From contig NZ_JACEGD010000026.1 of assembly GCF_016031635.1 (NCBI RefSeq), positions 1 through 64,000 of the forward strand: a stretch of DNA of 64,000 nucleotides. The letters are read 5' to 3'. The notes below the pieces were generated by a model. That model did not search any database, had not been told where the DNA came from, and saw only the letters and a program-made list of their open reading frames with translations. Numbering within the stretch: position 1 is the first letter of the stretch; every line of letters starts with the position of its first letter. The translations under genes were made by a program, and so were the position numbers. This DNA is from Bradyrhizobium diversitatis. Its GTDB lineage: Bacteria > Pseudomonadota > Alphaproteobacteria > Rhizobiales > Xanthobacteraceae. This document shows, piece after piece, positions 1-64,000 of this stretch.

Positions 1-402
1 CAGCCCGCCGGTCAGCTTGAGGTCGCCGAGGCTCGCCAGGGCGTCCGGCGCGATCCAGCGGTAATCGTCGAGCTCATCGTTCAAGGCCGGTTTCCCGGCC
101 GCCCAGCGGGCGGCAAAGGACATGATCAGGTAATGGCCGGCGCCGGGCGCGGCCGGCAGTACCTCGCGCCAGCCGGCGAGGCCAATGATCTCGATACGAA
201 GGCCGGTCTCTTCGTCAACCTCGCGGCTCAGGGCCTGATGCAGCGATTCGCCGAATTCGACCCGGCCGCCGGGAAGCGAATAGAACCCCTTGGCAGGCGA
301 ACGGGCGCGTCGGACCAGCAGCACCTTGCCGTCGCGGAAGATGGCTGCGCTGACGGCGAGCTGGGGGTGGGTGGGCTGGACGACCGCGGGCAATCTCGTC
401 AC
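1..402 (-). CDS. Nudix hydrolase (3' part runs off the window)
   Basis: Partial gene; 134 codons lie in the window and the C-terminus is beyond base 1. A complete Nudix box is visible at about residues 46-68 (G-x5-E-x7-RE-V-x-EE-x-G), with Gly46, Glu52, Arg60-Glu61 and Glu64-Glu65, so it should hydrolyse a nucleoside-diphosphate-linked substrate with Mg2+. The substrate cannot be told from the sequence. The only plausible start is the GTG at 400-402, because the codon directly before it in frame is the TAG stop of the upstream gene. The two genes therefore abut without a gap and are probably translationally coupled. Confidence 0.85.
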   Translation of the reverse strand, partial: MTRLPAVVQPTHPQLAVSAAIFRDGKVLLVRRARSPAKGFYSLPGGRVEFGESLHQALSREVDEETGLRIEIIGLAGWREVLPAAPGAGHYLIMSFAARWAAGKPALNDELDDYRWIAPDALASLGDLKLTGGL

Positions 403-912
403 CTATCCGGCCGAGTTCGCCATGATGGTGTCGACGTCGGCTTCCGCGCCGCCATTGATGATCCCGCCGCAAGCCGCGATCAGCGGCTTGACCCAGAGGG
501 TGGCCTGCTCGGCGAGGCGGACGCGGGTGGTGTCCTTCTCGACGTCGCGCATGGCCGAGCCGACCGCGGTCAGGATCGATGTCATGGTGTCCGTGATGTG
601 GTCGAACTGGGCGCGCACGTTGGGATCTGCCTTCTCATAGGCCTCGATGGCCAAATCCCGTGCCTTGAAATTCGACGCCGTGAAATGCTCGGCATAGGAC
701 AGCGGCGTCCAGGTCAGGAAGTCGTCGGCGCATTCCGGCATGTCCGGGACCATTTCGAGCAGCATCACGGCTTCATTGAAATGGTTGAGATAGTCGGTGG
801 CAAGCCCGGTCCGCGGGTTGATATTGGCCACGCGCAGGCGCTCGGCCCAGGCCTCGGCCTCGGGGCCCGTCTGTACATGCGTCCGCGCGGGTTGGGAGGC
901 CGTTGAGCTCAT
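403..912 (-). CDS. Conserved hypothetical protein, soluble
   Basis: A 169-residue protein when started at the ATG for MSSTASQ; an in-frame ATG 18 bases upstream (930) would add MLTLRQ. I do not recognise a named domain. The sequence is soluble and mostly helical, with acidic and aromatic patches (for example DFLTW and YAEHF), no signal peptide and no membrane segment. Its TAG stop touches the GTG start of the Nudix gene, suggesting a two-gene operon. Codon use is like the neighbours, and the length and composition suggest a real, vertically inherited gene of unknown function. Confidence 0.75.
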   Translation of the reverse strand: MSSTASQPARTHVQTGPEAEAWAERLRVANINPRTGLATDYLNHFNEAVMLLEMVPDMPECADDFLTWTPLSYAEHFTASNFKARDLAIEAYEKADPNVRAQFDHITDTMTSILTAVGSAMRDVEKDTTRVRLAEQATLWVKPLIAACGGIINGGAEADVDTIMANSAG

Positions 913-975
913 CTGCCGCAGTGTTAGCATTCTGGGTTAAAAGGACCTGAACGGACCTTATATAGACGCGCAGGC

Positions 976-1734
976 ATGTGTGGACGCTTCGTCATAACTT
1001 CGGCCCCCGCGGCTTTGCGGCAACTGTTCGGCTATGTCGAGCAGCCGAATTTCCCGCCCCGGTACAATGTCGCCCCGACGCAACCGATTCCGGTCGTGTT
1101 GGTCGAGAACGGCGCGCGGCATTTCCGGCTGATGCGTTGGGGCCTGTTGCCGGGCTGGGTCAAGGATCCCCGCGGATTTGCGCTCCTGATCAACGCGCGT
1201 GCCGAGACGGTGCTGGAGAAGCCCGCCTTCAAGAAGGCGATTCGCCGCCGGCGCGGCCTGATTCCGGCCGATGGCTATTACGAGTGGAAGACGGAAGGCG
1301 GCCGCAAGCAGCCGTTCTTCATCCACCGTGCCGACGGCGAGCCGCTCGGCTTCGCCGCGGTGTTCGAGACCTGGGTCGGGCCGAACGGCGAGGAGCTCGA
1401 CACGGTCGCGATCGTCACGGCGGCAGCAGGCGAGGACCTCGCCGCGCTGCATGACCGCGTGCCCGTCACCATCAGCCCGCGCGATTTCGAGCGCTGGCTC
1501 GACATCGGAGGCGACGAGGTTGACGCGATCCTGCCGCTGATGACCGCCCCACGCATCGGCGAATTCGCCTGGCACCCCGTTTCCACCCGCGTCAACCGCG
1601 TCGCCAATGACGACGAGCAGCTCGTGCTGCCGATCAGCGCGGAGGAGATCGAGGCGGAGGCGGTGAAGCCGAAAAAGGCGGCGCGGAAGATTGCTGCTGC
1701 GCCGGCAGATGACGGGCAGGGCTCGTTGTTCTAA
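976..1734 (+). CDS. SOS response-associated peptidase (SRAP / YedK-HMCES family)
   Basis: A 252-residue protein beginning MCGRF. After Met removal, Cys2 is the catalytic residue that in this family forms a stable thiazolidine cross-link with abasic sites in single-stranded DNA. Other family residues are visible: Asn31 in RYNVAPTQ, Glu103 in DGYYEW and the late His in ALHDRVPV. The LMRWGLLPGW segment is also characteristic. The role is protection of abasic sites at stalled forks. The C-terminal 30 residues are a Lys/Ala-rich tail (KPKKAARK), which may aid DNA binding. It stands alone, divergent from the hypothetical gene upstream, and I see no obvious LexA box in the short intergenic gap. Confidence 0.93.
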   Translation: MCGRFVITSAPAALRQLFGYVEQPNFPPRYNVAPTQPIPVVLVENGARHFRLMRWGLLPGWVKDPRGFALLINARAETVLEKPAFKKAIRRRRGLIPADGYYEWKTEGGRKQPFFIHRADGEPLGFAAVFETWVGPNGEELDTVAIVTAAAGEDLAALHDRVPVTISPRDFERWLDIGGDEVDAILPLMTAPRIGEFAWHPVSTRVNRVANDDEQLVLPISAEEIEAEAVKPKKAARKIAAAPADDGQGSLF

Positions 1735-1753
1735 TCTAGCCAAACACTCCGTT

Positions 1754-1906
1754 GTCGTCCCGGACAAGCGCGCCCGAAGCGCGCGCCGATCCGGGACCCA
1801 TAATCACAGGGAGCAGCTTGGCGCGAGCTGGCAACTGCGAGTCATCGCAAAACATCGCCCTGTGGGTATGGGTCCCGGATCAGCGCTGACGCTTGTCCGG
1901 GACGAC
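1754..1906. repeat. Long intergenic palindrome (REP-like, 'gtcgtcccggacaagcg' class)
   Basis: The outer arms are a perfect 17-bp inverted repeat (1754-1770 with 1890-1906) and the inner arms a perfect 15-bp inverted repeat (1788-1802 with 1867-1881). The loop between them is AT-richer. It fills the gap between two convergent genes and would form a large cruciform or RNA hairpin, so it may also act as a terminator for both. This layout is typical of dispersed intergenic palindromes in Bradyrhizobium-type genomes. Confidence 0.8.
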
Positions 1907-1930
1907 GATCGAGTGTGTAGCTACCAGCCG

Positions 1931-3124
1931 TCACACAACCTCCCGTGCCCGCAGCCGCGCGACCTCCGCCGCATCGAATCCCAGCTCGCCCAGCACCGCA
2001 TCCGTATCCGCGCCCAGCTCCGGCGCCATCCGGTCCAGCCTGCCGCCGCCGTGTGCCAGCTTGAAGCCGCTGCCGGCGAAGCGGAGCCTGCCGTAGGGCG
2101 TGTCCAATTGCTGGATAGCACCTCGCGCGGCAATCTGCGGATGGTCGATGACCTCCTCAATCTTCCAGATGCTGGCACAGGGCGCGCCGGCGTCTTCCAA
2201 AATGGTCTCCCATTCACGCGCCGGCCTTTTCGCCAGCGCCGCCTCGATGATGGCGCGGAGCGCGCCCTCGTTGTCGTTGCGCGCGAACCAGTCGGCAAAG
2301 CGCGGGTCGGTGAGCGTGTCCTCGCGGCCGAGCGCGCCCATCAGCGCGCGGTACTGCTTCTCGTTGTTGACGGCGAGCAGGATGTAGCCGTCGCCGCATT
2401 TGAACAGGTTGGCGGTGGCCCTTCGGCTCACCGCCTGGTTGCCCGACAGCTGCTGGCGATGGCCGGCGACAGACCAGTCCGCGATCTGCCCTGAGAGAAA
2501 CGCCAGCGTCGCCTCCAGCATGGAGACGTCGATCAGTTGCCCCTTGCCGGTGCCGTCGCGCTGGTAGAGCGCGCTCGAAACGCCGAACGCGGCCGTCGCG
2601 CCCGAGAGCACGTCGCACACCGCAAAGCCCGCGCGCGTCGGCCCCGTCTCGGGGTGCCCGGTGATCGCCATGATGCCCGACAGCGCCTGCATCTTGCCGT
2701 CATAGCCGGGCCGCAGGCGGTCCGGGCCGGTCTGGCCGAAGCCGGAGACCGCGCAATAGATCAGCCTTGGGTTGATCGCGGACAGCGCCTCGTAGCCGAT
2801 GCCGAGCTTGTCCATCACGCCCGGGCGAAAATTCTCCATGACGACGTCGACCTGGCTCGCGAGCCTCTTCACGATCGCGATCGCGTCCGGCTTCTGCAAA
2901 TCGAGCGTGAGGCTGCGCTTGTTGCCGTTGACGGCCTGGAACGCCGGCGCCAGCCCGCGCTCGGCCCATTCGCGGGAAAGCGGCGTACGGCGCATGTCCT
3001 CGCCCTCGCGCCGCTCGACCTTGATGACGTCCGCGCCCAAGAGCGCGAGCTGGTAGCTTGCATAAGGGCCGGCCAGCACTTGCGTGAAGTCCAGGATCTT
3101 CACGCCTTCGAACGGGCGCGTCAC
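1931..3124 (-). CDS. CaiB/BaiF CoA-transferase family protein (class III)
   Basis: A 397-residue class III CoA-transferase, the usual length for formyl-CoA/succinyl-CoA transferase relatives. Family landmarks are the N-terminal GVKILDFTQVLAGPYAS, the DVIKVERREGEDMRRTP segment, NGNKRSLTLDL, and the VVMENFRPGVMDKLGIGY region; the Asp expected to carry the acyl-CoA intermediate lies in this fold. The acyl group moved cannot be identified. It lies 35 bases downstream of the GrdB-like gene on the same strand, so the two probably form an operon. Confidence 0.9.
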   Translation of the reverse strand: MTRPFEGVKILDFTQVLAGPYASYQLALLGADVIKVERREGEDMRRTPLSREWAERGLAPAFQAVNGNKRSLTLDLQKPDAIAIVKRLASQVDVVMENFRPGVMDKLGIGYEALSAINPRLIYCAVSGFGQTGPDRLRPGYDGKMQALSGIMAITGHPETGPTRAGFAVCDVLSGATAAFGVSSALYQRDGTGKGQLIDVSMLEATLAFLSGQIADWSVAGHRQQLSGNQAVSRRATANLFKCGDGYILLAVNNEKQYRALMGALGREDTLTDPRFADWFARNDNEGALRAIIEAALAKRPAREWETILEDAGAPCASIWKIEEVIDHPQIAARGAIQQLDTPYGRLRFAGSGFKLAHGGGRLDRMAPELGADTDAVLGELGFDAAEVARLRAREVV

Positions 3125-3159
3125 GTCTCTCTCCCTTTATTTGTTGTTGTCGGAGGACG

Positions 3160-4089
3160 TCAGGCGGCGCGGTTGCCGCGCGCGATCTCCTTCTGCTTGT
3201 CGAATTCGGCGCGCCGCCGCGCCAGCTCTTCAGGGCTGAGCTGCGCGACGTTGTTGTAGTCGAGCTTCCAGGAGGCGTCCTCGCTCCAGCGCAGCGGCGA
3301 CTGCATCGTGGTCTGCGGACCGCTTGCAGTCTCCAGCAGCTTGAGCGCGAGCTCCAGCGTCTGCGCCTGCGAGGCGATGTCATGCGGCTTGCCGGCGGAA
3401 TTGCCGAGCGGGAAGTCGCTGAACAAGAAGCGCGGCACCGCCGCGTGCTCGATGATGTCCTTGGCGCAGCCCATGATCACGGTCGCAATGCCGTTCCGCT
3501 CCAGATGCCGCGCCACCAGCGCCGTGGTCTGGTGACAGACCGGGCAGTTCGGCACCAGCACGGCGACGTCGACCGCATCAGCGATGCAGCGCGAAAGAAT
3601 TTCCGGCGCGTCGGTATCGAGCGTGACGCGATGGCTGCGGTTGGTCGGCGCGCCGAAGAAGCGCGGCGCGACTTCGCCGATGCGTCCTGCGGCGCTGGCC
3701 TTCAGGAGCTGCGGCAGCGGAAACCAGGTGCCGCTGTCGGTGGCCGAGGTGTGCTTGCGGTCGTAGCCGATGTGCGAGATGCGCAGATCGTGCTGTTTCG
3801 ACGTGTCGCCGTCATAGACCTGGTAGAATTTCGCACCGCCATTATACGCTGCGCCAGGGCCCTGGTCGCCCTTGGCCGGATCGAACGGCGCGGCCGTGGT
3901 GATGATGGTGACGCGCGACTGCGCCAGCGGCTTCTTCAGCGGCTGGAACGGCGCCGCGGTGTGATGCGCCCAGCGATACGGCGTGGTGTAGCCGATCGCC
4001 GCGTAATAGTCCCGCGTCCGCTGCATGTAGGGGACGGGGGAGTCGTAGTCGGGCGCAAAGCCGAATTCGTCGTCGCGCGGAGCGGACAT
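3160..4089 (-). CDS. Glycine/sarcosine/betaine/D-proline reductase B-subunit-like protein, Cys form
   Basis: A 309-residue protein whose fold signatures fit the GrdB/PrdB selenoprotein B family. It has HLRISHIGYDRKHTS-type and RIGEVAPRFFGAPTNR segments and the redox motif VPNCPVCHQT (CxxC) at the place where clostridial enzymes have UxxC. Selenocysteine is therefore replaced by cysteine; the codon is a normal Cys codon, not TGA. In anaerobes these subunits reductively cleave amino-acid C-N bonds together with other Grd/Prd subunits. No such partners are nearby, so a thiol-based reductase or other role is more likely. It is probably co-transcribed with the downstream CoA-transferase. Confidence 0.75.
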   Translation of the reverse strand: MSAPRDDEFGFAPDYDSPVPYMQRTRDYYAAIGYTTPYRWAHHTAAPFQPLKKPLAQSRVTIITTAAPFDPAKGDQGPGAAYNGGAKFYQVYDGDTSKQHDLRISHIGYDRKHTSATDSGTWFPLPQLLKASAAGRIGEVAPRFFGAPTNRSHRVTLDTDAPEILSRCIADAVDVAVLVPNCPVCHQTTALVARHLERNGIATVIMGCAKDIIEHAAVPRFLFSDFPLGNSAGKPHDIASQAQTLELALKLLETASGPQTTMQSPLRWSEDASWKLDYNNVAQLSPEELARRRAEFDKQKEIARGNRAA

Positions 4090-4190
4090 GGGCGCGTCTC
4101 CTGGTTCTTGGTTGGGGCCAGACTAGAGATAGTTTTGGGGTTGCTCAACGGGGAGCGGAAGGACGCAGGACAGAATTGCAGCGCACGATA

Positions 4191-4329
4191 GCTCGCCCCG
4201 CTTGCGGGGAGAGGGTTGGGGTGAGGGGGAGTCTCGGCGAGGGCGCTGACAGTGAGACTCGCGGAGGCTCCCCCTCACCCGGAATTTGCTTTGCAAATTC
4301 CGGCCTCTCCCCGCACGCGGGGAGAGGCG
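4191..4329. repeat. Intergenic palindromic repeat ('ctctccccgc...gcggggagag' class)
   Basis: A compound inverted repeat. The ends are gctcgccccgcttgcgggga and the matching cctctccccgcacgcgggga type arms; inside are gtgaggggga / tccccctcac arms and a small perfect palindrome, ggaatttgctttgcaaattcc. It occupies the gap between the GrdB-like gene and the nudK-like gene and has no coding potential. It differs in sequence from the other palindromes in this window, so it represents a separate repeat class. Confidence 0.75.
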
Positions 4330-4339
4330 AAGAAATCAC

Positions 4340-4921
4340 CTACCTGAACAGATGCAGCGCCGCGTATTGCAGCAGCATGATCGCCTTGGCGTCGATGATG
4401 CGGCCGTCGGTGATCATCGCCAGCGCCTCGTCGATGGAAAGCTCCAGCACCTCGATGTCCTCGCCCTCGTGTTCGAGGCCACCGCCGTCGCTGACCCGCA
4501 TCTCGGGCTCGTATTCGGCGACGAAGAAATGCAGCTTCTCGGTGATGGCGCCGGGGCTCATGAAGGCCTCGAAAACCTTGTGGACGTGGTGCAGGCGGTA
4601 GCCGGTCTCTTCCTCCGCCTCGGCGCGGATGCGCTCCTCGGGCTCGGCGTTGTCGAGCACGCCGGCGGCGGCCTCGATCAGGAGATCGTCGTAGCCGCGG
4701 ATGAACGCCGGCAAGCGGAACTGGCGCACCAGGATCACCGTGCGCCGGGCGCGGTTGTAGGGCAGCACGGCAGCGGCATTGTCGCGCTCATAGGTCTCGC
4801 GGTGCTGCGTCTGCCACGCGCCATTGGCGCGCCGGTACTCGAAGGTCGTGGTCTTCAGCGTGGTCCAGCCGTCCGAGAGCACGCGGACGTCCTTGATGCG
4901 GACGCGGTCGGAAATGGTCAT
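4340..4921 (-). CDS. nudK: NudK-like GDP-mannose pyrophosphatase / Nudix hydrolase
   Basis: A 193-residue Nudix protein of the NudK/ADP-ribose-pyrophosphatase type. The Nudix loop reads GVLDNAEPEERIRAEAEEET, followed by GY, with the slightly shifted spacing typical of Escherichia coli NudK. The N-terminal half has the DRVRIKDVRVLSDGWTTLK dimer segment and the RQFRLPAFIRG motif also found in NudK. The likely reaction is hydrolysis of GDP-mannose to GMP and mannose-1-phosphate. It is followed on the same strand by the GNAT gene 9 bases upstream in coordinate, so these and the FAD-oxidase gene may form one transcript. Confidence 0.85.
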   Translation of the reverse strand: MTISDRVRIKDVRVLSDGWTTLKTTTFEYRRANGAWQTQHRETYERDNAAAVLPYNRARRTVILVRQFRLPAFIRGYDDLLIEAAAGVLDNAEPEERIRAEAEEETGYRLHHVHKVFEAFMSPGAITEKLHFFVAEYEPEMRVSDGGGLEHEGEDIEVLELSIDEALAMITDGRIIDAKAIMLLQYAALHLFR

Positions 4922-4930
4922 GGCTCGCTC

Positions 4931-5386
4931 TCAGTTGCTTGGCGTGGTGGTGCGGCCGTCGAGCCACTTCTGGAACATCACGGACGTCGATAGCTCGAAG
5001 CCCAGCGAGTCATAGAACGCATTGGCCTGCGCGTTCTCGCGGCGGACCAGGAGCTGGAGCTTTGCGATATCCGCACGCCGCAGCCAGTTCTCGGCGGCTG
5101 CCATGATCTCGCGGCCGTAGCCGCGCTTCTGGCAATCAGGATCGACCGCGACGTAATAGACCCAGCCGCGATGGCCGTCATGGCCGACCATCACGGTGGC
5201 GACGATCGCGCCGTTGTCGCGGCCGACCAGCACGGTGGAATTGTCGCGCCGCCGCGCTAGCGCGATGTCGGCATGCGGATCGTTCCAGGGCCGCGTCAGG
5301 CCGCAGCGCTGCCACAGCGCGACGACCTTCTCGACGTCGGCATCCGCGATCGCGCTGATCGCGAGCGCAGCAGGGGCCACGCTCAC
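4931..5386 (-). CDS. GNAT family N-acetyltransferase
   Basis: A 151-residue acetyltransferase. The acetyl-CoA site is the VDPDCQKRGYGREIM segment (motif Q/R-x-x-G-x-G), followed by the NAFYDSLGFE motif typical of the family. The start is a GTG at 5384-5386 that overlaps the TGA stop of the upstream FAD-oxidase gene by 4 bases (GTGA), which argues for translational coupling. A longer open frame upstream exists only because it reads through the oxidase gene. The substrate is unknown; the protein resembles YpeA-like stand-alone acetyltransferases. Confidence 0.85.
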   Translation of the reverse strand: MSVAPAALAISAIADADVEKVVALWQRCGLTRPWNDPHADIALARRRDNSTVLVGRDNGAIVATVMVGHDGHRGWVYYVAVDPDCQKRGYGREIMAAAENWLRRADIAKLQLLVRRENAQANAFYDSLGFELSTSVMFQKWLDGRTTTPSN

Positions 5387-6810
5387 AGCACCTTCCCCGG
5401 ATTCATGATGCCGAGCGGATCGAGCATCGCCTTGATGGAGCGCATCAGCTCGATCGCGGTCCTGTCCTTCACCTCCGGCAGCTCGTCGCGCTTGAGCACG
5501 CCGATGCCGTGCTCGGCCGAGATCGAGCCGCCCATGCGCAGCACGATCTCGAACACCACGGCGTTCATCTCGTGCCAACGCGCCAGGAAATCCGCCGTAT
5601 CGGCGCCGATCGGCTGGCTGACATTGTAGTGCAGGTTGCCGTCGCCGAGATGGCCGAACGGCACCGGCCGCGCGCCGGGGATCAGCTTCACCACGGCGGC
5701 GTCGGCCTCGGCGATGAAGGCGGGCACCGCCGCGACGGGCACGGAGATGTCGTGCTTGATCGAGCCGCCCTCTGGCTTCTGCGCCGCGGACATCTCGTCA
5801 CGCAGCTTCCAGAACGCACCGCGCTGGGTGAGGTTGGCGGCGATCACGGCGTCGTCGACGATCTCATCCTCCATGGCCCGGGTCAGGATCGTCTCCAGCG
5901 GCGTGCGGGCGTCCTCGCTCGGCGAAGACAATTCCATCAGCACGTACCAGGGATGCTTCGCCTGAAGCGGATCGCGCACGTCGATGCCGTGCCGCACCGA
6001 GAAATCGACCGCCATCTCCGACAGCAGCTCGAAGCTCGTCAGCGCATTGGCGGCTTCTCCTTGCGCGATCGTCAGCAGCTTCAGCGCCGCCGCCGGCGAT
6101 TTCAGCCCGACGAAGGCGGTCTCGACCGCCCGCGGCTTCGGAAACAGCCTCAAGGTCGCCGCCGTGATGATGCCGAGCGTGCCTTCGGCGCCGATGAAGA
6201 GGTTGTGCAGATTGTAGCCGGTGTTGTCCTTCTTCAGCTTCGAGAGAGAATTGAGCACGCGCCCGTCGGCGAGCACCACCTCGAGGCCCAGCGCCATCTC
6301 GCGCGCGACGCCATAGGCGAGCGCCGCGGTGCCGCCGGCATTGGTCGAGAGATTGCCGCCGATGGTGCAGCTGCCCTCGGCGCCGAGCGAGAGCGGAAAC
6401 AGCCGGTCCACCTCCGCCGCCTTCGCTTGCGCGATCTGCAGCACCACGCCGGCCTCGCAGGTCATGGTGTTGGAGGCGGTGTCGACCTCGCGGATCTTGT
6501 CGAGCCGGCGCAGCGACACCACCACCTCGCCATTGTGCGGCGTCTGCCCGCCGACCAGCCCGGTGTTGCCGCCCTGCGGCACCAGCGCGATGCTGTGCGC
6601 GGAGGCGAGCTTGCAGATTGCGGAGACCTCGGCCGTCGAGCCCGGGCGCAGCACCAGCGGCGAGCGGCCGTGGAACAGGTTGCGCTCCTCGGTGACGTAA
6701 GGCTCGATGTCGGTCGCATCGGTGATGGCGTGGCGGTCGCCGACGATCTTGCGGAATTGGGCGATCAGCTCGGGCGCAAGCGGCGGGGTGGCGGATTTAT
6801 CGACGTTCAT
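5383..6810 (-). CDS. FAD-binding oxidase (GlcD / D-2-hydroxyacid dehydrogenase family)
   Basis: A 475-residue flavoprotein of the FAD_binding_4 plus FAD-oxidase C-terminal domain type. The FAD/PP site is VPQGGNTGLVGGQTP (about residues 77-91), with SLGAEGSCTIGGNLSTNAGG and the N-G-YN-LFIGAEGTLGIIT segment. The C-terminal half carries PFGHLGDGNLHYN and the metal-site EHGIG. Members oxidise D-2-hydroxyacids such as D-2-hydroxyglutarate or D-lactate, passing electrons to the electron-transfer flavoprotein or the quinone pool; the exact substrate cannot be fixed here. Its stop overlaps the GNAT start. Confidence 0.88.
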   Translation of the reverse strand: MNVDKSATPPLAPELIAQFRKIVGDRHAITDATDIEPYVTEERNLFHGRSPLVLRPGSTAEVSAICKLASAHSIALVPQGGNTGLVGGQTPHNGEVVVSLRRLDKIREVDTASNTMTCEAGVVLQIAQAKAAEVDRLFPLSLGAEGSCTIGGNLSTNAGGTAALAYGVAREMALGLEVVLADGRVLNSLSKLKKDNTGYNLHNLFIGAEGTLGIITAATLRLFPKPRAVETAFVGLKSPAAALKLLTIAQGEAANALTSFELLSEMAVDFSVRHGIDVRDPLQAKHPWYVLMELSSPSEDARTPLETILTRAMEDEIVDDAVIAANLTQRGAFWKLRDEMSAAQKPEGGSIKHDISVPVAAVPAFIAEADAAVVKLIPGARPVPFGHLGDGNLHYNVSQPIGADTADFLARWHEMNAVVFEIVLRMGGSISAEHGIGVLKRDELPEVKDRTAIELMRSIKAMLDPLGIMNPGKVL

Positions 6811-6833
6811 TCTCGTGTCTCTTCTCAGGCTTC

Positions 6834-7823
6834 TTATCGGGCAAACGCAGCCCGGCGCAGCCGGTCATTGATCGCCTCGCCAAGTCCCTGTTCGGGGATC
6901 GCCATCACCGCGATCGCGCGTGGCGCCCGGGCATCGAGGCTACGAAGATAGCCGAACAGATTGGCGGCGGCTTCATCGAGATCGCCGGTGGGCGACAGAT
7001 TCATGACGGCCGCGGCAGCATCGACGCCCGGCAGCCGCGCGGGGCCGAACGCCAGCAGCGCTTCGCCCGGCGCGACCTCGCGCGCATTGAGCCGCACATG
7101 GGCGCGCGGCGCGTAATGCGAGGCCAGCATGCCTGGCGCCAGCGGCTGGCTGTCGCTGAGCTCGGCCTCCACGGGCGGCCGCGCCAGCGGCGCGCCCAGC
7201 ACCGCCTCGATCCGTTCGCGTGACAGTCCGCCGGGGCGGAGCAGCATTGGCGCCTCGAAGCAGCCGACAATGGTCGATTCGACCCCGACCGCAACGGGCC
7301 CGCCGTCGACGATCAGGTCGATCCGCCCGGCGAGGTCGCTTTCGACATGGGCGGCCAGCGTCGGCGAGACGTGGCCGGAGATGTTGGCGGACGGCGCCAC
7401 CACGGCGCCGCCGAACGCACGCAGGATCGCCTGCGCCACCTTGTGGGCGGGGATGCGAATCGCGACGGTATCGAGGCCCGCGGTGGCGAGATCCGCCACC
7501 GGGCAATCGTCCGTCTTCGGCACCACCAGCGTCAGCGGCCCCGGCCAGAACGCTTCCGCGAGCTTCAGCGCGCGCGCATCGAACCGCCCGATCCGCCGCG
7601 CGGCCGCGATATCGGCGACGTGCGCGATCAGCGGATTGAACGCCGGCCGCCCCTTGGCGGCGTAGAGATGGGCGATCGCCGTGGCGTTGGCGGCGTCGGC
7701 GCCGAGCCCGTAGACCGTCTCGGTCGGAAACGCGACCAGCCCGCCGGCGGCCAAGGCCCTGGCGGCGGCTTCCGCGCCGGCCTCGCCGGCCGGCAAAATC
7801 AGCGTTTCAAGACCCGTTTTCAC
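6834..7823 (-). CDS. tsaC: L-threonylcarbamoyladenylate synthase, Sua5 type
   Basis: A 329-residue two-domain Sua5/YwlC-type enzyme making threonylcarbamoyl-AMP from threonine, bicarbonate and ATP for t6A37 in tRNAs. The YrdC domain shows AFPTETVYGLG (about 32-41) and the KGRP motif (57-60), then NPLIAHV, AFWPGPLTLV and the VAPSANISGHVSPT signature. The C-terminal Sua5 domain, joined by APGMLASHYAPR, separates it from the short TsaC form. The start is GTG at 7821-7823; longer in-frame extensions run through the tRNA gene and are not credible. It lies 68 bases from tRNA-Pro, head to head. Confidence 0.92.
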   Translation of the reverse strand: MKTGLETLILPAGEAGAEAAARALAAGGLVAFPTETVYGLGADAANATAIAHLYAAKGRPAFNPLIAHVADIAAARRIGRFDARALKLAEAFWPGPLTLVVPKTDDCPVADLATAGLDTVAIRIPAHKVAQAILRAFGGAVVAPSANISGHVSPTLAAHVESDLAGRIDLIVDGGPVAVGVESTIVGCFEAPMLLRPGGLSRERIEAVLGAPLARPPVEAELSDSQPLAPGMLASHYAPRAHVRLNAREVAPGEALLAFGPARLPGVDAAAAVMNLSPTGDLDEAAANLFGYLRSLDARAPRAIAVMAIPEQGLGEAINDRLRRAAFAR

Positions 7824-7891
7824 TAGGGCAAAATTCCTCGGCTCGGCCGCTTGCAGTGCGTCAAACCCGACGCTATAAGCCGCCTTCTTGT

Positions 7892-7968
7892 CGGAGTGTG
7901 GCTCAGCCCGGTAGAGCACTGCGTTCGGGACGCAGGGGTCGCAGGTTCGAATCCTGCCACTCCGACCA
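7892..7968 (+). tRNA. tRNA-Pro (anticodon CGG)
   Basis: A 77-nt cloverleaf including an encoded CCA. The acceptor arm CGGAGTG pairs with CACTCCG. The D arm is GCTC-AGCCCGGTA-GAGC, the anticodon arm CTGCG-TTCGGGA-CGCAG with CGG as anticodon, and the T arm GCAGG-TTCGAAT-CCTGC. The discriminator is A. The three G residues after the anticodon and the G18-G19 region are normal for bacterial tRNA-Pro. Its 3' side faces a degraded phage/defence-type remnant, as expected of a former integration site, but I found no second copy of the tRNA 3' end in the window. Confidence 0.97.
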
Positions 7969-8214
7969 TTCTTCCAAAAGTCGACGTTTTCCAGAGACTT
8001 GGCGGACCGGCCGCCCGCGCCCCGTGGGCGCCTTTTAGCAACGATCTTCGCGGCGGGTCCACGGCCGATTTGGCGGGGCAGGGGCGCTTGCCGCGGCGGC
8101 ATGGCTCTTCATTTGAAGCAGCAGCGGCGGGAATTAGGCGTTCATTCGTCATCCGCATTGTCTTTCAACCCGCAGTAGTGCGATGGTGCCGTCTCCTCTG
8201 GGGGGAGTGGTGTC

Positions 8215-8625
8215 GTGGCGAAGGTGGAGAATGATCCCGATGATCATCTGATGGTCGACGTCGTCGGGCCTTGGGTGACCGAAAAGCATCAACGGTTGAG
8301 TGAATACATCAAGCTGGCGCGCGGCGCTCGGGCCAACTTCGTGCCGCCCAAGGGGATAACGGCTGCCGTGCGCTTTATTTCATTCGAGCCGCTATTGGGG
8401 TCGGTAGCTGGCGCCAATCTCGCAGGGATTCAGTGGGTGATTGTGGGGGGAGAGAGCGGACCGCATGCACGGCCAATGGTCGAGGAATGGGTGGACGAGA
8501 TCGAGGCTGCGTGTCGCAAAGCCAACACAGCATTCTTCTTCAAACAATGGGGCGGCGTTCGAAAGAAGGCGACCGGGAGGACCTATCGGGACTCCACTTT
8601 CGACGAAATGCCTGTCGTGGCCTAA
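8215..8625 (+). pseudogene. Fusion remnant: TcmP N-terminus joined to DUF5131 (phage Gp37/Gp68) C-terminus
   Basis: An open frame of 136 residues from a GTG start. Residues 1-45 (GPWVTEKHQRLSEYI, then LARGAR) look like the beginning of three-Cys-motif partner protein TcmP, normally several hundred residues long. From about residue 50 the protein becomes the last third of a DUF5131/Gp37-Gp68 protein (VRFISFEPLLG, WVIVGGESGPHARPM, FFFKQWGG, DEMP). These two families are commonly encoded side by side. The simplest explanation is an in-frame deletion that removed most of tcmP and the front of the DUF5131 gene. Function is doubtful, although the frame is intact. Confidence 0.65.
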
Positions 8626-8658
8626 GCACAGGGCGTGTTTTCAATCCTGGCGCCGAGA

Positions 8659-8985
8659 CTACCTTCGCGCCACCAGCACACCCACCAGAAACGCCACCAT
8701 CAGCGACGGCAGCGGGGCCTCGCGCACCATGCCGCGCACGACGTCTTGCCAGCGCTGCTCGGGGACCAGCCTCGGCGATCGCACGTTGGGCGCCGGTTCG
8801 ATGCCCCAGCTTGATGCGAGCTCGGCGATCTCGCTTTGCGCCAGACGTACATCGTCACGGACCCGGAAGACGGCGGCCTCGGATCGCTCGCGCGGCGCGA
8901 GCAGCATCAAGGTCTCGACGGCCGTGCGCAGCGTCATCTCGCCGTAGCCCTGCAGCCGCACCGACTCCTCGGGGTCCGATGTCAT
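8659..8985 (-). CDS. Hypothetical protein with C-terminal membrane segment
   Basis: A 108-residue protein that I do not recognise. The N-terminal 85 residues are soluble and charged, with a helical stretch (MTLRTAVETLMLLAPRERSE). The last 16 residues (SLMVAFLVGVLVARR) are a short hydrophobic tail ending in two arginines, as in tail-anchored proteins. It sits alone between the fusion remnant and a small coiled-coil gene. Composition is like the neighbouring chromosome. Confidence 0.6.
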   Translation of the reverse strand: MTSDPEESVRLQGYGEMTLRTAVETLMLLAPRERSEAAVFRVRDDVRLAQSEIAELASSWGIEPAPNVRSPRLVPEQRWQDVVRGMVREAPLPSLMVAFLVGVLVARR

Positions 8986-9158
8986 GCGAAATCCCTTACA
9001 GCGCCAGATTCTTCATAACGCAAAGTCGCGTGCGATGGTGAAGGCGGCGGCCGCGCGCGAGACGGGCTTGCCTGCTCATGATCTGCCTCCATGCTCTGCA
9101 TGGAAATGGCGGCGGCGGAACTTGGTTCCCTGCGCGCGATGCGAATCGCGGGCGCCAG

Positions 9159-9383
9159 CTACTTCCGCAACAGCTCGCTCAACGCCGCCGTGGCCTCGGC
9201 GCAGCGGATGTCGTCGATCTCGCGCGACAGGCTGAGCGCGATCGCCCTCAGCTCTTCCAGCGTCCCGCTATCCGAATGCTGGTTTTCGAGCTGGCCGAGA
9301 CGCTTGTTCAGATCGTCCAGTCTCGATTGAAGCTGCCCGATGCTGGCGGCTCCATTCACTTTCCAAACGCGTTGTGCACGCAT
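9159..9383 (-). CDS. Small hypothetical coiled-coil protein
   Basis: A 74-residue protein with heptad-like spacing of Leu/Ile (QLQSRLDDLNKRLGQLENQ and LEELRAIALSLSREIDDI), so probably a short coiled coil. It has no signal peptide, membrane segment or cysteine pair. The window offers no functional context. The gaps on both sides (about 170 and 260 bases) contain nothing I can name. Confidence 0.55.
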   Translation of the reverse strand: MRAQRVWKVNGAASIGQLQSRLDDLNKRLGQLENQHSDSGTLEELRAIALSLSREIDDIRCAEATAALSELLRK

Positions 9384-9645
9384 CGTCGTTCCCCTGATAG
9401 TCTCACGGCCTTGTGAGAGCGGTTCGTGGCCGGAATGGGAGTTTGTTTTGTCCGGCTTCAGATCGCGGGGAACCGTTGCAGATCAGCAACGAAGTTCCGG
9501 AACTAAGGCGCGCGCTCGCCCGGCGCCCCGCACGATGATACCCGCAGGCATGGAATTTGATTGTGCCATCAGGATGATGGGCCGAGGCGGCCCGCGTGGG
9601 CGGAGGCTCGAGCCCGACGCACCCGGAAAAACGAAGGAATGACGC

Positions 9646-10605
9646 GTGGCGAGATTTGTGACGATTGCAGCCGGCCAGCTCGGCCCGATCGCGAGGAGCG
9701 AGACCAGGACCGCGGTGATGGCGCGGCTGATGGCCCTGATGCGCCAGGCCCGGGCCTGCGGCTGCGACCTGATCGTCTATCCCGAGCTGGCGCTGACCAC
9801 GTTCTTTCCGCGCTGGTATTTCGAGGATCAGGCCGAGATCGACAGTTTCTTCGAGCGCGAGATGCCGGGCCCGGAAACGCAGGAGCTGTTCGATCTCGCG
9901 CGCGAGCTCGGGATCGGCTTTTGCCTCGGCTATGCCGAGCTGGCGGTCGAGGCCGGACTTGTCAGGCGCTACAACACCTCCATTCTCGTCGACAAGAGCG
10001 GCGCGATCGTCCTGAAGTATCGCAAGGTGCATCTGCCCGGCCATGCCGAGCACGAGCCGTGGCGCGAGTTTCAGCATCTGGAGAAGCGCTATTTCGAGCC
10101 GGGCAGCGGCTTCGGCGTGACGGAAGCCTTCGGCGGCGTGATGGGCATGGCGATCTGCAACGATCGCCGCTGGAGCGAGACCTATCGGGTCATGGGCCTG
10201 CAGGGCGTCGAGATGGTGCTGATCGGCTACAACACGCCGGTGCACAATCCGCCCGCGCCCGAGCATGACGATCTCTCGCTGTTTCACAATCATCTGGTAA
10301 TGCAGGCCGGCGCCTACCAGAACGGCACCTTCGTGGTCGGCGTCGCCAAGGCCGGCATCGAGGAGGGCGTCGACCACATCGGCGGCAGCTGCATCATCGC
10401 GCCCTCGGGCGAGATCATGGCCGCCTGCACCACCAAGGGCGACGAGATCGCGCTGGCGCGCTGCGATCTCGATCTCTGCAACTCCTACAAGCGCACCACC
10501 TTCAATTTCGATGTCCACCGCCAGCCGCGGGCCTACGGAATGATCGTGGAGCGGAAGGGCGTGACCACCATGGCGGATGGGACGCCGGTGCCGCGCAAGG
10601 GGTGA
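9646..10605 (+). CDS. N-carbamoyl-D-amino-acid hydrolase (nitrilase superfamily)
   Basis: A 319-residue member of the nitrilase superfamily. The catalytic triad is visible: Glu47 in DLIVYPE, Lys126 in KYRKVHLPG and Cys170 in AICNDRRW, the same signature residues as in the Agrobacterium D-carbamoylase. The long insert PGHAEHEPWREFQHLEKRYF and the HNHLVMQAGAYQNG segment also match that branch. It converts N-carbamoyl-D-amino acids to D-amino acids, CO2 and ammonia. The hydantoinase that usually supplies the substrate is not in the window, so the physiological substrate may be another carbamoyl compound. Confidence 0.9.
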   Translation: MARFVTIAAGQLGPIARSETRTAVMARLMALMRQARACGCDLIVYPELALTTFFPRWYFEDQAEIDSFFEREMPGPETQELFDLARELGIGFCLGYAELAVEAGLVRRYNTSILVDKSGAIVLKYRKVHLPGHAEHEPWREFQHLEKRYFEPGSGFGVTEAFGGVMGMAICNDRRWSETYRVMGLQGVEMVLIGYNTPVHNPPAPEHDDLSLFHNHLVMQAGAYQNGTFVVGVAKAGIEEGVDHIGGSCIIAPSGEIMAACTTKGDEIALARCDLDLCNSYKRTTFNFDVHRQPRAYGMIVERKGVTTMADGTPVPRKG

Positions 10606-10618
10606 TCGTTGTCTCGCC

Positions 10619-10660
10619 CGTCATTCCGGGGCGATGCGCAGCATCGAGCCCGGAATGACG
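10619..10660. repeat. Short REP palindrome ('cgtcattccggg' class)
   Basis: A perfect 12-bp inverted repeat, CGTCATTCCGGG with CCCGGAATGACG, enclosing the smaller palindrome gcgatgc/gcatcg. The same arms occur at 57123-57227 and 59189-59314. It lies just after the D-carbamoylase stop codon and could serve as its terminator. Confidence 0.8.
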
Positions 10661-10775
10661 CCGGGAAGCTCGGTGTTTCGCTCCCGTGTCAATCCTATCG
10701 CGCGAAAATATTCCACTTTACCGAAATTCGGAAATTGCGTATGTGTCGCCCATCCCGGCTCATTCTTGAGGGGCG

Positions 10776-11275
10776 ATCATGAGGTCGTCATTGTCGCGAG
10801 CCGGGCTTGCGGTGGACGCGGCAGCGTCGGGCGCGAAAGGTGCGGGCAGGGAGGGTAGTCCCCGGTGAGCCCGTGGCCGCGCGCGGACGAACGGCGCTGC
10901 CAGGCTTCGTCTCGCCTGTAAGTTTCCGGCTCCGTCGACTGGGCTGGGAAAACTGCGGCGAAATGGCGGGCCGTGCGTACGGCAAAACCGTGTGGTCCTG
11001 GCCGTCGTTGCTACGGTCAAGCTCTTGCGGATGCGGCAGTCGCGTCAACCGGCGCGGCGCCGGTGAATTTCGCGAGGGTGAGGGAGGCCAGAGGGAATTC
11101 GGCTCCCAGGAGAGCGCGGCATAAGCCGTCCGACCATCGCGCAGGGAAGGCCGAGTGATTGGCACCACCTGTATGCTGCTGTGCGGTCTCTTTGCGCTAC
11201 ATCTTCGCGCAGCGGACCGCGGGTGCGAGGTCAGCACCCGGTCTTCCCTGCGCCCTCTTGGTTCGAGAGGGTGGA
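10776..11275. repeat. Dispersed non-coding block (multi-palindrome repeat element, approximate limits)
   Basis: About 500 bases with no convincing reading frame. The block contains gtgtggtcctggccgtcgtt, the gagagcgcggcataagccgt segment and ggcaccacctgtatgctgct. From memory of Bradyrhizobium sequences this resembles a dispersed block present in many copies, but I could not check copy number. Several ORFs cross it on both strands, without ribosome binding sites and with composition unlike the neighbours' proteins. Boundaries are approximate. Confidence 0.5.
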
Positions 11276-11371
11276 GCGACGAAGCAAAGCTCGGGCGAAT
11301 TCCGCCGCGAGAACGGGAAAACGTGTCCGCAAGCGAGATGTAGCCGAAGAGCGTGCTGTTGCGTCGTACTC

Positions 11372-11458
11372 CGTCATTGCGAGCGGAGCGAAGCAATCCA
11401 GAATCTCTCCTCGGAGCAACTCTGGATTGCTTCGTCGCAAGGGCTCCTCGCAATGACG
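11372..11458. repeat. Palindromic repeat ('cgtcattgcgag' class)
   Basis: Two nested perfect inverted repeats. The outer arms CGTCATTGCGAG / CTCGCAATGACG lie at 11372-11383 and 11447-11458. The inner arms GAAGCAATCCAGA / TCTGGATTGCTTC lie at 11390-11402 and 11421-11433. It is a different class from the 'cattccggg' elements and is one of four repeats packed into about 1 kb here. Confidence 0.85.
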
Positions 11459-11488
11459 CGGAGGAGAGAGCGTGCGCCAAACTCCATT

Positions 11489-11622
11489 CTCGTGCCCCGG
11501 ACGCAGCGCAGCGTCTCTTCGACGGTGCGCTGCTGAGCCGGGGCCCATGCTGAGGCATCGTGCTCTGGGTCCCGGCGCTGCGCCGCAACGCTGTCGCGTT
11601 GCAGCTTGTCCGGGACACGAGC
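11489..11622. repeat. Palindromic repeat ('ctcgtgccccggac' class)
   Basis: The ends are inverted (ctcgtgccccggac with gtccgggacacgag, one mismatch), with inner arms around gctgcgct/agcgcagc and a central gagccgggg/ccc region. It ends about 95 bases before the TetR start codon, so it lies outside the likely promoter of that gene. Confidence 0.75.
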
Positions 11623-11689
11623 GAGAGCCGCATCGCCAGAACCTTCGAATCCTGCTCCTCGACCCGCTCACAACCACGTGTCTTTATTC

Positions 11690-11705
11690 GGGAACAATCA
11701 TTCCC
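11690..11705. promoter_or_regulatory. TetR operator, site 1 (in front of the regulator gene)
   Basis: The 16-bp element GGGAACAATCATTCCC, with arms GGGAA/TTCCC, ends 12 bases before the TetR start codon. It matches site 2 in front of the transporter in 13 of 16 positions. Two copies of the same palindrome, one before each gene of a regulator/transporter pair, make autoregulation and co-repression very likely. Confidence 0.75.
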
Positions 11706-11717
11706 TATTATGCCGCG

Positions 11718-12335
11718 ATGCAAAAGACTGCCCGCCGATCCCGGTCTGCCCGTCGTCCCGGCCGCCCCCGGGAGTTCGACATGGACACCGCGCTCGACCG
11801 CGCCGTGCGCGTGTTTCGCGAGCGGGGTTACCATGCCACCTCAATCGGCGACCTCACCGCGGCGATGCGGCTCGCCACCGGCAGCGTGTACAAGGCATTT
11901 CGCGACAAACATGCGGTGTTCCTCGCCGCCTTCGAGCGCTACACGGCGCTGCGCCAGGAGCAGACCCGCAGCGCGGCGGCGCGGGGCGCAAACGGCCGCG
12001 AGCAGATCCGCAACGTGCTGCTGTCCTATGTCGAACACTCCCAGGGCGTCGAGGGACGGCGCGGCTGTCTCGTGGTCGGCAGCGCCGTCGAGCTGTCCGC
12101 GCATGACGCGATGGTCGCGGCCCGCGTCAGTACGCAGCTTGCGACCAACGAAAACTTCATCGCCGGCCTCATCCGTGACGGGCAGGCCGACGGCTCGATC
12201 CCCCGCCATGTCGCAGCTGACGACACCGCGCGGCTGATGCTCTGCATCACGCAAGGAATGCGCGTCGTCGGCAAGGCGCGCCTGCCGCTCGACGGGATAC
12301 GCCTCGTCGGCGTCGCGATGAAGCTGCTCGCCTGA
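11718..12335 (+). CDS. TetR/AcrR family transcriptional regulator
   Basis: A 205-residue repressor. The N-terminal helix-turn-helix runs over about residues 20-68 (ALDRAVRVFRERGYHATSI, then DLTAAM and TGSVYKAFRDK), and a ligand-binding helical domain follows with one Cys in RRGCLVV. The start is the ATG at 11718, just after operator site 1; longer in-frame extensions run back through a palindromic repeat and are not credible. It most likely represses itself and the MFS transporter downstream, releasing both when a small molecule binds. Confidence 0.9.
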   Translation: MQKTARRSRSARRPGRPREFDMDTALDRAVRVFRERGYHATSIGDLTAAMRLATGSVYKAFRDKHAVFLAAFERYTALRQEQTRSAAARGANGREQIRNVLLSYVEHSQGVEGRRGCLVVGSAVELSAHDAMVAARVSTQLATNENFIAGLIRDGQADGSIPRHVAADDTARLMLCITQGMRVVGKARLPLDGIRLVGVAMKLLA

Positions 12336-12352
12336 ATTTTTTGTCATAATAG

Positions 12353-12368
12353 GGAATGGTCATTCCCT
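12353..12368. promoter_or_regulatory. TetR operator, site 2 (in front of the transporter gene)
   Basis: GGGAATGGTCATTCCC lies inside the longer palindrome AGGGAATG-GT-CATTCCCT (12352-12369), with perfect 8-bp arms. It falls in the 50-base gap between the regulator stop and the transporter start. It shares GGGAA-N3-TCATTCCC with site 1 (the AA just before TCATTCCC differs). Placement so close to the transporter start suggests steric repression. Confidence 0.8.
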
Positions 12369-12385
12369 AAACCTATCTGGAGTCC

Positions 12386-13585
12386 ATGCGAATGACGATG
12401 AATGCCACGATCGAGACCGCACCCGAACCGGGTGCGGTGTCGCAGCGCCTGACCTTCGTGCTTGCCGCGGCCTGTGGCATGATCGCCGCCAACATCTACT
12501 ATGCGCAGCCGCTGATCGCCCCGATCAGCGCCGCGCTCGGCCTGTCGCATGCCGCGGCGGGACTGATCGTCACCATGACGCAGATCGGCTACGGCACCGG
12601 GCTGCTGCTGATCGTGCCGCTCGGCGATCTCGTCGAGAACCGCGCGCTGATCTGCTCAGTGATCACGCTCGGCGCCGCAGCACTGCTCGCCGCCGCGTTC
12701 GCCACCCATGCGCTGCCGTTCCTGATCGCCGCGCTGTTCATCGGCCTCGGCTCGGTGGCTGTGCAGATCATCATTCCCTATGCGGCGCATCTGGCGCCTG
12801 CAGCCATCCGCGGCCGCGTCGTCGGCAACGTCTCGACCGGCCTGATGCTCGGCATCATGCTGGCGCGTCCGGTGTCGAGCTTCGTCACCGCGGCGCTGTC
12901 GTGGCACGCGGTGTTCTTCTGCTCCGCCGCGCTGATGATCGTGCTCGCGATCGCGCTCTGGATGACGCTGCCGAAGCGCAAGCCGGTGACGCGGATGCAC
13001 TACGGCGAATTGCTGCTGTCGATGCCGCATCTGGTGCGGGCCACGCCGCTGCTGCGGCGCCGCGCGCTCTATCAGGCGAGCCTGTTCGGCGCCTTCACCC
13101 TGTTCTGGACGGTGGCGCCGCTCCAGCTCGCCGGCGAGTTCGGCTTCTCCCAGCGCGGCATCGCGCTGTTTGCGCTGGCCGGCGTCGCCGGCGTGTTCGC
13201 CGCCCCGATCGCCGGCCGCCTCGCCGACCACGGCCATAGCCGCGTCGCGACGCTGGTCGCGATGCTGCTCGCGGCCGGCGGCTTCCTCGTGACCTATGTC
13301 GGCGCGCCCGGCTCGATGCTGAACCTCGCCTGTCTGGTGGTGGCCGCGATCGCCATCGATATCGGCGTCCAGGGCAATGTCGTGCTCGGCTTCCGCGCCA
13401 TCTTCGCGCTCGGGCACGAGCACCGCAGCCGCCTCAACGGCCTCTACATGGCGACGTTCTTCGCAGCCGGCGCGGCCGGCTCCGCGGTCGGAGCCTTCGC
13501 GTTCGCGCAAGGTGGCTGGGCACTCGCATCGGCCATTGGCCTTGCGTTGCCCGTCATGGGACTGATCTATGCGGCGACCGAATAG
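12386..13585 (+). CDS. MFS transporter (drug:H+ antiporter-like)
   Basis: A 399-residue protein with about 12 hydrophobic helices and the short loops of the major facilitator superfamily. The loop between helices 2 and 3 reads GDLVENRAL, a form of motif A, and GRLADHGHSR between helices 8 and 9 is its repeat. It should export a small molecule across the inner membrane using the proton gradient. A purine-rich tctggag lies about 8 bases before the ATG. The linked TetR gene and the operator in front of it suggest substrate-induced expression; the substrate is unknown. Confidence 0.9.
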   Translation: MRMTMNATIETAPEPGAVSQRLTFVLAAACGMIAANIYYAQPLIAPISAALGLSHAAAGLIVTMTQIGYGTGLLLIVPLGDLVENRALICSVITLGAAALLAAAFATHALPFLIAALFIGLGSVAVQIIIPYAAHLAPAAIRGRVVGNVSTGLMLGIMLARPVSSFVTAALSWHAVFFCSAALMIVLAIALWMTLPKRKPVTRMHYGELLLSMPHLVRATPLLRRRALYQASLFGAFTLFWTVAPLQLAGEFGFSQRGIALFALAGVAGVFAAPIAGRLADHGHSRVATLVAMLLAAGGFLVTYVGAPGSMLNLACLVVAAIAIDIGVQGNVVLGFRAIFALGHEHRSRLNGLYMATFFAAGAAGSAVGAFAFAQGGWALASAIGLALPVMGLIYAATE

Positions 13586-13868
13586 AAGCCGGCACGGCCC
13601 ACAATGGAATGGTGCGATGCGGCCTGTTTACCAACCCCGCGCCGACGCAATCTGCAGTGCGACGGTGACGATCGTCAGAAGTGGCGGGCTGAATTTTTCG
13701 GACGAGAGCGCGGCAACGAATTCGCAATAAATCGGCCTGGCAGGACCGCGCGCGTTGCGGACGGGCAACAGTCCGGCAACCATCCGCGAACTTGCCGCGC
13801 GCCGCTAACTTTTCGAAAAAGATTTGGCCGCAGTTTCTCCCGCGGGATTGACGAGGGAGTTTTCGGAC

Positions 13869-14066
13869 ATGAACGGTCACGCCATCTTGGAGAACGTGCG
13901 CCGCTACCGCGGCATCGCATCGCTCTATCGCCAGACCGCAGCATTCCGCCCGGGCCAGAGCTGGTCGCTGCTGGAGCAGGCGAGGGAGTGGGAAGCGCGG
14001 GCGCTGTCGGAGCTGGAGGCCTATTTCGCGGCACGCACGGACCGCACCGCCCAGCTCGCGGCCTGA
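13869..14066 (+). CDS. Small hypothetical protein (ENVRRYR family, copy 1)
   Basis: A 65-residue soluble protein. The ATG at 13869 follows gacgagggag, a good Shine-Dalgarno region. It is clearly paralogous to the 70-residue protein at 24320-24532: both have ENVRRYR, ASL-RQ, AA-RP, W-LL-QA and a closing EL-A-F pattern. The two genes flank the cbb cluster on either side, in the same orientation. The first 283 bases before it, after the MFS gene, contain nothing I can identify. Function unknown. Confidence 0.65.
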   Translation: MNGHAILENVRRYRGIASLYRQTAAFRPGQSWSLLEQAREWEARALSELEAYFAARTDRTAQLAA

Positions 14067-14204
14067 TCGCCGGCCATCGGCGCGGCCGGCAACCGGCTCG
14101 CCGAAGGTGCGATCGCCCACGGGACAATTACGGAGTTGTCTCCGCATCCTTGTGTGCTAGCAACGGGCCGATCGAGATCTCCTTCACGTCGGCCGGGGCA
14201 AGCG

Positions 14205-14297
14205 ATGACCACCTTCAACCGCATCTTCACGACCGAGCGTCTGCTCCAGATCATTGTGATTCTGGCGGCGACCGTCGCCATGAAGCTGATGAGCTGA
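14205..14297 (+). CDS. Possible 30-residue membrane peptide
   Basis: A short frame, MTTFNRIFTTERLLQ followed by a hydrophobic helix (IIVILAATVAMKLM), ending TGA. A ggccggggcaag stretch precedes the ATG and could be a weak ribosome site. It fits the size and pattern of single-helix small membrane proteins and is too short to be judged by codon statistics. It ends 11 bases before the stop of the oppositely oriented cbbR. Confidence 0.4.
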   Translation: MTTFNRIFTTERLLQIIVILAATVAMKLMS

Positions 14298-14308
14298 GCG
14301 CCGGCCTT

Positions 14309-15286
14309 CTATCGCCCGCCGAGTTCGGGCACGTCGGGCAGATAGTTCGACCCTTCCGACCCCAGAAAATCGAACATCGCCTGCGCGGGCGGCAGCAGCA
14401 CCTTGTCGCTGCGGCGGATCACGTACCATTGCCGCACGATCGGCAGGCCCGCGACATCAAGCACGACGAGCCGGCCCTCGGCGAGCTCATGCGCCACGGT
14501 GTGGGCCGAGATGAAGGCGATGCCCAGCCCGGCGATGACCGCCTGCTTGATGGTCTCGTTGCTGCTCATCTCCATGCCGATGATCGGCTCGAGATCCGAC
14601 TTCTGGAACAGGCCCTCCATCAGCGTCCGCGTGCCCGAGCCGGGCTCACGGGTGAGGAAGGTCTCGTGCACGAGGTCGGTGAGGTTGAGGCCGGAATCCT
14701 TCTCCAACCAGTGGCCCTTGCGCGCGACGATGATGTGCGGATTGCGCCCGAGCTGGCGGACGTCGACGGTGACGTCGGCCGGTGGCCGACCCATCACCGC
14801 GAAGTCGAGGTCATAGCCGTGCATGGCCTCGCGGATCTCCTCGCGATTGCCGATGGTCAGCTTGATCTCGATCTTGGGGTAGCGCTTGGAGAACGCCGCG
14901 ATTGCATGCGGCACGAAATATTTCGCGGTCGAGACCGCGCCGAGCTTCACGGTGCCTCCGGTCCGCCCCGCGAGCAGGTCGAGCGCGCCCTGGCAATCCG
15001 TGATCGCGGCCTCGACCCGTTCGGCCAGCGCCAGAACCTCCTTGCCCGCTTCCGTCAGCAGCATGCCGTCGCCGGTCCGCTGCACCAGCGGCAGGCCGGC
15101 GAGGTCCTGCAGTTGCCGGAGCTGCTGGGTCACGGCCGGCTGGGTCAGCCCGAGATGGCTGGATGCCGCCGTCACGCTGCCCTTGGCCGAAAGCGCCGCA
15201 AGCGAGCGCAGCTGCCGGATCGTCAGATGCCGGAACTGGGCCGCTGCATGGCCGGGGCCATTATAAGAACATTCTTTGAGGCTCAT
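14309..15286 (-). CDS. cbbR: CbbR, LysR-type regulator of the Calvin cycle operon
   Basis: A 325-residue LysR-type protein. The winged helix-turn-helix lies at about residues 20-80 (TIRQLRSLAALSAKGSVTAA, then LTQPAVTQQLRQLQ), followed by the effector domain with GAVSTAKYFVPHAIAAF, very typical of CbbR. It is transcribed away from cbbF, the classic arrangement. CbbR senses metabolites such as RuBP, NADPH or ATP depending on species. There is no alternative in-frame ATG/GTG/TTG near the front, so the ATG at 15286 stands, although about 10 residues longer than many CbbR proteins. Confidence 0.93.
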   Translation of the reverse strand: MSLKECSYNGPGHAAAQFRHLTIRQLRSLAALSAKGSVTAASSHLGLTQPAVTQQLRQLQDLAGLPLVQRTGDGMLLTEAGKEVLALAERVEAAITDCQGALDLLAGRTGGTVKLGAVSTAKYFVPHAIAAFSKRYPKIEIKLTIGNREEIREAMHGYDLDFAVMGRPPADVTVDVRQLGRNPHIIVARKGHWLEKDSGLNLTDLVHETFLTREPGSGTRTLMEGLFQKSDLEPIIGMEMSSNETIKQAVIAGLGIAFISAHTVAHELAEGRLVVLDVAGLPIVRQWYVIRRSDKVLLPPAQAMFDFLGSEGSNYLPDVPELGGR

Positions 15287-15287
15287 T

Positions 15288-15308
15288 ATAAATAGAAATT
15301 TTCCTTAT
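15288..15308. promoter_or_regulatory. Putative CbbR binding site
   Basis: AT-rich imperfect dyad ATAAATAGAAATTTTCCTTAT (outer arms ATAA/TTAT, centre AAATTT) directly in front of the cbbR start codon, in the cbbR-cbbF gap. LysR-type sites follow a T-N11-A dyad and CbbR sites a TNA-N7-8-TNA pattern; this is the only such AT-rich dyad in a GC-rich region. Assignment rests on position and symmetry. Confidence 0.5.
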
Positions 15309-15406
15309 TAACTCGCCCCTGTCAATCTCCTGATGCCGGGACTGACCGCACCGACCTCCAGCGGGGAGGAAACTGGATGCGGCGCCGACGGAGGGGATGG
15401 ACGCAG

Positions 15407-16444
15407 ATGACCGGGCAACTCAGGCTGGACGACCACCTTCAACGGTATTCGGAGACCGCACCCCACGCGCTGGCGGTGGCGGGTGCGGTGGATGCCATCG
15501 CGGCAGCGGCGATCGAGATTGCCGATCTCATCGCATCCGGCGATCTCGCCGACGCCTCGGGCCTGACCACGGGCCGCAACAGCGATGGCGATCTCCAGCG
15601 CGATCTCGACGTCCAGGCGGACGCGATCCTGCGCCGCTGCCTCAGCCGGCTGCCGATCGCGGCGCTGGCGTCGGAGGAGATGCGCGAGGCTCAGATCGTT
15701 GATCGTCAGGGGCGCATCTGCATCGCGATCGATCCCCTCGACGGCTCCTCCAACATCGACATCAACATGACCGTCGGCACGATCTTCTCGATCCTGCCGG
15801 CGCCCGATGACCTCTCGCTCGCCTTCCATCAGCGCGGCTCGGCGCAACTCGCTGCCGGCTTCGTCACCTACGGCCCGCAGACCTCGCTGGTGCTGACGCT
15901 CGGCGACGGCGTCGACATCTTCACGCTCGACCGCAAATCCGGCTGTTTCCGCCTCGCGCGCAGCGTGGTGCAGATCCCGGAGGCCTGCGAGGAGTTCGCG
16001 ATCAACGCGTCGAATCGCCGGCACTGGGATCCGCCGGTGCGCGCCTTCGTCGACGAGTGCCTCGCCGGCGTCGACGGGCCGGCCAACCACGATTTCAACA
16101 TGCGCTGGATCGGCTCGCTGGTCGCGGAAGCCTATCGCATCCTCACCCGCGGCGGCGTGTTCCTGTATCCTTCCGATGCGCGCCCCGGCTATGGCGACGG
16201 CCGCCTGCGCCTCACCTACGAGGCGCATCCGATGGCCATGATCATCGAGCAGGCCGGCGGCTCGGCCTCGACCGGGCGCGAGCGCATCCTCGAACTGTCT
16301 GCGCAGAGCCTGCACCAGCGCGTCCCGCTGATCATGGGCTCGAGCAACGAGGTCCGGCGCGTCGAGGAACTGCATTGCGATCCGCTGCTGGTCGCCAGCG
16401 TCTCCGCGCCGCTGTTCGCGCGCCGCGGCTTCTTCCGGCTCTGA
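15407..16444 (+). CDS. cbbF: Fructose-1,6-bisphosphatase class I (CbbF)
   Basis: First gene of the cbb operon; 345 residues from the ATG at 15407 (MTGQLRL). An in-frame ATG at 15377 also has a purine-rich upstream stretch and would add 10 Arg-rich residues; I prefer the shorter form because [11 protein letters not shown] looks like the natural beginning. The metal/substrate motif [12 protein letters not shown] is present, with ALASEEM earlier and the [14 protein letters not shown] and GGVFLYPSD motifs later. It removes the 1-phosphate of fructose-1,6-bisphosphate (and possibly sedoheptulose-1,7-bisphosphate) in RuBP regeneration. Confidence 0.93.
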
Positions 16445-16456
16445 GCGAGGCGCGCC

Positions 16457-17332
16457 ATGTCCAGGAAGCATCCGATCATCTCCATCACCGGCTCCTCCGG
16501 CGCCGGCACCACCTCGGTCAAGAAGACCTTCGAGCAGATCTTCTTCCGCGAGAAGGTCAACGCCGCCTACATCGAGGGCGACGCCTTCCATCGCTACGAC
16601 CGCGCCGAGATGCGCGCGCAGATGGCCAAGGAGGCCGAGCGCGGCAACAAGCATTTCAGCCATTTCAGCCCCGAGACCAATTTGTTCGAGGAGCTGGAGC
16701 GCGCATTCCGCGATTACGGCGAGACCGGCACCGCGGTGACGCGGCACTACGTCCACGATGCCGAGGAATCGGCGCTGCACGGCGCGGCACCCGGCACCTT
16801 CACCGACTGGAAGCAGCTGCCGGAGAACTCCGACCTGCTGTTCTACGAAGGCCTGCACGGCGCCGTGGTCACGGACAAGGTGAATGTCGCGCGCTATGCC
16901 GATCTGAAGATCGGCGTCGTGCCTGTCATCAATCTCGAATGGATCCAGAAGCTGCACCGCGATCGCAGCGCGCGCGGCTATTCCACAGAGGCCGTTACCG
17001 ACACCATCCTGCGGCGGATGCCGGACTACATCCACTACATCTGCCCGCAATTCACCGAGACCGACATCAACTTCCAGCGCGTGCCGACGGTGGACACCTC
17101 CAATCCGTTCATCGCGCGCTGGATCCCGACGCCGGACGAATCGATGGTGGTGATCCGCTTCAAAAACCCGCGCGGCATCGACTTCCCCTATCTGCTCTCG
17201 ATGCTGCCGCAGAGCTGGATGTCGCGCGCCAATTCGATCGTGTGTCCGGGCGCCAAGCTCGACCTCGCGATGCAGCTGATCCTGACGCCGCTGATCATGC
17301 AGCTGATCGAGCGCAAGCGAAACCTGAAGTGA
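16457..17332 (+). CDS. cbbP: Phosphoribulokinase (CbbP)
   Basis: A 291-residue class I bacterial phosphoribulokinase. The P-loop is GSSGAGTTS (about residues 12-20), followed by [31 protein letters not shown] and the YEGLHG motif of the Walker B region. It phosphorylates ribulose-5-phosphate to ribulose-1,5-bisphosphate. The gene starts 12 bases after cbbF and ends 16 bases before cbbT, consistent with one transcript. The class I enzyme is typically an octamer activated by NADH. Confidence 0.96.
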
Positions 17333-17348
17333 ACGAGGAGAGAATCCG

Positions 17349-19367
17349 ATGAACATCTCCGTCCACGCCGAAGCCGACGTCACGGCGGTCACGCACCACG
17401 ATCTCGCCAACGCTGTCCGCTTCCTCGCGGTGGACGCCATCGAGACCTCGCAGTCCGGCCATCCCGGGCTGCCCATGGGCATGGCCGATGTCGCGACCGT
17501 GCTGTTTTCGCGCTTCCTGAAATTCGATTCGGCGCATCCCAATTGGCCGGACCGCGATCGTTTCGTGCTCTCGGCGGGCCACGGATCGATGCTGCTCTAT
17601 GCGCTGCTGCATCTGACCGGCGGAGACGTCAGCCTCGACGACATCAAGGCCTTCAGGCAGTGGGGCTCGAAGACGCCGGGCCACCCCGAATATGGTCACA
17701 CGCCCGGCGTCGAGACCACGACGGGCCCATTGGGGCAGGGCATTGCAACCGCGGTCGGCATGGCACTCGCCGAGCGCATGGCCAATGCGCGGCATGGCGA
17801 TGGGCTCGTTGACCACTTCACCTATGTCATCGCGGGCGACGGCTGCCTGATGGAAGGCATCAGCCAGGAGGCGATCTCGCTTGCCGGCCATCTCGGGCTC
17901 GGCCGGCTGATCGTGCTGTTCGACGACAACGGCATCTCCATCGACGGTCCGACCTCGCTCGCGACGTCGGACGATCAGCTCGCGCGCTTCGCCGCCTCCG
18001 GCTGGTCGGTGCGCCGCGTCGACGGCCATGATCCCGAAGCGGTGGCACAGGCGATAGCGGAGGAGCGGGAGACCCCGAAGCCGTCGCTGATCGCCTGCCG
18101 CACCATCATCGGTTATGGCGCGCCTGATAGGCAGGGCACGGAGAAGGCGCATGGCGCGCCGCTCGGCACCGAGCAGACGGCGGCGGCGCGCCGGAATCTG
18201 GGTTGGGACTACCAGCCCTTCGTGGTGCCGCTCCCGATTCAGAAGGCCTGGCGGATGATCGGGCAACGCGGGCAGGTCGACCGGCTCGCCTGGCTCGATC
18301 GCTATGAGCGTGCGACGCCGGAGCAGCGCGACCTGTTCGTTGAGGGCAAGGCCGTCGCTTTGCCCGCTGCCTATGCACTGGCCGCCGCAAAATTACGCGA
18401 GCGTTTCGCATCCGAGCGTCCGAAGCTCGCGACGCGGCAGGCCTCGCAACAGGTGCTCGACGGCATCGCCGGGACCATCCCCGGCCTGGTCGGCGGCTCC
18501 GCGGACCTCACGCATTCGAACCTCACGCATGCCAAGGCGCAGGCTCCCGTCAAGCGAGGAGCGTTCGGCGGCGATTACATCCACTACGGCATTCGCGAGC
18601 ACGGCATGGCCGCTGCGATGAACGGTCTCGCATTGCATGGCGGCTTCATTCCCTATGGGGGCACGTTCCTGGCCTTCTCCGATTACAGCCGGCCCGCGAT
18701 CCGCCTTGCCGCGCTGATGCGCGTGCGGGCCATCCATGTGATGACCCACGATTCCATCGGCCTCGGCGAGGACGGCCCGACGCATCAGCCGGTCGAGCAT
18801 CTGGCGGCGTTGCGCGTGATTCCGAACCTCCTGGTGTTCCGTCCCGCGGACGCCGTGGAGACGCTGGAGGCCTGGGACTGCGCGCTCAGCTCCGAGAACC
18901 GTCCATCCGTGCTGTGCCTGTCGCGCCAGGCGCTGCCGACCTTTCGCAGCGATGCGCGCGGCAGAAACCGTGTCTCACGCGGTGCCTATCTCGTCGTCTC
19001 GCCGGAGGGCGGGCGCGACGTGACGCTGATCGCAACCGGCTCGGAAGTGGCGATAGCCCTGGACGCCGCCCGCCTGCTCGCGACCGAACACATCCGTGCG
19101 GCCGTGGTGTCGGCGCCGTGCTTCGCCCTGTTCGAGGAACAGCTGGACGATTACCGCGCCGCCATCCTCGGCACCGCGCCGCGCGTCGGCATCGAGGCGG
19201 CGGTGCTGGGCGACTGGCCACGCTGGATCGGCACCGACGGCGAGTTCGTCGGCATGCGCGGCTTCGGCGCCTCGGCGCCGGCACCAGTGTTGTACCGCGA
19301 ATTCGGCATCACGCCGCAGAGCATTGCGGAAGCCGCCCGCCGGGCGATTGCCCGCAAGAGACAATAA
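17349..19367 (+). CDS. cbbT: Transketolase (CbbT)
   Basis: A 672-residue thiamine-diphosphate enzyme, normal for the family. Landmarks are [12 protein letters not shown] (about 36-47), [12 protein letters not shown] (78-89), TGPLGQG (125-131), the TPP motif starting GDGCLMEG (163-170) with DDNGISIDG at its end, and in the C-terminal half [17 protein letters not shown]. It transfers two-carbon units between sugar phosphates in RuBP regeneration. GAGGAGAGAATCCG lies just before the ATG as ribosome site. A second, pentose-pathway transketolase probably exists elsewhere in the genome (inference). Confidence 0.95.
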
Positions 19368-19379
19368 GGAGGACGTCCC

Positions 19380-21964
<2,585 letters not shown>

Positions 21965-21975
21965 GGAGATTTGAC

Positions 21976-22383
21976 ATGAAGCTGACTCAAGGCTGCTTCT
22001 CGTTCCTGCCCGATCTCACCGACGATCAGATCACCAAGCAGGTGCAATATTGTCTGACCAAGGGTTGGGCGGTGAACATCGAGTTCACCGACGATCCGCA
22101 TCCCCGCAACACCTATTGGGAGATGTGGGGGCTGCCGATGTTCGACCTTCAGGACGCCGCCGGCGTGATGATGGAGCTCGCCGAATGCCGCAGGGTGTAC
22201 GGCGACCGCTACATCCGCATCAGCGGCTTCGATTCCAGCCATGGCTGGGAATCGGTGCGGATCTCCTTCCTCGTCAACCGGCCGCCGAAGGAAGCCGAGT
22301 TCGAGCTGGTGCGGCAGGAAGTCGGCGGCCGCGCGATCCGTTACACCACGATGCGCAAGCCGGCCCCCCACGCCGCTCAATAA
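21976..22383 (+). CDS. cbbS: RuBisCO small subunit, form IC
   Basis: A 135-residue small subunit starting MKLTQGCFSFLPDLTD. The family motifs GWAVNIEFTDDPHPRNTYWEMWGLPMF are interrupted nowhere, and the long C-terminal extension (FELVRQEVGGRAIRYT) is typical of red-type small subunits, whose beta-hairpin lines the central channel of the holoenzyme. The start is the ATG at 21976, after gaggagatttgac. A strong hairpin with a T-rich tail lies 53 bases downstream of its stop. Confidence 0.97.
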   Translation: MKLTQGCFSFLPDLTDDQITKQVQYCLTKGWAVNIEFTDDPHPRNTYWEMWGLPMFDLQDAAGVMMELAECRRVYGDRYIRISGFDSSHGWESVRISFLVNRPPKEAEFELVRQEVGGRAIRYTTMRKPAPHAAQ

Positions 22384-22435
22384 CCATTCTCCTCCGCGCG
22401 GAGCTCTCCCTGCTCCGCATCCTTGGCGGACCACT

Positions 22436-22467
22436 GCTTCGCCGCTCCCGGCGGCGAAGCTCTTTTC
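22436..22467 (+). terminator. Hairpin with T-rich tail between cbbS and cbbX (attenuator or processing site)
   Basis: A perfect 10-bp stem GCTTCGCCGC / GCGGCGAAGC with a TCCCG loop (22436-22460) is followed by TCTTTTC. It has the form of an intrinsic terminator and ends only about 12 bases before the cbbX start codon. Since cbbX should be needed at far lower amounts than RuBisCO, partial termination or 3'-end stabilisation of cbbLS mRNA is plausible. Confidence 0.7.
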
Positions 22468-22479
22468 TTCGAGGTGCCG

Positions 22480-23412
22480 ATGCTCGATGTTCCCCATGCA
22501 ACGACGACTGAACAGAACGAGACTCGTTTCGATCTCCGCAAGGAGGCCGAAGCGGCCGGGATCACCGATACGCTGCAACAGCTCGATCAAGAGCTGATCG
22601 GGCTCAAGCCGGTGAAGGACCGCGTGCGCCAGATCGCCTCGCTGCTGCTGGTCGAACGTATCCGGCAGCGGGCGGGACTGGCCTCCGCGCCGCCGACGCT
22701 GCACATGTCGTTCACGGGCAATCCCGGCACGGGCAAGACGACCGTGGCGCTACGCATGGCCAAGATCCTGCACGGCCTCGGCTTCGTGCGGCGCGGTCAG
22801 GTGATCTCCGTGACGCGCGACGACCTCGTCGGCCAGTATATCGGCCACACCGCGCCGAAGACCAAGGAGATCCTGAAGAAGGCGATGGGCGGCGTGTTGT
22901 TCATCGACGAGGCCTATTACCTGCATCGTCCCGACAACGAGCGCGACTATGGCCAGGAATCGATCGAGATCCTGCTCCAGGTGATGGAGAACCAGCGCGA
23001 AGACCTCGTGGTGATCCTTGCCGGCTATGGCGAGCGGATGACGAGCTTCTTCGCCTCCAATCCCGGCTTCCGCTCGCGCATCGCCCATCACATCGAATTT
23101 CCTGACTATGCCGAGGCCGAACTGCTCGTCATCGCCGAGCTGATGCTGAAGGAGCGCGGCTATCGCTTCTCGGCGGCCGCGCGCGAGGCTTTCGAGAAGT
23201 ACATCGAATTTCGCCGGACCCAGCCGTTCTTCTCCAACGCCCGTTCGATCCGCAACGCCGTCGACCGCATTCGTCTGCGGCAGGCCGATCGCCTGGTGTC
23301 CGATCTCGACCGTATGCTCGATGTCGCCGACCTCGAGACCATTGATCCCGCGGACGTCCTTGCGAGCCGCGTCTTCAGCGGCGGCACTGAAGCGCGGAGT
23401 GCAAAGCCATGA
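22480..23412 (+). CDS. cbbX: CbbX, red-type RuBisCO activase
   Basis: A 310-residue AAA+ ATPase. Walker A is GNPGTGKTT, Walker [12 protein letters not shown], and the pore loop is YIGHTAPKT; the C-terminal part carries [18 protein letters not shown]. CbbX hexamers thread the C-terminal tail of red-type RuBisCO large subunits to release bound sugar phosphates. I place the start at ATG 22480 ([12 protein letters not shown]); a longer frame from 22423 runs through the hairpin and reads as non-homologous sequence. The stop overlaps the cbbE start by 4 bases (ATGA). Confidence 0.94.
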
Positions 23413-24146
23413 GCGGAGACATCCTTATCGCCCCCTCGATCCTGGCCGCGGATTTCGCCCGTCTCGGCGAGGAGGTCGCGGCGATCGATGCGGCCGGGGC
23501 CGACTGGATCCATTGCGACGTCATGGACGGGCATTTCGTGCCGAACATCAGTTTCGGTGCTGACGTCATCAAGGCGATCCGGCCGTTGACGAACAAGGTC
23601 TTCGACGTGCATTTGATGATCGCGCCGACCGATGCCTATCTCGAGGCGTTCGCGAGAGGCGGAGCGGACCTCATCACGGTGCACGCCGAAGCCGGCCCGC
23701 ATCTCGACCGCTCGCTCCAGGCGATCCGCTCGCTCGGCAGGAAGGCTGGCGTCAGCCTGTGTCCGTCGACGCCGGAGGCGACGATCGAATACGTGCTCGA
23801 CCGTATCGATCTCGTGCTGGTGATGACGGTCAATCCGGGCTTTGGTGGCCAATCATTCATCGGGTCGCAGATCGAGAAGATCAAGCGGATCAGGACCATG
23901 ATCGGCGAGCGGCCGATCCGTCTCGAAGTCGATGGCGGCGTCACGCGCGACAATGCCGCTGCCGTGGCTGCAGCGGGCGCCGATACGCTGGTCGCGGGTT
24001 CCGCCGTGTTTCGCGGCAGGGGCGCTGCCGATTATGCCGCCAATATTGAAGCCATTCGCGCCGCCGCCGAGGCCGGCCGAGTTCCGCACCTGCAAAACAG
24101 TTCTGCGCAGCGGATGCGTGTGAGCGAGGGAGGCCTCATCCGGTAG
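23409..24146 (+). CDS. cbbE: Ribulose-phosphate 3-epimerase (CbbE)
   Basis: A 245-residue TIM-barrel enzyme, slightly longer than the usual 220-230 residues because of a C-terminal tail. Active-site motifs are [30 protein letters not shown], the VFDVHLMI strand, the [11 protein letters not shown] phosphate loop and [12 protein letters not shown]. It interconverts ribulose-5-phosphate and xylulose-5-phosphate in RuBP regeneration. It is the last gene of the cluster, translationally coupled to cbbX through an ATGA overlap. Confidence 0.95.
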
Positions 24147-24181
24147 ACTACAGGAGACCGAGGTCCCCCTTGGCGCCATTT

Positions 24182-24206
24182 GGAACTTGACCCGCGTACG
24201 CATTTT
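24182..24206 (+). promoter_or_regulatory. Shared element GGAACTTG-N9-CGCATTTT (copy 1)
   Basis: The 8-bp ends are identical to, and spaced exactly as in, the element at 27374-27398. It resembles the GGAAC -35 box of EcfG promoters but lacks a CGTT at the right distance, so its meaning is open. It lies 114 bases before the small ENVRRYR-family gene. Confidence 0.35.
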
Positions 24207-24319
24207 CCAAGAACGAGCCGAGATCAGGCGCGGGCGGGGCGCAGCAAATCTTTTGCACAATCGCCATCGGCCTGACGTAAATTAAGACAATAACCTCGGC
24301 AGATGCGAGGGAGGGTCTC

Positions 24320-24532
24320 ATGGAGAACGTACGTCGCTACCGGGCGCTGGCGTCCCTCTGTCGTCAGCAGGCGGCCTACCGGCCGCTCCAGACTTGGGAA
24401 CTCCTCGGCCAGGCCGAACATTTCGAACACCTCGCCGAAGTCGAACTCAAGGCGCATTTCGACGCGTGCAATGTGCAACGCGACGGGGACGCTGCCGCAT
24501 CCCCGCCCTGGGAGGCTCCCGTCGCGGCGTAA
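24320..24532 (+). CDS. Small hypothetical protein (ENVRRYR family, copy 2)
   Basis: A 70-residue protein starting MENVRRYRALASLCRQQ. It matches the 65-residue protein at 13869-14066 over most of its length, with extra residues at the C-terminus rich in Ala/Pro. gcgagggagggtctc precedes the ATG as ribosome site. It has two Cys (in SLCRQ and DACNV), neither conserved in the paralogue. It lies downstream of cbbE on the same strand but 173 bases away, so it is probably a separate transcript. Confidence 0.7.
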   Translation: MENVRRYRALASLCRQQAAYRPLQTWELLGQAEHFEHLAEVELKAHFDACNVQRDGDAAASPPWEAPVAA

Positions 24533-24552
24533 TGGCGCCAAGCCGGCTCGGC

Positions 24553-25389
24553 TCAATGCGACATCAGCGTCGGCACTGTCATGGCTTCCAGCATGGCGCG
24601 GGTGACGCCGCCGAGAATGCGCTCCTGCAACCGCGAATGGCCATAGCCGCCCATCACCAGGAGATCGAGGCTCTCGTCGGCCGCCAGCGACAGGATGGTC
24701 GGCTGAATGTCGGCGCGCGTCGCCGACAGGCTGACCGTGCGGGTCGGCAGTCCGCGCCGGCCGAGATGTTTTGCCAGACTGCTCGCTGAAGCTTCGCCGG
24801 AGACGGCGTCGGCCTCGTTGATGGTGATGATCACGATCTCTGCGGCGCGCGCCAGGAACGTCGCTGCGTCGCGCACGGCGCGGGCAGCGAGGCGGCTGCC
24901 GTCCCAGCAGATGCCGATCCGGTTCGCCTTGAAGGCTCCACGGAAGGTGTAGGGCAGGAACAGCACCGGGCCGCCCGCCTGAAACAGGATCTCGCTCGGC
25001 ACGTCGTTGTCGAACGCGCCCTGAGCCGGATCCGGCTGGAGTACGATGCTGAGGTCGTGCAGTCGCGCCATCTCGCCGAGCGAGACGGCTGCATCCGCCG
25101 GGATCGCGCCGAGCGCGTGGCAGGCATAGGAGATGCCGGCGTTCGCCGCTTCGCTCCTGAACACCGCGAGCGCGGCCTCGGCCCGCTCCACGGCCCGCTC
25201 GCGCTCCAGTTCGAACACGGCCGCCACCGCCGCGCCGCCCTCCATCACGTAAGCTGCACTGGTTGCGACATAGCCGACCGCGACCGCGTCGAGATGAGCG
25301 TTGAGGTGCGCCGCGAGCGAGATCGAACCCTCGATCGCGGACCGCATGGGACGTTCGGTGGGAATGTGGACGAGAATGTCTTTGTACAT
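24553..25389 (-). CDS. Universal stress protein (UspA-like, tandem domain)
   Basis: A 278-residue protein that fits two Usp folds. The N-terminal part begins MYKDILVHIPTE; the C-terminal part has the ATP-binding G-x2-G-x9-G pattern in VMGGYGHSRLQERILGGV. A strong GGAGG lies 9 bases before the ATG at 25389; a longer in-frame start 39 bases upstream is less likely. Usp proteins support survival under starvation, oxidative or energy stress. The stop lies 20 bases from the end of the convergent ENVRRYR gene. Confidence 0.9.
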   Translation of the reverse strand: MYKDILVHIPTERPMRSAIEGSISLAAHLNAHLDAVAVGYVATSAAYVMEGGAAVAAVFELERERAVERAEAALAVFRSEAANAGISYACHALGAIPADAAVSLGEMARLHDLSIVLQPDPAQGAFDNDVPSEILFQAGGPVLFLPYTFRGAFKANRIGICWDGSRLAARAVRDAATFLARAAEIVIITINEADAVSGEASASSLAKHLGRRGLPTRTVSLSATRADIQPTILSLAADESLDLLVMGGYGHSRLQERILGGVTRAMLEAMTVPTLMSH

Positions 25390-25595
25390 GGCGCGCCTCC
25401 GGTGGACCTCATAGGCGCAGTTTTTCACTGCGCGAAGCGCCCGTGTTGAGCTGCATCAAATGGGCGGCGACGATCTGCCTGCTGCACCTGCTCTCCCGTT
25501 CTTTGCCGAGATTTAATCGGATGGACGGGACGCCGTAAGGTGGAAGCGACCATGTTGGGGGCAAGGCGACACCAGCTCAACATGGATATTTCGAC

Positions 25596-27143
25596 ATGAA
25601 CGATCGCGTCAATTCCGACACCACCACGTCCCGCAAGATCTTGAGGCCGCGCCGGCTCGCGCTGCTCGGCACCGTGGCCGCGCTGGGCGTGGCCGCCCTG
25701 TCAATGGCGCCAGGCTCCGCGCCGTTCGGTACGAACTCCTTCATTGCGCCGGCTCACGCTGCGGAAGCCGCCGTGACGCCGCCGGGCTTCGGCGATCTGG
25801 TCAGCAAGGTCAAACCCGCGGTGATCTCGGTGCGGGTGAAGATCGACCAGGACAGCGACAAGACCGCGATGCTGCAGCAGAACCGGATGGACTCGGACGA
25901 GAATACGCCGTTCGACCAATTCTCGCGACAGTTCGGCTTCCGCTTCCCGGGCGGCATGAACGGCATGCCGCGCCAGCGCCATCAGGTGATCACGGGCGAA
26001 GGCTCCGGATTCTTCATTTCCGCCGACGGCTATGCCGTGACCAACAACCACGTCGTCGACCACGCCGAGTCCGTGCAGGTGACGATGGATGACGGCACGA
26101 CCTACACTGCGAAAGTCGTCGGCACCGATCCGAAGACCGATCTCGCGCTGATCAAGGTCGATGGCAAGAAGGACTTTCCGTTCGTCAAATTCTCCGACCA
26201 GAAGCCGCGCATCGGCGATTGGGTGGTCGCCGTCGGCAATCCCTTCGGTCTTGGCGGCACTGTGACCGCGGGCATCGTCTCGGCCAGCGGCCGTGATATC
26301 GGCAATGGTCCCTATGACGACTTCATCCAGATCGATGCGCCCATCAACAAGGGCAATTCCGGCGGCCCGGCCTTCGACATGAACGGCAACGTGATCGGCG
26401 TGAACACTGCGATCTTCTCGCCCTCGGGCGGCTCGGTCGGCATCGGCTTCGACATTCCGGCCTCGACCGCCAAGCTCGTCGTCGCCCAATTGAAGGACAA
26501 GGGCGTGGTCACCCGAGGCTGGCTCGGCGTGCAGGTGCAGCCCGTGACATCGGATATTGCCGACAGCCTCGGCCTCAAGGAGGCGCGCGGGGCGATCGTC
26601 GACAATCCGCAGGACGGCAGCCCGGCGGCGAAGGCCGGCATCGAGGCGGGGGACGTCATCACCGCCGTCAACGGCACCACGATCAAGGACTCCCGCGACC
26701 TCGCCCGCACCATCGCCACCTTGGCGCCGGGCACGTCCGTGAAGCTCGATGTCTTCCGCAAGGGCGACAGCAAAACGGTGACCCTCGCGCTCGGCGAGCT
26801 GCCGAACGAGCGGCAAGCCAAAGGAAATGGCAATTCCGACGAGGGCAAAGGGCAGCCGAATGCCGGCACGCCGCGCCTCGGCCTCAGCTTGGCGCCGGCA
26901 GGTGACGTCCAGGGCGCGGGCCAGAAGGGTGTCGTCGTCACCGAGGTCGATCCGCAAGGGCCGGCGGCACAACGCGGCATTCAGACCGGCGACGTCATCC
27001 TCAATGTCGGCGGCAAGGCGGTCGCCAATGTCGGCGACGTCCGTTCGGAGCTGGCGCAGGCCAAATCGTCGGGCAAGCGCAGCGTGCTGTTGCAGGTCAG
27101 AAGCGCGGAGGCGACGAGATTCGTCGCAGTTCCGCTAGCGTAG
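25596..27143 (+). CDS. degP: Periplasmic serine protease, DegP/MucD (Do) family
   Basis: A 515-residue HtrA-type protease/chaperone. The N-terminus (residues 1-55) has a basic stretch, a hydrophobic helix and an AHAAEA cleavage-like site, so it is exported to the periplasm. The catalytic triad is His152 (TNNHVVDH), Asp182 (TDLALIKV) and Ser255 (GNSGGPAF). Two PDZ domains follow: about residues 305-395 (GVVTRGWLGVQVQPV) and 425-515 (GTPRLGLSLAPAG). A low-complexity linker with GNGNSDEGKGQ joins them. It degrades or refolds damaged envelope proteins. The linker and PDZ2 match alphaproteobacterial Do proteases. Confidence 0.93.
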   Translation: MNDRVNSDTTTSRKILRPRRLALLGTVAALGVAALSMAPGSAPFGTNSFIAPAHAAEAAVTPPGFGDLVSKVKPAVISVRVKIDQDSDKTAMLQQNRMDSDENTPFDQFSRQFGFRFPGGMNGMPRQRHQVITGEGSGFFISADGYAVTNNHVVDHAESVQVTMDDGTTYTAKVVGTDPKTDLALIKVDGKKDFPFVKFSDQKPRIGDWVVAVGNPFGLGGTVTAGIVSASGRDIGNGPYDDFIQIDAPINKGNSGGPAFDMNGNVIGVNTAIFSPSGGSVGIGFDIPASTAKLVVAQLKDKGVVTRGWLGVQVQPVTSDIADSLGLKEARGAIVDNPQDGSPAAKAGIEAGDVITAVNGTTIKDSRDLARTIATLAPGTSVKLDVFRKGDSKTVTLALGELPNERQAKGNGNSDEGKGQPNAGTPRLGLSLAPAGDVQGAGQKGVVVTEVDPQGPAAQRGIQTGDVILNVGGKAVANVGDVRSELAQAKSSGKRSVLLQVRSAEATRFVAVPLA

Positions 27144-27173
27144 AGTCGCGCGCATCGATCGACCCACGTCAAA

Positions 27174-27197
27174 AAAGGCGGCCCTCGGGCCGCCTTT
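27174..27197 (+). terminator. Intrinsic terminator after the protease gene
   Basis: A perfect 10-bp stem AAAGGCGGCC / GGCCGCCTTT with CTCG loop, preceded by an A-run and ending in a short T-run, 31 bases after the stop of the DegP-type gene. The symmetric A/T flanks could also work in reverse, but no minus-strand gene abuts it. Confidence 0.85.
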
Positions 27198-27373
27198 CCT
27201 GTTCAGCCTCGAAATTCCCGTTGGGCTATTGATAACATTCTCGTTAACCACAGGAATGGTGACGCAGTTCGTCCGAAAAAGCCGTGTTCGTTCATCACAG
27301 TTCCAACATCTGCGGCAAGGAGGCCGCAAAGGTGGATTGCAGGCGTGGAACTTCGAGCCTGCCGCCGCTTTGT

Positions 27374-27398
27374 GGAACTTGCTGGCGGTTCGCATTTT
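27374..27398 (+). promoter_or_regulatory. Shared element GGAACTTG-N9-CGCATTTT (copy 2)
   Basis: Same 8-bp ends and 9-bp spacer as at 24182-24206. Here it lies 13 bases before the ATG of the secreted hypothetical gene. A second GTGGAACTT lies 30 bases upstream (about 27345). It may be an unusual promoter or a protein-binding site. Confidence 0.35.
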
Positions 27399-27411
27399 GA
27401 TCGGTGCCGAC

Positions 27412-27774
27412 ATGGTTCGATTGAAGCTCTCGCGGAGGAGTGCACTGCTCGCAGCGTCATTGGTGCTCTGGGGCGGAAACGCGCTCGGGCGAGATGACGG
27501 CCGCTACGCGAACTCACCCCTGAAGCCATGGTTCGACAGTCTGCGCAGCCAGCTCGGCCCGTGCTGCTCGGATGCGGATGGATTTGCCGTCGCCGATCCC
27601 GACTGGGAGTCGCACAACGGGCGTTACCGCGTGCGTCTGGACGGGCAGTGGATAGATGTGCCGGACGAAGCCGTCATCACCGAGCCGAACCGGGCCGGCC
27701 GCACCATGGTGTGGCCGGTGAAGACGGCGTTCGGGATTTCGATCCGCTGCTTCATGCCGGGCAGCATGACCTGA
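27412..27774 (+). CDS. Secreted hypothetical protein with two conserved Cys
   Basis: A 120-residue protein from the ATG at 27412; a longer frame upstream is unsupported. The N-terminus (LKLSRRSALLAASLVLWGGNALG) is a signal peptide. The mature part has GPCCSDADGFAVADPDW, HNGRYRVRLDGQWIDVP and a C-terminal IRCFMPGS, so cysteines may form disulphides in the periplasm. It looks like a small periplasmic domain seen in rhizobial genomes; I cannot name it. Convergent with the Lys-rich gene, 12 bases away. Confidence 0.7.
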   Translation: MVRLKLSRRSALLAASLVLWGGNALGRDDGRYANSPLKPWFDSLRSQLGPCCSDADGFAVADPDWESHNGRYRVRLDGQWIDVPDEAVITEPNRAGRTMVWPVKTAFGISIRCFMPGSMT

Positions 27775-27786
27775 GACGGGTCAGCG

Positions 27787-28080
27787 TCAGCGCTTGCTGG
27801 ATTTGCGCTTGGACGACTTCTTTGACGACTTGCTTGACTTAGACGATTTTCTCGACGTCTTCTTGGCGCTGTTCCGCTTCGATGCCTTCTTCGGGACCTT
27901 CTTGCCCTTCTTGCGTGCCTTCGACAGTCCGATCGCGATTGCCTGCTTGCGGCTCTTCACGCGGCCGCCGCGTCCTCCGCGCCCGCTCTTCGCGGTACCC
28001 TTTTTGTAGCGCCGCATCTCGCTTTCGACATCGCTGCCGGAGCTGCGCGAGTAGCGACGTTTCTTTGCCTTGCGTGCCAT
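27787..28080 (-). CDS. DUF6496 protein, Lys/Ser-rich, histone-like tail
   Basis: A 97-residue, highly basic protein. Residues 1-65 carry the DUF6496 core (MRRYKKGTAKSGRGG and VKSRKQAIAIGLSKARKKGK). The C-terminal third is a run of Ser/Lys repeats (KSSKSSKSSKK), like the tails of bacterial histone H1-like proteins, so nucleic-acid binding or compaction is likely. The start is ATG at 28080, since a longer start at 28122 would lie inside the -35 box of the promoter at 28104-28128. GGGAGAG precedes the ATG. Confidence 0.75.
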   Translation of the reverse strand: MARKAKKRRYSRSSGSDVESEMRRYKKGTAKSGRGGRGGRVKSRKQAIAIGLSKARKKGKKVPKKASKRNSAKKTSRKSSKSSKSSKKSSKRKSSKR

Positions 28081-28103
28081 GCATGCTCTCCCTTGGCGAG
28101 GAG

Positions 28104-28128
28104 AACCATTCGGCTCAGCCATGGTTCC
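28104..28128 (-). promoter_or_regulatory. EcfG-type promoter of the DUF6496 gene
   Basis: Read on the minus strand: GGAAC (28128-28124), 16-bp spacer, GGTT (28107-28104). The EcfG consensus in alphaproteobacteria is GGAAC-N16-17-CGTT; only the first -10 base differs. The -10 box ends 24 bases before the start codon. Confidence 0.65.
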
Positions 28129-28164
28129 GGCAGCGCATACACAACGTGCAGGCGCGCGCCGCAG

Positions 28165-28359
28165 TTAGAAGGAGTTCGCCAAGTCGATCTCCGCCTCCAG
28201 CGCCTGGATGCGCCGTGCGGCCTCACCGAAGGACAGGTCCCGTGCAAATTGGGCGGGTTGATAGGCCTCTTCGCTCAGCCGCTTCAGCCTGAGACCCTGT
28301 GCCCGCGTCATCTGCTCGCCGAGAAGAACCCTGGCGTCGTATTTACCTTGAACCTGCAT
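28165..28359 (-). CDS. DUF3072 domain protein
   Basis: A 64-residue protein. The DUF3072 pattern is clear in residues 17-60: MTRAQGLRLKRLSEEAYQP, then LSFGEAARRIQALEAEI. Most DUF3072 proteins are small and of unknown function. It is oriented opposite to the gene at 28421 and shares the intergenic space with it. I see no GGAAC-type box directly upstream. Confidence 0.7.
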   Translation of the reverse strand: MQVQGKYDARVLLGEQMTRAQGLRLKRLSEEAYQPAQFARDLSFGEAARRIQALEAEIDLANSF

Positions 28360-28420
28360 CCGCGTTCTCCGTTCTGAAATCGTGACTTGACTATATGTTC
28401 TTATTTTGTTCTAACAAGCC

Positions 28421-28693
28421 ATGGACAACAGAATTAATGAAATTCGACGTAAAATCAGAGTCTTGAGGCTCGAAATGGCCGACGTCGAGGCGTCGGTGCG
28501 CGATCTCGTCGAGCGCGGCTGCGATTGCACGGAAAGGGCCCTGGCGCAGATGGATCTGCGCCGGAGAATCAACCTCCTGATCGGCGAATGGAAGGCAGCT
28601 GGCGGCAGCGACGTTCTGCCTGACGTCCGCGACCGGGTCCGCCTTCGTCCCGCGAAGACGGGCAATCCTGCGCGCGCGAGCGGGCCCCGCTGA
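28421..28693 (+). CDS. Small hypothetical protein, charged helical
   Basis: A 90-residue protein starting MDNRINEIRRKIRVLRLEM. The first 60 residues are a charged helical region with a coiled-coil look; residues 28-38 include a CDC pair (RGCDCTERAL). The C-terminus is Arg/Pro-rich and probably flexible. An AT-rich stretch (tatatgttcttattttgttc) immediately before the start suggests a promoter region. I cannot name a family. Confidence 0.55.
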   Translation: MDNRINEIRRKIRVLRLEMADVEASVRDLVERGCDCTERALAQMDLRRRINLLIGEWKAAGGSDVLPDVRDRVRLRPAKTGNPARASGPR

Positions 28694-28768
28694 AATCGGG
28701 GAGCGCGCGGTGGAGAAGGGACCCGGACGCGTACCGGATTTGAAACTGCGCACGAGCCCCAAGAGAAA

Positions 28769-28791
28769 GGGCCCCGCAACGGGCGGGGCCC
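28769..28791. terminator. GC hairpin between convergent genes
   Basis: GGGCCCCG / CGGGGCCC, 8-bp perfect stem with a 7-base loop, between the ends of the 28421 and 28814 genes. An A-rich stretch (aagagaaa) precedes it, so a T-rich tail exists only on the minus-strand transcript, that of the secreted-protein gene. Confidence 0.6.
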
Positions 28792-28813
28792 TCGATGGAT
28801 TCCAGGGAGTGGC

Positions 28814-29056
28814 CTATTTGGTGTTGGTCATGCCGCCTTTGTTCGTCATGGTGCCGCCCTGATCGGAGCCGGGGCCGGAGCCGCCTTGGCCGGAAGGATC
28901 AGCGCCCTTGGAAGACTTGGTGTTGGCGCCGGTGGTCTGTGACGATGACATCGAGGATCCATGCTTGGCCTTGTGTGACTTGGCCTGCACGGCGAACGGC
29001 GCGGCGGCAAGGCCGGTTGCCAACATTACGGCGAGAGCGAGCTTGGTCGTCTTCAT
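28814..29056 (-). CDS. Small secreted Ser/Gly/Thr-rich protein
   Basis: An 80-residue protein with a clean signal peptide (MKTTKLALAVMLATGLAAAP, cleavage near AVQA). The mature part is low-complexity (Lys/His first, then Ser/Thr/Gly: GADPSGQGGSGPGSDQGG). Such proteins are common in rhizobial stress regulons but have no assigned activity. Start at ATG 29056 with an EcfG-type promoter just upstream, at the proper distance; a longer start would run through that promoter. Confidence 0.7.
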   Translation of the reverse strand: MKTTKLALAVMLATGLAAAPFAVQAKSHKAKHGSSMSSSQTTGANTKSSKGADPSGQGGSGPGSDQGGTMTNKGGMTNTK

Positions 29057-29093
29057 GCGGGAAACTCCCTGAGTTAATTTGACGCAGGCAGCC

Positions 29094-29118
29094 AACCGTT
29101 CTTCGCCGCAGGAGTTCC
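29094..29118 (-). promoter_or_regulatory. EcfG-type promoter of the small secreted protein
   Basis: On the minus strand GGAAC (29118-29114), 16-bp spacer, GGTT (29097-29094). The -10 box is 37 bases from the start codon. Same pattern as at 28104, 44358 and 49861. Confidence 0.7.
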
Positions 29119-29150
29119 CGACAAAGCACCTCCCGCGGGTCACGCGCGCT

Positions 29151-29408
29151 TCAAGTTTGCTTGTCCTCCTCAATGATGAACACGACGCCGGTGAGCGTCG
29201 CACCGATCGCGAACGTCGTCACCAAGGTGAGAGTGAAGACCAGAATGGCCTGGCTTCCGCCGTTATTGAGCAGGTTGGCCACGGCTGGATTGGACAGGAC
29301 GAGCGTAAGGCTGAAGGTGAGGCCGAGGGCCGCGCCCATCATTGCATGCGTCATCAGCTTTATAAGTCCGCTGGCAGAGATCAGGTCAGACGACTTCTTC
29401 GTGCGCAT
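29151..29408 (-). CDS. Small inner-membrane protein, two helices
   Basis: An 85-residue protein with two hydrophobic segments (MTHAMMGAALGLTFSLTLVL and ILVFTLTLVTTFAIGATLTG) joined by a short polar loop, and an acidic tail (EEDKQT). The ATG at 29408 is preferred over 29435 because the latter falls on the -10 box of the promoter at 29435-29459. It is a stress-regulon candidate of unknown function. Confidence 0.65.
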   Translation of the reverse strand: MRTKKSSDLISASGLIKLMTHAMMGAALGLTFSLTLVLSNPAVANLLNNGGSQAILVFTLTLVTTFAIGATLTGVVFIIEEDKQT

Positions 29409-29434
29409 GGGAGTGCATCCCGAATTGGCATGCA

Positions 29435-29459
29435 AACACCCGCGCGGTTGTCTGGTTCC
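29435..29459 (-). promoter_or_regulatory. EcfG-like promoter of the two-helix membrane protein
   Basis: On the minus strand GGAAC (29459-29455), 16-bp spacer, TGTT (29438-29435). One base off the CGTT consensus, as at 42214-42238. The -10 box lies 26 bases before the chosen start codon. Confidence 0.55.
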
Positions 29460-29542
29460 ATTCGGTTGAAATAATTGTCATCGCCCGCTTCATCCGACGT
29501 TCATGCCGGGCTTGCAAGGATGAGCGCCATCAAAACGGGAAC

Positions 29543-29770
29543 ATGGATATGGGTAAGGTAGTCTTTCTTTACCGCTCGCTGGCCTATCGCAACGCGGCTG
29601 CAGACATCCTGCGCAAGGCCCGCAGGCTGCCGCGCGGAGCAGAGCGAAGCGCGGCGCGTCGCTACGCCAGGGCCCTGCGCGATCTCGCCCGAACGGAAGC
29701 CTGGCTGGAAGGGCGAGTCCCGCGCGAACCGCGGGTGGCTCAGCGCATGACGAGCGCAGCCTCCGGTTAG
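29543..29770 (+). CDS. Small basic hypothetical protein
   Basis: A 75-residue protein, Arg/Ala-rich and helical (YRNAAADILRKARRLPR, then RYARALRDLARTEAWLEG). ATG at 29543 (MDMGKVV) or 29549 (MGKVV). Its stop overlaps the 3' end of the convergent HWE-kinase gene by 4 bases. No signal peptide. The pattern 'AWLEG' near the C-terminus is reminiscent of the DWLDGE motif of the small protein at 38595-38789. Confidence 0.6.
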   Translation: MDMGKVVFLYRSLAYRNAAADILRKARRLPRGAERSAARRYARALRDLARTEAWLEGRVPREPRVAQRMTSAASG

Positions 29771-31254
29771 CCGGACGCGCGCTGCAACTCTGCGGAGCCG
29801 CCGGTGTCGAACTTGCCGGGTCCGGCGGTGGCCGTCCGGCGCTTCAGCGGCACCTCCAGGCGGCACAACAGGCCTTCAGCGCGCCAATCGAACTGCGCCT
29901 GTCCGCCAAGCTGGGACTCGACGCTCGCAAGCAGGCTTCGCGTTCCAAAGCCGCGAGATTTCGGTGTCATGACCAGCGGACCGCCGGATTCCTCCCAGCT
30001 CAGCGTGAGCAGCTCGTCCTCGACCCGCCAATCGATCGCGAGCCGCCCCGATCGAGTCGAGAGCGCGCCATACTTGGCCGAGTTGGTGAAGAGCTCGTGC
30101 AGCGCGAGCGCCAGCGTCTGGGCCGTCGCCGGCAGCAACTGAACTTCGGGACCGGCCAATCTGATCTGGTCGCCGAGCGAATAGGGCGCAAGCTCCTCGT
30201 CAATCAGCCTGGAGAGCTCGGCGCCCTCCCAGCTCGACAGCGACAGGATGGTGTGCACGCGCGCCAGTGCATTGATACGTCCCTCGACGGCGTTGACATA
30301 GTCCTTGACCTCGTCCGCCCGGGTGAGGCGCACGATCGATTGCGCCAGTGCCAGCGCGTTCTTGGCGCGATGATCGACTTCTCGCGCCAGGAGATTCTGC
30401 CGCTCCTCGGCACGCTTGCGCTCGGTGATATCGACGGTGACGCCGCTGACGCGCACCACGCGCCCGCTCTCGTCGACCGTCGCCGCCGCCGTGCCGACGC
30501 ACCAGCGCACCTCGCCGTCGGGCCGCACGATGCGGAACTCAGTTTCATAGGCGCGCGTGCCCTTGTTGAATTCGGCGATCGCCTTGCGCAACTGATCGAC
30601 GTCATCGGGATGCAGCAGCGCCTGGACGTTGGCCGGATTGACTTCGAAGCTCTCGGGGCCGACGCCGAAGATTCGGTATTGCCCCTCGTCCCACATCCAA
30701 TCGCCGCTGATCCAGTCCCAGTCCCAGGATCCCATCTTGCCGGCAGCGATCGCCATGCTGCGCCGCTGCTCGCTCTCGCGCAGCTTCGCGGTGGAGCTCT
30801 CCAGTTCCGCAGTGCGTGCGCGGACGCGGTCCTCGAGCTCGTGGTTCAGCCGTTCGAGCTCGCGCGTCTTGCGGTAGAGCTCGGCAAATACCCTGATCTT
30901 GGCGCGCAGCACTTCCGGCACGACCGGCACCGGCACGTAGTCGACCGCGCCCATCTCGTAGCCGCGCAACCGGTCGATGTCGCTGACCTGGATGGCCGAG
31001 ATGAAGATCATGGCGGTCTTCTGGAAACGCGGATGCTCGCGGATCATCGCGGCGAGCTCGAAGCCGTCGAGTTCGGGCATACAGACGTCGACCAGGATCA
31101 CCGCGATCTCGGTCTTGAGCAGCACCTCCAGCGCCTCGCGTCCCGAGGAGGCGATCACGAGGTTCTCGCCGAGATCCTTCAGGATCACCTCATAGGCGAG
31201 CAGCTTGGCCGGCTGGTCGTCGACGAGCAGGATGTTGACCTTTTCCTGGTCCAT
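29767..31254 (-). CDS. Hybrid kinase: receiver-PAS-HWE histidine kinase
   Basis: A 495-residue cytoplasmic protein. Receiver domain at about residues 6-122, with Asp12-Asp13 and phospho-acceptor Asp56 (VILVDVCMPELDGF); a coiled-coil link 125-165; a PAS domain at about 166-285 (WDWDWISGDWMWDEG); then an HWE/HisKA2-like kinase with His295 in EVDHRAKNALAL and the ATPase part (HELFTNSAKYGAL). HWE kinases commonly phosphorylate PhyR in the general stress response. ATG at 31254, 13 bases after the stop of the HAMP-array kinase, so the two form an operon. Confidence 0.88.
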   Translation of the reverse strand: MDQEKVNILLVDDQPAKLLAYEVILKDLGENLVIASSGREALEVLLKTEIAVILVDVCMPELDGFELAAMIREHPRFQKTAMIFISAIQVSDIDRLRGYEMGAVDYVPVPVVPEVLRAKIRVFAELYRKTRELERLNHELEDRVRARTAELESSTAKLRESEQRRSMAIAAGKMGSWDWDWISGDWMWDEGQYRIFGVGPESFEVNPANVQALLHPDDVDQLRKAIAEFNKGTRAYETEFRIVRPDGEVRWCVGTAAATVDESGRVVRVSGVTVDITERKRAEERQNLLAREVDHRAKNALALAQSIVRLTRADEVKDYVNAVEGRINALARVHTILSLSSWEGAELSRLIDEELAPYSLGDQIRLAGPEVQLLPATAQTLALALHELFTNSAKYGALSTRSGRLAIDWRVEDELLTLSWEESGGPLVMTPKSRGFGTRSLLASVESQLGGQAQFDWRAEGLLCRLEVPLKRRTATAGPGKFDTGGSAELQRASG

Positions 31255-31267
31255 ACGCGGGCCCAAC

Positions 31268-37564
<6,297 letters not shown>

Positions 37565-37706
37565 ACTGATTCCCCCGCAGGCGTTCGCCGAATCCGCGGC
37601 ACGACGCGTTTGGTCGAAATGAAATAGAGCGTCAGCCAAATTCGAAATCAAGCGCCAAGGTGCGGCGCGAGGAATTGGAACCCGCTTTGCTCAGCCCGAC
37701 TGAACT

Positions 37707-37731
37707 AACGAGGGTCCCCGGAATTGGTTCC
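37707..37731 (-). promoter_or_regulatory. EcfG promoter of the HAMP-array kinase operon (consensus match)
   Basis: On the minus strand GGAAC (37731-37727), 16-bp spacer, CGTT (37710-37707): full match to the EcfG consensus. It lies about 145 bases before the kinase start codon. The 424-base gap to the next gene otherwise holds only one weak short ORF on the plus strand. Confidence 0.7.
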
Positions 37732-37763
37732 ATGCTTTTCAGAACGATCGTGGGGCCGCCGCT

Positions 37764-37982
37764 TTGCTCGTCCCGCGCCCGGCATTCATCCTTTGGCACG
37801 GAGCCAGCCCACGCGCGGAAACACCGACCACCGGAACGGCCAGCCGGTCCAATCCGAGCGGCAGCGGCACGTCATCTTCGGGCGGCAAGGACGACAATGG
37901 CGAGGCTGGTCGTGACAAGATGCCGGAGAGCGATCGCACCGTGCGGTCGCAGAGCCAGCAACGTCATCCCAACGACAAGTAG
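37764..37982 (+). CDS. Doubtful small ORF, Ser/Gly/Asp-rich
   Basis: A 72-codon frame opening with TTG, whose second half (NPSGSGTSSSGGKDDNGEA, then DKMPESDRTVRSQSQQRHP) resembles the low-complexity tails of other small stress-type proteins here, such as the one at 39110. No ribosome site or promoter is evident. It may be real but with a different start, or chance. It fills the gap between the kinase and the DUF4142-like gene. Confidence 0.25.
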   Translation: MLVPRPAFILWHGASPRAETPTTGTASRSNPSGSGTSSSGGKDDNGEAGRDKMPESDRTVRSQSQQRHPNDK

Positions 37983-37988
37983 AAGCGG

Positions 37989-38501
37989 CTACTTGTCCGC
38001 CATGGTACGCTCGGCGTCCCTGACCTGCGAGCGCAACATCGGGAGCTGTTCGCGCGCGAACGCTGCGAGCGCTGCATTGTCGGGCGCCTTCAGATAGCGC
38101 TCGAGCAGTCCGATGACCGATTCATACTCGGGAATCTGCGCGGCATAGAAGCTCCTGACGTAGGTCGGACCATCCGACATCTCGGGCTCGACCAGGCTCG
38201 CGGTTGAGGATGTTGCCTTGCCGACGCGCGGCTCTGCGCCAATGGCCTCCTGGACCTTCTTCAGGCTCTTGTCGCGCTTGGCCGCTTCCTCGGCGCGCAG
38301 GGCGGCGAGGTTCTTGACCTCTGCATTGCCCTTGAGGTCGGTATTCTCGAGAAGACCCTGTTGAAATCGGCTGAAATTGTAGACGCCGCTGATAACCTCG
38401 ATCGCGGTCGGTGGCCGTTCGCCGGGCTTTCGCTCGCCGGTGCTGTCGGCAAGCGCCGCAGTGTTGATGAACGCCAGGATGAGGACGGCAAGAACTCGCA
38501 T
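37989..38501 (-). CDS. Secreted DUF4142-like helical protein
   Basis: A 170-residue protein with a signal peptide (MRVLAVLILAFINTAALA). The mature part is helical: VISGVYNFSRFQQGLLENTD, then KNLAALRAEEAAKRDKSLKK, and an ending of SQVRDAERTMADK. The arrangement is that of DUF4142/ferritin-like periplasmic proteins, and it is a distant relative of the protein at 41608-42159. Start ATG 38501 (38510 also possible). A weak GGAAC-N16-GCTT lies upstream at 38553-38577 (minus strand), not counted as a promoter. Confidence 0.65.
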   Translation of the reverse strand: MRVLAVLILAFINTAALADSTGERKPGERPPTAIEVISGVYNFSRFQQGLLENTDLKGNAEVKNLAALRAEEAAKRDKSLKKVQEAIGAEPRVGKATSSTASLVEPEMSDGPTYVRSFYAAQIPEYESVIGLLERYLKAPDNAALAAFAREQLPMLRSQVRDAERTMADK

Positions 38502-38594
38502 CGGTATCAATGATGAACACCGTGCGAAGTTCCCTGACCATTACGATCCGGTAAGCGGGTTGCGGCGCGAGAGTTCCGTCCCCACGTCCTCCAC

Positions 38595-38789
38595 ATGAAA
38601 CAGTCTGACATCTACAGGGATAACGCCGACAATTGTCTCCAGCTTGCCGAGCGAGCCGAGGGACAACCCGCCCATAAGCGCTATTCGCGCATGGCCGACG
38701 CCTGGACGGCGCTCGCCAACGAGCAGGATTGGCTCGACGGCGAAGTCCCGCCCGTTGCGGTCCGCGCTCCTCCAAAGCGGAAGGCGTGA
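38595..38789 (+). CDS. Small hypothetical protein (MKQSDIYRDNADNC family)
   Basis: A 64-residue protein with MKQSDIYRDNADNCLQLAE at the front and WTALANEQDWLDGEVPP near the end. I believe this pattern recurs in several small Bradyrhizobium proteins, but their function is unknown. Helical, one Cys, no signal peptide. Basic C-terminal tail (PPKRKA). Confidence 0.65.
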   Translation: MKQSDIYRDNADNCLQLAERAEGQPAHKRYSRMADAWTALANEQDWLDGEVPPVAVRAPPKRKA

Positions 38790-38906
38790 GCCGCTCGTTC
38801 TCGTGAATCTGCGTGTGAGACCGCTCACGGAAGGCAAGCGATAGATTTGCGATCATCCGGGAACATTCGATCGCGTCGATTTCCAGTTCAGAAGGAGGTT
38901 TTGGCG

Positions 38907-39038
38907 ATGGCTCCACGTCTGGCTCTTCTCTCCCTCATTCTCGCCTTTGGCGTCTCGGTCGCGTTCGCGACGGTGACGACGTTGCGGCAGGTGCATCTCG
39001 AGAACGCATCTGCTGCGGTCCACGCGGTGCGCAGTTAG
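38907..39038 (+). CDS. 43-residue peptide with a hydrophobic helix
   Basis: MAPRLALLSLILAFGVSVAF begins the peptide, which ends LENASAAVHAVRS: a signal peptide or membrane anchor followed by a short polar end. AGAAGGAGG lies 9 bases before the ATG, a strong ribosome site, which is the main support. Longer starts (38847) precede that ribosome site. GGAACATTCGATCG lies upstream (38861) but without a proper -10. Confidence 0.55.
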   Translation: MAPRLALLSLILAFGVSVAFATVTTLRQVHLENASAAVHAVRS

Positions 39039-39047
39039 CACTGCGCC

Positions 39048-39072
39048 GGAACATTCGACGTCGCGGTGCGTA
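39048..39072 (+). promoter_or_regulatory. EcfG-like promoter of the 39110 gene
   Basis: GGAAC (39048-39052), 16-bp spacer, CGTA (39069-39072), one base off CGTT. It is 37 bases before the ATG at 39110 and starts 9 bases after the previous stop codon. Confidence 0.55.
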
Positions 39073-39109
39073 AGCGTTCCAAGACACGAGAACAAGCGAG
39101 AGCCCCATC

Positions 39110-39313
39110 ATGGCCCATCCCGACCAAGGCATCGTCAAGGACAAGCGCGGGGAGGAGCAGCCGCGTGACAAGGAGCGTGCACAGTCCGTGCACAAGACGA
39201 ACCAGAAAGGCTCGCCTTCGCGTGAAGCGACGCGCGACCCCAAGCTGAACGACAATAGCAAGACGCCAGGCTCCGGCGTGATGCCGGATGGCTCGAGCGA
39301 CGCGACAGGCTAG
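39110..39313 (+). CDS. Small hydrophilic, probably disordered protein
   Basis: A 67-residue protein with almost no hydrophobic residues (MAHPDQGIVKDKRGEEQPRD, then KLNDNSKTPGSGVMPDGSSD). The composition is like stress-inducible hydrophilic (hydrophilin-like) proteins. Preceded by an EcfG-like promoter and followed by two strong hairpins. Function unknown; protective role is inference from composition and promoter. Confidence 0.6.
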   Translation: MAHPDQGIVKDKRGEEQPRDKERAQSVHKTNQKGSPSREATRDPKLNDNSKTPGSGVMPDGSSDATG

Positions 39314-39351
39314 TTCTCACGAGGAACGAATCCGCGCGGGAAGAGTCGAAG

Positions 39352-39432
39352 GATTGCTTCCGGTTGTCATGCCCCCGGTGCGCCGGAAGCAATCTCCAAG
39401 GACGGCCCTGGCACGCACCGTGCCAGGGCCGT
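39352..39432. terminator. Two strong hairpins between convergent genes
   Basis: First stem GATTGCTTCCGG / CCGGAAGCAATC (12 bp perfect, 39352-39363 with 39383-39394). Second stem ACGGCCCTGGCACG / CGTGCCAGGGCCGT (14 bp perfect, 39402-39415 with 39419-39432, 3-base loop), followed by TTTGCTT. Together they should terminate both the 39110 gene and the ribbon-helix-helix gene. Confidence 0.8.
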
Positions 39433-39445
39433 TTGCTTATGTGCG

Positions 39446-39694
39446 TCAGCCGCCGGTGCCACTCTCTGGATCGCCCTGAGTATGTCCGTCAGGTCCGCGG
39501 CCGAACACGCCAAAGCTGCTTGACTTCACGCCCACGGCGGCATCGACGCCGGCGGCGGCCAGTCCGAACCTGAGGAGTTCGCGGACTGCGGCTGCCCGCG
39601 TCGGCATTCGGTGCTTGAACCGGAAATCGTCAATGGCAGCCAACTCTTCCGGCGAGAGCATGACCTGAAGGCGCTCGGCGCGAAGGTCGTTCAT
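39446..39694 (-). CDS. Ribbon-helix-helix DNA-binding protein
   Basis: An 82-residue protein. Residues 3-50 form a ribbon-helix-helix domain: RLQVMLSPEELAAIDDFRF (strand and first helix), then PTRAAAVRELLRFGL (second helix). A flexible Gly-rich tail follows. Start ATG 39694 (39703 also possible). Repeated TGAGTA half-sites lie between its start and a consensus EcfG promoter, an arrangement for autorepression. No toxin partner is adjacent: the 39869 gene diverges from it and does not look like one. Confidence 0.8.
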   Translation of the reverse strand: MNDLRAERLQVMLSPEELAAIDDFRFKHRMPTRAAAVRELLRFGLAAAGVDAAVGVKSSSFGVFGRGPDGHTQGDPESGTGG

Positions 39695-39709
39695 GGCGAT
39701 CACGCAAAT

Positions 39710-39733
39710 TGAGTAGTTTGAGTAGTTTACTCA
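39710..39733. promoter_or_regulatory. TGAGTA operator cluster (site 1)
   Basis: Three half-sites in 24 bases: TGAGTA (39710), TGAGTA (39719) and inverted TACTCA (39728-39733). Direct-repeat spacing is 9 bases, and the last two form a palindrome with a 3-base centre. It lies between the ribbon-helix-helix start codon and its promoter. Confidence 0.65.
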
Positions 39734-39757
39734 ACGAACCAACTTGGCGGGAGTTCC
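39733..39757 (-). promoter_or_regulatory. EcfG promoter of the ribbon-helix-helix gene (consensus match)
   Basis: On the minus strand GGAAC (39757-39753), 16-bp spacer, CGTT (39736-39733). It matches the consensus fully and directly abuts the operator cluster at 39710-39733, so a bound repressor would cover the transcription start. Confidence 0.7.
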
Positions 39758-39781
39758 GCCAGAGTCGACAAAGCCTCTCAA

Positions 39782-39797
39782 TGAGTAAAAATACTCA
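39782..39797. promoter_or_regulatory. TGAGTA operator (site 2, palindrome)
   Basis: Perfect palindrome TGAGTAAAAATACTCA (TGAGTA, 4 bases, TACTCA), the same half-site as in site 1, 49 bases away. It lies upstream of the divergent gene at 39869, so the ribbon-helix-helix protein may control both directions. Confidence 0.65.
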
Positions 39798-39868
39798 ATA
39801 AAATCAATACGTTAATTTTGGAAACATATCCTGCCATGGCGCATTCTTCTCGAAAGGGAGGAGAGGTC

Positions 39869-40048
39869 ATGACGGTCGAAGTCAGGTTACCTCGCAAGCT
39901 TTCCGAAGAGCCGGAAGCGTCCAAGGAAGCGTCCAAGCCAGTGCGGCCAAGCCACCAGAAGATCATCGATCAGGTCGAGCGCTGGGCCAACAGCCCGGGG
40001 CTCCAGCCGCCGCAATCGCAGACGTCGACGACGTCGAACGCGGGCTAG
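39869..40048 (+). CDS. Small hypothetical protein
   Basis: A 59-residue protein (MTVEVRLPRKLSEEPEASKE, then SHQKIIDQVERWANSPG). The strong GGGAGGAGAGG before the ATG at 39869 decides the start over ATG 39836. A short amphipathic helix lies in the middle and the tail is Gln/Ser/Thr-rich. Possible control by the TGAGTA palindrome upstream. Confidence 0.55.
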   Translation: MTVEVRLPRKLSEEPEASKEASKPVRPSHQKIIDQVERWANSPGLQPPQSQTSTTSNAG

Positions 40049-40058
40049 TTCAAGGGCT

Positions 40059-40538
40059 TCACGAAGCGGGAGCCCTCTGCCGATGGCGAGTGGAGTGGGC
40101 ACTGCGATTGTGCGAGACGATGCGAAGCTTGCGCCTGAGCCACCAGGCCGTCACGGAAACGCTGGCCCAGACCGTCAAGGCGGCGATGAAACCGAGTGCG
40201 ACACTTGCACCGATGGTGGCATGGAAGACGACAGCGAACGCCACGAGGCCGATGCCGCCGAGTGCTGCACCTGCGGCATCGAGCGCTGCGGCCTGCTGCC
40301 CGCGACGCCGCCCGCTCAGCCCGGCCTTCTCCTTGGCGTGACGCTCGTGGCTTTCGATCAGGGTCGCGCTCGCACAGAAGATGGCCGGGAGTGCAAGAAA
40401 GAGCCCGCCGACAGAAACGCCGAAATGCGCGCCGATGACTCCCGCGAGCACCGTCGCGCAGCCGCCGAGCAGGAAGCGAACGGCGTATTCGTACCACCGC
40501 GTCTGTTTCAGCGCCGATGACGACAGCTTCACCAGCAT
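40059..40538 (-). CDS. DUF3147-like membrane protein, larger paralogue
   Basis: A 159-residue protein with about four hydrophobic helices (YAVRFLLGGCATVLAGVIGA; VGGLFLALPAIFCASATLI; ALGGIGLVAFAVVFHATIG; ALGFIAALTVWASVSVTAW) and a charged loop in the middle. It looks like the second of a DUF3147 pair. The start ATG shares one base with the stop of the upstream gene (TGATG), so it is coupled to it. Function unknown. Confidence 0.7.
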   Translation of the reverse strand: MLVKLSSSALKQTRWYEYAVRFLLGGCATVLAGVIGAHFGVSVGGLFLALPAIFCASATLIESHERHAKEKAGLSGRRRGQQAAALDAAGAALGGIGLVAFAVVFHATIGASVALGFIAALTVWASVSVTAWWLRRKLRIVSHNRSAHSTRHRQRAPAS

Positions 40539-40885
40539 CAGGCGGAACCTCCCAGACCCGCGAGCAGACCGAAGGCAACCCCGAGCCATACGACAAAGGC
40601 AAGGACCGTCGCGGGGAGCGCGCCGAGACGGATCCTCATCAGGAGATGGCAGACGACGAGGCTGTAGCAGGCGAGCGCGATCGCGCCATAGATCATCGTC
40701 CAGCTCGCGGACGCGGCATATTGCGGGCCGTGCTGGACCACGGCGATGCCAAGGGTGGCCAGCGCGACCGACGGTGCCGCGCCGAGAAGCCCGGCAAAGC
40801 TCTTTGGCCGCAGCATGTCACCGAGGATTGCGAAGATGGATACGATCAGCCCGCCGGCGACGAAGCGCACGAGATATTCCGTCAT
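40538..40885 (-). CDS. DUF3147 family membrane protein
   Basis: A 115-residue protein of about four helices (YLVRFVAGGLIVSIFAILGD, then SFAGLLGAAPSVALATLGI and the C-terminal LPATVLAFVVWLGVAFGLLA). DUF3147/GlpM-like proteins are integral membrane proteins of unknown function. It overlaps the PAP2 gene by 4 bases (ATGA) and the next DUF3147 gene by 1 base, so all three are one translationally coupled unit. Confidence 0.8.
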   Translation of the reverse strand: MTEYLVRFVAGGLIVSIFAILGDMLRPKSFAGLLGAAPSVALATLGIAVVQHGPQYAASASWTMIYGAIALACYSLVVCHLLMRIRLGALPATVLAFVVWLGVAFGLLAGLGGSA

Positions 40886-41469
40886 GGCCGTACCCGCGAG
40901 GCTTCGGTCCGCTGCTGCGGTGATTTCGCCAGCGTGAGCGGCCTGAACAGTCGCTCGACGACGATGCCGAGCGTGAAGCCTGCCACCACGTCGCTGATCC
41001 AGTGCGCCAGCAGCGCCACGCGCGTCAGCGACAATGCCACGGCGAGTGAGCGTGCCACGCGGCGCGAGGCCGGCGGCAACAGGCCGGCCGCCGAGGCGAG
41101 GGCGCCCATATGCATGGCGTGACCGGAGGGAAACGCGTCGTGGGGGCGTCCTGAATAGGGAATACCGTGCCGGTGGCCGCTCACGGTGAGCCGGTCAGGC
41201 CTCGTCTGGTCGAATACGGATTTCAAGAGATGCGGCACTATCGCCGTGACCAGCGATACCATCAGGACGTGATCGGCAACGGGACGCCGCTGCGGATGCC
41301 GGAGGCAGGTGTAGAGCCATCCGGCAGCAGCGAGCGCGAGCAGCACATGCTCGTCGGCGCCCCAGGTCATTGCCTGGGTGGCATGCTCAAGGCCTGGGTT
41401 GGCATTGCGTGCGATCTCGTTGGCGATCGCCGTATCGATCCGGGTGGGTTTCACCGTTACGAGCGCCAT
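40882..41469 (-). CDS. PAP2-family membrane phosphatase
   Basis: A 195-residue membrane protein. The acid-phosphatase signature is split as usual: KSVFDQTRPDR, PSGHAMHMG, and TRVALLAHWISDVVAG with the catalytic His. Helices surround it. Such enzymes dephosphorylate lipid phosphates (phosphatidate, undecaprenyl pyrophosphate) at the membrane surface. ATG 41469 preferred; a longer in-frame start is unsupported. First gene of a three-gene overlapping operon with two DUF3147 proteins. Confidence 0.85.
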   Translation of the reverse strand: MALVTVKPTRIDTAIANEIARNANPGLEHATQAMTWGADEHVLLALAAAGWLYTCLRHPQRRPVADHVLMVSLVTAIVPHLLKSVFDQTRPDRLTVSGHRHGIPYSGRPHDAFPSGHAMHMGALASAAGLLPPASRRVARSLAVALSLTRVALLAHWISDVVAGFTLGIVVERLFRPLTLAKSPQQRTEASRVRP

Positions 41470-41568
41470 CGGTCCGCCGGCGAGTTTTCCTCCATGACAG
41501 TTCTGTAAAGCCCGGAGACAAAGAAGGTTCCTGAACCTCAATGCGCGGAGACGGTCGTCGTTGCCAAG

Positions 41569-41599
41569 TGAAGGACGCCGGACGCGCCGGCGTCCTTCA
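41569..41599. terminator. Strong hairpin downstream of the DUF4142 gene
   Basis: A perfect 13-bp stem TGAAGGACGCCGG / CCGGCGTCCTTCA with a 5-base loop, 8 bases after the stop of the DUF4142 gene. No T-run follows on the minus strand, so it may work through RNA stability or with Rho. Confidence 0.65.
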
Positions 41600-41607
41600 G
41601 CAATGTG

Positions 41608-42159
41608 TTACTTGGTTTGACCGACGCTCGGCGCCTTGCCGAGCTCCTTGGCCATGTCGAGGTGGTGCTTCAGTGCCGGCAGGGTCTTGCCGGCCCAGTC
41701 CTTGAGCGCGGCATTGTCGCCGCCCTTGGCATAGCGTTCGAACAGGGAGACGGCATCCTCATGGGCGCTGACCTGATAGGAATTGTAGTCCGAGCTGAAG
41801 TCCTTGCCGGTCGCGCTCTTGAGCTTGTCGAGCTTGCTCTGATGGGAGCTGTCGAGCGCGGTCGGTAGCGTCGCCTGCACCTTGCTGCCGTTGACAAGCC
41901 CCTTGAGCTCGGTGCTGGTCTTGGTGTGATCGGTCACCATCTGTTGCGCGAAGCTCTTTTCCTGCGCGTTGCCCTTTTGCTGGGCGAGCTTGCTCGATTC
42001 GATCTCGAACATGTCGCTGATCGCCACCTGCTTGACGAAGTCGGCAGTGGATGGCGCGACGCCGAGCGCCGAGTTGACGCCGGTCTTTTCGCCGAGCGAC
42101 TGGGCGAGCGCGGGGCCCGCGAGAGCCACGCAGGCAAGTGCGATGATGGTTCGCTTCAT
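41608..42159 (-). CDS. Periplasmic DUF4142 protein
   Basis: A 183-residue protein with signal peptide (MKRTIIALACVALAGPALAQ). The mature part is the DUF4142 helical bundle: DFVKQVAISDMFEIESSKLA, SFAQQMVTDHTKTSTELKGL, and a C-terminal helix (LPALKHHLDMAKELGK). DUF4142 proteins resemble ferritin-like bundles and are often induced by stress. Start ATG 42159; longer starts precede it only in the leader. EcfG-like promoter at 42214-42238. Confidence 0.85.
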   Translation of the reverse strand: MKRTIIALACVALAGPALAQSLGEKTGVNSALGVAPSTADFVKQVAISDMFEIESSKLAQQKGNAQEKSFAQQMVTDHTKTSTELKGLVNGSKVQATLPTALDSSHQSKLDKLKSATGKDFSSDYNSYQVSAHEDAVSLFERYAKGGDNAALKDWAGKTLPALKHHLDMAKELGKAPSVGQTK

Positions 42160-42213
42160 GGTCAGATACCTCCGATAGGTCGCGGGCCGTTTGCCGGCGA
42201 ATGTGCGCCGACC

Positions 42214-42238
42214 AACACGTCGCAACAGCCGAGGTTCC
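42214..42238 (-). promoter_or_regulatory. EcfG-like promoter of the DUF4142 gene
   Basis: On the minus strand GGAAC (42238-42234), 16-bp spacer, TGTT (42217-42214). Same -10 variant as at 29435-29459. It is 54 bases before the start codon, overlapping none of the neighbouring coding sequence. Confidence 0.6.
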
Positions 42239-42241
42239 TAA

Positions 42242-42472
42242 TCACCGGCCCGCAGGACGGCGACCGGTGCGCGGATTGAGCGGATCGGTCGCCTTTCGCC
42301 GCAGCCGCTCCGGAAGGAAAGGCTCCGCCGGCGTGGGGGTCGCATCAGCGCGTACGTCCGCGTGGTGCTGCGCCCGCTCATGCGGCGTGCGGTTGTCGTT
42401 GATCTGCCGCTTGACGTCGAGGCCTCCGACCGGATCGTTGACGCCGTGCTGGATGTCGCGGAAGTCACTCAT
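42242..42472 (-). CDS. Small hydrophilic hypothetical protein
   Basis: A 76-residue protein, polar throughout (MSDFRDIQHGVNDPVGGLDV, then RAQHHADVRADATPTPAEPF), with a basic tail (LNPRTGRRPAGR). It starts 8 bases after the TPP-enzyme stop, so it is probably the second gene of that operon and would share its EcfG promoter. Confidence 0.6.
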   Translation of the reverse strand: MSDFRDIQHGVNDPVGGLDVKRQINDNRTPHERAQHHADVRADATPTPAEPFLPERLRRKATDPLNPRTGRRPAGR

Positions 42473-42480
42473 TGTTCACC

Positions 42481-44268
42481 TCATTGCCTCCCGGGCAGGA
42501 TCGATTCGAACATCTGGCGCGCCGCTCCCTTGATCATCCCGCTTTCGTTCGGATCGCCCTTCATCAGGGCGAGCGAGAAATTCTTCGCCTGCTGGAGCGT
42601 GATGTGCGGCGGCAGCGGCGGCACCTCGGGATCGGTTTTCACCTCCAGCACGACCGGCATCTCGCTCGCCAGCGCCTGCTCCCAGGCCGGGCCGAGCAGC
42701 TCTGGGCTGTCGACGAAGATGCCGGTGAGGCCGATCAGCTCGGCGAAACGCGAATAGGAGACATCGGGAATGCGCTGCGAAGCCTCGAATTTGGGATCGC
42801 CGTTGATGATGCGCTGCTCCCAGGTGACCTGGTTGAGGTCTTCGTTGTTGAAGACGCAGACGATGAAGCGCGGATCCCGCCACGTGCGCCAGTATTTCGC
42901 AGCCGTGATCAGTTCGGCCATGTTGTTCATCTGCATCGCGCCATCGCCGACCAGCGCGATCACCGGCCGGTCCGGCTGGGCGTATTTCGCGGCGAGCGCA
43001 TAAGGAACCGCGGCGCCCATCGAGGCAAGACCGCCGGACAGCGAAGCCGTCATGCCGCGCCGCATCTTCAGGTCCCGCGCGAACCAGTTGGCACACGATC
43101 CGGAATCGCTGGTGATGACGGCGCGGTCGGGCAGGCGCGGGGACAGTTCCCAGGTGACGAGCTGCGGGTTGACGGGCGCCGCGGGCTGATGTGCGCGGTC
43201 GTCCAGCGTCTTCCACCATCTCGCAACATCGTCCTCAATGCCGCGGCGCCAGGCGTCGTCAGCCTTGGGCGCGAGTCGCGCCAGCAATGCGCGCAGCGTC
43301 TCGGCGGCGTCGCCGACGAGACCGACCTCCATGGGAAAGCGGATCGACAGCATGCTGGCGTCGATATCGATTTGAACGCCGCGCGCGCTGCCTTCCTTGG
43401 GCAGGAATTCGGCGTAGGGAAAGGCCGAGCCCACCATCAGTAGCGTGTCGCATTCCATCATCATGTTGTAGCTGGGCTCGGTGCCGAGCAGGCCGATCGA
43501 GCCTGTGACCCACGGCAGGTCGTCGGGCAACGCGGCCTTGCCGAGCAGTGCCTTGGCGCAGCCGGCCGACAGCCGCTCGGCAACCGCGATCACCTCGTCG
43601 GTGGCGTGAAGCGCGCCGGCGCCGACGAGCATCGCGACCTTCTTGCCGGCGTTGAGCACCTCCGCGGCGCGGTCGAGATCGGCCTCACGCGGCGTGATGC
43701 TGGGTGGGCTGTAGCCAATGCCGGAATGCAGCGTGCCGTGTTCACGGGGCGGATCCTCGTAAGGCTCCTCCTGCAAATCGTTGGGCAGGATGATCACGGT
43801 CGGGGTCCGCCGCGCCAGCGCAATCCGCACCGCGCGGTCGATCAGGTGTCGCACTTGCGCAGGCGAGGATGCCTGCATGACGTAGGCGCCGGCAACGTCC
43901 TTGAACATCGAGAGAAGATCGAGTTCCTGCTGATAGTGGCCGCCGAGGGCGTTGCGCGCCTGCTGGCCGACAATCGCCAGCACCGGCTGGTGATCGAGCA
44001 GCGCATCGTAGAGCCCGGTGACGAGATGCGAGGCGCCGGGGCCGGAGGTCGCGATGCAGACGCCGAGTTCGCCCGAGAATTTTGCGTAAGCGGTCGCCAT
44101 GAACGCTGCCATTTCCTCATGCCGCGCCTGCACGAAGCCGATCTTGCCGCCGGCCCGGTTCATCGCACCGAACACGCCGTTGATGCCGTCGCCGGGATAG
44201 CCGAAGATGTGGCGCACGCCCCATTGATGCAGACGCTGGACGATGAAGTCGGAGACGGTCTGGGACAT
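42481..44268 (-). CDS. Thiamine-pyrophosphate-requiring enzyme (pyruvate oxidase / acetolactate synthase-like)
   Basis: A 595-residue protein of the three-domain TPP family. The N-terminal catalytic Glu region is ARHEEMAAFMATAYAKFSG; the TPP/Mg motif GDGAMQMNNMAELITAAKYW continues to VCVFNNEDL. It resembles PoxB/YdaP-type pyruvate oxidases rather than the biosynthetic IlvB, and no ilvN-type regulatory subunit follows. The likely reaction is decarboxylation of pyruvate, possibly with electron transfer to quinone. Start ATG 44268 (MSQTVSDFI); a longer frame reaches into the promoter. Consensus EcfG promoter at 44310-44334. Confidence 0.85.
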   Translation of the reverse strand: MSQTVSDFIVQRLHQWGVRHIFGYPGDGINGVFGAMNRAGGKIGFVQARHEEMAAFMATAYAKFSGELGVCIATSGPGASHLVTGLYDALLDHQPVLAIVGQQARNALGGHYQQELDLLSMFKDVAGAYVMQASSPAQVRHLIDRAVRIALARRTPTVIILPNDLQEEPYEDPPREHGTLHSGIGYSPPSITPREADLDRAAEVLNAGKKVAMLVGAGALHATDEVIAVAERLSAGCAKALLGKAALPDDLPWVTGSIGLLGTEPSYNMMMECDTLLMVGSAFPYAEFLPKEGSARGVQIDIDASMLSIRFPMEVGLVGDAAETLRALLARLAPKADDAWRRGIEDDVARWWKTLDDRAHQPAAPVNPQLVTWELSPRLPDRAVITSDSGSCANWFARDLKMRRGMTASLSGGLASMGAAVPYALAAKYAQPDRPVIALVGDGAMQMNNMAELITAAKYWRTWRDPRFIVCVFNNEDLNQVTWEQRIINGDPKFEASQRIPDVSYSRFAELIGLTGIFVDSPELLGPAWEQALASEMPVVLEVKTDPEVPPLPPHITLQQAKNFSLALMKGDPNESGMIKGAARQMFESILPGRQ

Positions 44269-44309
44269 TGCGCGTGGCCCTTGGTTTGTCTGGTGCATGA
44301 AACTCAGAG

Positions 44310-44334
44310 AACGGCTCGTTTGGTGCGATGTTCC
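44310..44334 (-). promoter_or_regulatory. EcfG promoter of the TPP-enzyme operon (consensus match)
   Basis: On the minus strand GGAAC (44334-44330), 16-bp spacer, CGTT (44313-44310). Consensus match, 41 bases before the start codon. The divergent promoter at 44358-44382 begins 23 bases away, so the two face apart. Confidence 0.75.
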
Positions 44335-44357
44335 TGACCGCTCGCGGAACATGCAAC

Positions 44358-44382
44358 GGAACGATCCCGTGCCTATCCGGTT
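44358..44382 (+). promoter_or_regulatory. EcfG-type promoter of the PRC-barrel gene
   Basis: GGAAC (44358-44362), 16-bp spacer, GGTT (44379-44382), 31 bases before the ATG at 44414. Together with the promoter on the other strand it makes a compact divergent stress promoter pair. Confidence 0.7.
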
Positions 44383-44413
44383 GGTTTTGCACGTGGCCGA
44401 GTGGAGAATTGCG

Positions 44414-44788
44414 ATGTTGAACCAAGACGAACTGGATCGCAGTGAGACGGGCCGTTTGATCGGCAGCGACAAGGTCGAGGGAACATCGGTCTATGGCGCC
44501 GATCGCAACCGGATCGGTTCGATCGAACGCGTGATGATCGACAAGATCAGTGGCCAGGTTTCCTACGCCGTGCTCGGTTTTGGTGGATTCCTGGGATTAG
44601 GCAACGACCACTATCCGTTGCCCTGGCAGTCGCTGAAATACGACACCGAGCTCGGCGGTTATGTCACCGGCATCACCACCAAGGAGCTGGAAGGCGCGCC
44701 CAAATATGGCTCACGAAGCGATTGGAACTGGAGTGATGACGCCGCCGTGCGTGGTATCAACTCCTATTACGGCGTCCCCTTCGCTTGA
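44414..44788 (+). CDS. PRC-barrel domain protein
   Basis: A 124-residue soluble protein. The PRC-barrel lies at residues 14-95 (GRLIGSDKVEGTSVYGADRN, then IERVMIDKISGQVSYAVLGF and YPLPWQSLKYDTELGGY). The C-terminal part is WSDDAAVRGINSYYGVPFA, typical of stress-associated PRC proteins of rhizobia. Start ATG 44414; earlier in-frame starts fall in the promoter. The binding partner is unknown. Confidence 0.85.
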   Translation: MLNQDELDRSETGRLIGSDKVEGTSVYGADRNRIGSIERVMIDKISGQVSYAVLGFGGFLGLGNDHYPLPWQSLKYDTELGGYVTGITTKELEGAPKYGSRSDWNWSDDAAVRGINSYYGVPFA

Positions 44789-44805
44789 AGTTTCAGGAAA
44801 GTGAG

Positions 44806-44967
44806 ATGATGAGCAAGGAACGGCCCAACGACGATCCCCGGCAGCAGAACGACTGGGGTTCGCATCGACAGACGGACAAGCCCTGGAAGGGCAACCCCGA
44901 GAAGGAGCAGGGATCGGACGAGGTCAAACCCGATCTTGAGAAGTGGCACGAGGCCAAGACGCACTGA
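44806..44967 (+). CDS. Small hydrophilic hypothetical protein
   Basis: A 53-residue, highly charged protein (MMSKERPNDDPRQQNDWGSH, then KPWKGNPEKEQGSDEVKPDL). ATG 44806 or 44809; GGAAAGTGAG lies upstream. It follows the PRC-barrel gene by 17 bases and ends before a terminator, so it shares the EcfG-type promoter. Composition is like the small protein at 39110. Confidence 0.6.
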   Translation: MMSKERPNDDPRQQNDWGSHRQTDKPWKGNPEKEQGSDEVKPDLEKWHEAKTH

Positions 44968-44994
44968 AGGTGCGTGTGCCCATGGCGACCTCTT

Positions 44995-45032
44995 GAGCAA
45001 GCGCGGCGTCCATGGTGCCGCGTTGCTCCTTT
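44995..45032 (+). terminator. Terminator after the PRC-barrel operon
   Basis: Stem GAGCAA-(G bulge)-CGCGGC with GCCGCG-TTGCTC (12 paired bases), 9-base loop, followed by CTTT. It closes the PRC-barrel/small-protein unit. Confidence 0.65.
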
Positions 45033-45134
45033 GAGCGGTGCGTTCACGAATGACAGCGCTGCTGTTGCAGGGGCCGGGGAACGCTGGCGCAGACTATCTG
45101 GCGCAGCGCCAGCAATTTCACCAGAGCCGCCTGC

Positions 45135-45317
45135 TCACCCCACCGTTTGGTCCCGCCCCGGCCCCGCATGCACATGCACCTGCCTGGCGTCCAGCGGCTC
45201 GCCGCATTCCGGGCACACCATCACGGGATCGAACACCTTGCCGCAGCAGCCTAAGGGCGCCTGGACCTTCGAGATGGAGATCCGCCCGTTCGGAGAGAAA
45301 TGGTGACCGCGGCGCAA
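45135..45317 (-). pseudogene. C-terminal remnant, possibly of an HxlR-type regulator
   Basis: A 60-codon frame from a TTG (no better start). It contains GCCGKVFDPVMVCPECGEPL and DARQVHVHAGPG, which looks like the Cys-containing tail found at the end of many HxlR-family regulators. The preceding winged-helix part is missing: only about 50 bases separate it from the divergent nitronate monooxygenase gene. It may be a truncated regulator or a tiny Cys4 zinc-binding protein. Confidence 0.4.
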
Positions 45318-45368
45318 TAGTCCGGCTAGACTGATCTGAACATCAAGCAAATTCCGGGAGGACCTTAA

Positions 45369-46370
45369 GTGAAGACCGCGATCACCGAACTGTTCGGCAT
45401 CGAGCACCCCATCATTCAGGGCGGCATGCATTTCGTCGGCTTTGCCGAACTGGCCGCCGCCGTCTCCAATGCCGGCGGGCTCGGCATCATCACCGGTCTC
45501 ACGCAGAAGACGCCGGAATTGCTCGCCAAGGAGATCGCGCGCTGCCGCGACATGACCGACAAGCCGTTCGGCGTGAACCTCACCTTCCTGCCGTCCTTCT
45601 CGGCGCCGCCCTACCCCGAATACATTGCGGCCATCGTCGAAGGTGGCATCAAGGCGGTGGAGACCGCAGGCCGCAGCCCGGAAGCCTACATGCCGGCCCT
45701 GAAGGCGGCCGGCATCAAGGTCATCCACAAATGCACATCGGTGCGTCACTCCCTGAAAGCCGAACGCATCGGCTGCGACGCCGTCAGCGTCGACGGCTTC
45801 GAGTGCGGCGGCCATCCCGGCGAGGACGACATTCCCAACATGATCCTGCTGCCGCGTGCGGCGGAAGAGTTGAAGATCCCGTTCGTCGCCTCCGGCGGCA
45901 TGGTCGATGGGCGCAGCCTGGTCGCGGCGCTCGCGCTGGGCGCGGCGGGCATGAACATGGGCACGCGTTTCATCGCCACCAGGGAAGCGCCGGTGCATCA
46001 GAACGTGAAGAATGCACTCGTTGCTGCGACCGAGCTCGACACCCGCCTGATCATGCGGAGCTTGCGCAACACCGAGCGCGTGCTGAAGAACGCCAATGTC
46101 GACCGTCTGCTCGAGATCGAGCGCGATAAGGGCGACAAGCTCACGATCGACGACATCCACGACCAAGTCGCGGGCGTCTATCCCAGGATCATGCTGGACG
46201 GCCAGATGGACGCCGGCGCCTGGAGCTGCGGCATGGTCGCAGGCCTGATCCACGACATCCCATCCTGCAAGGAGCTCATTGATCGCATCATGGCAGAGGC
46301 GGAGACCATCATCCGCAACCGCCTGCTAGGGTTCCTGGACGGGACGGGAGCGACACGAAAGGTCGCCTGA
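45369..46370 (+). CDS. Nitronate monooxygenase
   Basis: A 333-residue FMN-dependent TIM-barrel protein of the nitronate monooxygenase/2-nitropropane dioxygenase family. Motifs: PIIQGGMHFVGFAELAAAVS, FGVNLTFLPSF, GFECGGHPGEDD, FVASGGMVDGRSLVAALALG and AAGMNMGTRF. It would oxidise alkyl nitronates such as propionate-3-nitronate. Start ATG-equivalent GTG 45369 after gggaggaccttaa. The remnant of a Cys-rich regulator lies head-to-head with it. Confidence 0.88.
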   Translation: MKTAITELFGIEHPIIQGGMHFVGFAELAAAVSNAGGLGIITGLTQKTPELLAKEIARCRDMTDKPFGVNLTFLPSFSAPPYPEYIAAIVEGGIKAVETAGRSPEAYMPALKAAGIKVIHKCTSVRHSLKAERIGCDAVSVDGFECGGHPGEDDIPNMILLPRAAEELKIPFVASGGMVDGRSLVAALALGAAGMNMGTRFIATREAPVHQNVKNALVAATELDTRLIMRSLRNTERVLKNANVDRLLEIERDKGDKLTIDDIHDQVAGVYPRIMLDGQMDAGAWSCGMVAGLIHDIPSCKELIDRIMAEAETIIRNRLLGFLDGTGATRKVA

Positions 46371-46479
46371 CACCGTCAAACTTCTTAACCACGGCGGCAT
46401 TTGACCGCTGGAATTGCGCGCGGCGCCTCCTAAATAGGGGTAAATTAGCCCTTTAATAAATCGATTTCAGGAGGCGTCC

Positions 46480-46899
46480 GTGGTCCTGAAAAACGTTCCC
46501 TTCGCAATTGCCCTTGCCCTCGTGATCGCAGGGGGCGGCGTTGCGCGCGCTGACGACTACAAGCCTGACGAATATCTCGGCCTCGATCTCTCCAAGGCCG
46601 TTCTGTCGCCGAAGCGTCTCGGGCCGGAGACGCGCTTCGCGCCGCTCGCACTCGAAGCGCGTGGCGGCAACGAGGCGCAGGCTCGGGCTGAGCCTGTCGA
46701 CGTGCCGAAGAAGGTGGCGGCCGAGCGCGTTCGTGTGGCCGAGCCGAAGGCCGCGCATACCAGGAGCGCACAGGCGCGCGGGGCGGCCCGTGCCAAGCTT
46801 GCGCGCCGCCACGGCAATCCGCTCGACGCGCAGGCAATGGATACCCGCATCCAGACTTGGCCATGCCGCTCCGGCGGTATCTGCAACTGGAAGCGTTAG
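46480..46899 (+). CDS. Small secreted Ala/Arg-rich protein
   Basis: A 139-residue protein starting with GTG (46480) after tcaggaggcgtcc. Signal peptide (NVPFAIALALVIAGGGVARA) followed by DDYKPDEYLGLDLSKAVLSP, then a basic Ala/Arg-rich stretch and two Cys near the C-terminus (TWPCRSGGICNWKR) that could form a disulphide. The pattern suggests a periplasmic protein with a C-terminal Cys loop; no family recognised. Confidence 0.65.
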   Translation: MVLKNVPFAIALALVIAGGGVARADDYKPDEYLGLDLSKAVLSPKRLGPETRFAPLALEARGGNEAQARAEPVDVPKKVAAERVRVAEPKAAHTRSAQARGAARAKLARRHGNPLDAQAMDTRIQTWPCRSGGICNWKR

Positions 46900-47017
46900 T
46901 CGAGGCCAAAGCCGTCATCGCCACGTCGCAAAACCGTAGGCGCAGAGTCAAGAAACCGTAAGCCGGGAGTCAAGGAGCGCAGGCACCTTCCGTCGTGATT
47001 CGACGAAGGTTTCCTGA

Positions 47018-48574
47018 ATGGCAACGCTCCGCGCCCCGCGCGCATGGACCCGGCGGCAGTTCCTGGTCCGCTCCGCCTCCAGCCTCGCGATCGCCTCGCT
47101 TGCGAAACCCTCCATCAGTCGTGCCGCCGACCGCCCGCAGATCGCGGGCGGGATCCAGTCCGGCGACGTCTCGGACGGCTCGGCCGTGATCTGGGCGCGC
47201 GCCGACCGGCCCGCGCGGATGCAGGTAGAGTGCTCGACCGTCGAAAGCTTCAAAACCATCATTGCGTCGGCTTCCGGTGATGCATTGCCCGACGCCGATC
47301 TCACCTCAAAACTGCTGCTGACCGATCTGCCACCGGGCCAGGATATCTTCTACCGCTTGCGCTTCGACGACATTGCCACCGGTCTCGCCGGCGAAGGCCG
47401 CATCGGCCATTTCCGCACCGCGCCGGCAGCTAGCCAGTCGATTTCGTTCCTGTGGTCCGGCGATACCGCGGGGCAGGGCTGGGGCATCGACGTCTCGCGC
47501 GGCGGCTATCGCAGCTATCGGACCATGCTCGACAACCGTCCGGATTTCTTCATCCACTCCGGCGACCACATCTATGCCGACTGCCCGATTCCTTCCGAGT
47601 TGAAACTGTCGAACGGCGAGACCTGGCGCAATGTCGTGACCGAGGAAAAGTCCGAAGTCGCGCATACACTGGCGCAGTTCCGCGGCAACTACAAATACAA
47701 CCACCTCGACGAGCACTTCCGTGCCTTCCACGCTGAGGTGCCGATGTTCGCGCAATGGGACGATCACGAGGTGACCAACGACTGGTCGCCGATCGGGACC
47801 TATGACGAGACCGGACACGAGGACGACGGCACCCCGCGCCTGGTCGCGCGGGCCCGCCGCGCCTTCTTCGACTTCATGCCGATCCGGGACATCGGCGCGC
47901 GGCAGGGCCGGGTCTGTCGCAAGATCGCCTACGGCCCGCTGCTCGACGTCTTCATGATCGACATGCGCAGCTTTCGCGACGAGAGCTGGAACAAGGGCGA
48001 CGACCATCGCGGCTGGATCCTGGGCGCCGAGCAGCTCGCCTGGCTCAAGCGGGAGCTCGCCGCCTCGCGCGCAACCTGGAAGGTGATCGCGGCCGACTTG
48101 CCGATCGGCCTGGATGCCGTGGCGCTCGGCAACGGGCCGCCCGACCGGCGCGAGCACGAGATCGCGGATCTGCTCTCCTCCATCAAGCGTGCCGGTATCC
48201 GCAACATCGTCTGGCTCACCGCCGACATGCACTACACCGCCGCGCACTATTACGATCCGAACAAGGCGCAATTCCAGGATTTCGAGCCGTTCTGGGAGTT
48301 CGTCTCCGGCCCGTTGCATGCCGGCAGCTGGGGGCCTGGCGAGCTCGACGACACCTTTGGCCCGGTCGCGATGTATCAGCAGGGCTGCAGCGCAGCGCAG
48401 GGCGAGAACCTCGCGCCATGTTTCGGACTGCAGTTCTTCGGGCGGGTCGACATCGATGGCCGCAGCGGTGTGATGACCGTGACCTTGAAGGACGTGGACA
48501 ATCGTCACCTCTGGTCGGTCGATATCGTGCCGCAGCCGCAGGGGCGGCCGGCCGTGGTGGCGCAGCATTCCTAA
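47018..48574 (+). CDS. PhoD-like alkaline phosphatase, Tat-exported
   Basis: A 518-residue metallophosphatase. The N-terminus has a twin-arginine signal (WTRRQFLVRSASSLAIAS). N-terminal PhoD domain at about 38-135, then the phosphatase domain with WSGDTAGQG, HSGDHIYADCPI, WDDHEVTNDW, LDVFMIDMRSFRDE and the late WLTADMHYTAAHYY. It hydrolyses phosphodiesters/monoesters in the periplasm with Fe/Ca-type cofactors in known members. No pho box could be recognised upstream. Confidence 0.9.
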   Translation: MATLRAPRAWTRRQFLVRSASSLAIASLAKPSISRAADRPQIAGGIQSGDVSDGSAVIWARADRPARMQVECSTVESFKTIIASASGDALPDADLTSKLLLTDLPPGQDIFYRLRFDDIATGLAGEGRIGHFRTAPAASQSISFLWSGDTAGQGWGIDVSRGGYRSYRTMLDNRPDFFIHSGDHIYADCPIPSELKLSNGETWRNVVTEEKSEVAHTLAQFRGNYKYNHLDEHFRAFHAEVPMFAQWDDHEVTNDWSPIGTYDETGHEDDGTPRLVARARRAFFDFMPIRDIGARQGRVCRKIAYGPLLDVFMIDMRSFRDESWNKGDDHRGWILGAEQLAWLKRELAASRATWKVIAADLPIGLDAVALGNGPPDRREHEIADLLSSIKRAGIRNIVWLTADMHYTAAHYYDPNKAQFQDFEPFWEFVSGPLHAGSWGPGELDDTFGPVAMYQQGCSAAQGENLAPCFGLQFFGRVDIDGRSGVMTVTLKDVDNRHLWSVDIVPQPQGRPAVVAQHS

Positions 48575-48720
48575 GCGCGAACCCGATCTTGATGATTGGC
48601 TGGCCGGCGACTCGCGCGCTATAGTCGCTACTCTCGCCGCCTCTTTCCATCACCGAAGAGTCTGCTCACGCGGCATTGCTGCGCGCATCGGCGGCCTGCG
48701 ATATCTCAGGAGCCTGTTTC

Positions 48721-49539
48721 ATGGACCATCTGAAAACACAGGGCATCAGCCTGCCCAAGCTTGGCCTCGGTACCTTCCGCATGCAGGGCGATGCCTGCCG
48801 CGCCGCAGTCGAGAGCGCGCTGTCGATCGGCTACCGCCATATCGATACTGCCGAGATGTATGCCAATGAGGAGCCGATCGGCTCGGCCATCGCGTCGTCC
48901 CGCGTGCCGCGCGGCGAGCTGCACGTCACCACGAAAGTCTGGCACGAAAACCTCGCCCCTGACGCGATCCGGCGCGCCTTCGATGCCAGCCTGAAGAAGC
49001 TCAGGCTCGACCATGTCGATCTCTATCTCGTGCACTGGCCGTCGAAGGCTGCGGACTGGGGTGCGGTGTTCGAGACCCTGATGAAGCTCAAGGAGGAGGG
49101 GCGCACGCGAGCCATTGGCGTTGCCAATTTCACAACGGCACTGCTCAAGGTCGCGGTCGAGGACATCAAGGCGCCGATCGCCTGCAACCAGGTCGAATAT
49201 CACGCCATGCTCGATCAATCGAAGGTGCTCGGCTATCTCCAGGCCAAGTCGATTCCGCTCGTCGCTTATTGTCCGCTGGCGCAGGGGCGTATCGCCTCGG
49301 ATCCGGTACTGGCCGAGATCGGCGCCCGGCACGAGGCGACCGCCGCGCAGGTCGCGTTGAAATGGCTGCTCGACCAGGACGGCGTCGCCGCAATCCCGAA
49401 GGCTTCGCGCCGCGAGAGCCAACAGGCCAATCTCGACGCGCTCAAGATCACGCTCGACGATTCCGACCGCAAGAAAATCGCCGCGCTGTCGAAGGACAGG
49501 CGTTGCGTCAATCCCGGCTTCGCGCCGGCGTGGGATTAG
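48721..49539 (+). CDS. Aldo/keto reductase
   Basis: A 272-residue NADPH-dependent reductase. The catalytic tetrad is Asp42, Tyr47 (HIDTAEMY), Lys72 (TTKVWHENL) and His105 (DLYLVHWP). The IPKASRRES coenzyme-binding motif is near the C-terminus. It is of the 2,5-diketo-D-gluconate/DkgB type by overall sequence. Start ATG 48721 (MDHLKTQG); an in-frame ATG 45 bases upstream is unsupported. A hairpin terminator follows 22 bases after the stop. Confidence 0.92.
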   Translation: MDHLKTQGISLPKLGLGTFRMQGDACRAAVESALSIGYRHIDTAEMYANEEPIGSAIASSRVPRGELHVTTKVWHENLAPDAIRRAFDASLKKLRLDHVDLYLVHWPSKAADWGAVFETLMKLKEEGRTRAIGVANFTTALLKVAVEDIKAPIACNQVEYHAMLDQSKVLGYLQAKSIPLVAYCPLAQGRIASDPVLAEIGARHEATAAQVALKWLLDQDGVAAIPKASRRESQQANLDALKITLDDSDRKKIAALSKDRRCVNPGFAPAWD

Positions 49540-49560
49540 TTCGAGTGCTTGGGCAATAGA

Positions 49561-49582
49561 AATGGCCCCGTGAGGGGCCATT
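49561..49582 (+). terminator. Terminator after the aldo/keto reductase
   Basis: A perfect 9-bp stem AATGGCCCC / GGGGCCATT with GTGA loop, followed by TTC and preceded by an A-rich stretch. Bidirectional: it also lies 18 bases after the stop of the His-rich peptide gene. Confidence 0.85.
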
Positions 49583-49599
49583 TTCATTCGCGTTGCGCA

Positions 49600-49830
49600 T
49601 TAGTCCCAGTGATGGTGGCGGTGGCTGCGCTTGATCACGACCACGCGGTCTCCGCGATGGTGGCGGTGCCAGCCGCGGTCATGATGGTGCATGCGATATT
49701 GGGCGCGGGCGCCGTGCGGACCGTGATGGTGATGACCGCGCTTGATCACCACCGTCTCTGCGCTTGCCAGGGTCGGCGCTGCGATCACGAGCGCACCGAG
49801 AGCTGCAACCACATAACCAAGCTTCTTCAT
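49600..49830 (-). CDS. Secreted His-rich small protein
   Basis: A 76-residue protein with signal peptide (MKKLGYVVAALGALVIAAP, cleavage near ASA). The mature part carries repeated His clusters (GHHHHGPHGAR, MHHHDRGWHRHHRGD, SHRHHHWD) and two VVIKR strands. Metal binding in the periplasm is likely from composition; the role is unknown. GAAGGACAT lies before the ATG. EcfG-type promoter at 49861-49885. Confidence 0.7.
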   Translation of the reverse strand: MKKLGYVVAALGALVIAAPTLASAETVVIKRGHHHHGPHGARAQYRMHHHDRGWHRHHRGDRVVVIKRSHRHHHWD

Positions 49831-49860
49831 GATGTCCTTCTCCAAATGAATGCACATCTA

Positions 49861-49885
49861 AACCGTGTATTCACGCGAACGTTCC
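49861..49885 (-). promoter_or_regulatory. EcfG-type promoter of the His-rich peptide gene
   Basis: On the minus strand GGAAC (49885-49881), 16-bp spacer, GGTT (49864-49861); 30 bases before the start codon. It stands apart from the 28-45 kb cluster. Confidence 0.65.
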
Positions 49886-50003
49886 GGAGAAACGGGGAGA
49901 GAATTCTGAATGGATGTTCAGGTGAGCATGATCCCGACTCAAAGGGCCACGTCAGCGCAAAGTGTGCGGCGGTTTCCGATCAGATCATGCTTGGGAATGA
50001 CGG

Positions 50004-50456
50004 CTAATCGCAGCGTTGCTGCGCGGGCGTTGGTGCGCCGGTGGCGACGTACTTGCCGTCCTTGATCGTGTACTCGCCGCGCTCGCTGCGATTGTAGATC
50101 GCGCGCAGGCTGCCATCCTTCTGCAATAGAAGTCCGAATTCGCGAGTCTGATGCAGCGAGGGGAAGAACACCATCACGTCGAGCAGGCCCTCGGCGTCGA
50201 CTGTGGCCGACACCACCTCGTTCTCGTCTTTGGCTTCGCCGAAATTGCGCCGGTAAATCACCCGGCCATCCTTCCTGATCTCGTAGCTCAGGAGCGCCCC
50301 CTTGTCGCGGTCTGGCCGGGCCGCGCAATCCACCGCCCACGAGCCGAGCAGGCCCCATTGCTCGACGGTCGCGGCCAGCGTCTCGGCACCGGCCATGGAG
50401 GTGAACGCAACCCACAGCACTACAGCCGCGATCCAGCGGTTCAAACGTCGCATCAT
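50004..50456 (-). CDS. Secreted hypothetical protein
   Basis: A 150-residue protein with signal peptide (RLNRWIAAVVLWVAFTSMAG, cleavage near AGA). The mature part is a beta-rich domain (WGLLGSWAVDCAARPDRDKG, RVIYRRNFGEAKDENEVVSA, YTIKDGKYVATG) with a Cys in the front and one at the end (QQRCD), probably a disulphide. Likely a small periplasmic lipocalin-like fold, stated as inference. Start at ATG 50456 (50453 also possible). Confidence 0.7.
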   Translation of the reverse strand: MMRRLNRWIAAVVLWVAFTSMAGAETLAATVEQWGLLGSWAVDCAARPDRDKGALLSYEIRKDGRVIYRRNFGEAKDENEVVSATVDAEGLLDVMVFFPSLHQTREFGLLLQKDGSLRAIYNRSERGEYTIKDGKYVATGAPTPAQQRCD

Positions 50457-50581
50457 GTCCTGAAAAACCCCGCCTCGAAGACTTCCAAACTGTACCATCG
50501 CGCCCGCGGCCGTTCCACGGCGGCCGGCGATCACTCGTGAATTTGATCCGCGTCAATGAGGCAGCGCATTTCGAGGGTAGG

Positions 50582-50887
50582 ATGGCATTCCCGAAGGCGA
50601 ACGTGGATAGACCAATGCTGAATCAAGTCGTGGATTTTGCGGGCGAAGTGCTGCCGGGGAGCTGTGCCGTACCGCCTTATTCCGAGGCCGCGTTTCTGAC
50701 CGAGCTGGGCGATCGCTTGCGGTCCTCGCGCATGCGCTGCGATCTCTCGCGCCGCGAGCTGGCCCGCCGCTCCGGAATCTCCGAGCGCTATATCGCCCAG
50801 ATCGAGGCCGGCAAGGGCAACGTCTCGATCGTCCTGTTGCTGCGGCTGGCTTCCGCGATCCACGGCAGCCAGCCCCAGGCGGCCTGA
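50582..50887 (+). CDS. Short XRE-type regulator, BoxR-like N-terminal domain
   Basis: A 101-residue protein. The helix-turn-helix at about 40-95 (FLTELGDRLRSSRM, LSRRELARRSGISERYIAQI, EAGKGNVSIVLLLRLA) is like that of BoxR-type regulators, which normally carry a shikimate-kinase-like domain behind it. Here the protein ends soon after the helix-turn-helix. Starts at 50582 (after gagggtagg), 50615 or GTG 50537 are possible. It is convergent with the aminotransferase gene (2-base gap). Confidence 0.75.
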   Translation: MAFPKANVDRPMLNQVVDFAGEVLPGSCAVPPYSEAAFLTELGDRLRSSRMRCDLSRRELARRSGISERYIAQIEAGKGNVSIVLLLRLASAIHGSQPQAA

Positions 50888-50889
50888 TA

Positions 50890-52122
50890 TCAGGCCCGCT
50901 TCTCCACATTGGCGCTGCGGGCCGGCACGCCGAACTCCTTGCGGCAGACCTCGGCCAGCACGGCGACGCCCTCGCGGATCTGCTGATGCGTGGGGCTTGC
51001 AAAGCACAGCCGCAGTCGCGAGCTGGAATGGCCCCTGTTGGTCGACCATTCCGGCCCCGGATTGATCGAGACGCCGGCGGCAAGCGCGGCCTGATACAGC
51101 TTCAGCGTATCGACCTGGTCGGGCAGCTTCACCCACAGGAAGATTCCGCCCTTGGGCTCCTCGAACTCGGCGGCCGTCCCGAACTGCTCGTTGAGCGCTT
51201 CCATCAGCGTGTCGAGCTTGGTGCGCAACGCCTTCGTCAGGGCCGGTACGTGGGTCGAAAAATGCGGCCTGCAATAGGTGGCGAGCACCATCTGCTCGAG
51301 CGCGCCGGACCCGGCATCTGTCTTCAGCGACAGCATCCGCGACATCACCTCCCAGGGCGCGACGATGAAGCCGACGCGCAGCGCCGGCGCGATCGACTTC
51401 GAGAACGAGCCGATATGGATCACGCCGCCGTTCGGACTCATCGCGTAGATCGCCGGCGGCCGCTGCCCTGACCACACGAGGTCGGCATAGCAATCGTCCT
51501 CGAAGATGGGGACGCCGTATTCGGCCGCGAGCCGCACCAGCTCAGTGCGCCGGCTCTCGGGCATGATGCTGCCGGTGGGGTTCTGCACCGTTGGAATTGT
51601 GTAGATGTATTTCGGGCGGATGCCGCGGCTCTTCAGGTCGGCCAGCGTGGAGGCCAGCACGTCCATGCGCATGCCGTCCTTGTCGAGGGGAATGCCGACG
51701 ACGTTGACACCGAGCCGCGCCAGGCGGTTCAGCGAGCCCTGATAGCTCTCCTGCTCGAAGATCACGGTGTCACCGCGTGCCAGCAGCGCGGCGTTGACGA
51801 GATCGAGCGCCTGGAGGGAGCCCGAGACGATCAGCAGATCGTCCACCGTGCAGGTGATACCGGCATCGCGCTTGAGCTTCGTCACCAGGAATTCGCGCAA
51901 CGGGAGGTAGCCCTGCGGACCGTGTGCCAGACCGTAAGTGGCGAGCGAGCGGCCCTCGCGCCGCAGCACCGTGTTGGTCGCTTCGATCAGCTCGTCGAGC
52001 GGCACCTGTTCGGAATCATTGTTGCCGCCGACGAAGCTGTATTTGGCAAGGCCCGTCCAGCGCGCAGAGGGGGCCGGCAGCCCTGCCGGAAACAGGGGTG
52101 CGAAATCGAAGCTGGACGTCAT
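50890..52122 (-). CDS. PLP-dependent aminotransferase (MocR/2-aminoadipate type, no HTH)
   Basis: A 410-residue fold type I aminotransferase. The PLP lysine is in HIGSFSKSIAPALRVG, the Asp/Tyr motif in FEDDCYADL, and IYTIPTVQNPTGS is the substrate-side motif. It resembles the catalytic domain of MocR regulators and LysN (2-aminoadipate) transaminases, but has no GntR domain in front. Start ATG 52122. The neighbouring short XRE protein is on the other strand, convergent. Confidence 0.88.
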   Translation of the reverse strand: MTSSFDFAPLFPAGLPAPSARWTGLAKYSFVGGNNDSEQVPLDELIEATNTVLRREGRSLATYGLAHGPQGYLPLREFLVTKLKRDAGITCTVDDLLIVSGSLQALDLVNAALLARGDTVIFEQESYQGSLNRLARLGVNVVGIPLDKDGMRMDVLASTLADLKSRGIRPKYIYTIPTVQNPTGSIMPESRRTELVRLAAEYGVPIFEDDCYADLVWSGQRPPAIYAMSPNGGVIHIGSFSKSIAPALRVGFIVAPWEVMSRMLSLKTDAGSGALEQMVLATYCRPHFSTHVPALTKALRTKLDTLMEALNEQFGTAAEFEEPKGGIFLWVKLPDQVDTLKLYQAALAAGVSINPGPEWSTNRGHSSSRLRLCFASPTHQQIREGVAVLAEVCRKEFGVPARSANVEKRA

Positions 52123-52174
52123 GGGAGCGTTCCTCGTTTTGTTCTTGTTGAGCGGCGGCTTTGCACCGGCCGCC

Positions 52175-52702
52175 TTACTTCTTGCCGGCCGTCCTGGTTG
52201 GGCGGCCCTGGCTGATGAAAGCGTAATGCGCATTGGCGATGCCGCCAACCATGAGGGCCTCGACCACCGGCTCGGCGATCTCCCCCGTGGCGGCCCAGTC
52301 GACCAGGAAGTTGGCCCCGGTCCCGCCGCGCACGTCATCGGTCGGAATGAAGATCGAGACGGTGGCGAGCGGCCTCAACGCCACCGGCGCCTTCAAATAG
52401 CTCTCGACCTGCTTGCCTGCGGTGTCGAAATAGGCGATGCGTTTGACGACCAGCGGCTGGGTCTCGGAGGCGTTGTGCACGCTCAAGGTCACCGAGAAAT
52501 CGACGCGCAGCTTGCCCTGGCTCATCGCGACGCTGGAATAGGCGGGCACGTAGAACCCACCGGAAACGGCGAGGTCCTCCTTCGGCAGAGCGGTGAGCGA
52601 ATCGGCAAAGTTTTGTTCGATATTGACCTTGGATTGCGCTGTGAGCGAATCGGCGAAGGCGAGGGGACCCAGCAGCATGGCTGCGACGAGCCCTCTCCGC
52701 AT
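52175..52702 (-). CDS. Exported DUF3124 protein
   Basis: A 175-residue protein with an N-terminal signal (RRGLVAAMLLGPLAFADSLT). DUF3124 features: FYVPAYSSVAMSQGKLRVDF, SVTLSVHNASETQPLVVKRI, AYFDTAGKQVESYL, and VDWAATGEIAEPVVEALMVG. Probably periplasmic, beta-sandwich. The promoter side faces the divergent CPA2 antiporter, suggesting the two may be regulated together. Confidence 0.78.
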   Translation of the reverse strand: MRRGLVAAMLLGPLAFADSLTAQSKVNIEQNFADSLTALPKEDLAVSGGFYVPAYSSVAMSQGKLRVDFSVTLSVHNASETQPLVVKRIAYFDTAGKQVESYLKAPVALRPLATVSIFIPTDDVRGGTGANFLVDWAATGEIAEPVVEALMVGGIANAHYAFISQGRPTRTAGKK

Positions 52703-52769
52703 GTGACGAATTGCTCGCTTGCCGCACCGCAACCCGCCTCTAGGGTGCGGCAAAACGGACCAATTAGGC

Positions 52770-54500
52770 ATGCACGAGCTCATTCGCGACATCACTCTCT
52801 CAATCCTGTTTGCCTGGATGCTGGGCCTGCTCGCCCATTTCTCCCGGCAACCGCTGATCCTGGCCTACCTTATCGCCGGCTTCTGCATAGGTCCATTCGG
52901 CGCCGGCTGGGTCCATTCGCAGGAATCGATCAGCGTCATCTCCGAGCTCGGCCTGATTTTCATGCTGTTCATGATTGGGCTCGAAATCGACCTGAAGAAG
53001 ATCGTGCGGGCAGGGCGGGTGATCCTGTTCGCGGCGGGCAGCCAGCTGCTCGGCGGCTGTCTGCTTGGCGTTCTGTTCTTCGTCGGCATCGGCCTGTCGA
53101 TCGGCGGCGGGCATTTCGATGCGGTCTATCTCTGCGTCGCCTGCGCGCTGTCCAGCACGGTCATCATCGTCAAGGTGCTCTATGAGAAACGCGAGCTCGA
53201 TACGCTGCCGGGCCGCATCACCCTCGGCGTCCTGGTGCTCCAGGACATCTTCGCGATTCTATTCCTGGCAGTGCAGCCGAGCCTGGCCAATCTGCAGGTC
53301 ACCGTCATCCTGCTCTCGATCGGCCGCGTCGCTGTGCTGGTTGCCGCCGCGCTTCTGGTCAGCCGCTACGTGCTGCCGCGCCTGTTCCACCAGATCGCCC
53401 GGCGGCCCGAGCTGATCCTGCTCGGCGCGCTGGCCTGGTGCTTTCTCGTCGCCGAAATGGCCGAGCGGCTGTCGCTGTCGCGCGAGATGGGGGCACTGAT
53501 TGCCGGCGTGTCGCTCTCGACCTTCCCTTACGCCCTCGACGTGACCGCCAAGGTCACCACGCTGCGCGACTTCTTCATCACGCTGTTCTTTGTCGCGCTG
53601 GGGATGACCATCCCCGTGCCCGGCCTCTCGGTGATCGGACTTGCCTTGATGATCGCGGCGTTCACGGTGGCGAGCCGCCTCGTCACTACCTTCACCCCGC
53701 TCTACCTGATGAAGCAGGGCCTGCGAGCCAGCCTGTTGCCGGCGCTGAACCTCGCGCAGATCTCCGAGTTCTCACTGGTGGTGATCCAGACCGGTATCGC
53801 CGACCACCATATCGCCGCGGAGACGGCAAATGCCGCCTCCTTCGCCTTCGTGGTGCTGGCAGTGCTCTCGACCTTCGTGATGACCCGCAGCGACGAGATC
53901 ACCCGCTGGGCGATCGGCCCCCTGAAGCGGATCGGCCTGCGCGACCTCGACCATGGCAACGGCCATGCCGAGGACGGGCACGAGGGCGGCCATGGCGAAG
54001 CCCGCCGCGTCGTGATCCTCGGCTTTTTCCGCGCCGCGAGCGCGCTGCTGGCCGAGATCGAGCGGCAGGCGCCGGTGCTGCTGGAGCAGATCACGGTGGT
54101 CGACTTCAACCCCAATGTGTACCAGACCCTGCTTTCGCGCGGCCTGCACGTGATCTATGGCGACATCAGCAATGTCGATACGCTGCTCCATGCCGGCATC
54201 GGCAAGTCCGAGATGATCATCCTCAGCGTGCCGGATTCGCTGCTGAAGGGCGCCACCAACGAGAAGCTGGTCCGCCACGTCCGCGCGCTCAATCCGACCG
54301 CGCTGATCGTCGCCACGGCCGACCTCCTGGCCGACGTCGGGGCGCTCTACGAGGCCGGCGCCAGCTACGTCACCGTGACCCGGCTCAGCGACGCCCATGA
54401 GTTGTTTACCGTGATCGAAGCCGCCCAGGCCGGCCTGCTCGCCGACAAGCGTGCCGAACTCGATCAGCGGCTCGGCGAGCGGCGCGAGGTGCTGCCCTGA
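52770..54500 (+). CDS. Monovalent cation:proton antiporter-2 (KefB type) with TrkA-N domain
   Basis: A 576-residue protein. About 12 hydrophobic helices in residues 1-390, with the CPA2 marks (FMLFMIGLEIDLKKI, ACALSSTVIIVKVL, FFVALGMTIPVPG), then a cytosolic TrkA-N/RCK domain from about residue 415 (RRVVILGFFRAASALL, then DFNPNVYQTLLSRGLHVIYG, DISNVDTLL). A His/Gly-rich linker (HGNGHAEDGHEGGHGEA) joins the parts. Exchanges K+ or Na+ for H+, gated by nucleotides. ATG 52770. Confidence 0.92.
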   Translation: MHELIRDITLSILFAWMLGLLAHFSRQPLILAYLIAGFCIGPFGAGWVHSQESISVISELGLIFMLFMIGLEIDLKKIVRAGRVILFAAGSQLLGGCLLGVLFFVGIGLSIGGGHFDAVYLCVACALSSTVIIVKVLYEKRELDTLPGRITLGVLVLQDIFAILFLAVQPSLANLQVTVILLSIGRVAVLVAAALLVSRYVLPRLFHQIARRPELILLGALAWCFLVAEMAERLSLSREMGALIAGVSLSTFPYALDVTAKVTTLRDFFITLFFVALGMTIPVPGLSVIGLALMIAAFTVASRLVTTFTPLYLMKQGLRASLLPALNLAQISEFSLVVIQTGIADHHIAAETANAASFAFVVLAVLSTFVMTRSDEITRWAIGPLKRIGLRDLDHGNGHAEDGHEGGHGEARRVVILGFFRAASALLAEIERQAPVLLEQITVVDFNPNVYQTLLSRGLHVIYGDISNVDTLLHAGIGKSEMIILSVPDSLLKGATNEKLVRHVRALNPTALIVATADLLADVGALYEAGASYVTVTRLSDAHELFTVIEAAQAGLLADKRAELDQRLGERREVLP

Positions 54501-54689
54501 CGGCGTCCGGCCGCCTTCCTTGCGGGCCCTGCGCGCCTATATCCCTGGTATCTTCGGTGCAAGCCTGAAACCGCGTGGACGGGCCTGTCCCGGGGCATAT
54601 GCGGTTGCGTCCAGGACACTAGCGCCCCGGGCCAAGTCCAGCTAAGGCGTCCGGCTGAGCCTCCGGCCCATAACCGATAGAGATTGGGA

Positions 54690-55766
54690 ATGCCCGATAC
54701 CGTCCAGGAAGTCTTGCAGGCCTTTGCCCGGGGGGAGCTCGTGGTCGTCACCGACGACGAGGACCGCGAGGGCGAGGGCGATCTGATCGTCGCAGCCTCG
54801 CTCTGCACCGCCGACAAGATGGCCTTCATCATCCGCCATACCTCCGGCATCGTCTGCGCTCCCGTGACGACCGAGGACGCGCGCCGCCTGCGGCTCGATC
54901 CGATGGTCGCCCACAACGATTCCGCGCACACCACCGCGTTCACGGTCTCGATCGACTACAAACCCGATGGCGGCACCGGCATCTCCGCCGAGGAGCGCGC
55001 CTCGTGCTGCCGCGCGCTCGCCAATCCCAATGTCGGCGCCCACGACTTCGCCCGGCCCGGCCACATCTTCCCGCTGATCGCCAAGGACGGCGGCGTGCTG
55101 CTGCGCTCCGGCCATACTGAGGCTGCCGTGGACCTCTGCAAGCTCTCGGGCCTGCCGCCGGTCGGCGTCATCAGCGAGCTCATGAACGACGATGGCAGCG
55201 TGATGAAGGGCGAGCAGGTCGCCCGCTTCGCCGCCCAGCACAAGCTCAGGCACGTCACCATCGCGGATATGATCGCCTACCGCCAGGCGCGCGAAAAGCT
55301 GATCGAGCGGGTCTCGACCTTCGTCACCGACAGCCCGATCGGCCCCTTGCAGGGCTATGCCTACCGCTCGCCGTTCGATTCCATCGCTCACGTCGCCTTC
55401 GTCTATAACGGCGTCGGTGACGGCAAGAACGTGCTGACGCGCTTCCACAAGCCGAACATCGTCAAGGACACCTTCACCGGTCACAAGCGCATGGCGGCCG
55501 TGCTCGAACATTTCAAGAAATCGGGCCGCGGCGTGCTGGTCTACTTGCGGGATGGTGCGGCCGGCGTCCCCGTGGCGCCGCTGCCGGACGAGTCGTCGAC
55601 GGAAGCCGACCGCAACCGCCAGTGGCGCGAGGTCGGCGTCGGCGCGCAGATCCTGCGCGACCTCGGCGTCACCTCGATCCGGCATCTCACCTCCTCGGTG
55701 CACGACTACAAGGGTCTGTCCGGCTTCGGCATCGAGATCGTCGCCAACGAGCAGCTCGAAAGCTGA
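54690..55766 (+). CDS. ribB: 3,4-dihydroxy-2-butanone-4-phosphate synthase (RibB) with degenerate GTP cyclohydrolase II domain
   Basis: A 358-residue protein. Residues 1-205 are the DHBP synthase domain: DDEDREGEGDLIVAASL, RPGHIFPLIAKDGGVLLRSG, and HTEAAVDLCKLSGL. The C-terminal part (about 210-358) has the fold of GTP cyclohydrolase II but lacks its three zinc Cys (the expected position reads TRFHKPNIVKDTFTGHKR). So this is the single-function RibBX form; a separate RibA must exist. ATG 54690; no certain FMN riboswitch upstream. Confidence 0.9.
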   Translation: MPDTVQEVLQAFARGELVVVTDDEDREGEGDLIVAASLCTADKMAFIIRHTSGIVCAPVTTEDARRLRLDPMVAHNDSAHTTAFTVSIDYKPDGGTGISAEERASCCRALANPNVGAHDFARPGHIFPLIAKDGGVLLRSGHTEAAVDLCKLSGLPPVGVISELMNDDGSVMKGEQVARFAAQHKLRHVTIADMIAYRQAREKLIERVSTFVTDSPIGPLQGYAYRSPFDSIAHVAFVYNGVGDGKNVLTRFHKPNIVKDTFTGHKRMAAVLEHFKKSGRGVLVYLRDGAAGVPVAPLPDESSTEADRNRQWREVGVGAQILRDLGVTSIRHLTSSVHDYKGLSGFGIEIVANEQLES

Positions 55767-55897
55767 CCACAACGTTTCCAGGTTCACGCCGTGGCGCGAG
55801 CCGGAATGAACGAAACCAGGATGCAATTGAACTTGTTGCCGCGGCGCTTTAGTTTGTCGGGCAATTATTGACGGAACCAGACGCGAAAGGACGTTTC

Positions 55898-57112
55898 ATG
55901 AGCGTGCGCCCTCAGGCCAAGGACAAGCCGGCTGCGGCTTCTTTCCAGTGGGACGATCCATTCCTGCTCGACGAGCAGCTGACCGAAGACGAGCGCATGG
56001 TGCGCGATACCGCCCGCGCCTATGCCCAGGACAAGCTGTTGCCGCGGGTTGCCAAGGCCTATCTCGAAGAGAAGACCGATCGCGAGATCTTCAATGAGAT
56101 GGGCGAGCTTGGCCTGATCGGCATCACGCTGCCCGAGGAATATGGTTGCGCGAATGCGAGCTACGTTGCCTATGGCCTCGTCGCACGCGAGATCGAGCGG
56201 GTCGATTCCGGCTATCGCTCGATGAACTCGGTGCAGTCCTCGCTGGTGATGTACCCGATCTACGCCTATGGCGACGAGAACCAGCGCAAGAAGTACCTGC
56301 CGAAGCTCGCCAGCGGCGAGTGGGTCGGCTGCTTCGGCCTGACGGAGCCTGACGCCGGCTCCGATCCCGCCGGCATGAAGACCCGCGCGGAGAAGGTTTC
56401 GGACGGCTATCGCCTCACCGGCAGCAAGATGTGGATCTCGAACGCGCCGATCGCCGACGTGTTCGTGGTCTGGGCCAAGTCGGCCGCGCACGACAACCAG
56501 ATCCGCGGCTTCGTGCTGGAAAAGGGCATGAAGGGCCTGTCGGCGCCGAAGATCGGCGGCAAGCTGTCCCTGCGCGCCTCGATCACCGGCGAAGTCGTGA
56601 TGGATGGCGTCGTCGTTCCGGAAGACGCCCTGCTGCCCAACGTCTCCGGCCTGAAGGGCCCGTTCGGCTGCCTCAACCGCGCCCGCTACGGCATCTCCTG
56701 GGGTGCGTTGGGGGCCGCCGAGGACTGCATGCATCGCGCCCGCCAGTACACGCTCGACCGCAAGCAGTTCGGCAAGCCGCTCGCCGCGACCCAGCTGGTG
56801 CAGAAGAAGCTCGCCGACATGGAGACCGAGATCGCGCTCGGCTTGCAGGGCTCGCTGCGCGTCGGTCGCTTGATGGACGAGGGCAAGTTCGCGCCCGAGA
56901 TGATCTCGATCATGAAGCGCAACAATTGCGGCAAGGCCCTCGATATCGCCCGCACCGCCCGTGACATGCACGGCGGCAACGGCATCTCGATCGAATATCA
57001 CGTGATGCGCCACGTCCATAACCTCGAAACGGTCAACACCTACGAGGGCACCCACGACGTCCACGCCCTGATCCTGGGCCGTGCGATCACGGGCATTCAG
57101 GCGTTTTTCTGA
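55898..57112 (+). CDS. gcdH: Glutaryl-CoA dehydrogenase
   Basis: A 404-residue acyl-CoA dehydrogenase. The GCD-specific pattern [17 protein letters not shown] and [20 protein letters not shown] is present, along with [35 protein letters not shown] and the catalytic base Glu383 in [12 protein letters not shown]. Converts glutaryl-CoA to crotonyl-CoA plus CO2 in lysine/tryptophan breakdown. Start ATG 55898; the in-frame TTG 30 bases upstream is less likely. Confidence 0.93.
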
Positions 57113-57122
57113 TTTGGTTCTC

Positions 57123-57227
57123 CGTCATTCCGGGGCGCGCGAAGCGCGAACCCGGAATCTCGGGCCGCATTATTCCTGTTCAATCGAGATTCCGGGTTTG
57201 GCCCTGACGGGCCATCCCGGAATGACG
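57123..57227. repeat. Palindromic repeat ('cgtcattccggg' class)
   Basis: Outer arms CGTCATTCCGGG / CCCGGAATGACG, as at 10619 and 59189. Inside, ggaatctcg and cgagattcc pair. It fills the gap between the gcdH-like gene and the MBL gene. Confidence 0.85.
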
Positions 57228-57248
57228 TCAAAGAACAAAGAAGAAGCC

Positions 57249-58166
57249 ATGTCCGATAACGACGACGTCCCGTTCAATCGCAACTTTCCGCTGAAGCCCG
57301 GCATCGTCGAGGAGGTCCGCCCCGGCGTGCGGCGCGTGCTCTGCAACAATCCGAGCCCGTTCACCTTCACGGGCACGGTCAGCTACATCGTCGGCGAGGG
57401 CAATGTCGCGATCATCGATCCCGGTCCGGACGATGAGGCGCATGCGGCTGCGCTGCTCGATGCCGTGCGCGGCGAGACGGTGAGCCATATCTTCGTCACC
57501 CATACCCATCGCGACCATTCGCCGAACACCGCGCGCATCAAGCAGGCGACAGGTGCGCCGGTCTATGCCGAAGGCCCGCATCGCGCCTCGCGCCCGCGCT
57601 TCGAGAGCGAGAAGCACAATCCGGAATCCGGCGTCGACCGCGATTTTGCGCCAGACGTCAACCTCGCACACGGCGACGTCGTCGAAGGCGACGGCTGGCG
57701 GCTCGAGGCCGTGGCGACGCCCGGCCACACGGCCAATCATCTGGCATTCGCCTGGCCCGAGCGAAAGTTCAACTTCGTCGGCGATCACGTGATGGGCTGG
57801 TCGACCTCCATCGTGGCGCCGCCCGACGGCTCGATGATCGACTACATGGATTCGCTGGAGCGGCTCGCGGCGCGCGAGGAGGATCTCTATTTCTCAGGCC
57901 ACGGCCCCGAGATCCCCGAGGGCCAGCGCTTCGTGCGCTTCCTGATCCGTCACCGCAAGGCGCGTGAGGCCTCGATCCTGCACCGCCTCGCCAAGGGCGA
58001 GACCGACATCCCGACGATGGTCCGCGCGATCTATATCGGTATCGATCCGAGGCTGACGACGGCCGCCGGCTACTCCGTGCTGGCGCACCTCGAAGACCTG
58101 GTCGCACGCGGCGTGGTCGCGACCGATGGCGATCCCGTGATCGGCGGGACGTATCGGCTGGCCTAG
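57249..58166 (+). CDS. MBL-fold metallo-hydrolase (LACTB2-like)
   Basis: A 305-residue metallo-beta-lactamase-fold hydrolase. Metal ligands are in THTHRDH (His85, His87, Asp89, His90), TPGHTANH, and FVGDHVMGW with a late SGHGPEI. A winged-helix-like C-terminal region (TMVRAIYIGIDPRLTTAAGY) matches the LACTB2/RNase-Z-like group. Substrate unknown; thioester or nucleic-acid hydrolysis have been found in relatives. ATG 57249; an earlier in-frame ATG at 57081 lies in gcdH. Confidence 0.88.
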   Translation: MSDNDDVPFNRNFPLKPGIVEEVRPGVRRVLCNNPSPFTFTGTVSYIVGEGNVAIIDPGPDDEAHAAALLDAVRGETVSHIFVTHTHRDHSPNTARIKQATGAPVYAEGPHRASRPRFESEKHNPESGVDRDFAPDVNLAHGDVVEGDGWRLEAVATPGHTANHLAFAWPERKFNFVGDHVMGWSTSIVAPPDGSMIDYMDSLERLAAREEDLYFSGHGPEIPEGQRFVRFLIRHRKAREASILHRLAKGETDIPTMVRAIYIGIDPRLTTAAGYSVLAHLEDLVARGVVATDGDPVIGGTYRLA

Positions 58167-58226
58167 GGGCGAATGGCGAATAGGGAGTGGCGAATTGCGT
58201 TTCTCTATTCGCCACTCGCCAATTCG

Positions 58227-59081
58227 CTATTTTTTCACCGTCTTCGCCGGCGCCTTGGGCGGCGCGACCGGCGTCTTCTTCACCGGCTTGAGCGCGTCGG
58301 CATCGGCGGCGGTGTTGAGGTCGTCGATGAACTTCTTGACGCGCGCGGCGTTGCTGCCGAGATCGCTGTCGAAATTGCGCGAGGCGGAGCGCATGTCGAC
58401 CCGGGAATAATCGCCATCCGGCACGACCCTTATCGAAACGTCCTCGCGAAAACCCATGATCGGCGTGCGCGCCACCGCCTCGATGCGGCCGATGCGGCGC
58501 GGCGGCTGCGGCGCGCGCTCGTCGATGACGATCCATTTGCGCTTGTGCACGAGCTGGAGCGCGATTGCATAGGCGCGGTCGACGGAAATCTCGAGCTCGA
58601 CGGGCACGATTTCGGGATAGAAGCGGCGCTGCTGCTCCGCCGAGTAGAGGCCGGCATAGACCGCGGTATTGGTGCCCTCGCCGGTGCGCAGTCGCGCCAT
58701 CGCGTCGAAGCGCGGCGGATCGATCGGGTCGGTGGTGATGTCGTAGATGGACGGCAGCTTGCGATATTGAAAGGCCAGATAGGCGGGATAGGCGAGGATC
58801 GCGCCGTCGATCAGGAAGGCGAGCAGGATGCGCGCCATGCCCCGCGAGCCGTTCTGCCAGATCGCGGCAAAGCCCGCGAGCCCGAACAAGATCGAGAGGC
58901 CTGATATCGCGAGCCCCCCGAAGAAAGTCGCAAGCGCCGGTTTCGGCTCCAGGAAATCGAAGCGGACGACGATGACCGACACCACCACCGCCACCACCGC
59001 GAACACGGCCAGATTGCGCGCCCAGCTCGCCAGGCTGGACACGGGCTCCGACTGGTAAGGAGCGGAAAACCTGCGGGCCAT
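58227..59081 (-). CDS. DUF1499 membrane protein
   Basis: A 284-residue protein. Three hydrophobic segments in residues 20-105 (NLAVFAVVAVVVSVIVVRFD; GGLAISGLSILFGLAGFAAI; RILLAFLIDGAILAYPAYLA), then a soluble DUF1499 domain (DITTDPIDPPRFDAMARLRT and GFREDVSIRVVPDGDYSRVD). Basic Pro/Lys tail (KKTPVAPPKAPAKTVKK). Function unknown. A small inverted-repeat stretch with a TATTTTTT run (58167-58226) sits between this and the MBL gene and may terminate both. Confidence 0.85.
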   Translation of the reverse strand: MARRFSAPYQSEPVSSLASWARNLAVFAVVAVVVSVIVVRFDFLEPKPALATFFGGLAISGLSILFGLAGFAAIWQNGSRGMARILLAFLIDGAILAYPAYLAFQYRKLPSIYDITTDPIDPPRFDAMARLRTGEGTNTAVYAGLYSAEQQRRFYPEIVPVELEISVDRAYAIALQLVHKRKWIVIDERAPQPPRRIGRIEAVARTPIMGFREDVSIRVVPDGDYSRVDMRSASRNFDSDLGSNAARVKKFIDDLNTAADADALKPVKKTPVAPPKAPAKTVKK

Positions 59082-59188
59082 CGGGTGAGCTCTGCCGGGG
59101 TTGGCGATGCCGGCCGATCTGGCGCGACGATGGTTTGTTGAGACCACGGCGCGGCGGCAAATTCAAGGGAGACCGGACTGTTACTGCC

Positions 59189-59314
59189 CGTCATTCCGGG
59201 GCGATGCGGAGCACTCGAACTCAGGTGCGCCCTCGCGCACCTGAGAATCTCGAGATTCCCCGGTGCGCAATTGCGCACCTGAGGTCTGGTCCTTCGGACC
59301 ATCCCGGAATGACG
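59189..59314. repeat. Compound palindromic repeat ('cgtcattccggg' class)
   Basis: Outer arms CGTCATTCCGGG / CCCGGAATGACG. Two inner palindromes, TCAGGTGCGC-cctc-GCGCACCTGA and a similar ggtgcgcaattgcgcacc, show that the same inner unit occurs twice. It lies between two minus-strand genes. Confidence 0.85.
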
Positions 59315-59329
59315 TAGCTTGCTGTGCCG

Positions 59330-60958
59330 CTACGCCGCCGCGTTCGGGAAGCGATAATCCTTGAACTGGTCGCGCAGCGCCGTCTTCAGGATCTTGCCGG
59401 TGGCCGTATGTGGGATGCCTTCGACGAAGGCGACGTCGTCGGGCATCCACCATTTGGCGATCTTGCCATCCATGAACTTCAGGATGTCCTCACGTGTGGC
59501 CTGCTGGCCCTGCTTGAGCTGCACGATCAAGAGCGGCCGCTCATCCCATTTGGGATGGAATACGCCGATCACCGCGGCTTCCGCCACGGCCGGATGGCCG
59601 ACTGCGAGGTTTTCGAGGTCGATCGAGGAGATCCACTCGCCGCCGGACTTGATCACGTCCTTGGAGCGGTCGGTGATCCGCATGTAGCCGTCCTCGTCGA
59701 TCGTCGAGACGTCCCCGGTGTCGAAGAAGCCTTCTTCGTCGAGGATGTTGGTGTCGACCCGGTAATAGGCCTTGGCCACGGCAGGGCCGGAGACCTTGAG
59801 GCGACCGAAGGTCTTGCCGTCCCAGGGCAGCTCCTTGCCGGCATCGTCGGTGATCTTCATCTGCACCGCGAAGGGCGCATAACCCTGCATCTGAAGCACG
59901 TCGAGCTTGGCATCGCCCGTCGCATTGTGGAACGGAGGCTTCAGCGCCGCGACGCTGCCGATCGGGCTCATCTCGGTCATGCCCCAGGCGTGACGCACGT
60001 TGGAGCCCATGTCGAGGAAGGCCTTGATCATCGAGCGCGGCATCGCCGAGCCGCCGCAGATCACCATCTTCAGATCCGGCAGCTTGAGATTGTTGGCGGC
60101 CATGTGCTGGAGCAGCATCAGCCACACCGTCGGCACGCCGGCGGTGTGCGTCACCTTCTCGGTCGAGAGCAGCTCATAGACCGAGGCGCCGTCGAGCTTG
60201 GCGCCCGGCATGACCAGCTTGGTGCCCTGCGAGGGCGCCGAAAAGGCGATACCCCAGCTGTTGGCATGGAACAGCGGAACCACCGGCAGCATTGTCTCGG
60301 ACGCGCTGGTGCCGAGCGCGTCGACATTGTTGGCCATCAGCGCGTGCAACACGTTGGAGCGATGCGAGTACAGCACACCCTTCGGATCGCCGGTCGTGCC
60401 GGAGGTGTAGCACATCGCCGCCGCCGTGTTCTCGTCAAAGTCCTTCCATTTGAATTTGCCGTCGGCCTGCGCAATCCAGTCCTCGTAGGCGACCGCGTTC
60501 TTCAGCGTGGTCTCCGGCATGTGAGCCTTGTCGGTGAGCACGATGTAGCGCTCCACGCTGGGCAGCTTGTCGGCGATCTTCTCCAGGATCGGAACGAAGG
60601 TGATGTCGGTCATCACGATGCGATCCTGCGCATGATTGATGATCCAGGCGATCTGTTCGGGGAAAAGGCGAGGATTGACCGTGTGGCAGATGGCACCGAT
60701 CCCCATGATGCCGTACCAGACCTCGAGATGGCGCCAGGTGTTCCAGGCGATCGTTGCGACCCGGTCGCCGAGCTTGATACCGTCGCGCTCCAGCATCTGC
60801 GAGACCTTGAGCGCGCGCTTGTGGATCTCGGCGTAATTGGTGCGATGGATCGGTCCCTCGACCGAGCGCGTGACCACCTCCTGCTTGCCATGAATCCTGG
60901 CGGCGTGTTCGATGATCCGGTGGCAGAGCAGGGGCCAATCTTGCATCAAACCAAGCAT
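59330..60958 (-). CDS. Fatty-acyl-CoA synthetase (long- or medium-chain acyl-CoA ligase)
   Basis: A 542-residue AMP-forming ligase. The ATP motif is [20 protein letters not shown]; others are [48 protein letters not shown] and the final catalytic Lys in [15 protein letters not shown]. The overall pattern is of the AlkK/medium-chain type. It activates a fatty acid as acyl-CoA. ATG 60958 after GGAGGAACGTGAGA. Divergent from the extensin-like gene. Confidence 0.92.
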
Positions 60959-61022
60959 TCTCACGTTCCTCCGAGAAGTCGCTGGGCGCGTTATCGCTCT
61001 CAGCTTGGGCCAAAGAATTGTC

Positions 61023-62105
61023 ATGACTTTTAGCCTGCCGGACTTTCGCCGCAAATGGTCTTGTCGCGGCTATATGTCCGTCGGCGCGGCAATGGTTACC
61101 GCCGCGCTGGGGTTGCTGCTCGTGCCTGTCGAGAGGGCAGAGGCGCGGAAATATCCTGCGCCACTCGATATCTTCGGCCTTGGTACACCACGGCCGCGCG
61201 CGGCCGTTCGTACCACGAAGATTCCCCTGCCAAAACCGCGGCCAGAAGAGGCCCCCAAAGCGACGGACCAGGCTCCGTCCGAAGCAGAGACAAGGCCATC
61301 TCCCGACAAGGCGGGCGCGGACAAGCCCGCCGAGGCCGCGCCGCCACCCCAGAAGCTGGCCTCAGACTGCCGCGTCGCGCTGACGGAGGACATTGCGATC
61401 GCGCCCTCGATCCCGGACATCCGCGGCCCCGGCGCCTGCGGCGGCGAGGATCTGGTGCGGCTGGAAGCGGTCGTGCTGCCGGACAAGCGCAAGGTGACGG
61501 TCAAGCCGGCGGCCATCCTTCGCTGCACCATGGCGTCCGCGATCGCCGATTGGCTGCGCAAGGACATGGTGCCGCTGGCCACCAGCCTCGGCTCGCCCAT
61601 CAGCGACCTCGACAATTTCGATTCCTTCGAGTGCCGCGGTCGCAACCGCGTCGCTGGCGCGCTGCTGTCCGAGCATGGAAAGGCCAATGCCATCGACATC
61701 CGCGCCATCAAGCTCGCCAATGGGCAGTCGATCGGCCTCACGGACCGCACCCTGTCGCGCGACGTTCGCGAGCGCGTGCTGCACTCGGTCTGCGCGCGCT
61801 TTTCCACCGTGCTCGGTCCTGGCTCGGACTGGTACCATGAGGACCACATCCATCTCGATCTGGCGCAGCGCCGCAACGGCTACCGCATCTGCCAGTGGAA
61901 CGTCTGGGATCCTCTGCCGCAGGTCGCCCCGCTCCTGCCGGTGGAACGCCCCGAGGAGGCGCCGCCGCGCGAGGTCGCGGCCAAGCCTGAGGCGAAGGAA
62001 GGTGCTGACGACGAGCCGGCGGAGAAATCGTCTTCACCTGAAGAGAAATCGCCCCCTGCCAAGAAGTCTCCATCGTCCAAGCAGGCAACAAAAAAGCGCC
62101 GGTAA
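61023..62105 (+). CDS. Extensin-like family protein
   Basis: A 360-residue exported protein. The N-terminal region (YMSVGAAMVTAALGLLLVPV) is a signal/anchor; a Pro/Lys-rich linker (KIPLPKPRPEEAPKATDQAP) follows; the extensin-like C-terminal domain spans about 115-300 (CGGEDLVRLEAVVLPDKRKV, the HGKANAIDIRAIKLANG metal motif, and WYHEDHIHLDLAQRRNGYRI). Relatives look like DD-carboxypeptidase-type Zn enzymes of the cell wall. A Ser/Lys tail ends it. Start ATG 61023. Confidence 0.85.
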   Translation: MTFSLPDFRRKWSCRGYMSVGAAMVTAALGLLLVPVERAEARKYPAPLDIFGLGTPRPRAAVRTTKIPLPKPRPEEAPKATDQAPSEAETRPSPDKAGADKPAEAAPPPQKLASDCRVALTEDIAIAPSIPDIRGPGACGGEDLVRLEAVVLPDKRKVTVKPAAILRCTMASAIADWLRKDMVPLATSLGSPISDLDNFDSFECRGRNRVAGALLSEHGKANAIDIRAIKLANGQSIGLTDRTLSRDVRERVLHSVCARFSTVLGPGSDWYHEDHIHLDLAQRRNGYRICQWNVWDPLPQVAPLLPVERPEEAPPREVAAKPEAKEGADDEPAEKSSSPEEKSPPAKKSPSSKQATKKRR

Positions 62106-62120
62106 AACCGGCGCCTTTTG
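62096..62120 (+). terminator. Terminator overlapping the stop of the extensin-like gene
   Basis: Stem GCGCCGGT / ACCGGCGC with AAA loop, preceded by AAAAA and followed by CTTTTG. The TAA stop (62103-62105) lies in the hairpin. It may also work for the minus-strand L,D-transpeptidase gene that ends 22 bases away. Confidence 0.8.
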
Positions 62121-62141
62121 TTGTCCAGAGATCGTTGGCGA

Positions 62142-62828
62142 TCAGTAGCTGGCCGCCTGGCCGGTTTGGCTGTTGCCGAGCGCCAGTCGCGAATTGTACG
62201 GCGAGTCGCCGTGCTTGGGCTCGAGCACCACGACCAGGGTCCCAACCTTGACGCGATCATAGAGATCGATCGCGTCCTCGTTGGTCAGGCGGATGCAGCC
62301 TGACGAGATCGAGGCGCCGATATATTCCGGCTGGTTGGTGCCGTGGATCCGGAACAGCGTGTCCTTGCCGCCCGAATAGAGGTACAGCGCGCGGGAGCCC
62401 ATCGGGTTGTCCGGGCCGGGGGCAACATAGGTCGGCACGCCCAGACGCGAAATTTCGCCGGGGGTGGGGTGCCAGGCCGGCCACTCGGTCTTGCTGCCCA
62501 CCTTGGCGATGCCCGACCAGGCCATGGCTTCTTCGCCAACGGTGATGCCGTAGCGGATCGCCTTGCCGCCCTCCAGCACGTAATAGAGGTAATGGTTGTC
62601 GGAATCGACCACGATCGAGCCCGGCGATTCCTTGCGGTGGTATTCGACGATGGCGCGGCGGAACGGCTCAGCGACCGGGGTGTTCTCGTATTTGACCTTG
62701 GCGAGCAGTTCCTTGTCCTTCGGCTTGAAGGACTTGGTGTCGGTCGCCTCATAATGAGTGGCCTGCATGCAGCCCGACAGCATCAGGCCGGCGGCAAAAA
62801 TCCCCAACATAACTTTCAGCGACGACAT
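62142..62828 (-). CDS. L,D-transpeptidase, lipoprotein (YkuD family)
   Basis: A 228-residue lipoprotein. The lipobox is LMLSGC (Cys about residue 20 of MSSLKVMLGIFAAG...). The YkuD catalytic domain is at about 80-215 with the motif HGTNQPEYIGASISSGCIRL, whose His and Cys are the active site. It forms 3-3 cross-links in peptidoglycan or attaches proteins to it. Start ATG 62828; an upstream ATG at 62927 is unsupported. Divergent from corA, 331 bases away. Confidence 0.92.
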   Translation of the reverse strand: MSSLKVMLGIFAAGLMLSGCMQATHYEATDTKSFKPKDKELLAKVKYENTPVAEPFRRAIVEYHRKESPGSIVVDSDNHYLYYVLEGGKAIRYGITVGEEAMAWSGIAKVGSKTEWPAWHPTPGEISRLGVPTYVAPGPDNPMGSRALYLYSGGKDTLFRIHGTNQPEYIGASISSGCIRLTNEDAIDLYDRVKVGTLVVVLEPKHGDSPYNSRLALGNSQTGQAASY

Positions 62829-63159
62829 GGTTTGGTTCCAATCAAAACAATACCGCACGGACGGCTTGAGCTTGGCGCCCGAGTTCCTCGACTCCGTTAA
62901 GCCCATTATCGTTGAAATCTGCCACAATTCCAGCTCTGAAGGTCTTTTCCCGCGCTACGAGAGCCCGGCTGTGGCTTTTCTGCCGCAAATTTTGCGCTGC
63001 TATGCGGGTTTTTCGGCAGGAGGCGCCGAACTGTCGATTCCGTGCCACAGTTGAGCCTCGGATCGCCACAGGTCCAAACGCTCCGTTAATGTTGTTGTCA
63101 TCGTGAACCTGCCAGAATCGCGCTAAGGGCTGGCTGTCGCAGGATCTCTGGAGCTTTTC
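62829..63159. other. Non-coding gap between the L,D-transpeptidase gene and corA
   Basis: 331 bases with no convincing coding frame, RNA gene or palindromic repeat. It must contain two divergent promoters, but I see no clear -35/-10 pair. An AT-richer stretch (tttcggcagg to taatgttgttgtcatcg, about 63008-63103) could be the core of the corA promoter. Confidence 0.4.
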
Positions 63160-64000
63160 ATGTTTTCGGTGTTTGTTCCCTCCGAGTCCGCCCTCAAGAA
63201 GGCTGTCATCGAGGATCTTGCGGCCGTGCCGGAGAACGCTGTCTGGATCGACCTCGTCAATCCGAGCGCGGCCGAGGACAAGGCGGTGGAGCGGCTCGCG
63301 GGCATCGCCATCCCGACCCGGGAAGACATGCAGGAGATCGAGATCTCCAGCCGCCTCTATATGGAGAACGGCGCGCGCTACATGACTGCGACGCTGATGT
63401 GCCACTCCGATACCGACATGCCCCGGACCACGGCGGTGACCTTCATCCTCGGCGACCATCGCCTGGTGACGGTGCGATATGACCAGCCGAAGCCGTTCGC
63501 GCTGGTCGAGGCCAAGCTCGCCCGCTCCTGCACGCCTTCCGTCACGGGCGAGATGGTGCTGATGGAACTGCTGGATGCGGTGATCGACCGCTGCGCCGAT
63601 ATTCTGGAGCGTTGCGGCGCCGAGATCGATCAGGTCAGCCACGACATCTTCGAGCCCGAGAGCGAGCGCCATGGGCAGGCAAAGAGATACTCCCAGATCT
63701 TGATCTCGATCGGCCGCAAGGGTGATTTGACCTCGAAGGTTCGCGAGAGTCTGGTGTCGATCGGTCGCGTCGTCACGTTCCTGTCCGCGGTGGTCGAGGG
63801 CGTGAAATGGTCGAAGGACATGCGCGAGCAGCTCAAGACCATGCAGCGCGACGTCGCTTCGTTGACCGACCACGCCTCCTATCTCTCCAACAAGATCACC
63901 TTCGTGCTCGACGCCATGCTCGGCGTCGTCAATCTCGAGCAGAACAACATCATCAAGCTGTTCTCGGTGATGGCCGTCGTCCTGATGCCGCCGACGCTGA
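63160..64000 (+). CDS. corA: CorA-family magnesium transporter (5' part)
   Basis: The first 280 codons, open to the end of the window. The cytosolic alpha/beta domain is present (FVPSESALKKAVIEDLAAVP, AVWIDLVNPSAAEDKAVERL, IEISSRLYMENGARYMTATL), then the long stalk helix (VKWSKDMREQLKTMQRDVAS, LTDHASYLSNKITFVLDAML). It ends in the start of the first membrane helix (SVMAVVLMPPTL). The GMN signature lies beyond the window. Imports Mg2+ or other divalent ions. Confidence 0.92.
   Translation, partial: MFSVFVPSESALKKAVIEDLAAVPENAVWIDLVNPSAAEDKAVERLAGIAIPTREDMQEIEISSRLYMENGARYMTATLMCHSDTDMPRTTAVTFILGDHRLVTVRYDQPKPFALVEAKLARSCTPSVTGEMVLMELLDAVIDRCADILERCGAEIDQVSHDIFEPESERHGQAKRYSQILISIGRKGDLTSKVRESLVSIGRVVTFLSAVVEGVKWSKDMREQLKTMQRDVASLTDHASYLSNKITFVLDAMLGVVNLEQNNIIKLFSVMAVVLMPPTL

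What the first reader, a model, noticed from the sequence alone, without database searches (positions are those of the whole stretch)
22436..22467. Terminator-like hairpin between cbbS and cbbX
Seen: perfect 10-bp GC-rich stem, 5-base loop, TCTTTTC tail, 12 bases before the cbbX start. Inference: partial read-through would make far more cbbLS than cbbX/cbbE mRNA, or the hairpin protects the cbbLS 3' end. It also sits so near the cbbX ribosome site that it could limit its translation.
Basis: partly seen in the sequence, partly recalled or inferred. Interest (0 to 1): 0.52.

Follow-up and report, generated by a model that had tools for sequence, protein, structure and literature searches.

The report
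Conserved two-hairpin RNA after Rubisco genes
Between the Rubisco genes and the gene for Rubisco's repair enzyme lies a strongly conserved pair of RNA hairpins, the second shaped like a transcription stop signal, which probably lets the cell make more Rubisco message than repair-enzyme message.

Summary
The hairpin is as described: 10 perfect pairs (22436-22445/22451-22460), loop TCCCG, tail TCTTTTC, 12 bases before the cbbX ATG. The two-hairpin model matches 112 of 112 fetched class-A Bradyrhizobium cbbS-cbbX spacers and recurs with different sequence and the same plan in a second CbbX clade and in Labrys. P2, the terminator stem, shows compensatory changes on an alignment not fitted to it (4 of 9 pairs, 37 cells, 0 of 500 shuffles). 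A model built only from the divergent clade finds the window's copy as best hit in its genome. It is single copy there and matches no Rfam family. About 19 nt separate hairpin and cbbX ATG, so cbbX probably needs read-through: a leaky terminator fixing the cbbLS 3' end is the best reading. Partial termination after cbbS is known in Ralstonia eutropha (recalled, not read). No RNA data were available. The limit-on-cbbX-translation idea is weak. A 3'-UTR-derived sRNA remains open.

The parts
22393..22397 (+). P1 outer helix, 5' arm (TCCGC)
   Evidence: folds; pairs with 22426-22430; conserved in class A
22398..22418 (+). P1 inner hairpin GCGGAGC-TCTCCCT-GCTCCGC with C-rich apical loop
   Evidence: UCCC present in the P1 region of 104 of 112 class-A and 29 of 29 other elements
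22419..22425 (+). internal loop on the 3' side of P1 (ATCCTTG)
22426..22430 (+). P1 outer helix, 3' arm (GCGGA); 22424-22430 can alternatively pair with 22438-22444
22431..22435 (+). conserved linker (CCACT)
22436..22460 (+). P2: terminator-type hairpin, perfect 10-bp stem, loop TCCCG
   Evidence: covariation
22461..22467 (+). T-rich tail TCTTTTC
   Evidence: tails counted
22471..22474 (+). GAGG, likely cbbX ribosome site, outside the hairpin
   Evidence: its function is inferred
21976..22383 (+). cbbS (upstream gene)
22480..23412 (+). cbbX (downstream gene)

Best explanation
The cbbS-cbbX spacer encodes a conserved two-hairpin RNA element of about 75 nt. P2 with its T-rich tail acts as a leaky intrinsic terminator that forms the 3' end of the cbbLS-containing transcript, while a minority of polymerases read through into cbbX-cbbE. 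P1, just upstream, caps or stabilises that 3' end. The result would be more cbbLS than cbbXE message. Shown: the predicted structures, their conservation, covariation and position. Inferred: that P2 terminates, that it is partial, and the role of P1.
For: P2 stem kept at 10 or more contiguous pairs (G-U allowed) in 108 of 112 class-A loci. T-rich tail in 109 of 112. Compensatory changes in 4 of 9 P2 pairs (37 cells; 0 of 500 shuffles; slid controls 0-3 cells) on a MAFFT alignment of 42 elements not fitted to the structure. Model R1, built from 10 class-B elements only, finds the window copy as best of its genome, E = 0.0016, and has a sense match at E of 1 or better in 42 of 43 loci taken as holding the element and 0 of 9 loci with other or no hairpins. 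R2 gives E = 2e-10 for the window copy, next hit 0.04. Hairpin end to projected cbbX start is 17-23 nt in 111 of 112 class-A loci, too short for a promoter after the hairpin; the sigma-70 scan found no site near, though it covers one promoter type only. In one B. japonicum strain cbbL, cbbS and cbbX rise together under elevated CO2 (2.1, 2.2, 2.0-fold; passage of PMC4070659). Precedent: premature termination after cbbS in Ralstonia eutropha (Schaeferjohann, Bednarski and Bowien 1996, recalled, not read).
Against: No transcript or 3'-end data were available. The class-A tail mostly begins TC or CC, not with unbroken T, so termination may be weak or absent. The microarray table gives fold changes only, and in its other two strains the three genes do not move together: cbbX 2.4 with cbbS not listed in SFJ14-36, and only cbbL listed in USDA 110. 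In 9 of the 17 loci L114-L130 the projected spacer is under 40 nt with no element, so the operon works without it there. In the genus 187 of 242 genomes carry the element while 221 of 242 have a CbbX match (E 0.001 or better, a few of them weak).
Confidence: 0.6

Rival explanations
1. Processing and protection: polymerase reads through freely; an endonuclease such as RNase E cuts near the hairpins, and P1/P2 shield the cbbLS 3' end while cbbXE mRNA decays. The ratio is set after transcription.
For: Two stable hairpins at the end of the cbbLS message. A processed RNA between nifH and nifQ is reported in B. japonicum (BjsR8, passages of PMC5082802).
Against: The T-rich tail directly after P2 is kept in 109 of 112 class-A loci; protection alone does not need it.
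Confidence: 0.25
2. A 3'-UTR-derived small RNA from cbbS: P1 plus P2 accumulate as a stable fragment whose C-rich P1 loop pairs with ribosome sites of other mRNAs. This can be true together with termination.
For: UCCC is present in the P1 region in 104 of 112 class-A and 29 of 29 other elements although the stems differ (some loci repeat a genome). In 42 diverse elements 93% hold UCCC against a mean of 54.5% (maximum 83%) in shuffles, which do not allow for relatedness. Precedents: BjsR8 and PcrX from the puf 3'-UTR (passage of PMC10253847).
Against: No expression evidence. The word cbb does not occur in the main text held of the B. japonicum TSS paper PMC4842269 or of the sRNA paper PMC5082802; their supplements were not read. 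Eight of 112 class-A elements lack UCCC there.
Confidence: 0.15
3. A regulated attenuator: the GGCGGA segment (22425-22430) switches between closing P1 and pairing with the 5' arm of P2 (22424-22430 with 22438-22444), an antiterminator whose choice depends on a signal.
For: Before the 3' arm of P2 is made, the alternative hairpin is the predicted best fold in the window (-22.3 against -20.2 kcal/mol) and in 74 of 112 class-A loci; 36 favour P1 and 2 could not be scored. The linker is nearly invariant in class A.
Against: Of 42 diverse elements 16 can form a 7-bp helix, 2 a 5-bp, 23 a 4-bp and 1 a 3-bp one. Where P1's 3' strand changes (L225, L234), P2's 5' strand keeps UCCG, and in L225 a C-G to U-A double change keeps a P1 pair. 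P2 is far more stable once complete.
Confidence: 0.1
4. Chance inverted repeat, dispersed repeat (REP), or coding sequence of a longer CbbX starting at TTG 22423.
For: The TTG frame is open in the window.
Against: The hairpin pattern occurs at one place in the genome. Covariation. The distance from the conserved TTG to the cbbX start keeps frame in 24 of the 104 class-A loci that hold the motif (8 of 112 lack it).
Confidence: 0.02

Closest known systems
Partial transcription terminator after cbbS in Ralstonia eutropha cbb operons (Schaeferjohann et al. 1996; recalled, not found in the paper library)
   Same: Same place, between cbbLS and cbbX; stem-loop; differential expression of cbbLS and distal genes (as I recall it).
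   Different: Not compared by sequence here. The Bradyrhizobium element has a second, conserved upstream hairpin, and cbbP, cbbT and cbbA precede cbbLS in the window, so cbbLS are not first in the row.
BjsR8, RNA between nifH and nifQ of Bradyrhizobium japonicum (PMC5082802, passages)
   Same: Intergenic RNA after an enzyme mRNA, thought to be processed from the 3'-UTR.
   Different: BjsR8 was seen on Northern blots in nodules; this element has no expression data. No sequence comparison was made.
[quoted passage not shown]
   Same: 3'-UTR of an operon for energy machinery.
   Different: A reported regulatory sRNA; ours is not shown to be one.
Other hairpins after cbbS in Rhizobiales (L145, L152, L154, L158, L239, L241)
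   Same: Hairpin in the same spacer.
   Different: Different sequence; not matched by R2.

Membership tests
Intrinsic (Rho-independent) terminator | G+C-rich stem with short loop | tested here: met
   10-bp Watson-Crick stem, loop 5, -19.9 kcal/mol
Intrinsic (Rho-independent) terminator | U-rich tract directly after the stem | tested here: met
   TCTTTTC; 6 T in the 8 bases after the stem, interrupted by C
Intrinsic (Rho-independent) terminator | RNA 3' ends or loss of coverage at the tract | not testable with these tools
   no RNA-seq or 3'-end data held
Conserved structured RNA | compensatory base changes across homologues | tested here: met
   P2: 4 of 9 pairs on an unfitted alignment. P1: 3 of 11 outer pairs in class B, a number reached by 44 of 500 shuffles, while 7 cells and the covariation score were reached by none; the inner P1 helix was paired in only 76.9% of cells there. 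On the fitted alignment A6, P1 10 of 11 and P2 5 of 11
Any Rfam 15 family | score at or above the gathering threshold | tested here: not met
   window 22200-22700: sX8 at 17.2 bits (threshold 50) over 22437-22502, and a ribosomal leader at 15 bits (threshold 34.1) outside the element
REP or other dispersed repeat | many copies in the genome | tested here: not met
   one place for the hairpin pattern; one R2 hit below E = 0.04
3'-UTR-derived sRNA | stable short transcript | not testable with these tools
   needs Northern blot or sRNA-seq
Regulated attenuator | mutually exclusive antiterminator conserved across homologues | tested here: inconclusive
   7-bp alternative helix in 16 of 42 elements, 4-bp in 23 of 42; transient best fold in 74 of 112 class-A loci

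The most novel reading that the evidence does not exclude
The element is an undescribed RNA family that is released from the Rubisco mRNA as a 3'-UTR small RNA; its C-rich P1 loop base-pairs with ribosome sites (for instance GGAGAG before cbbL, read), so that Rubisco message level feeds back on translation of cbb or other genes, while the same P2 hairpin sets the Rubisco-to-activase ratio.
Probability: 0.13. Interest if true: 0.65.

Novelty: new variant of a known kind. Interest (0 to 1): 0.42.

Why it matters
Rubisco activase is presumably needed in smaller amounts than Rubisco (general knowledge, not tested), yet their genes share an operon. An element placed between them, with a model match in 187 of 242 sampled genomes of the genus, is a testable candidate for setting that ratio, and would matter to anyone moving red-type Rubisco with its activase into other hosts. 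The conserved C-rich loop region of P1 also makes a 3'-UTR small RNA worth a simple Northern blot.

Tried and rejected
Rejected: chance hairpin, dispersed repeat, N-terminal extension of CbbX, known Rfam family. Antiterminator switch: kept as a weak rival.

Led nowhere: the MAFFT alignment A2 places P1 of classes A and B out of register, so P1 was counted on class B alone and on the model-fitted alignment A6, in which several rows are visibly misplaced in P1 (for example L041, L096, L106, L220, L231, L233). A6 holds 36 of the 43 loci given; seven fell under the threshold. Single-sequence folds do not always show P1 as drawn (for example L082, L123, L218).

Papers: searches gave no report of this element; the Ralstonia eutropha paper was not found in the library and is cited from memory. 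Several papers were seen only in the listings. Passages, never whole texts, were seen of PMC11388446, PMC6515984, PMC4842269, PMC5082802, PMC12271211, PMC10253847, PMC3772326, PMC2942843, PMC11397080, PMC4070659, PMC5506194 and PMC9833100. PMC5506194 reports lower Rubisco activity in a clone with part of the cbbS-cbbQ spacer of an uncultured organism deleted, a different operon type.

Other R2 hits in the order: 11 of the 312 genomes that had no CbbX match at 1e-60 have R2 matches at E 5e-6 to 0.009, where about 4 in 397 genomes are expected by chance at 0.01. L281 and L282 were looked at in ORF lists, and seven loci (L281-L284, L292-L294) were rescored. L282 lies inside a long open frame and looks like chance; L281 is under Noticed in passing.

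Rows set aside: class A here means the 112 loci L001-L112, fetched out of 125 places listed at 89% CbbX identity or more; the other 13 were not fetched in that step. L113 (87%) was left out because of extra bases before the element. The spacer conservation used 111 rows, without L112. L150 and L156 and L245, L254, L258 had no cbbS match. Loci of genome contigs repeat some genomes of the other sets (for example L121 and L210, L148 and L223, L139 and L205 have the same spacer), so counts over loci are not counts of independent species. The 29 non-class-A elements and the 42 rows of A2 were chosen by me from loci judged to hold the element.

Full report
What is there. It is more than chance: the window holds 10 stems of this quality against a mean of 0.95 in 20 shuffles, and 2 of the 10 are followed by 5 or more T in 8 bases. 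The gene order read from the ORF list and NCBIfam is cbbP, cbbT, cbbA, cbbL, cbbS, cbbX, cbbE; cbbS is named from position and similarity. The nearest named relatives of this CbbX are Bradyrhizobium.

A second hairpin. Folding 22384-22520 shows two hairpins. P1 (22393-22430) has an outer helix TCCGC/GCGGA, an inner helix GCGGAGC/GCTCCGC, a C-rich apical loop TCTCCCT and an internal loop ATCCTTG.

Conservation in class A. CbbX matches are found in 221 of 242 genomes of the genus. For 112 loci fetched (L001-L112, CbbX 89% identical or more; 112 of 125 such places listed) the spacer was read. Column conservation of the spacer averages 0.903 over 111 rows, about that of the coding DNA on either side (0.920 for cbbS, 0.904 for cbbX) and above third codon positions (0.830 and 0.796). 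P2 keeps 10 or more contiguous pairs, G-U allowed, in 108 of 112; the exceptions are L057, L104, L108 and L112. Its loop varies from 3 to 12 nt; the tail has 5 or more T of 8 in 109 of 112; the hairpin ends 17-23 nt before the projected cbbX start in 111 of 112. A longer CbbX from TTG 22423 is not a conserved feature: the frame is kept in 24 of 104 loci that hold the motif.

The same plan with different sequence. More distant CbbX loci (about 72-79% identity), among them B. lablabi, B. jicamae, B. valentinum, B. tropiciagri, a Tardiphaga genome, Labrys sp. KNU-23 and two Xanthobacteraceae metagenome genomes, have spacers of different sequence but like plan: a stem closed by UCCG/CGGA or its variants, UCCC in the P1 region, a short linker and a terminator-like hairpin with T-rich tail. 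Single-sequence folds do not always show P1 as drawn (L082, L123 and L218 for example). The class names A and B are mine.

Covariation. On a MAFFT alignment of 42 elements, chosen by me for diversity and not fitted to any structure, P2 has 98.4% of cells paired, 4 of 9 pairs with changes on both sides and 37 such cells; none of 500 shuffles reached these values (the count of further pair types, 8, was reached by all), and sliding the partner by 1-3 columns gave 0-3 cells. In 10 class-B elements the outer P1 helix has 3 of 11 pairs with double changes; 44 of 500 shuffles reached that number of pairs, none reached the 7 cells or the covariation score. The inner P1 helix is poorly kept there (76.9% of cells paired; one pair fails in 8 of 10 rows). 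On the model-fitted alignment of 36 elements P1 has 10 of 11 and P2 5 of 11 pairs with double changes; this leans towards the structure and some rows are misplaced in P1.

Homology of the two classes. Model R1 was built from the 10 class-B elements alone. It has a sense match at E of 1 or better in 42 of 43 loci taken as holding the element (L108 missed) and in 0 of 9 loci with other or no hairpins; it also hits the reverse strand of P2 in many loci, as a palindromic stem must. In the window's 8.45-Mb genome its best hit is the window's copy, E = 0.0016, next 0.17. With R2 (36 elements, the window's included) the window copy has E = 2e-10 and the next hit 0.04. The hairpin pattern occurs at one place. 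A few other genomes of the genus have two matches (for example G036, G060, G121, each also with two CbbX matches).

Range. R2 matches 100 of 100 loci L001-L100 in the spacer and 45 of a further 100 loci on the sense strand in the spacer, L101-L114 all included; some of these loci went into the model and some are one genome fetched twice. In the genus 187 of 242 genomes have a match at E of 1e-4 or better; none of the 20 genomes that names as lacking CbbX is among them. In the order, 16 of the 85 genomes with CbbX at 1e-60 have a match at 0.01: 13 of the genus and 3 of one genus of another family, of which one (L139) has a spacer identical to that of Labrys sp. KNU-23 (L205). Eleven of the 312 genomes without such a CbbX have weaker matches, against about 4 expected by chance over the 397. 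Nine of the 17 loci L114-L130 have a projected spacer under 40 nt and no match. Published trees place the Labrys sp. KNU-23 cbb operon with that of Bradyrhizobium and discuss transfer (passage of PMC11397080), which fits the element moving with the operon. Rfam has no match above threshold.

How it most likely works. With about 19 nt between hairpin and ATG there is no room for a promoter after the hairpin, and the sigma-70 scan shows none near it, though it covers only one promoter type. So cbbX probably depends on transcripts that pass through P2. In one B. japonicum strain cbbL, cbbS and cbbX rise together under elevated CO2 (2.1, 2.2, 2.0-fold), but in a second cbbX rises 2.4-fold with cbbS not listed, and in USDA 110 only cbbL is listed (passage of PMC4070659); this neither proves nor excludes one transcript. 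A conserved terminator in that place must be leaky, or the hairpins act in processing. The class-A tail, interrupted by C, is imperfect. I take partial termination with 3'-end formation as most likely (0.6), pure processing and protection as second (0.25). Partial termination after cbbS is known in Ralstonia eutropha; I recall that work and could not read it.

Other readings. The 3' strand of P1 can pair with the 5' arm of P2. In 74 of 112 class-A loci this alternative is the predicted fold of the transcript just before the 3' arm of P2 is made. But only 16 of 42 diverse elements can form the 7-bp version, and in L225 and L234 P2's 5' strand does not follow changes of P1. UCCC in the P1 region is present in 104 of 112 and 29 of 29 elements, more than shuffling predicts (93% against 54.5%, maximum 83%, in 42 elements), which suggests a functional loop: a small RNA processed from the cbbS 3'-UTR, as reported for BjsR8 of nifH, is possible but without expression evidence. 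The rivals are not all exclusive, so the confidences need not add to one. That the hairpin limits cbbX translation finds no support: GAGG lies outside the stem and is conserved.

Verdict. Observation confirmed; interpretation partly supported. What is new is a conserved two-hairpin RNA element, absent from Rfam and not met in the paper searches made here, in a place where partial termination is, as I recall, already known in another genus.

Noticed in passing
L001-L112, loop of P2 (window 22446-22450): The P2 loop in class A is mostly a run of C of variable length (loop 3 to 12 nt) inside an almost invariant stem, as if by slippage.
   Followed up: partly
L281:1501-1597 (- strand): An R2 hit (E 5e-6 in its genome) in another family of the order: a two-hairpin element of like plan at the end of an open frame that I read as an EF-hand protein (not tested by a family search), with no cbb gene seen in the ORF list of the 3-kb locus. 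Relative or convergent terminator, unknown.
   Followed up: partly
L145 and L146, cbbS-cbbX spacer: A single long hairpin with loop TCCTCCCTCTC after cbbS and no terminator hairpin seen; the C-rich loop resembles that of P1.
   Followed up: no
L113, cbbS-cbbX spacer: Spacer of 234 nt instead of about 98: extra bases lie between cbbS and the element, which is kept next to cbbX.
   Followed up: no
window 39402-39432 and 41569-41599: Perfect 14-bp and 13-bp inverted repeats, the first followed by TTGCTTATGT; may be ordinary terminators.
   Followed up: no
window 4279-4328: Two perfect 11-bp hairpins side by side, overlapping by one base.
   Followed up: no
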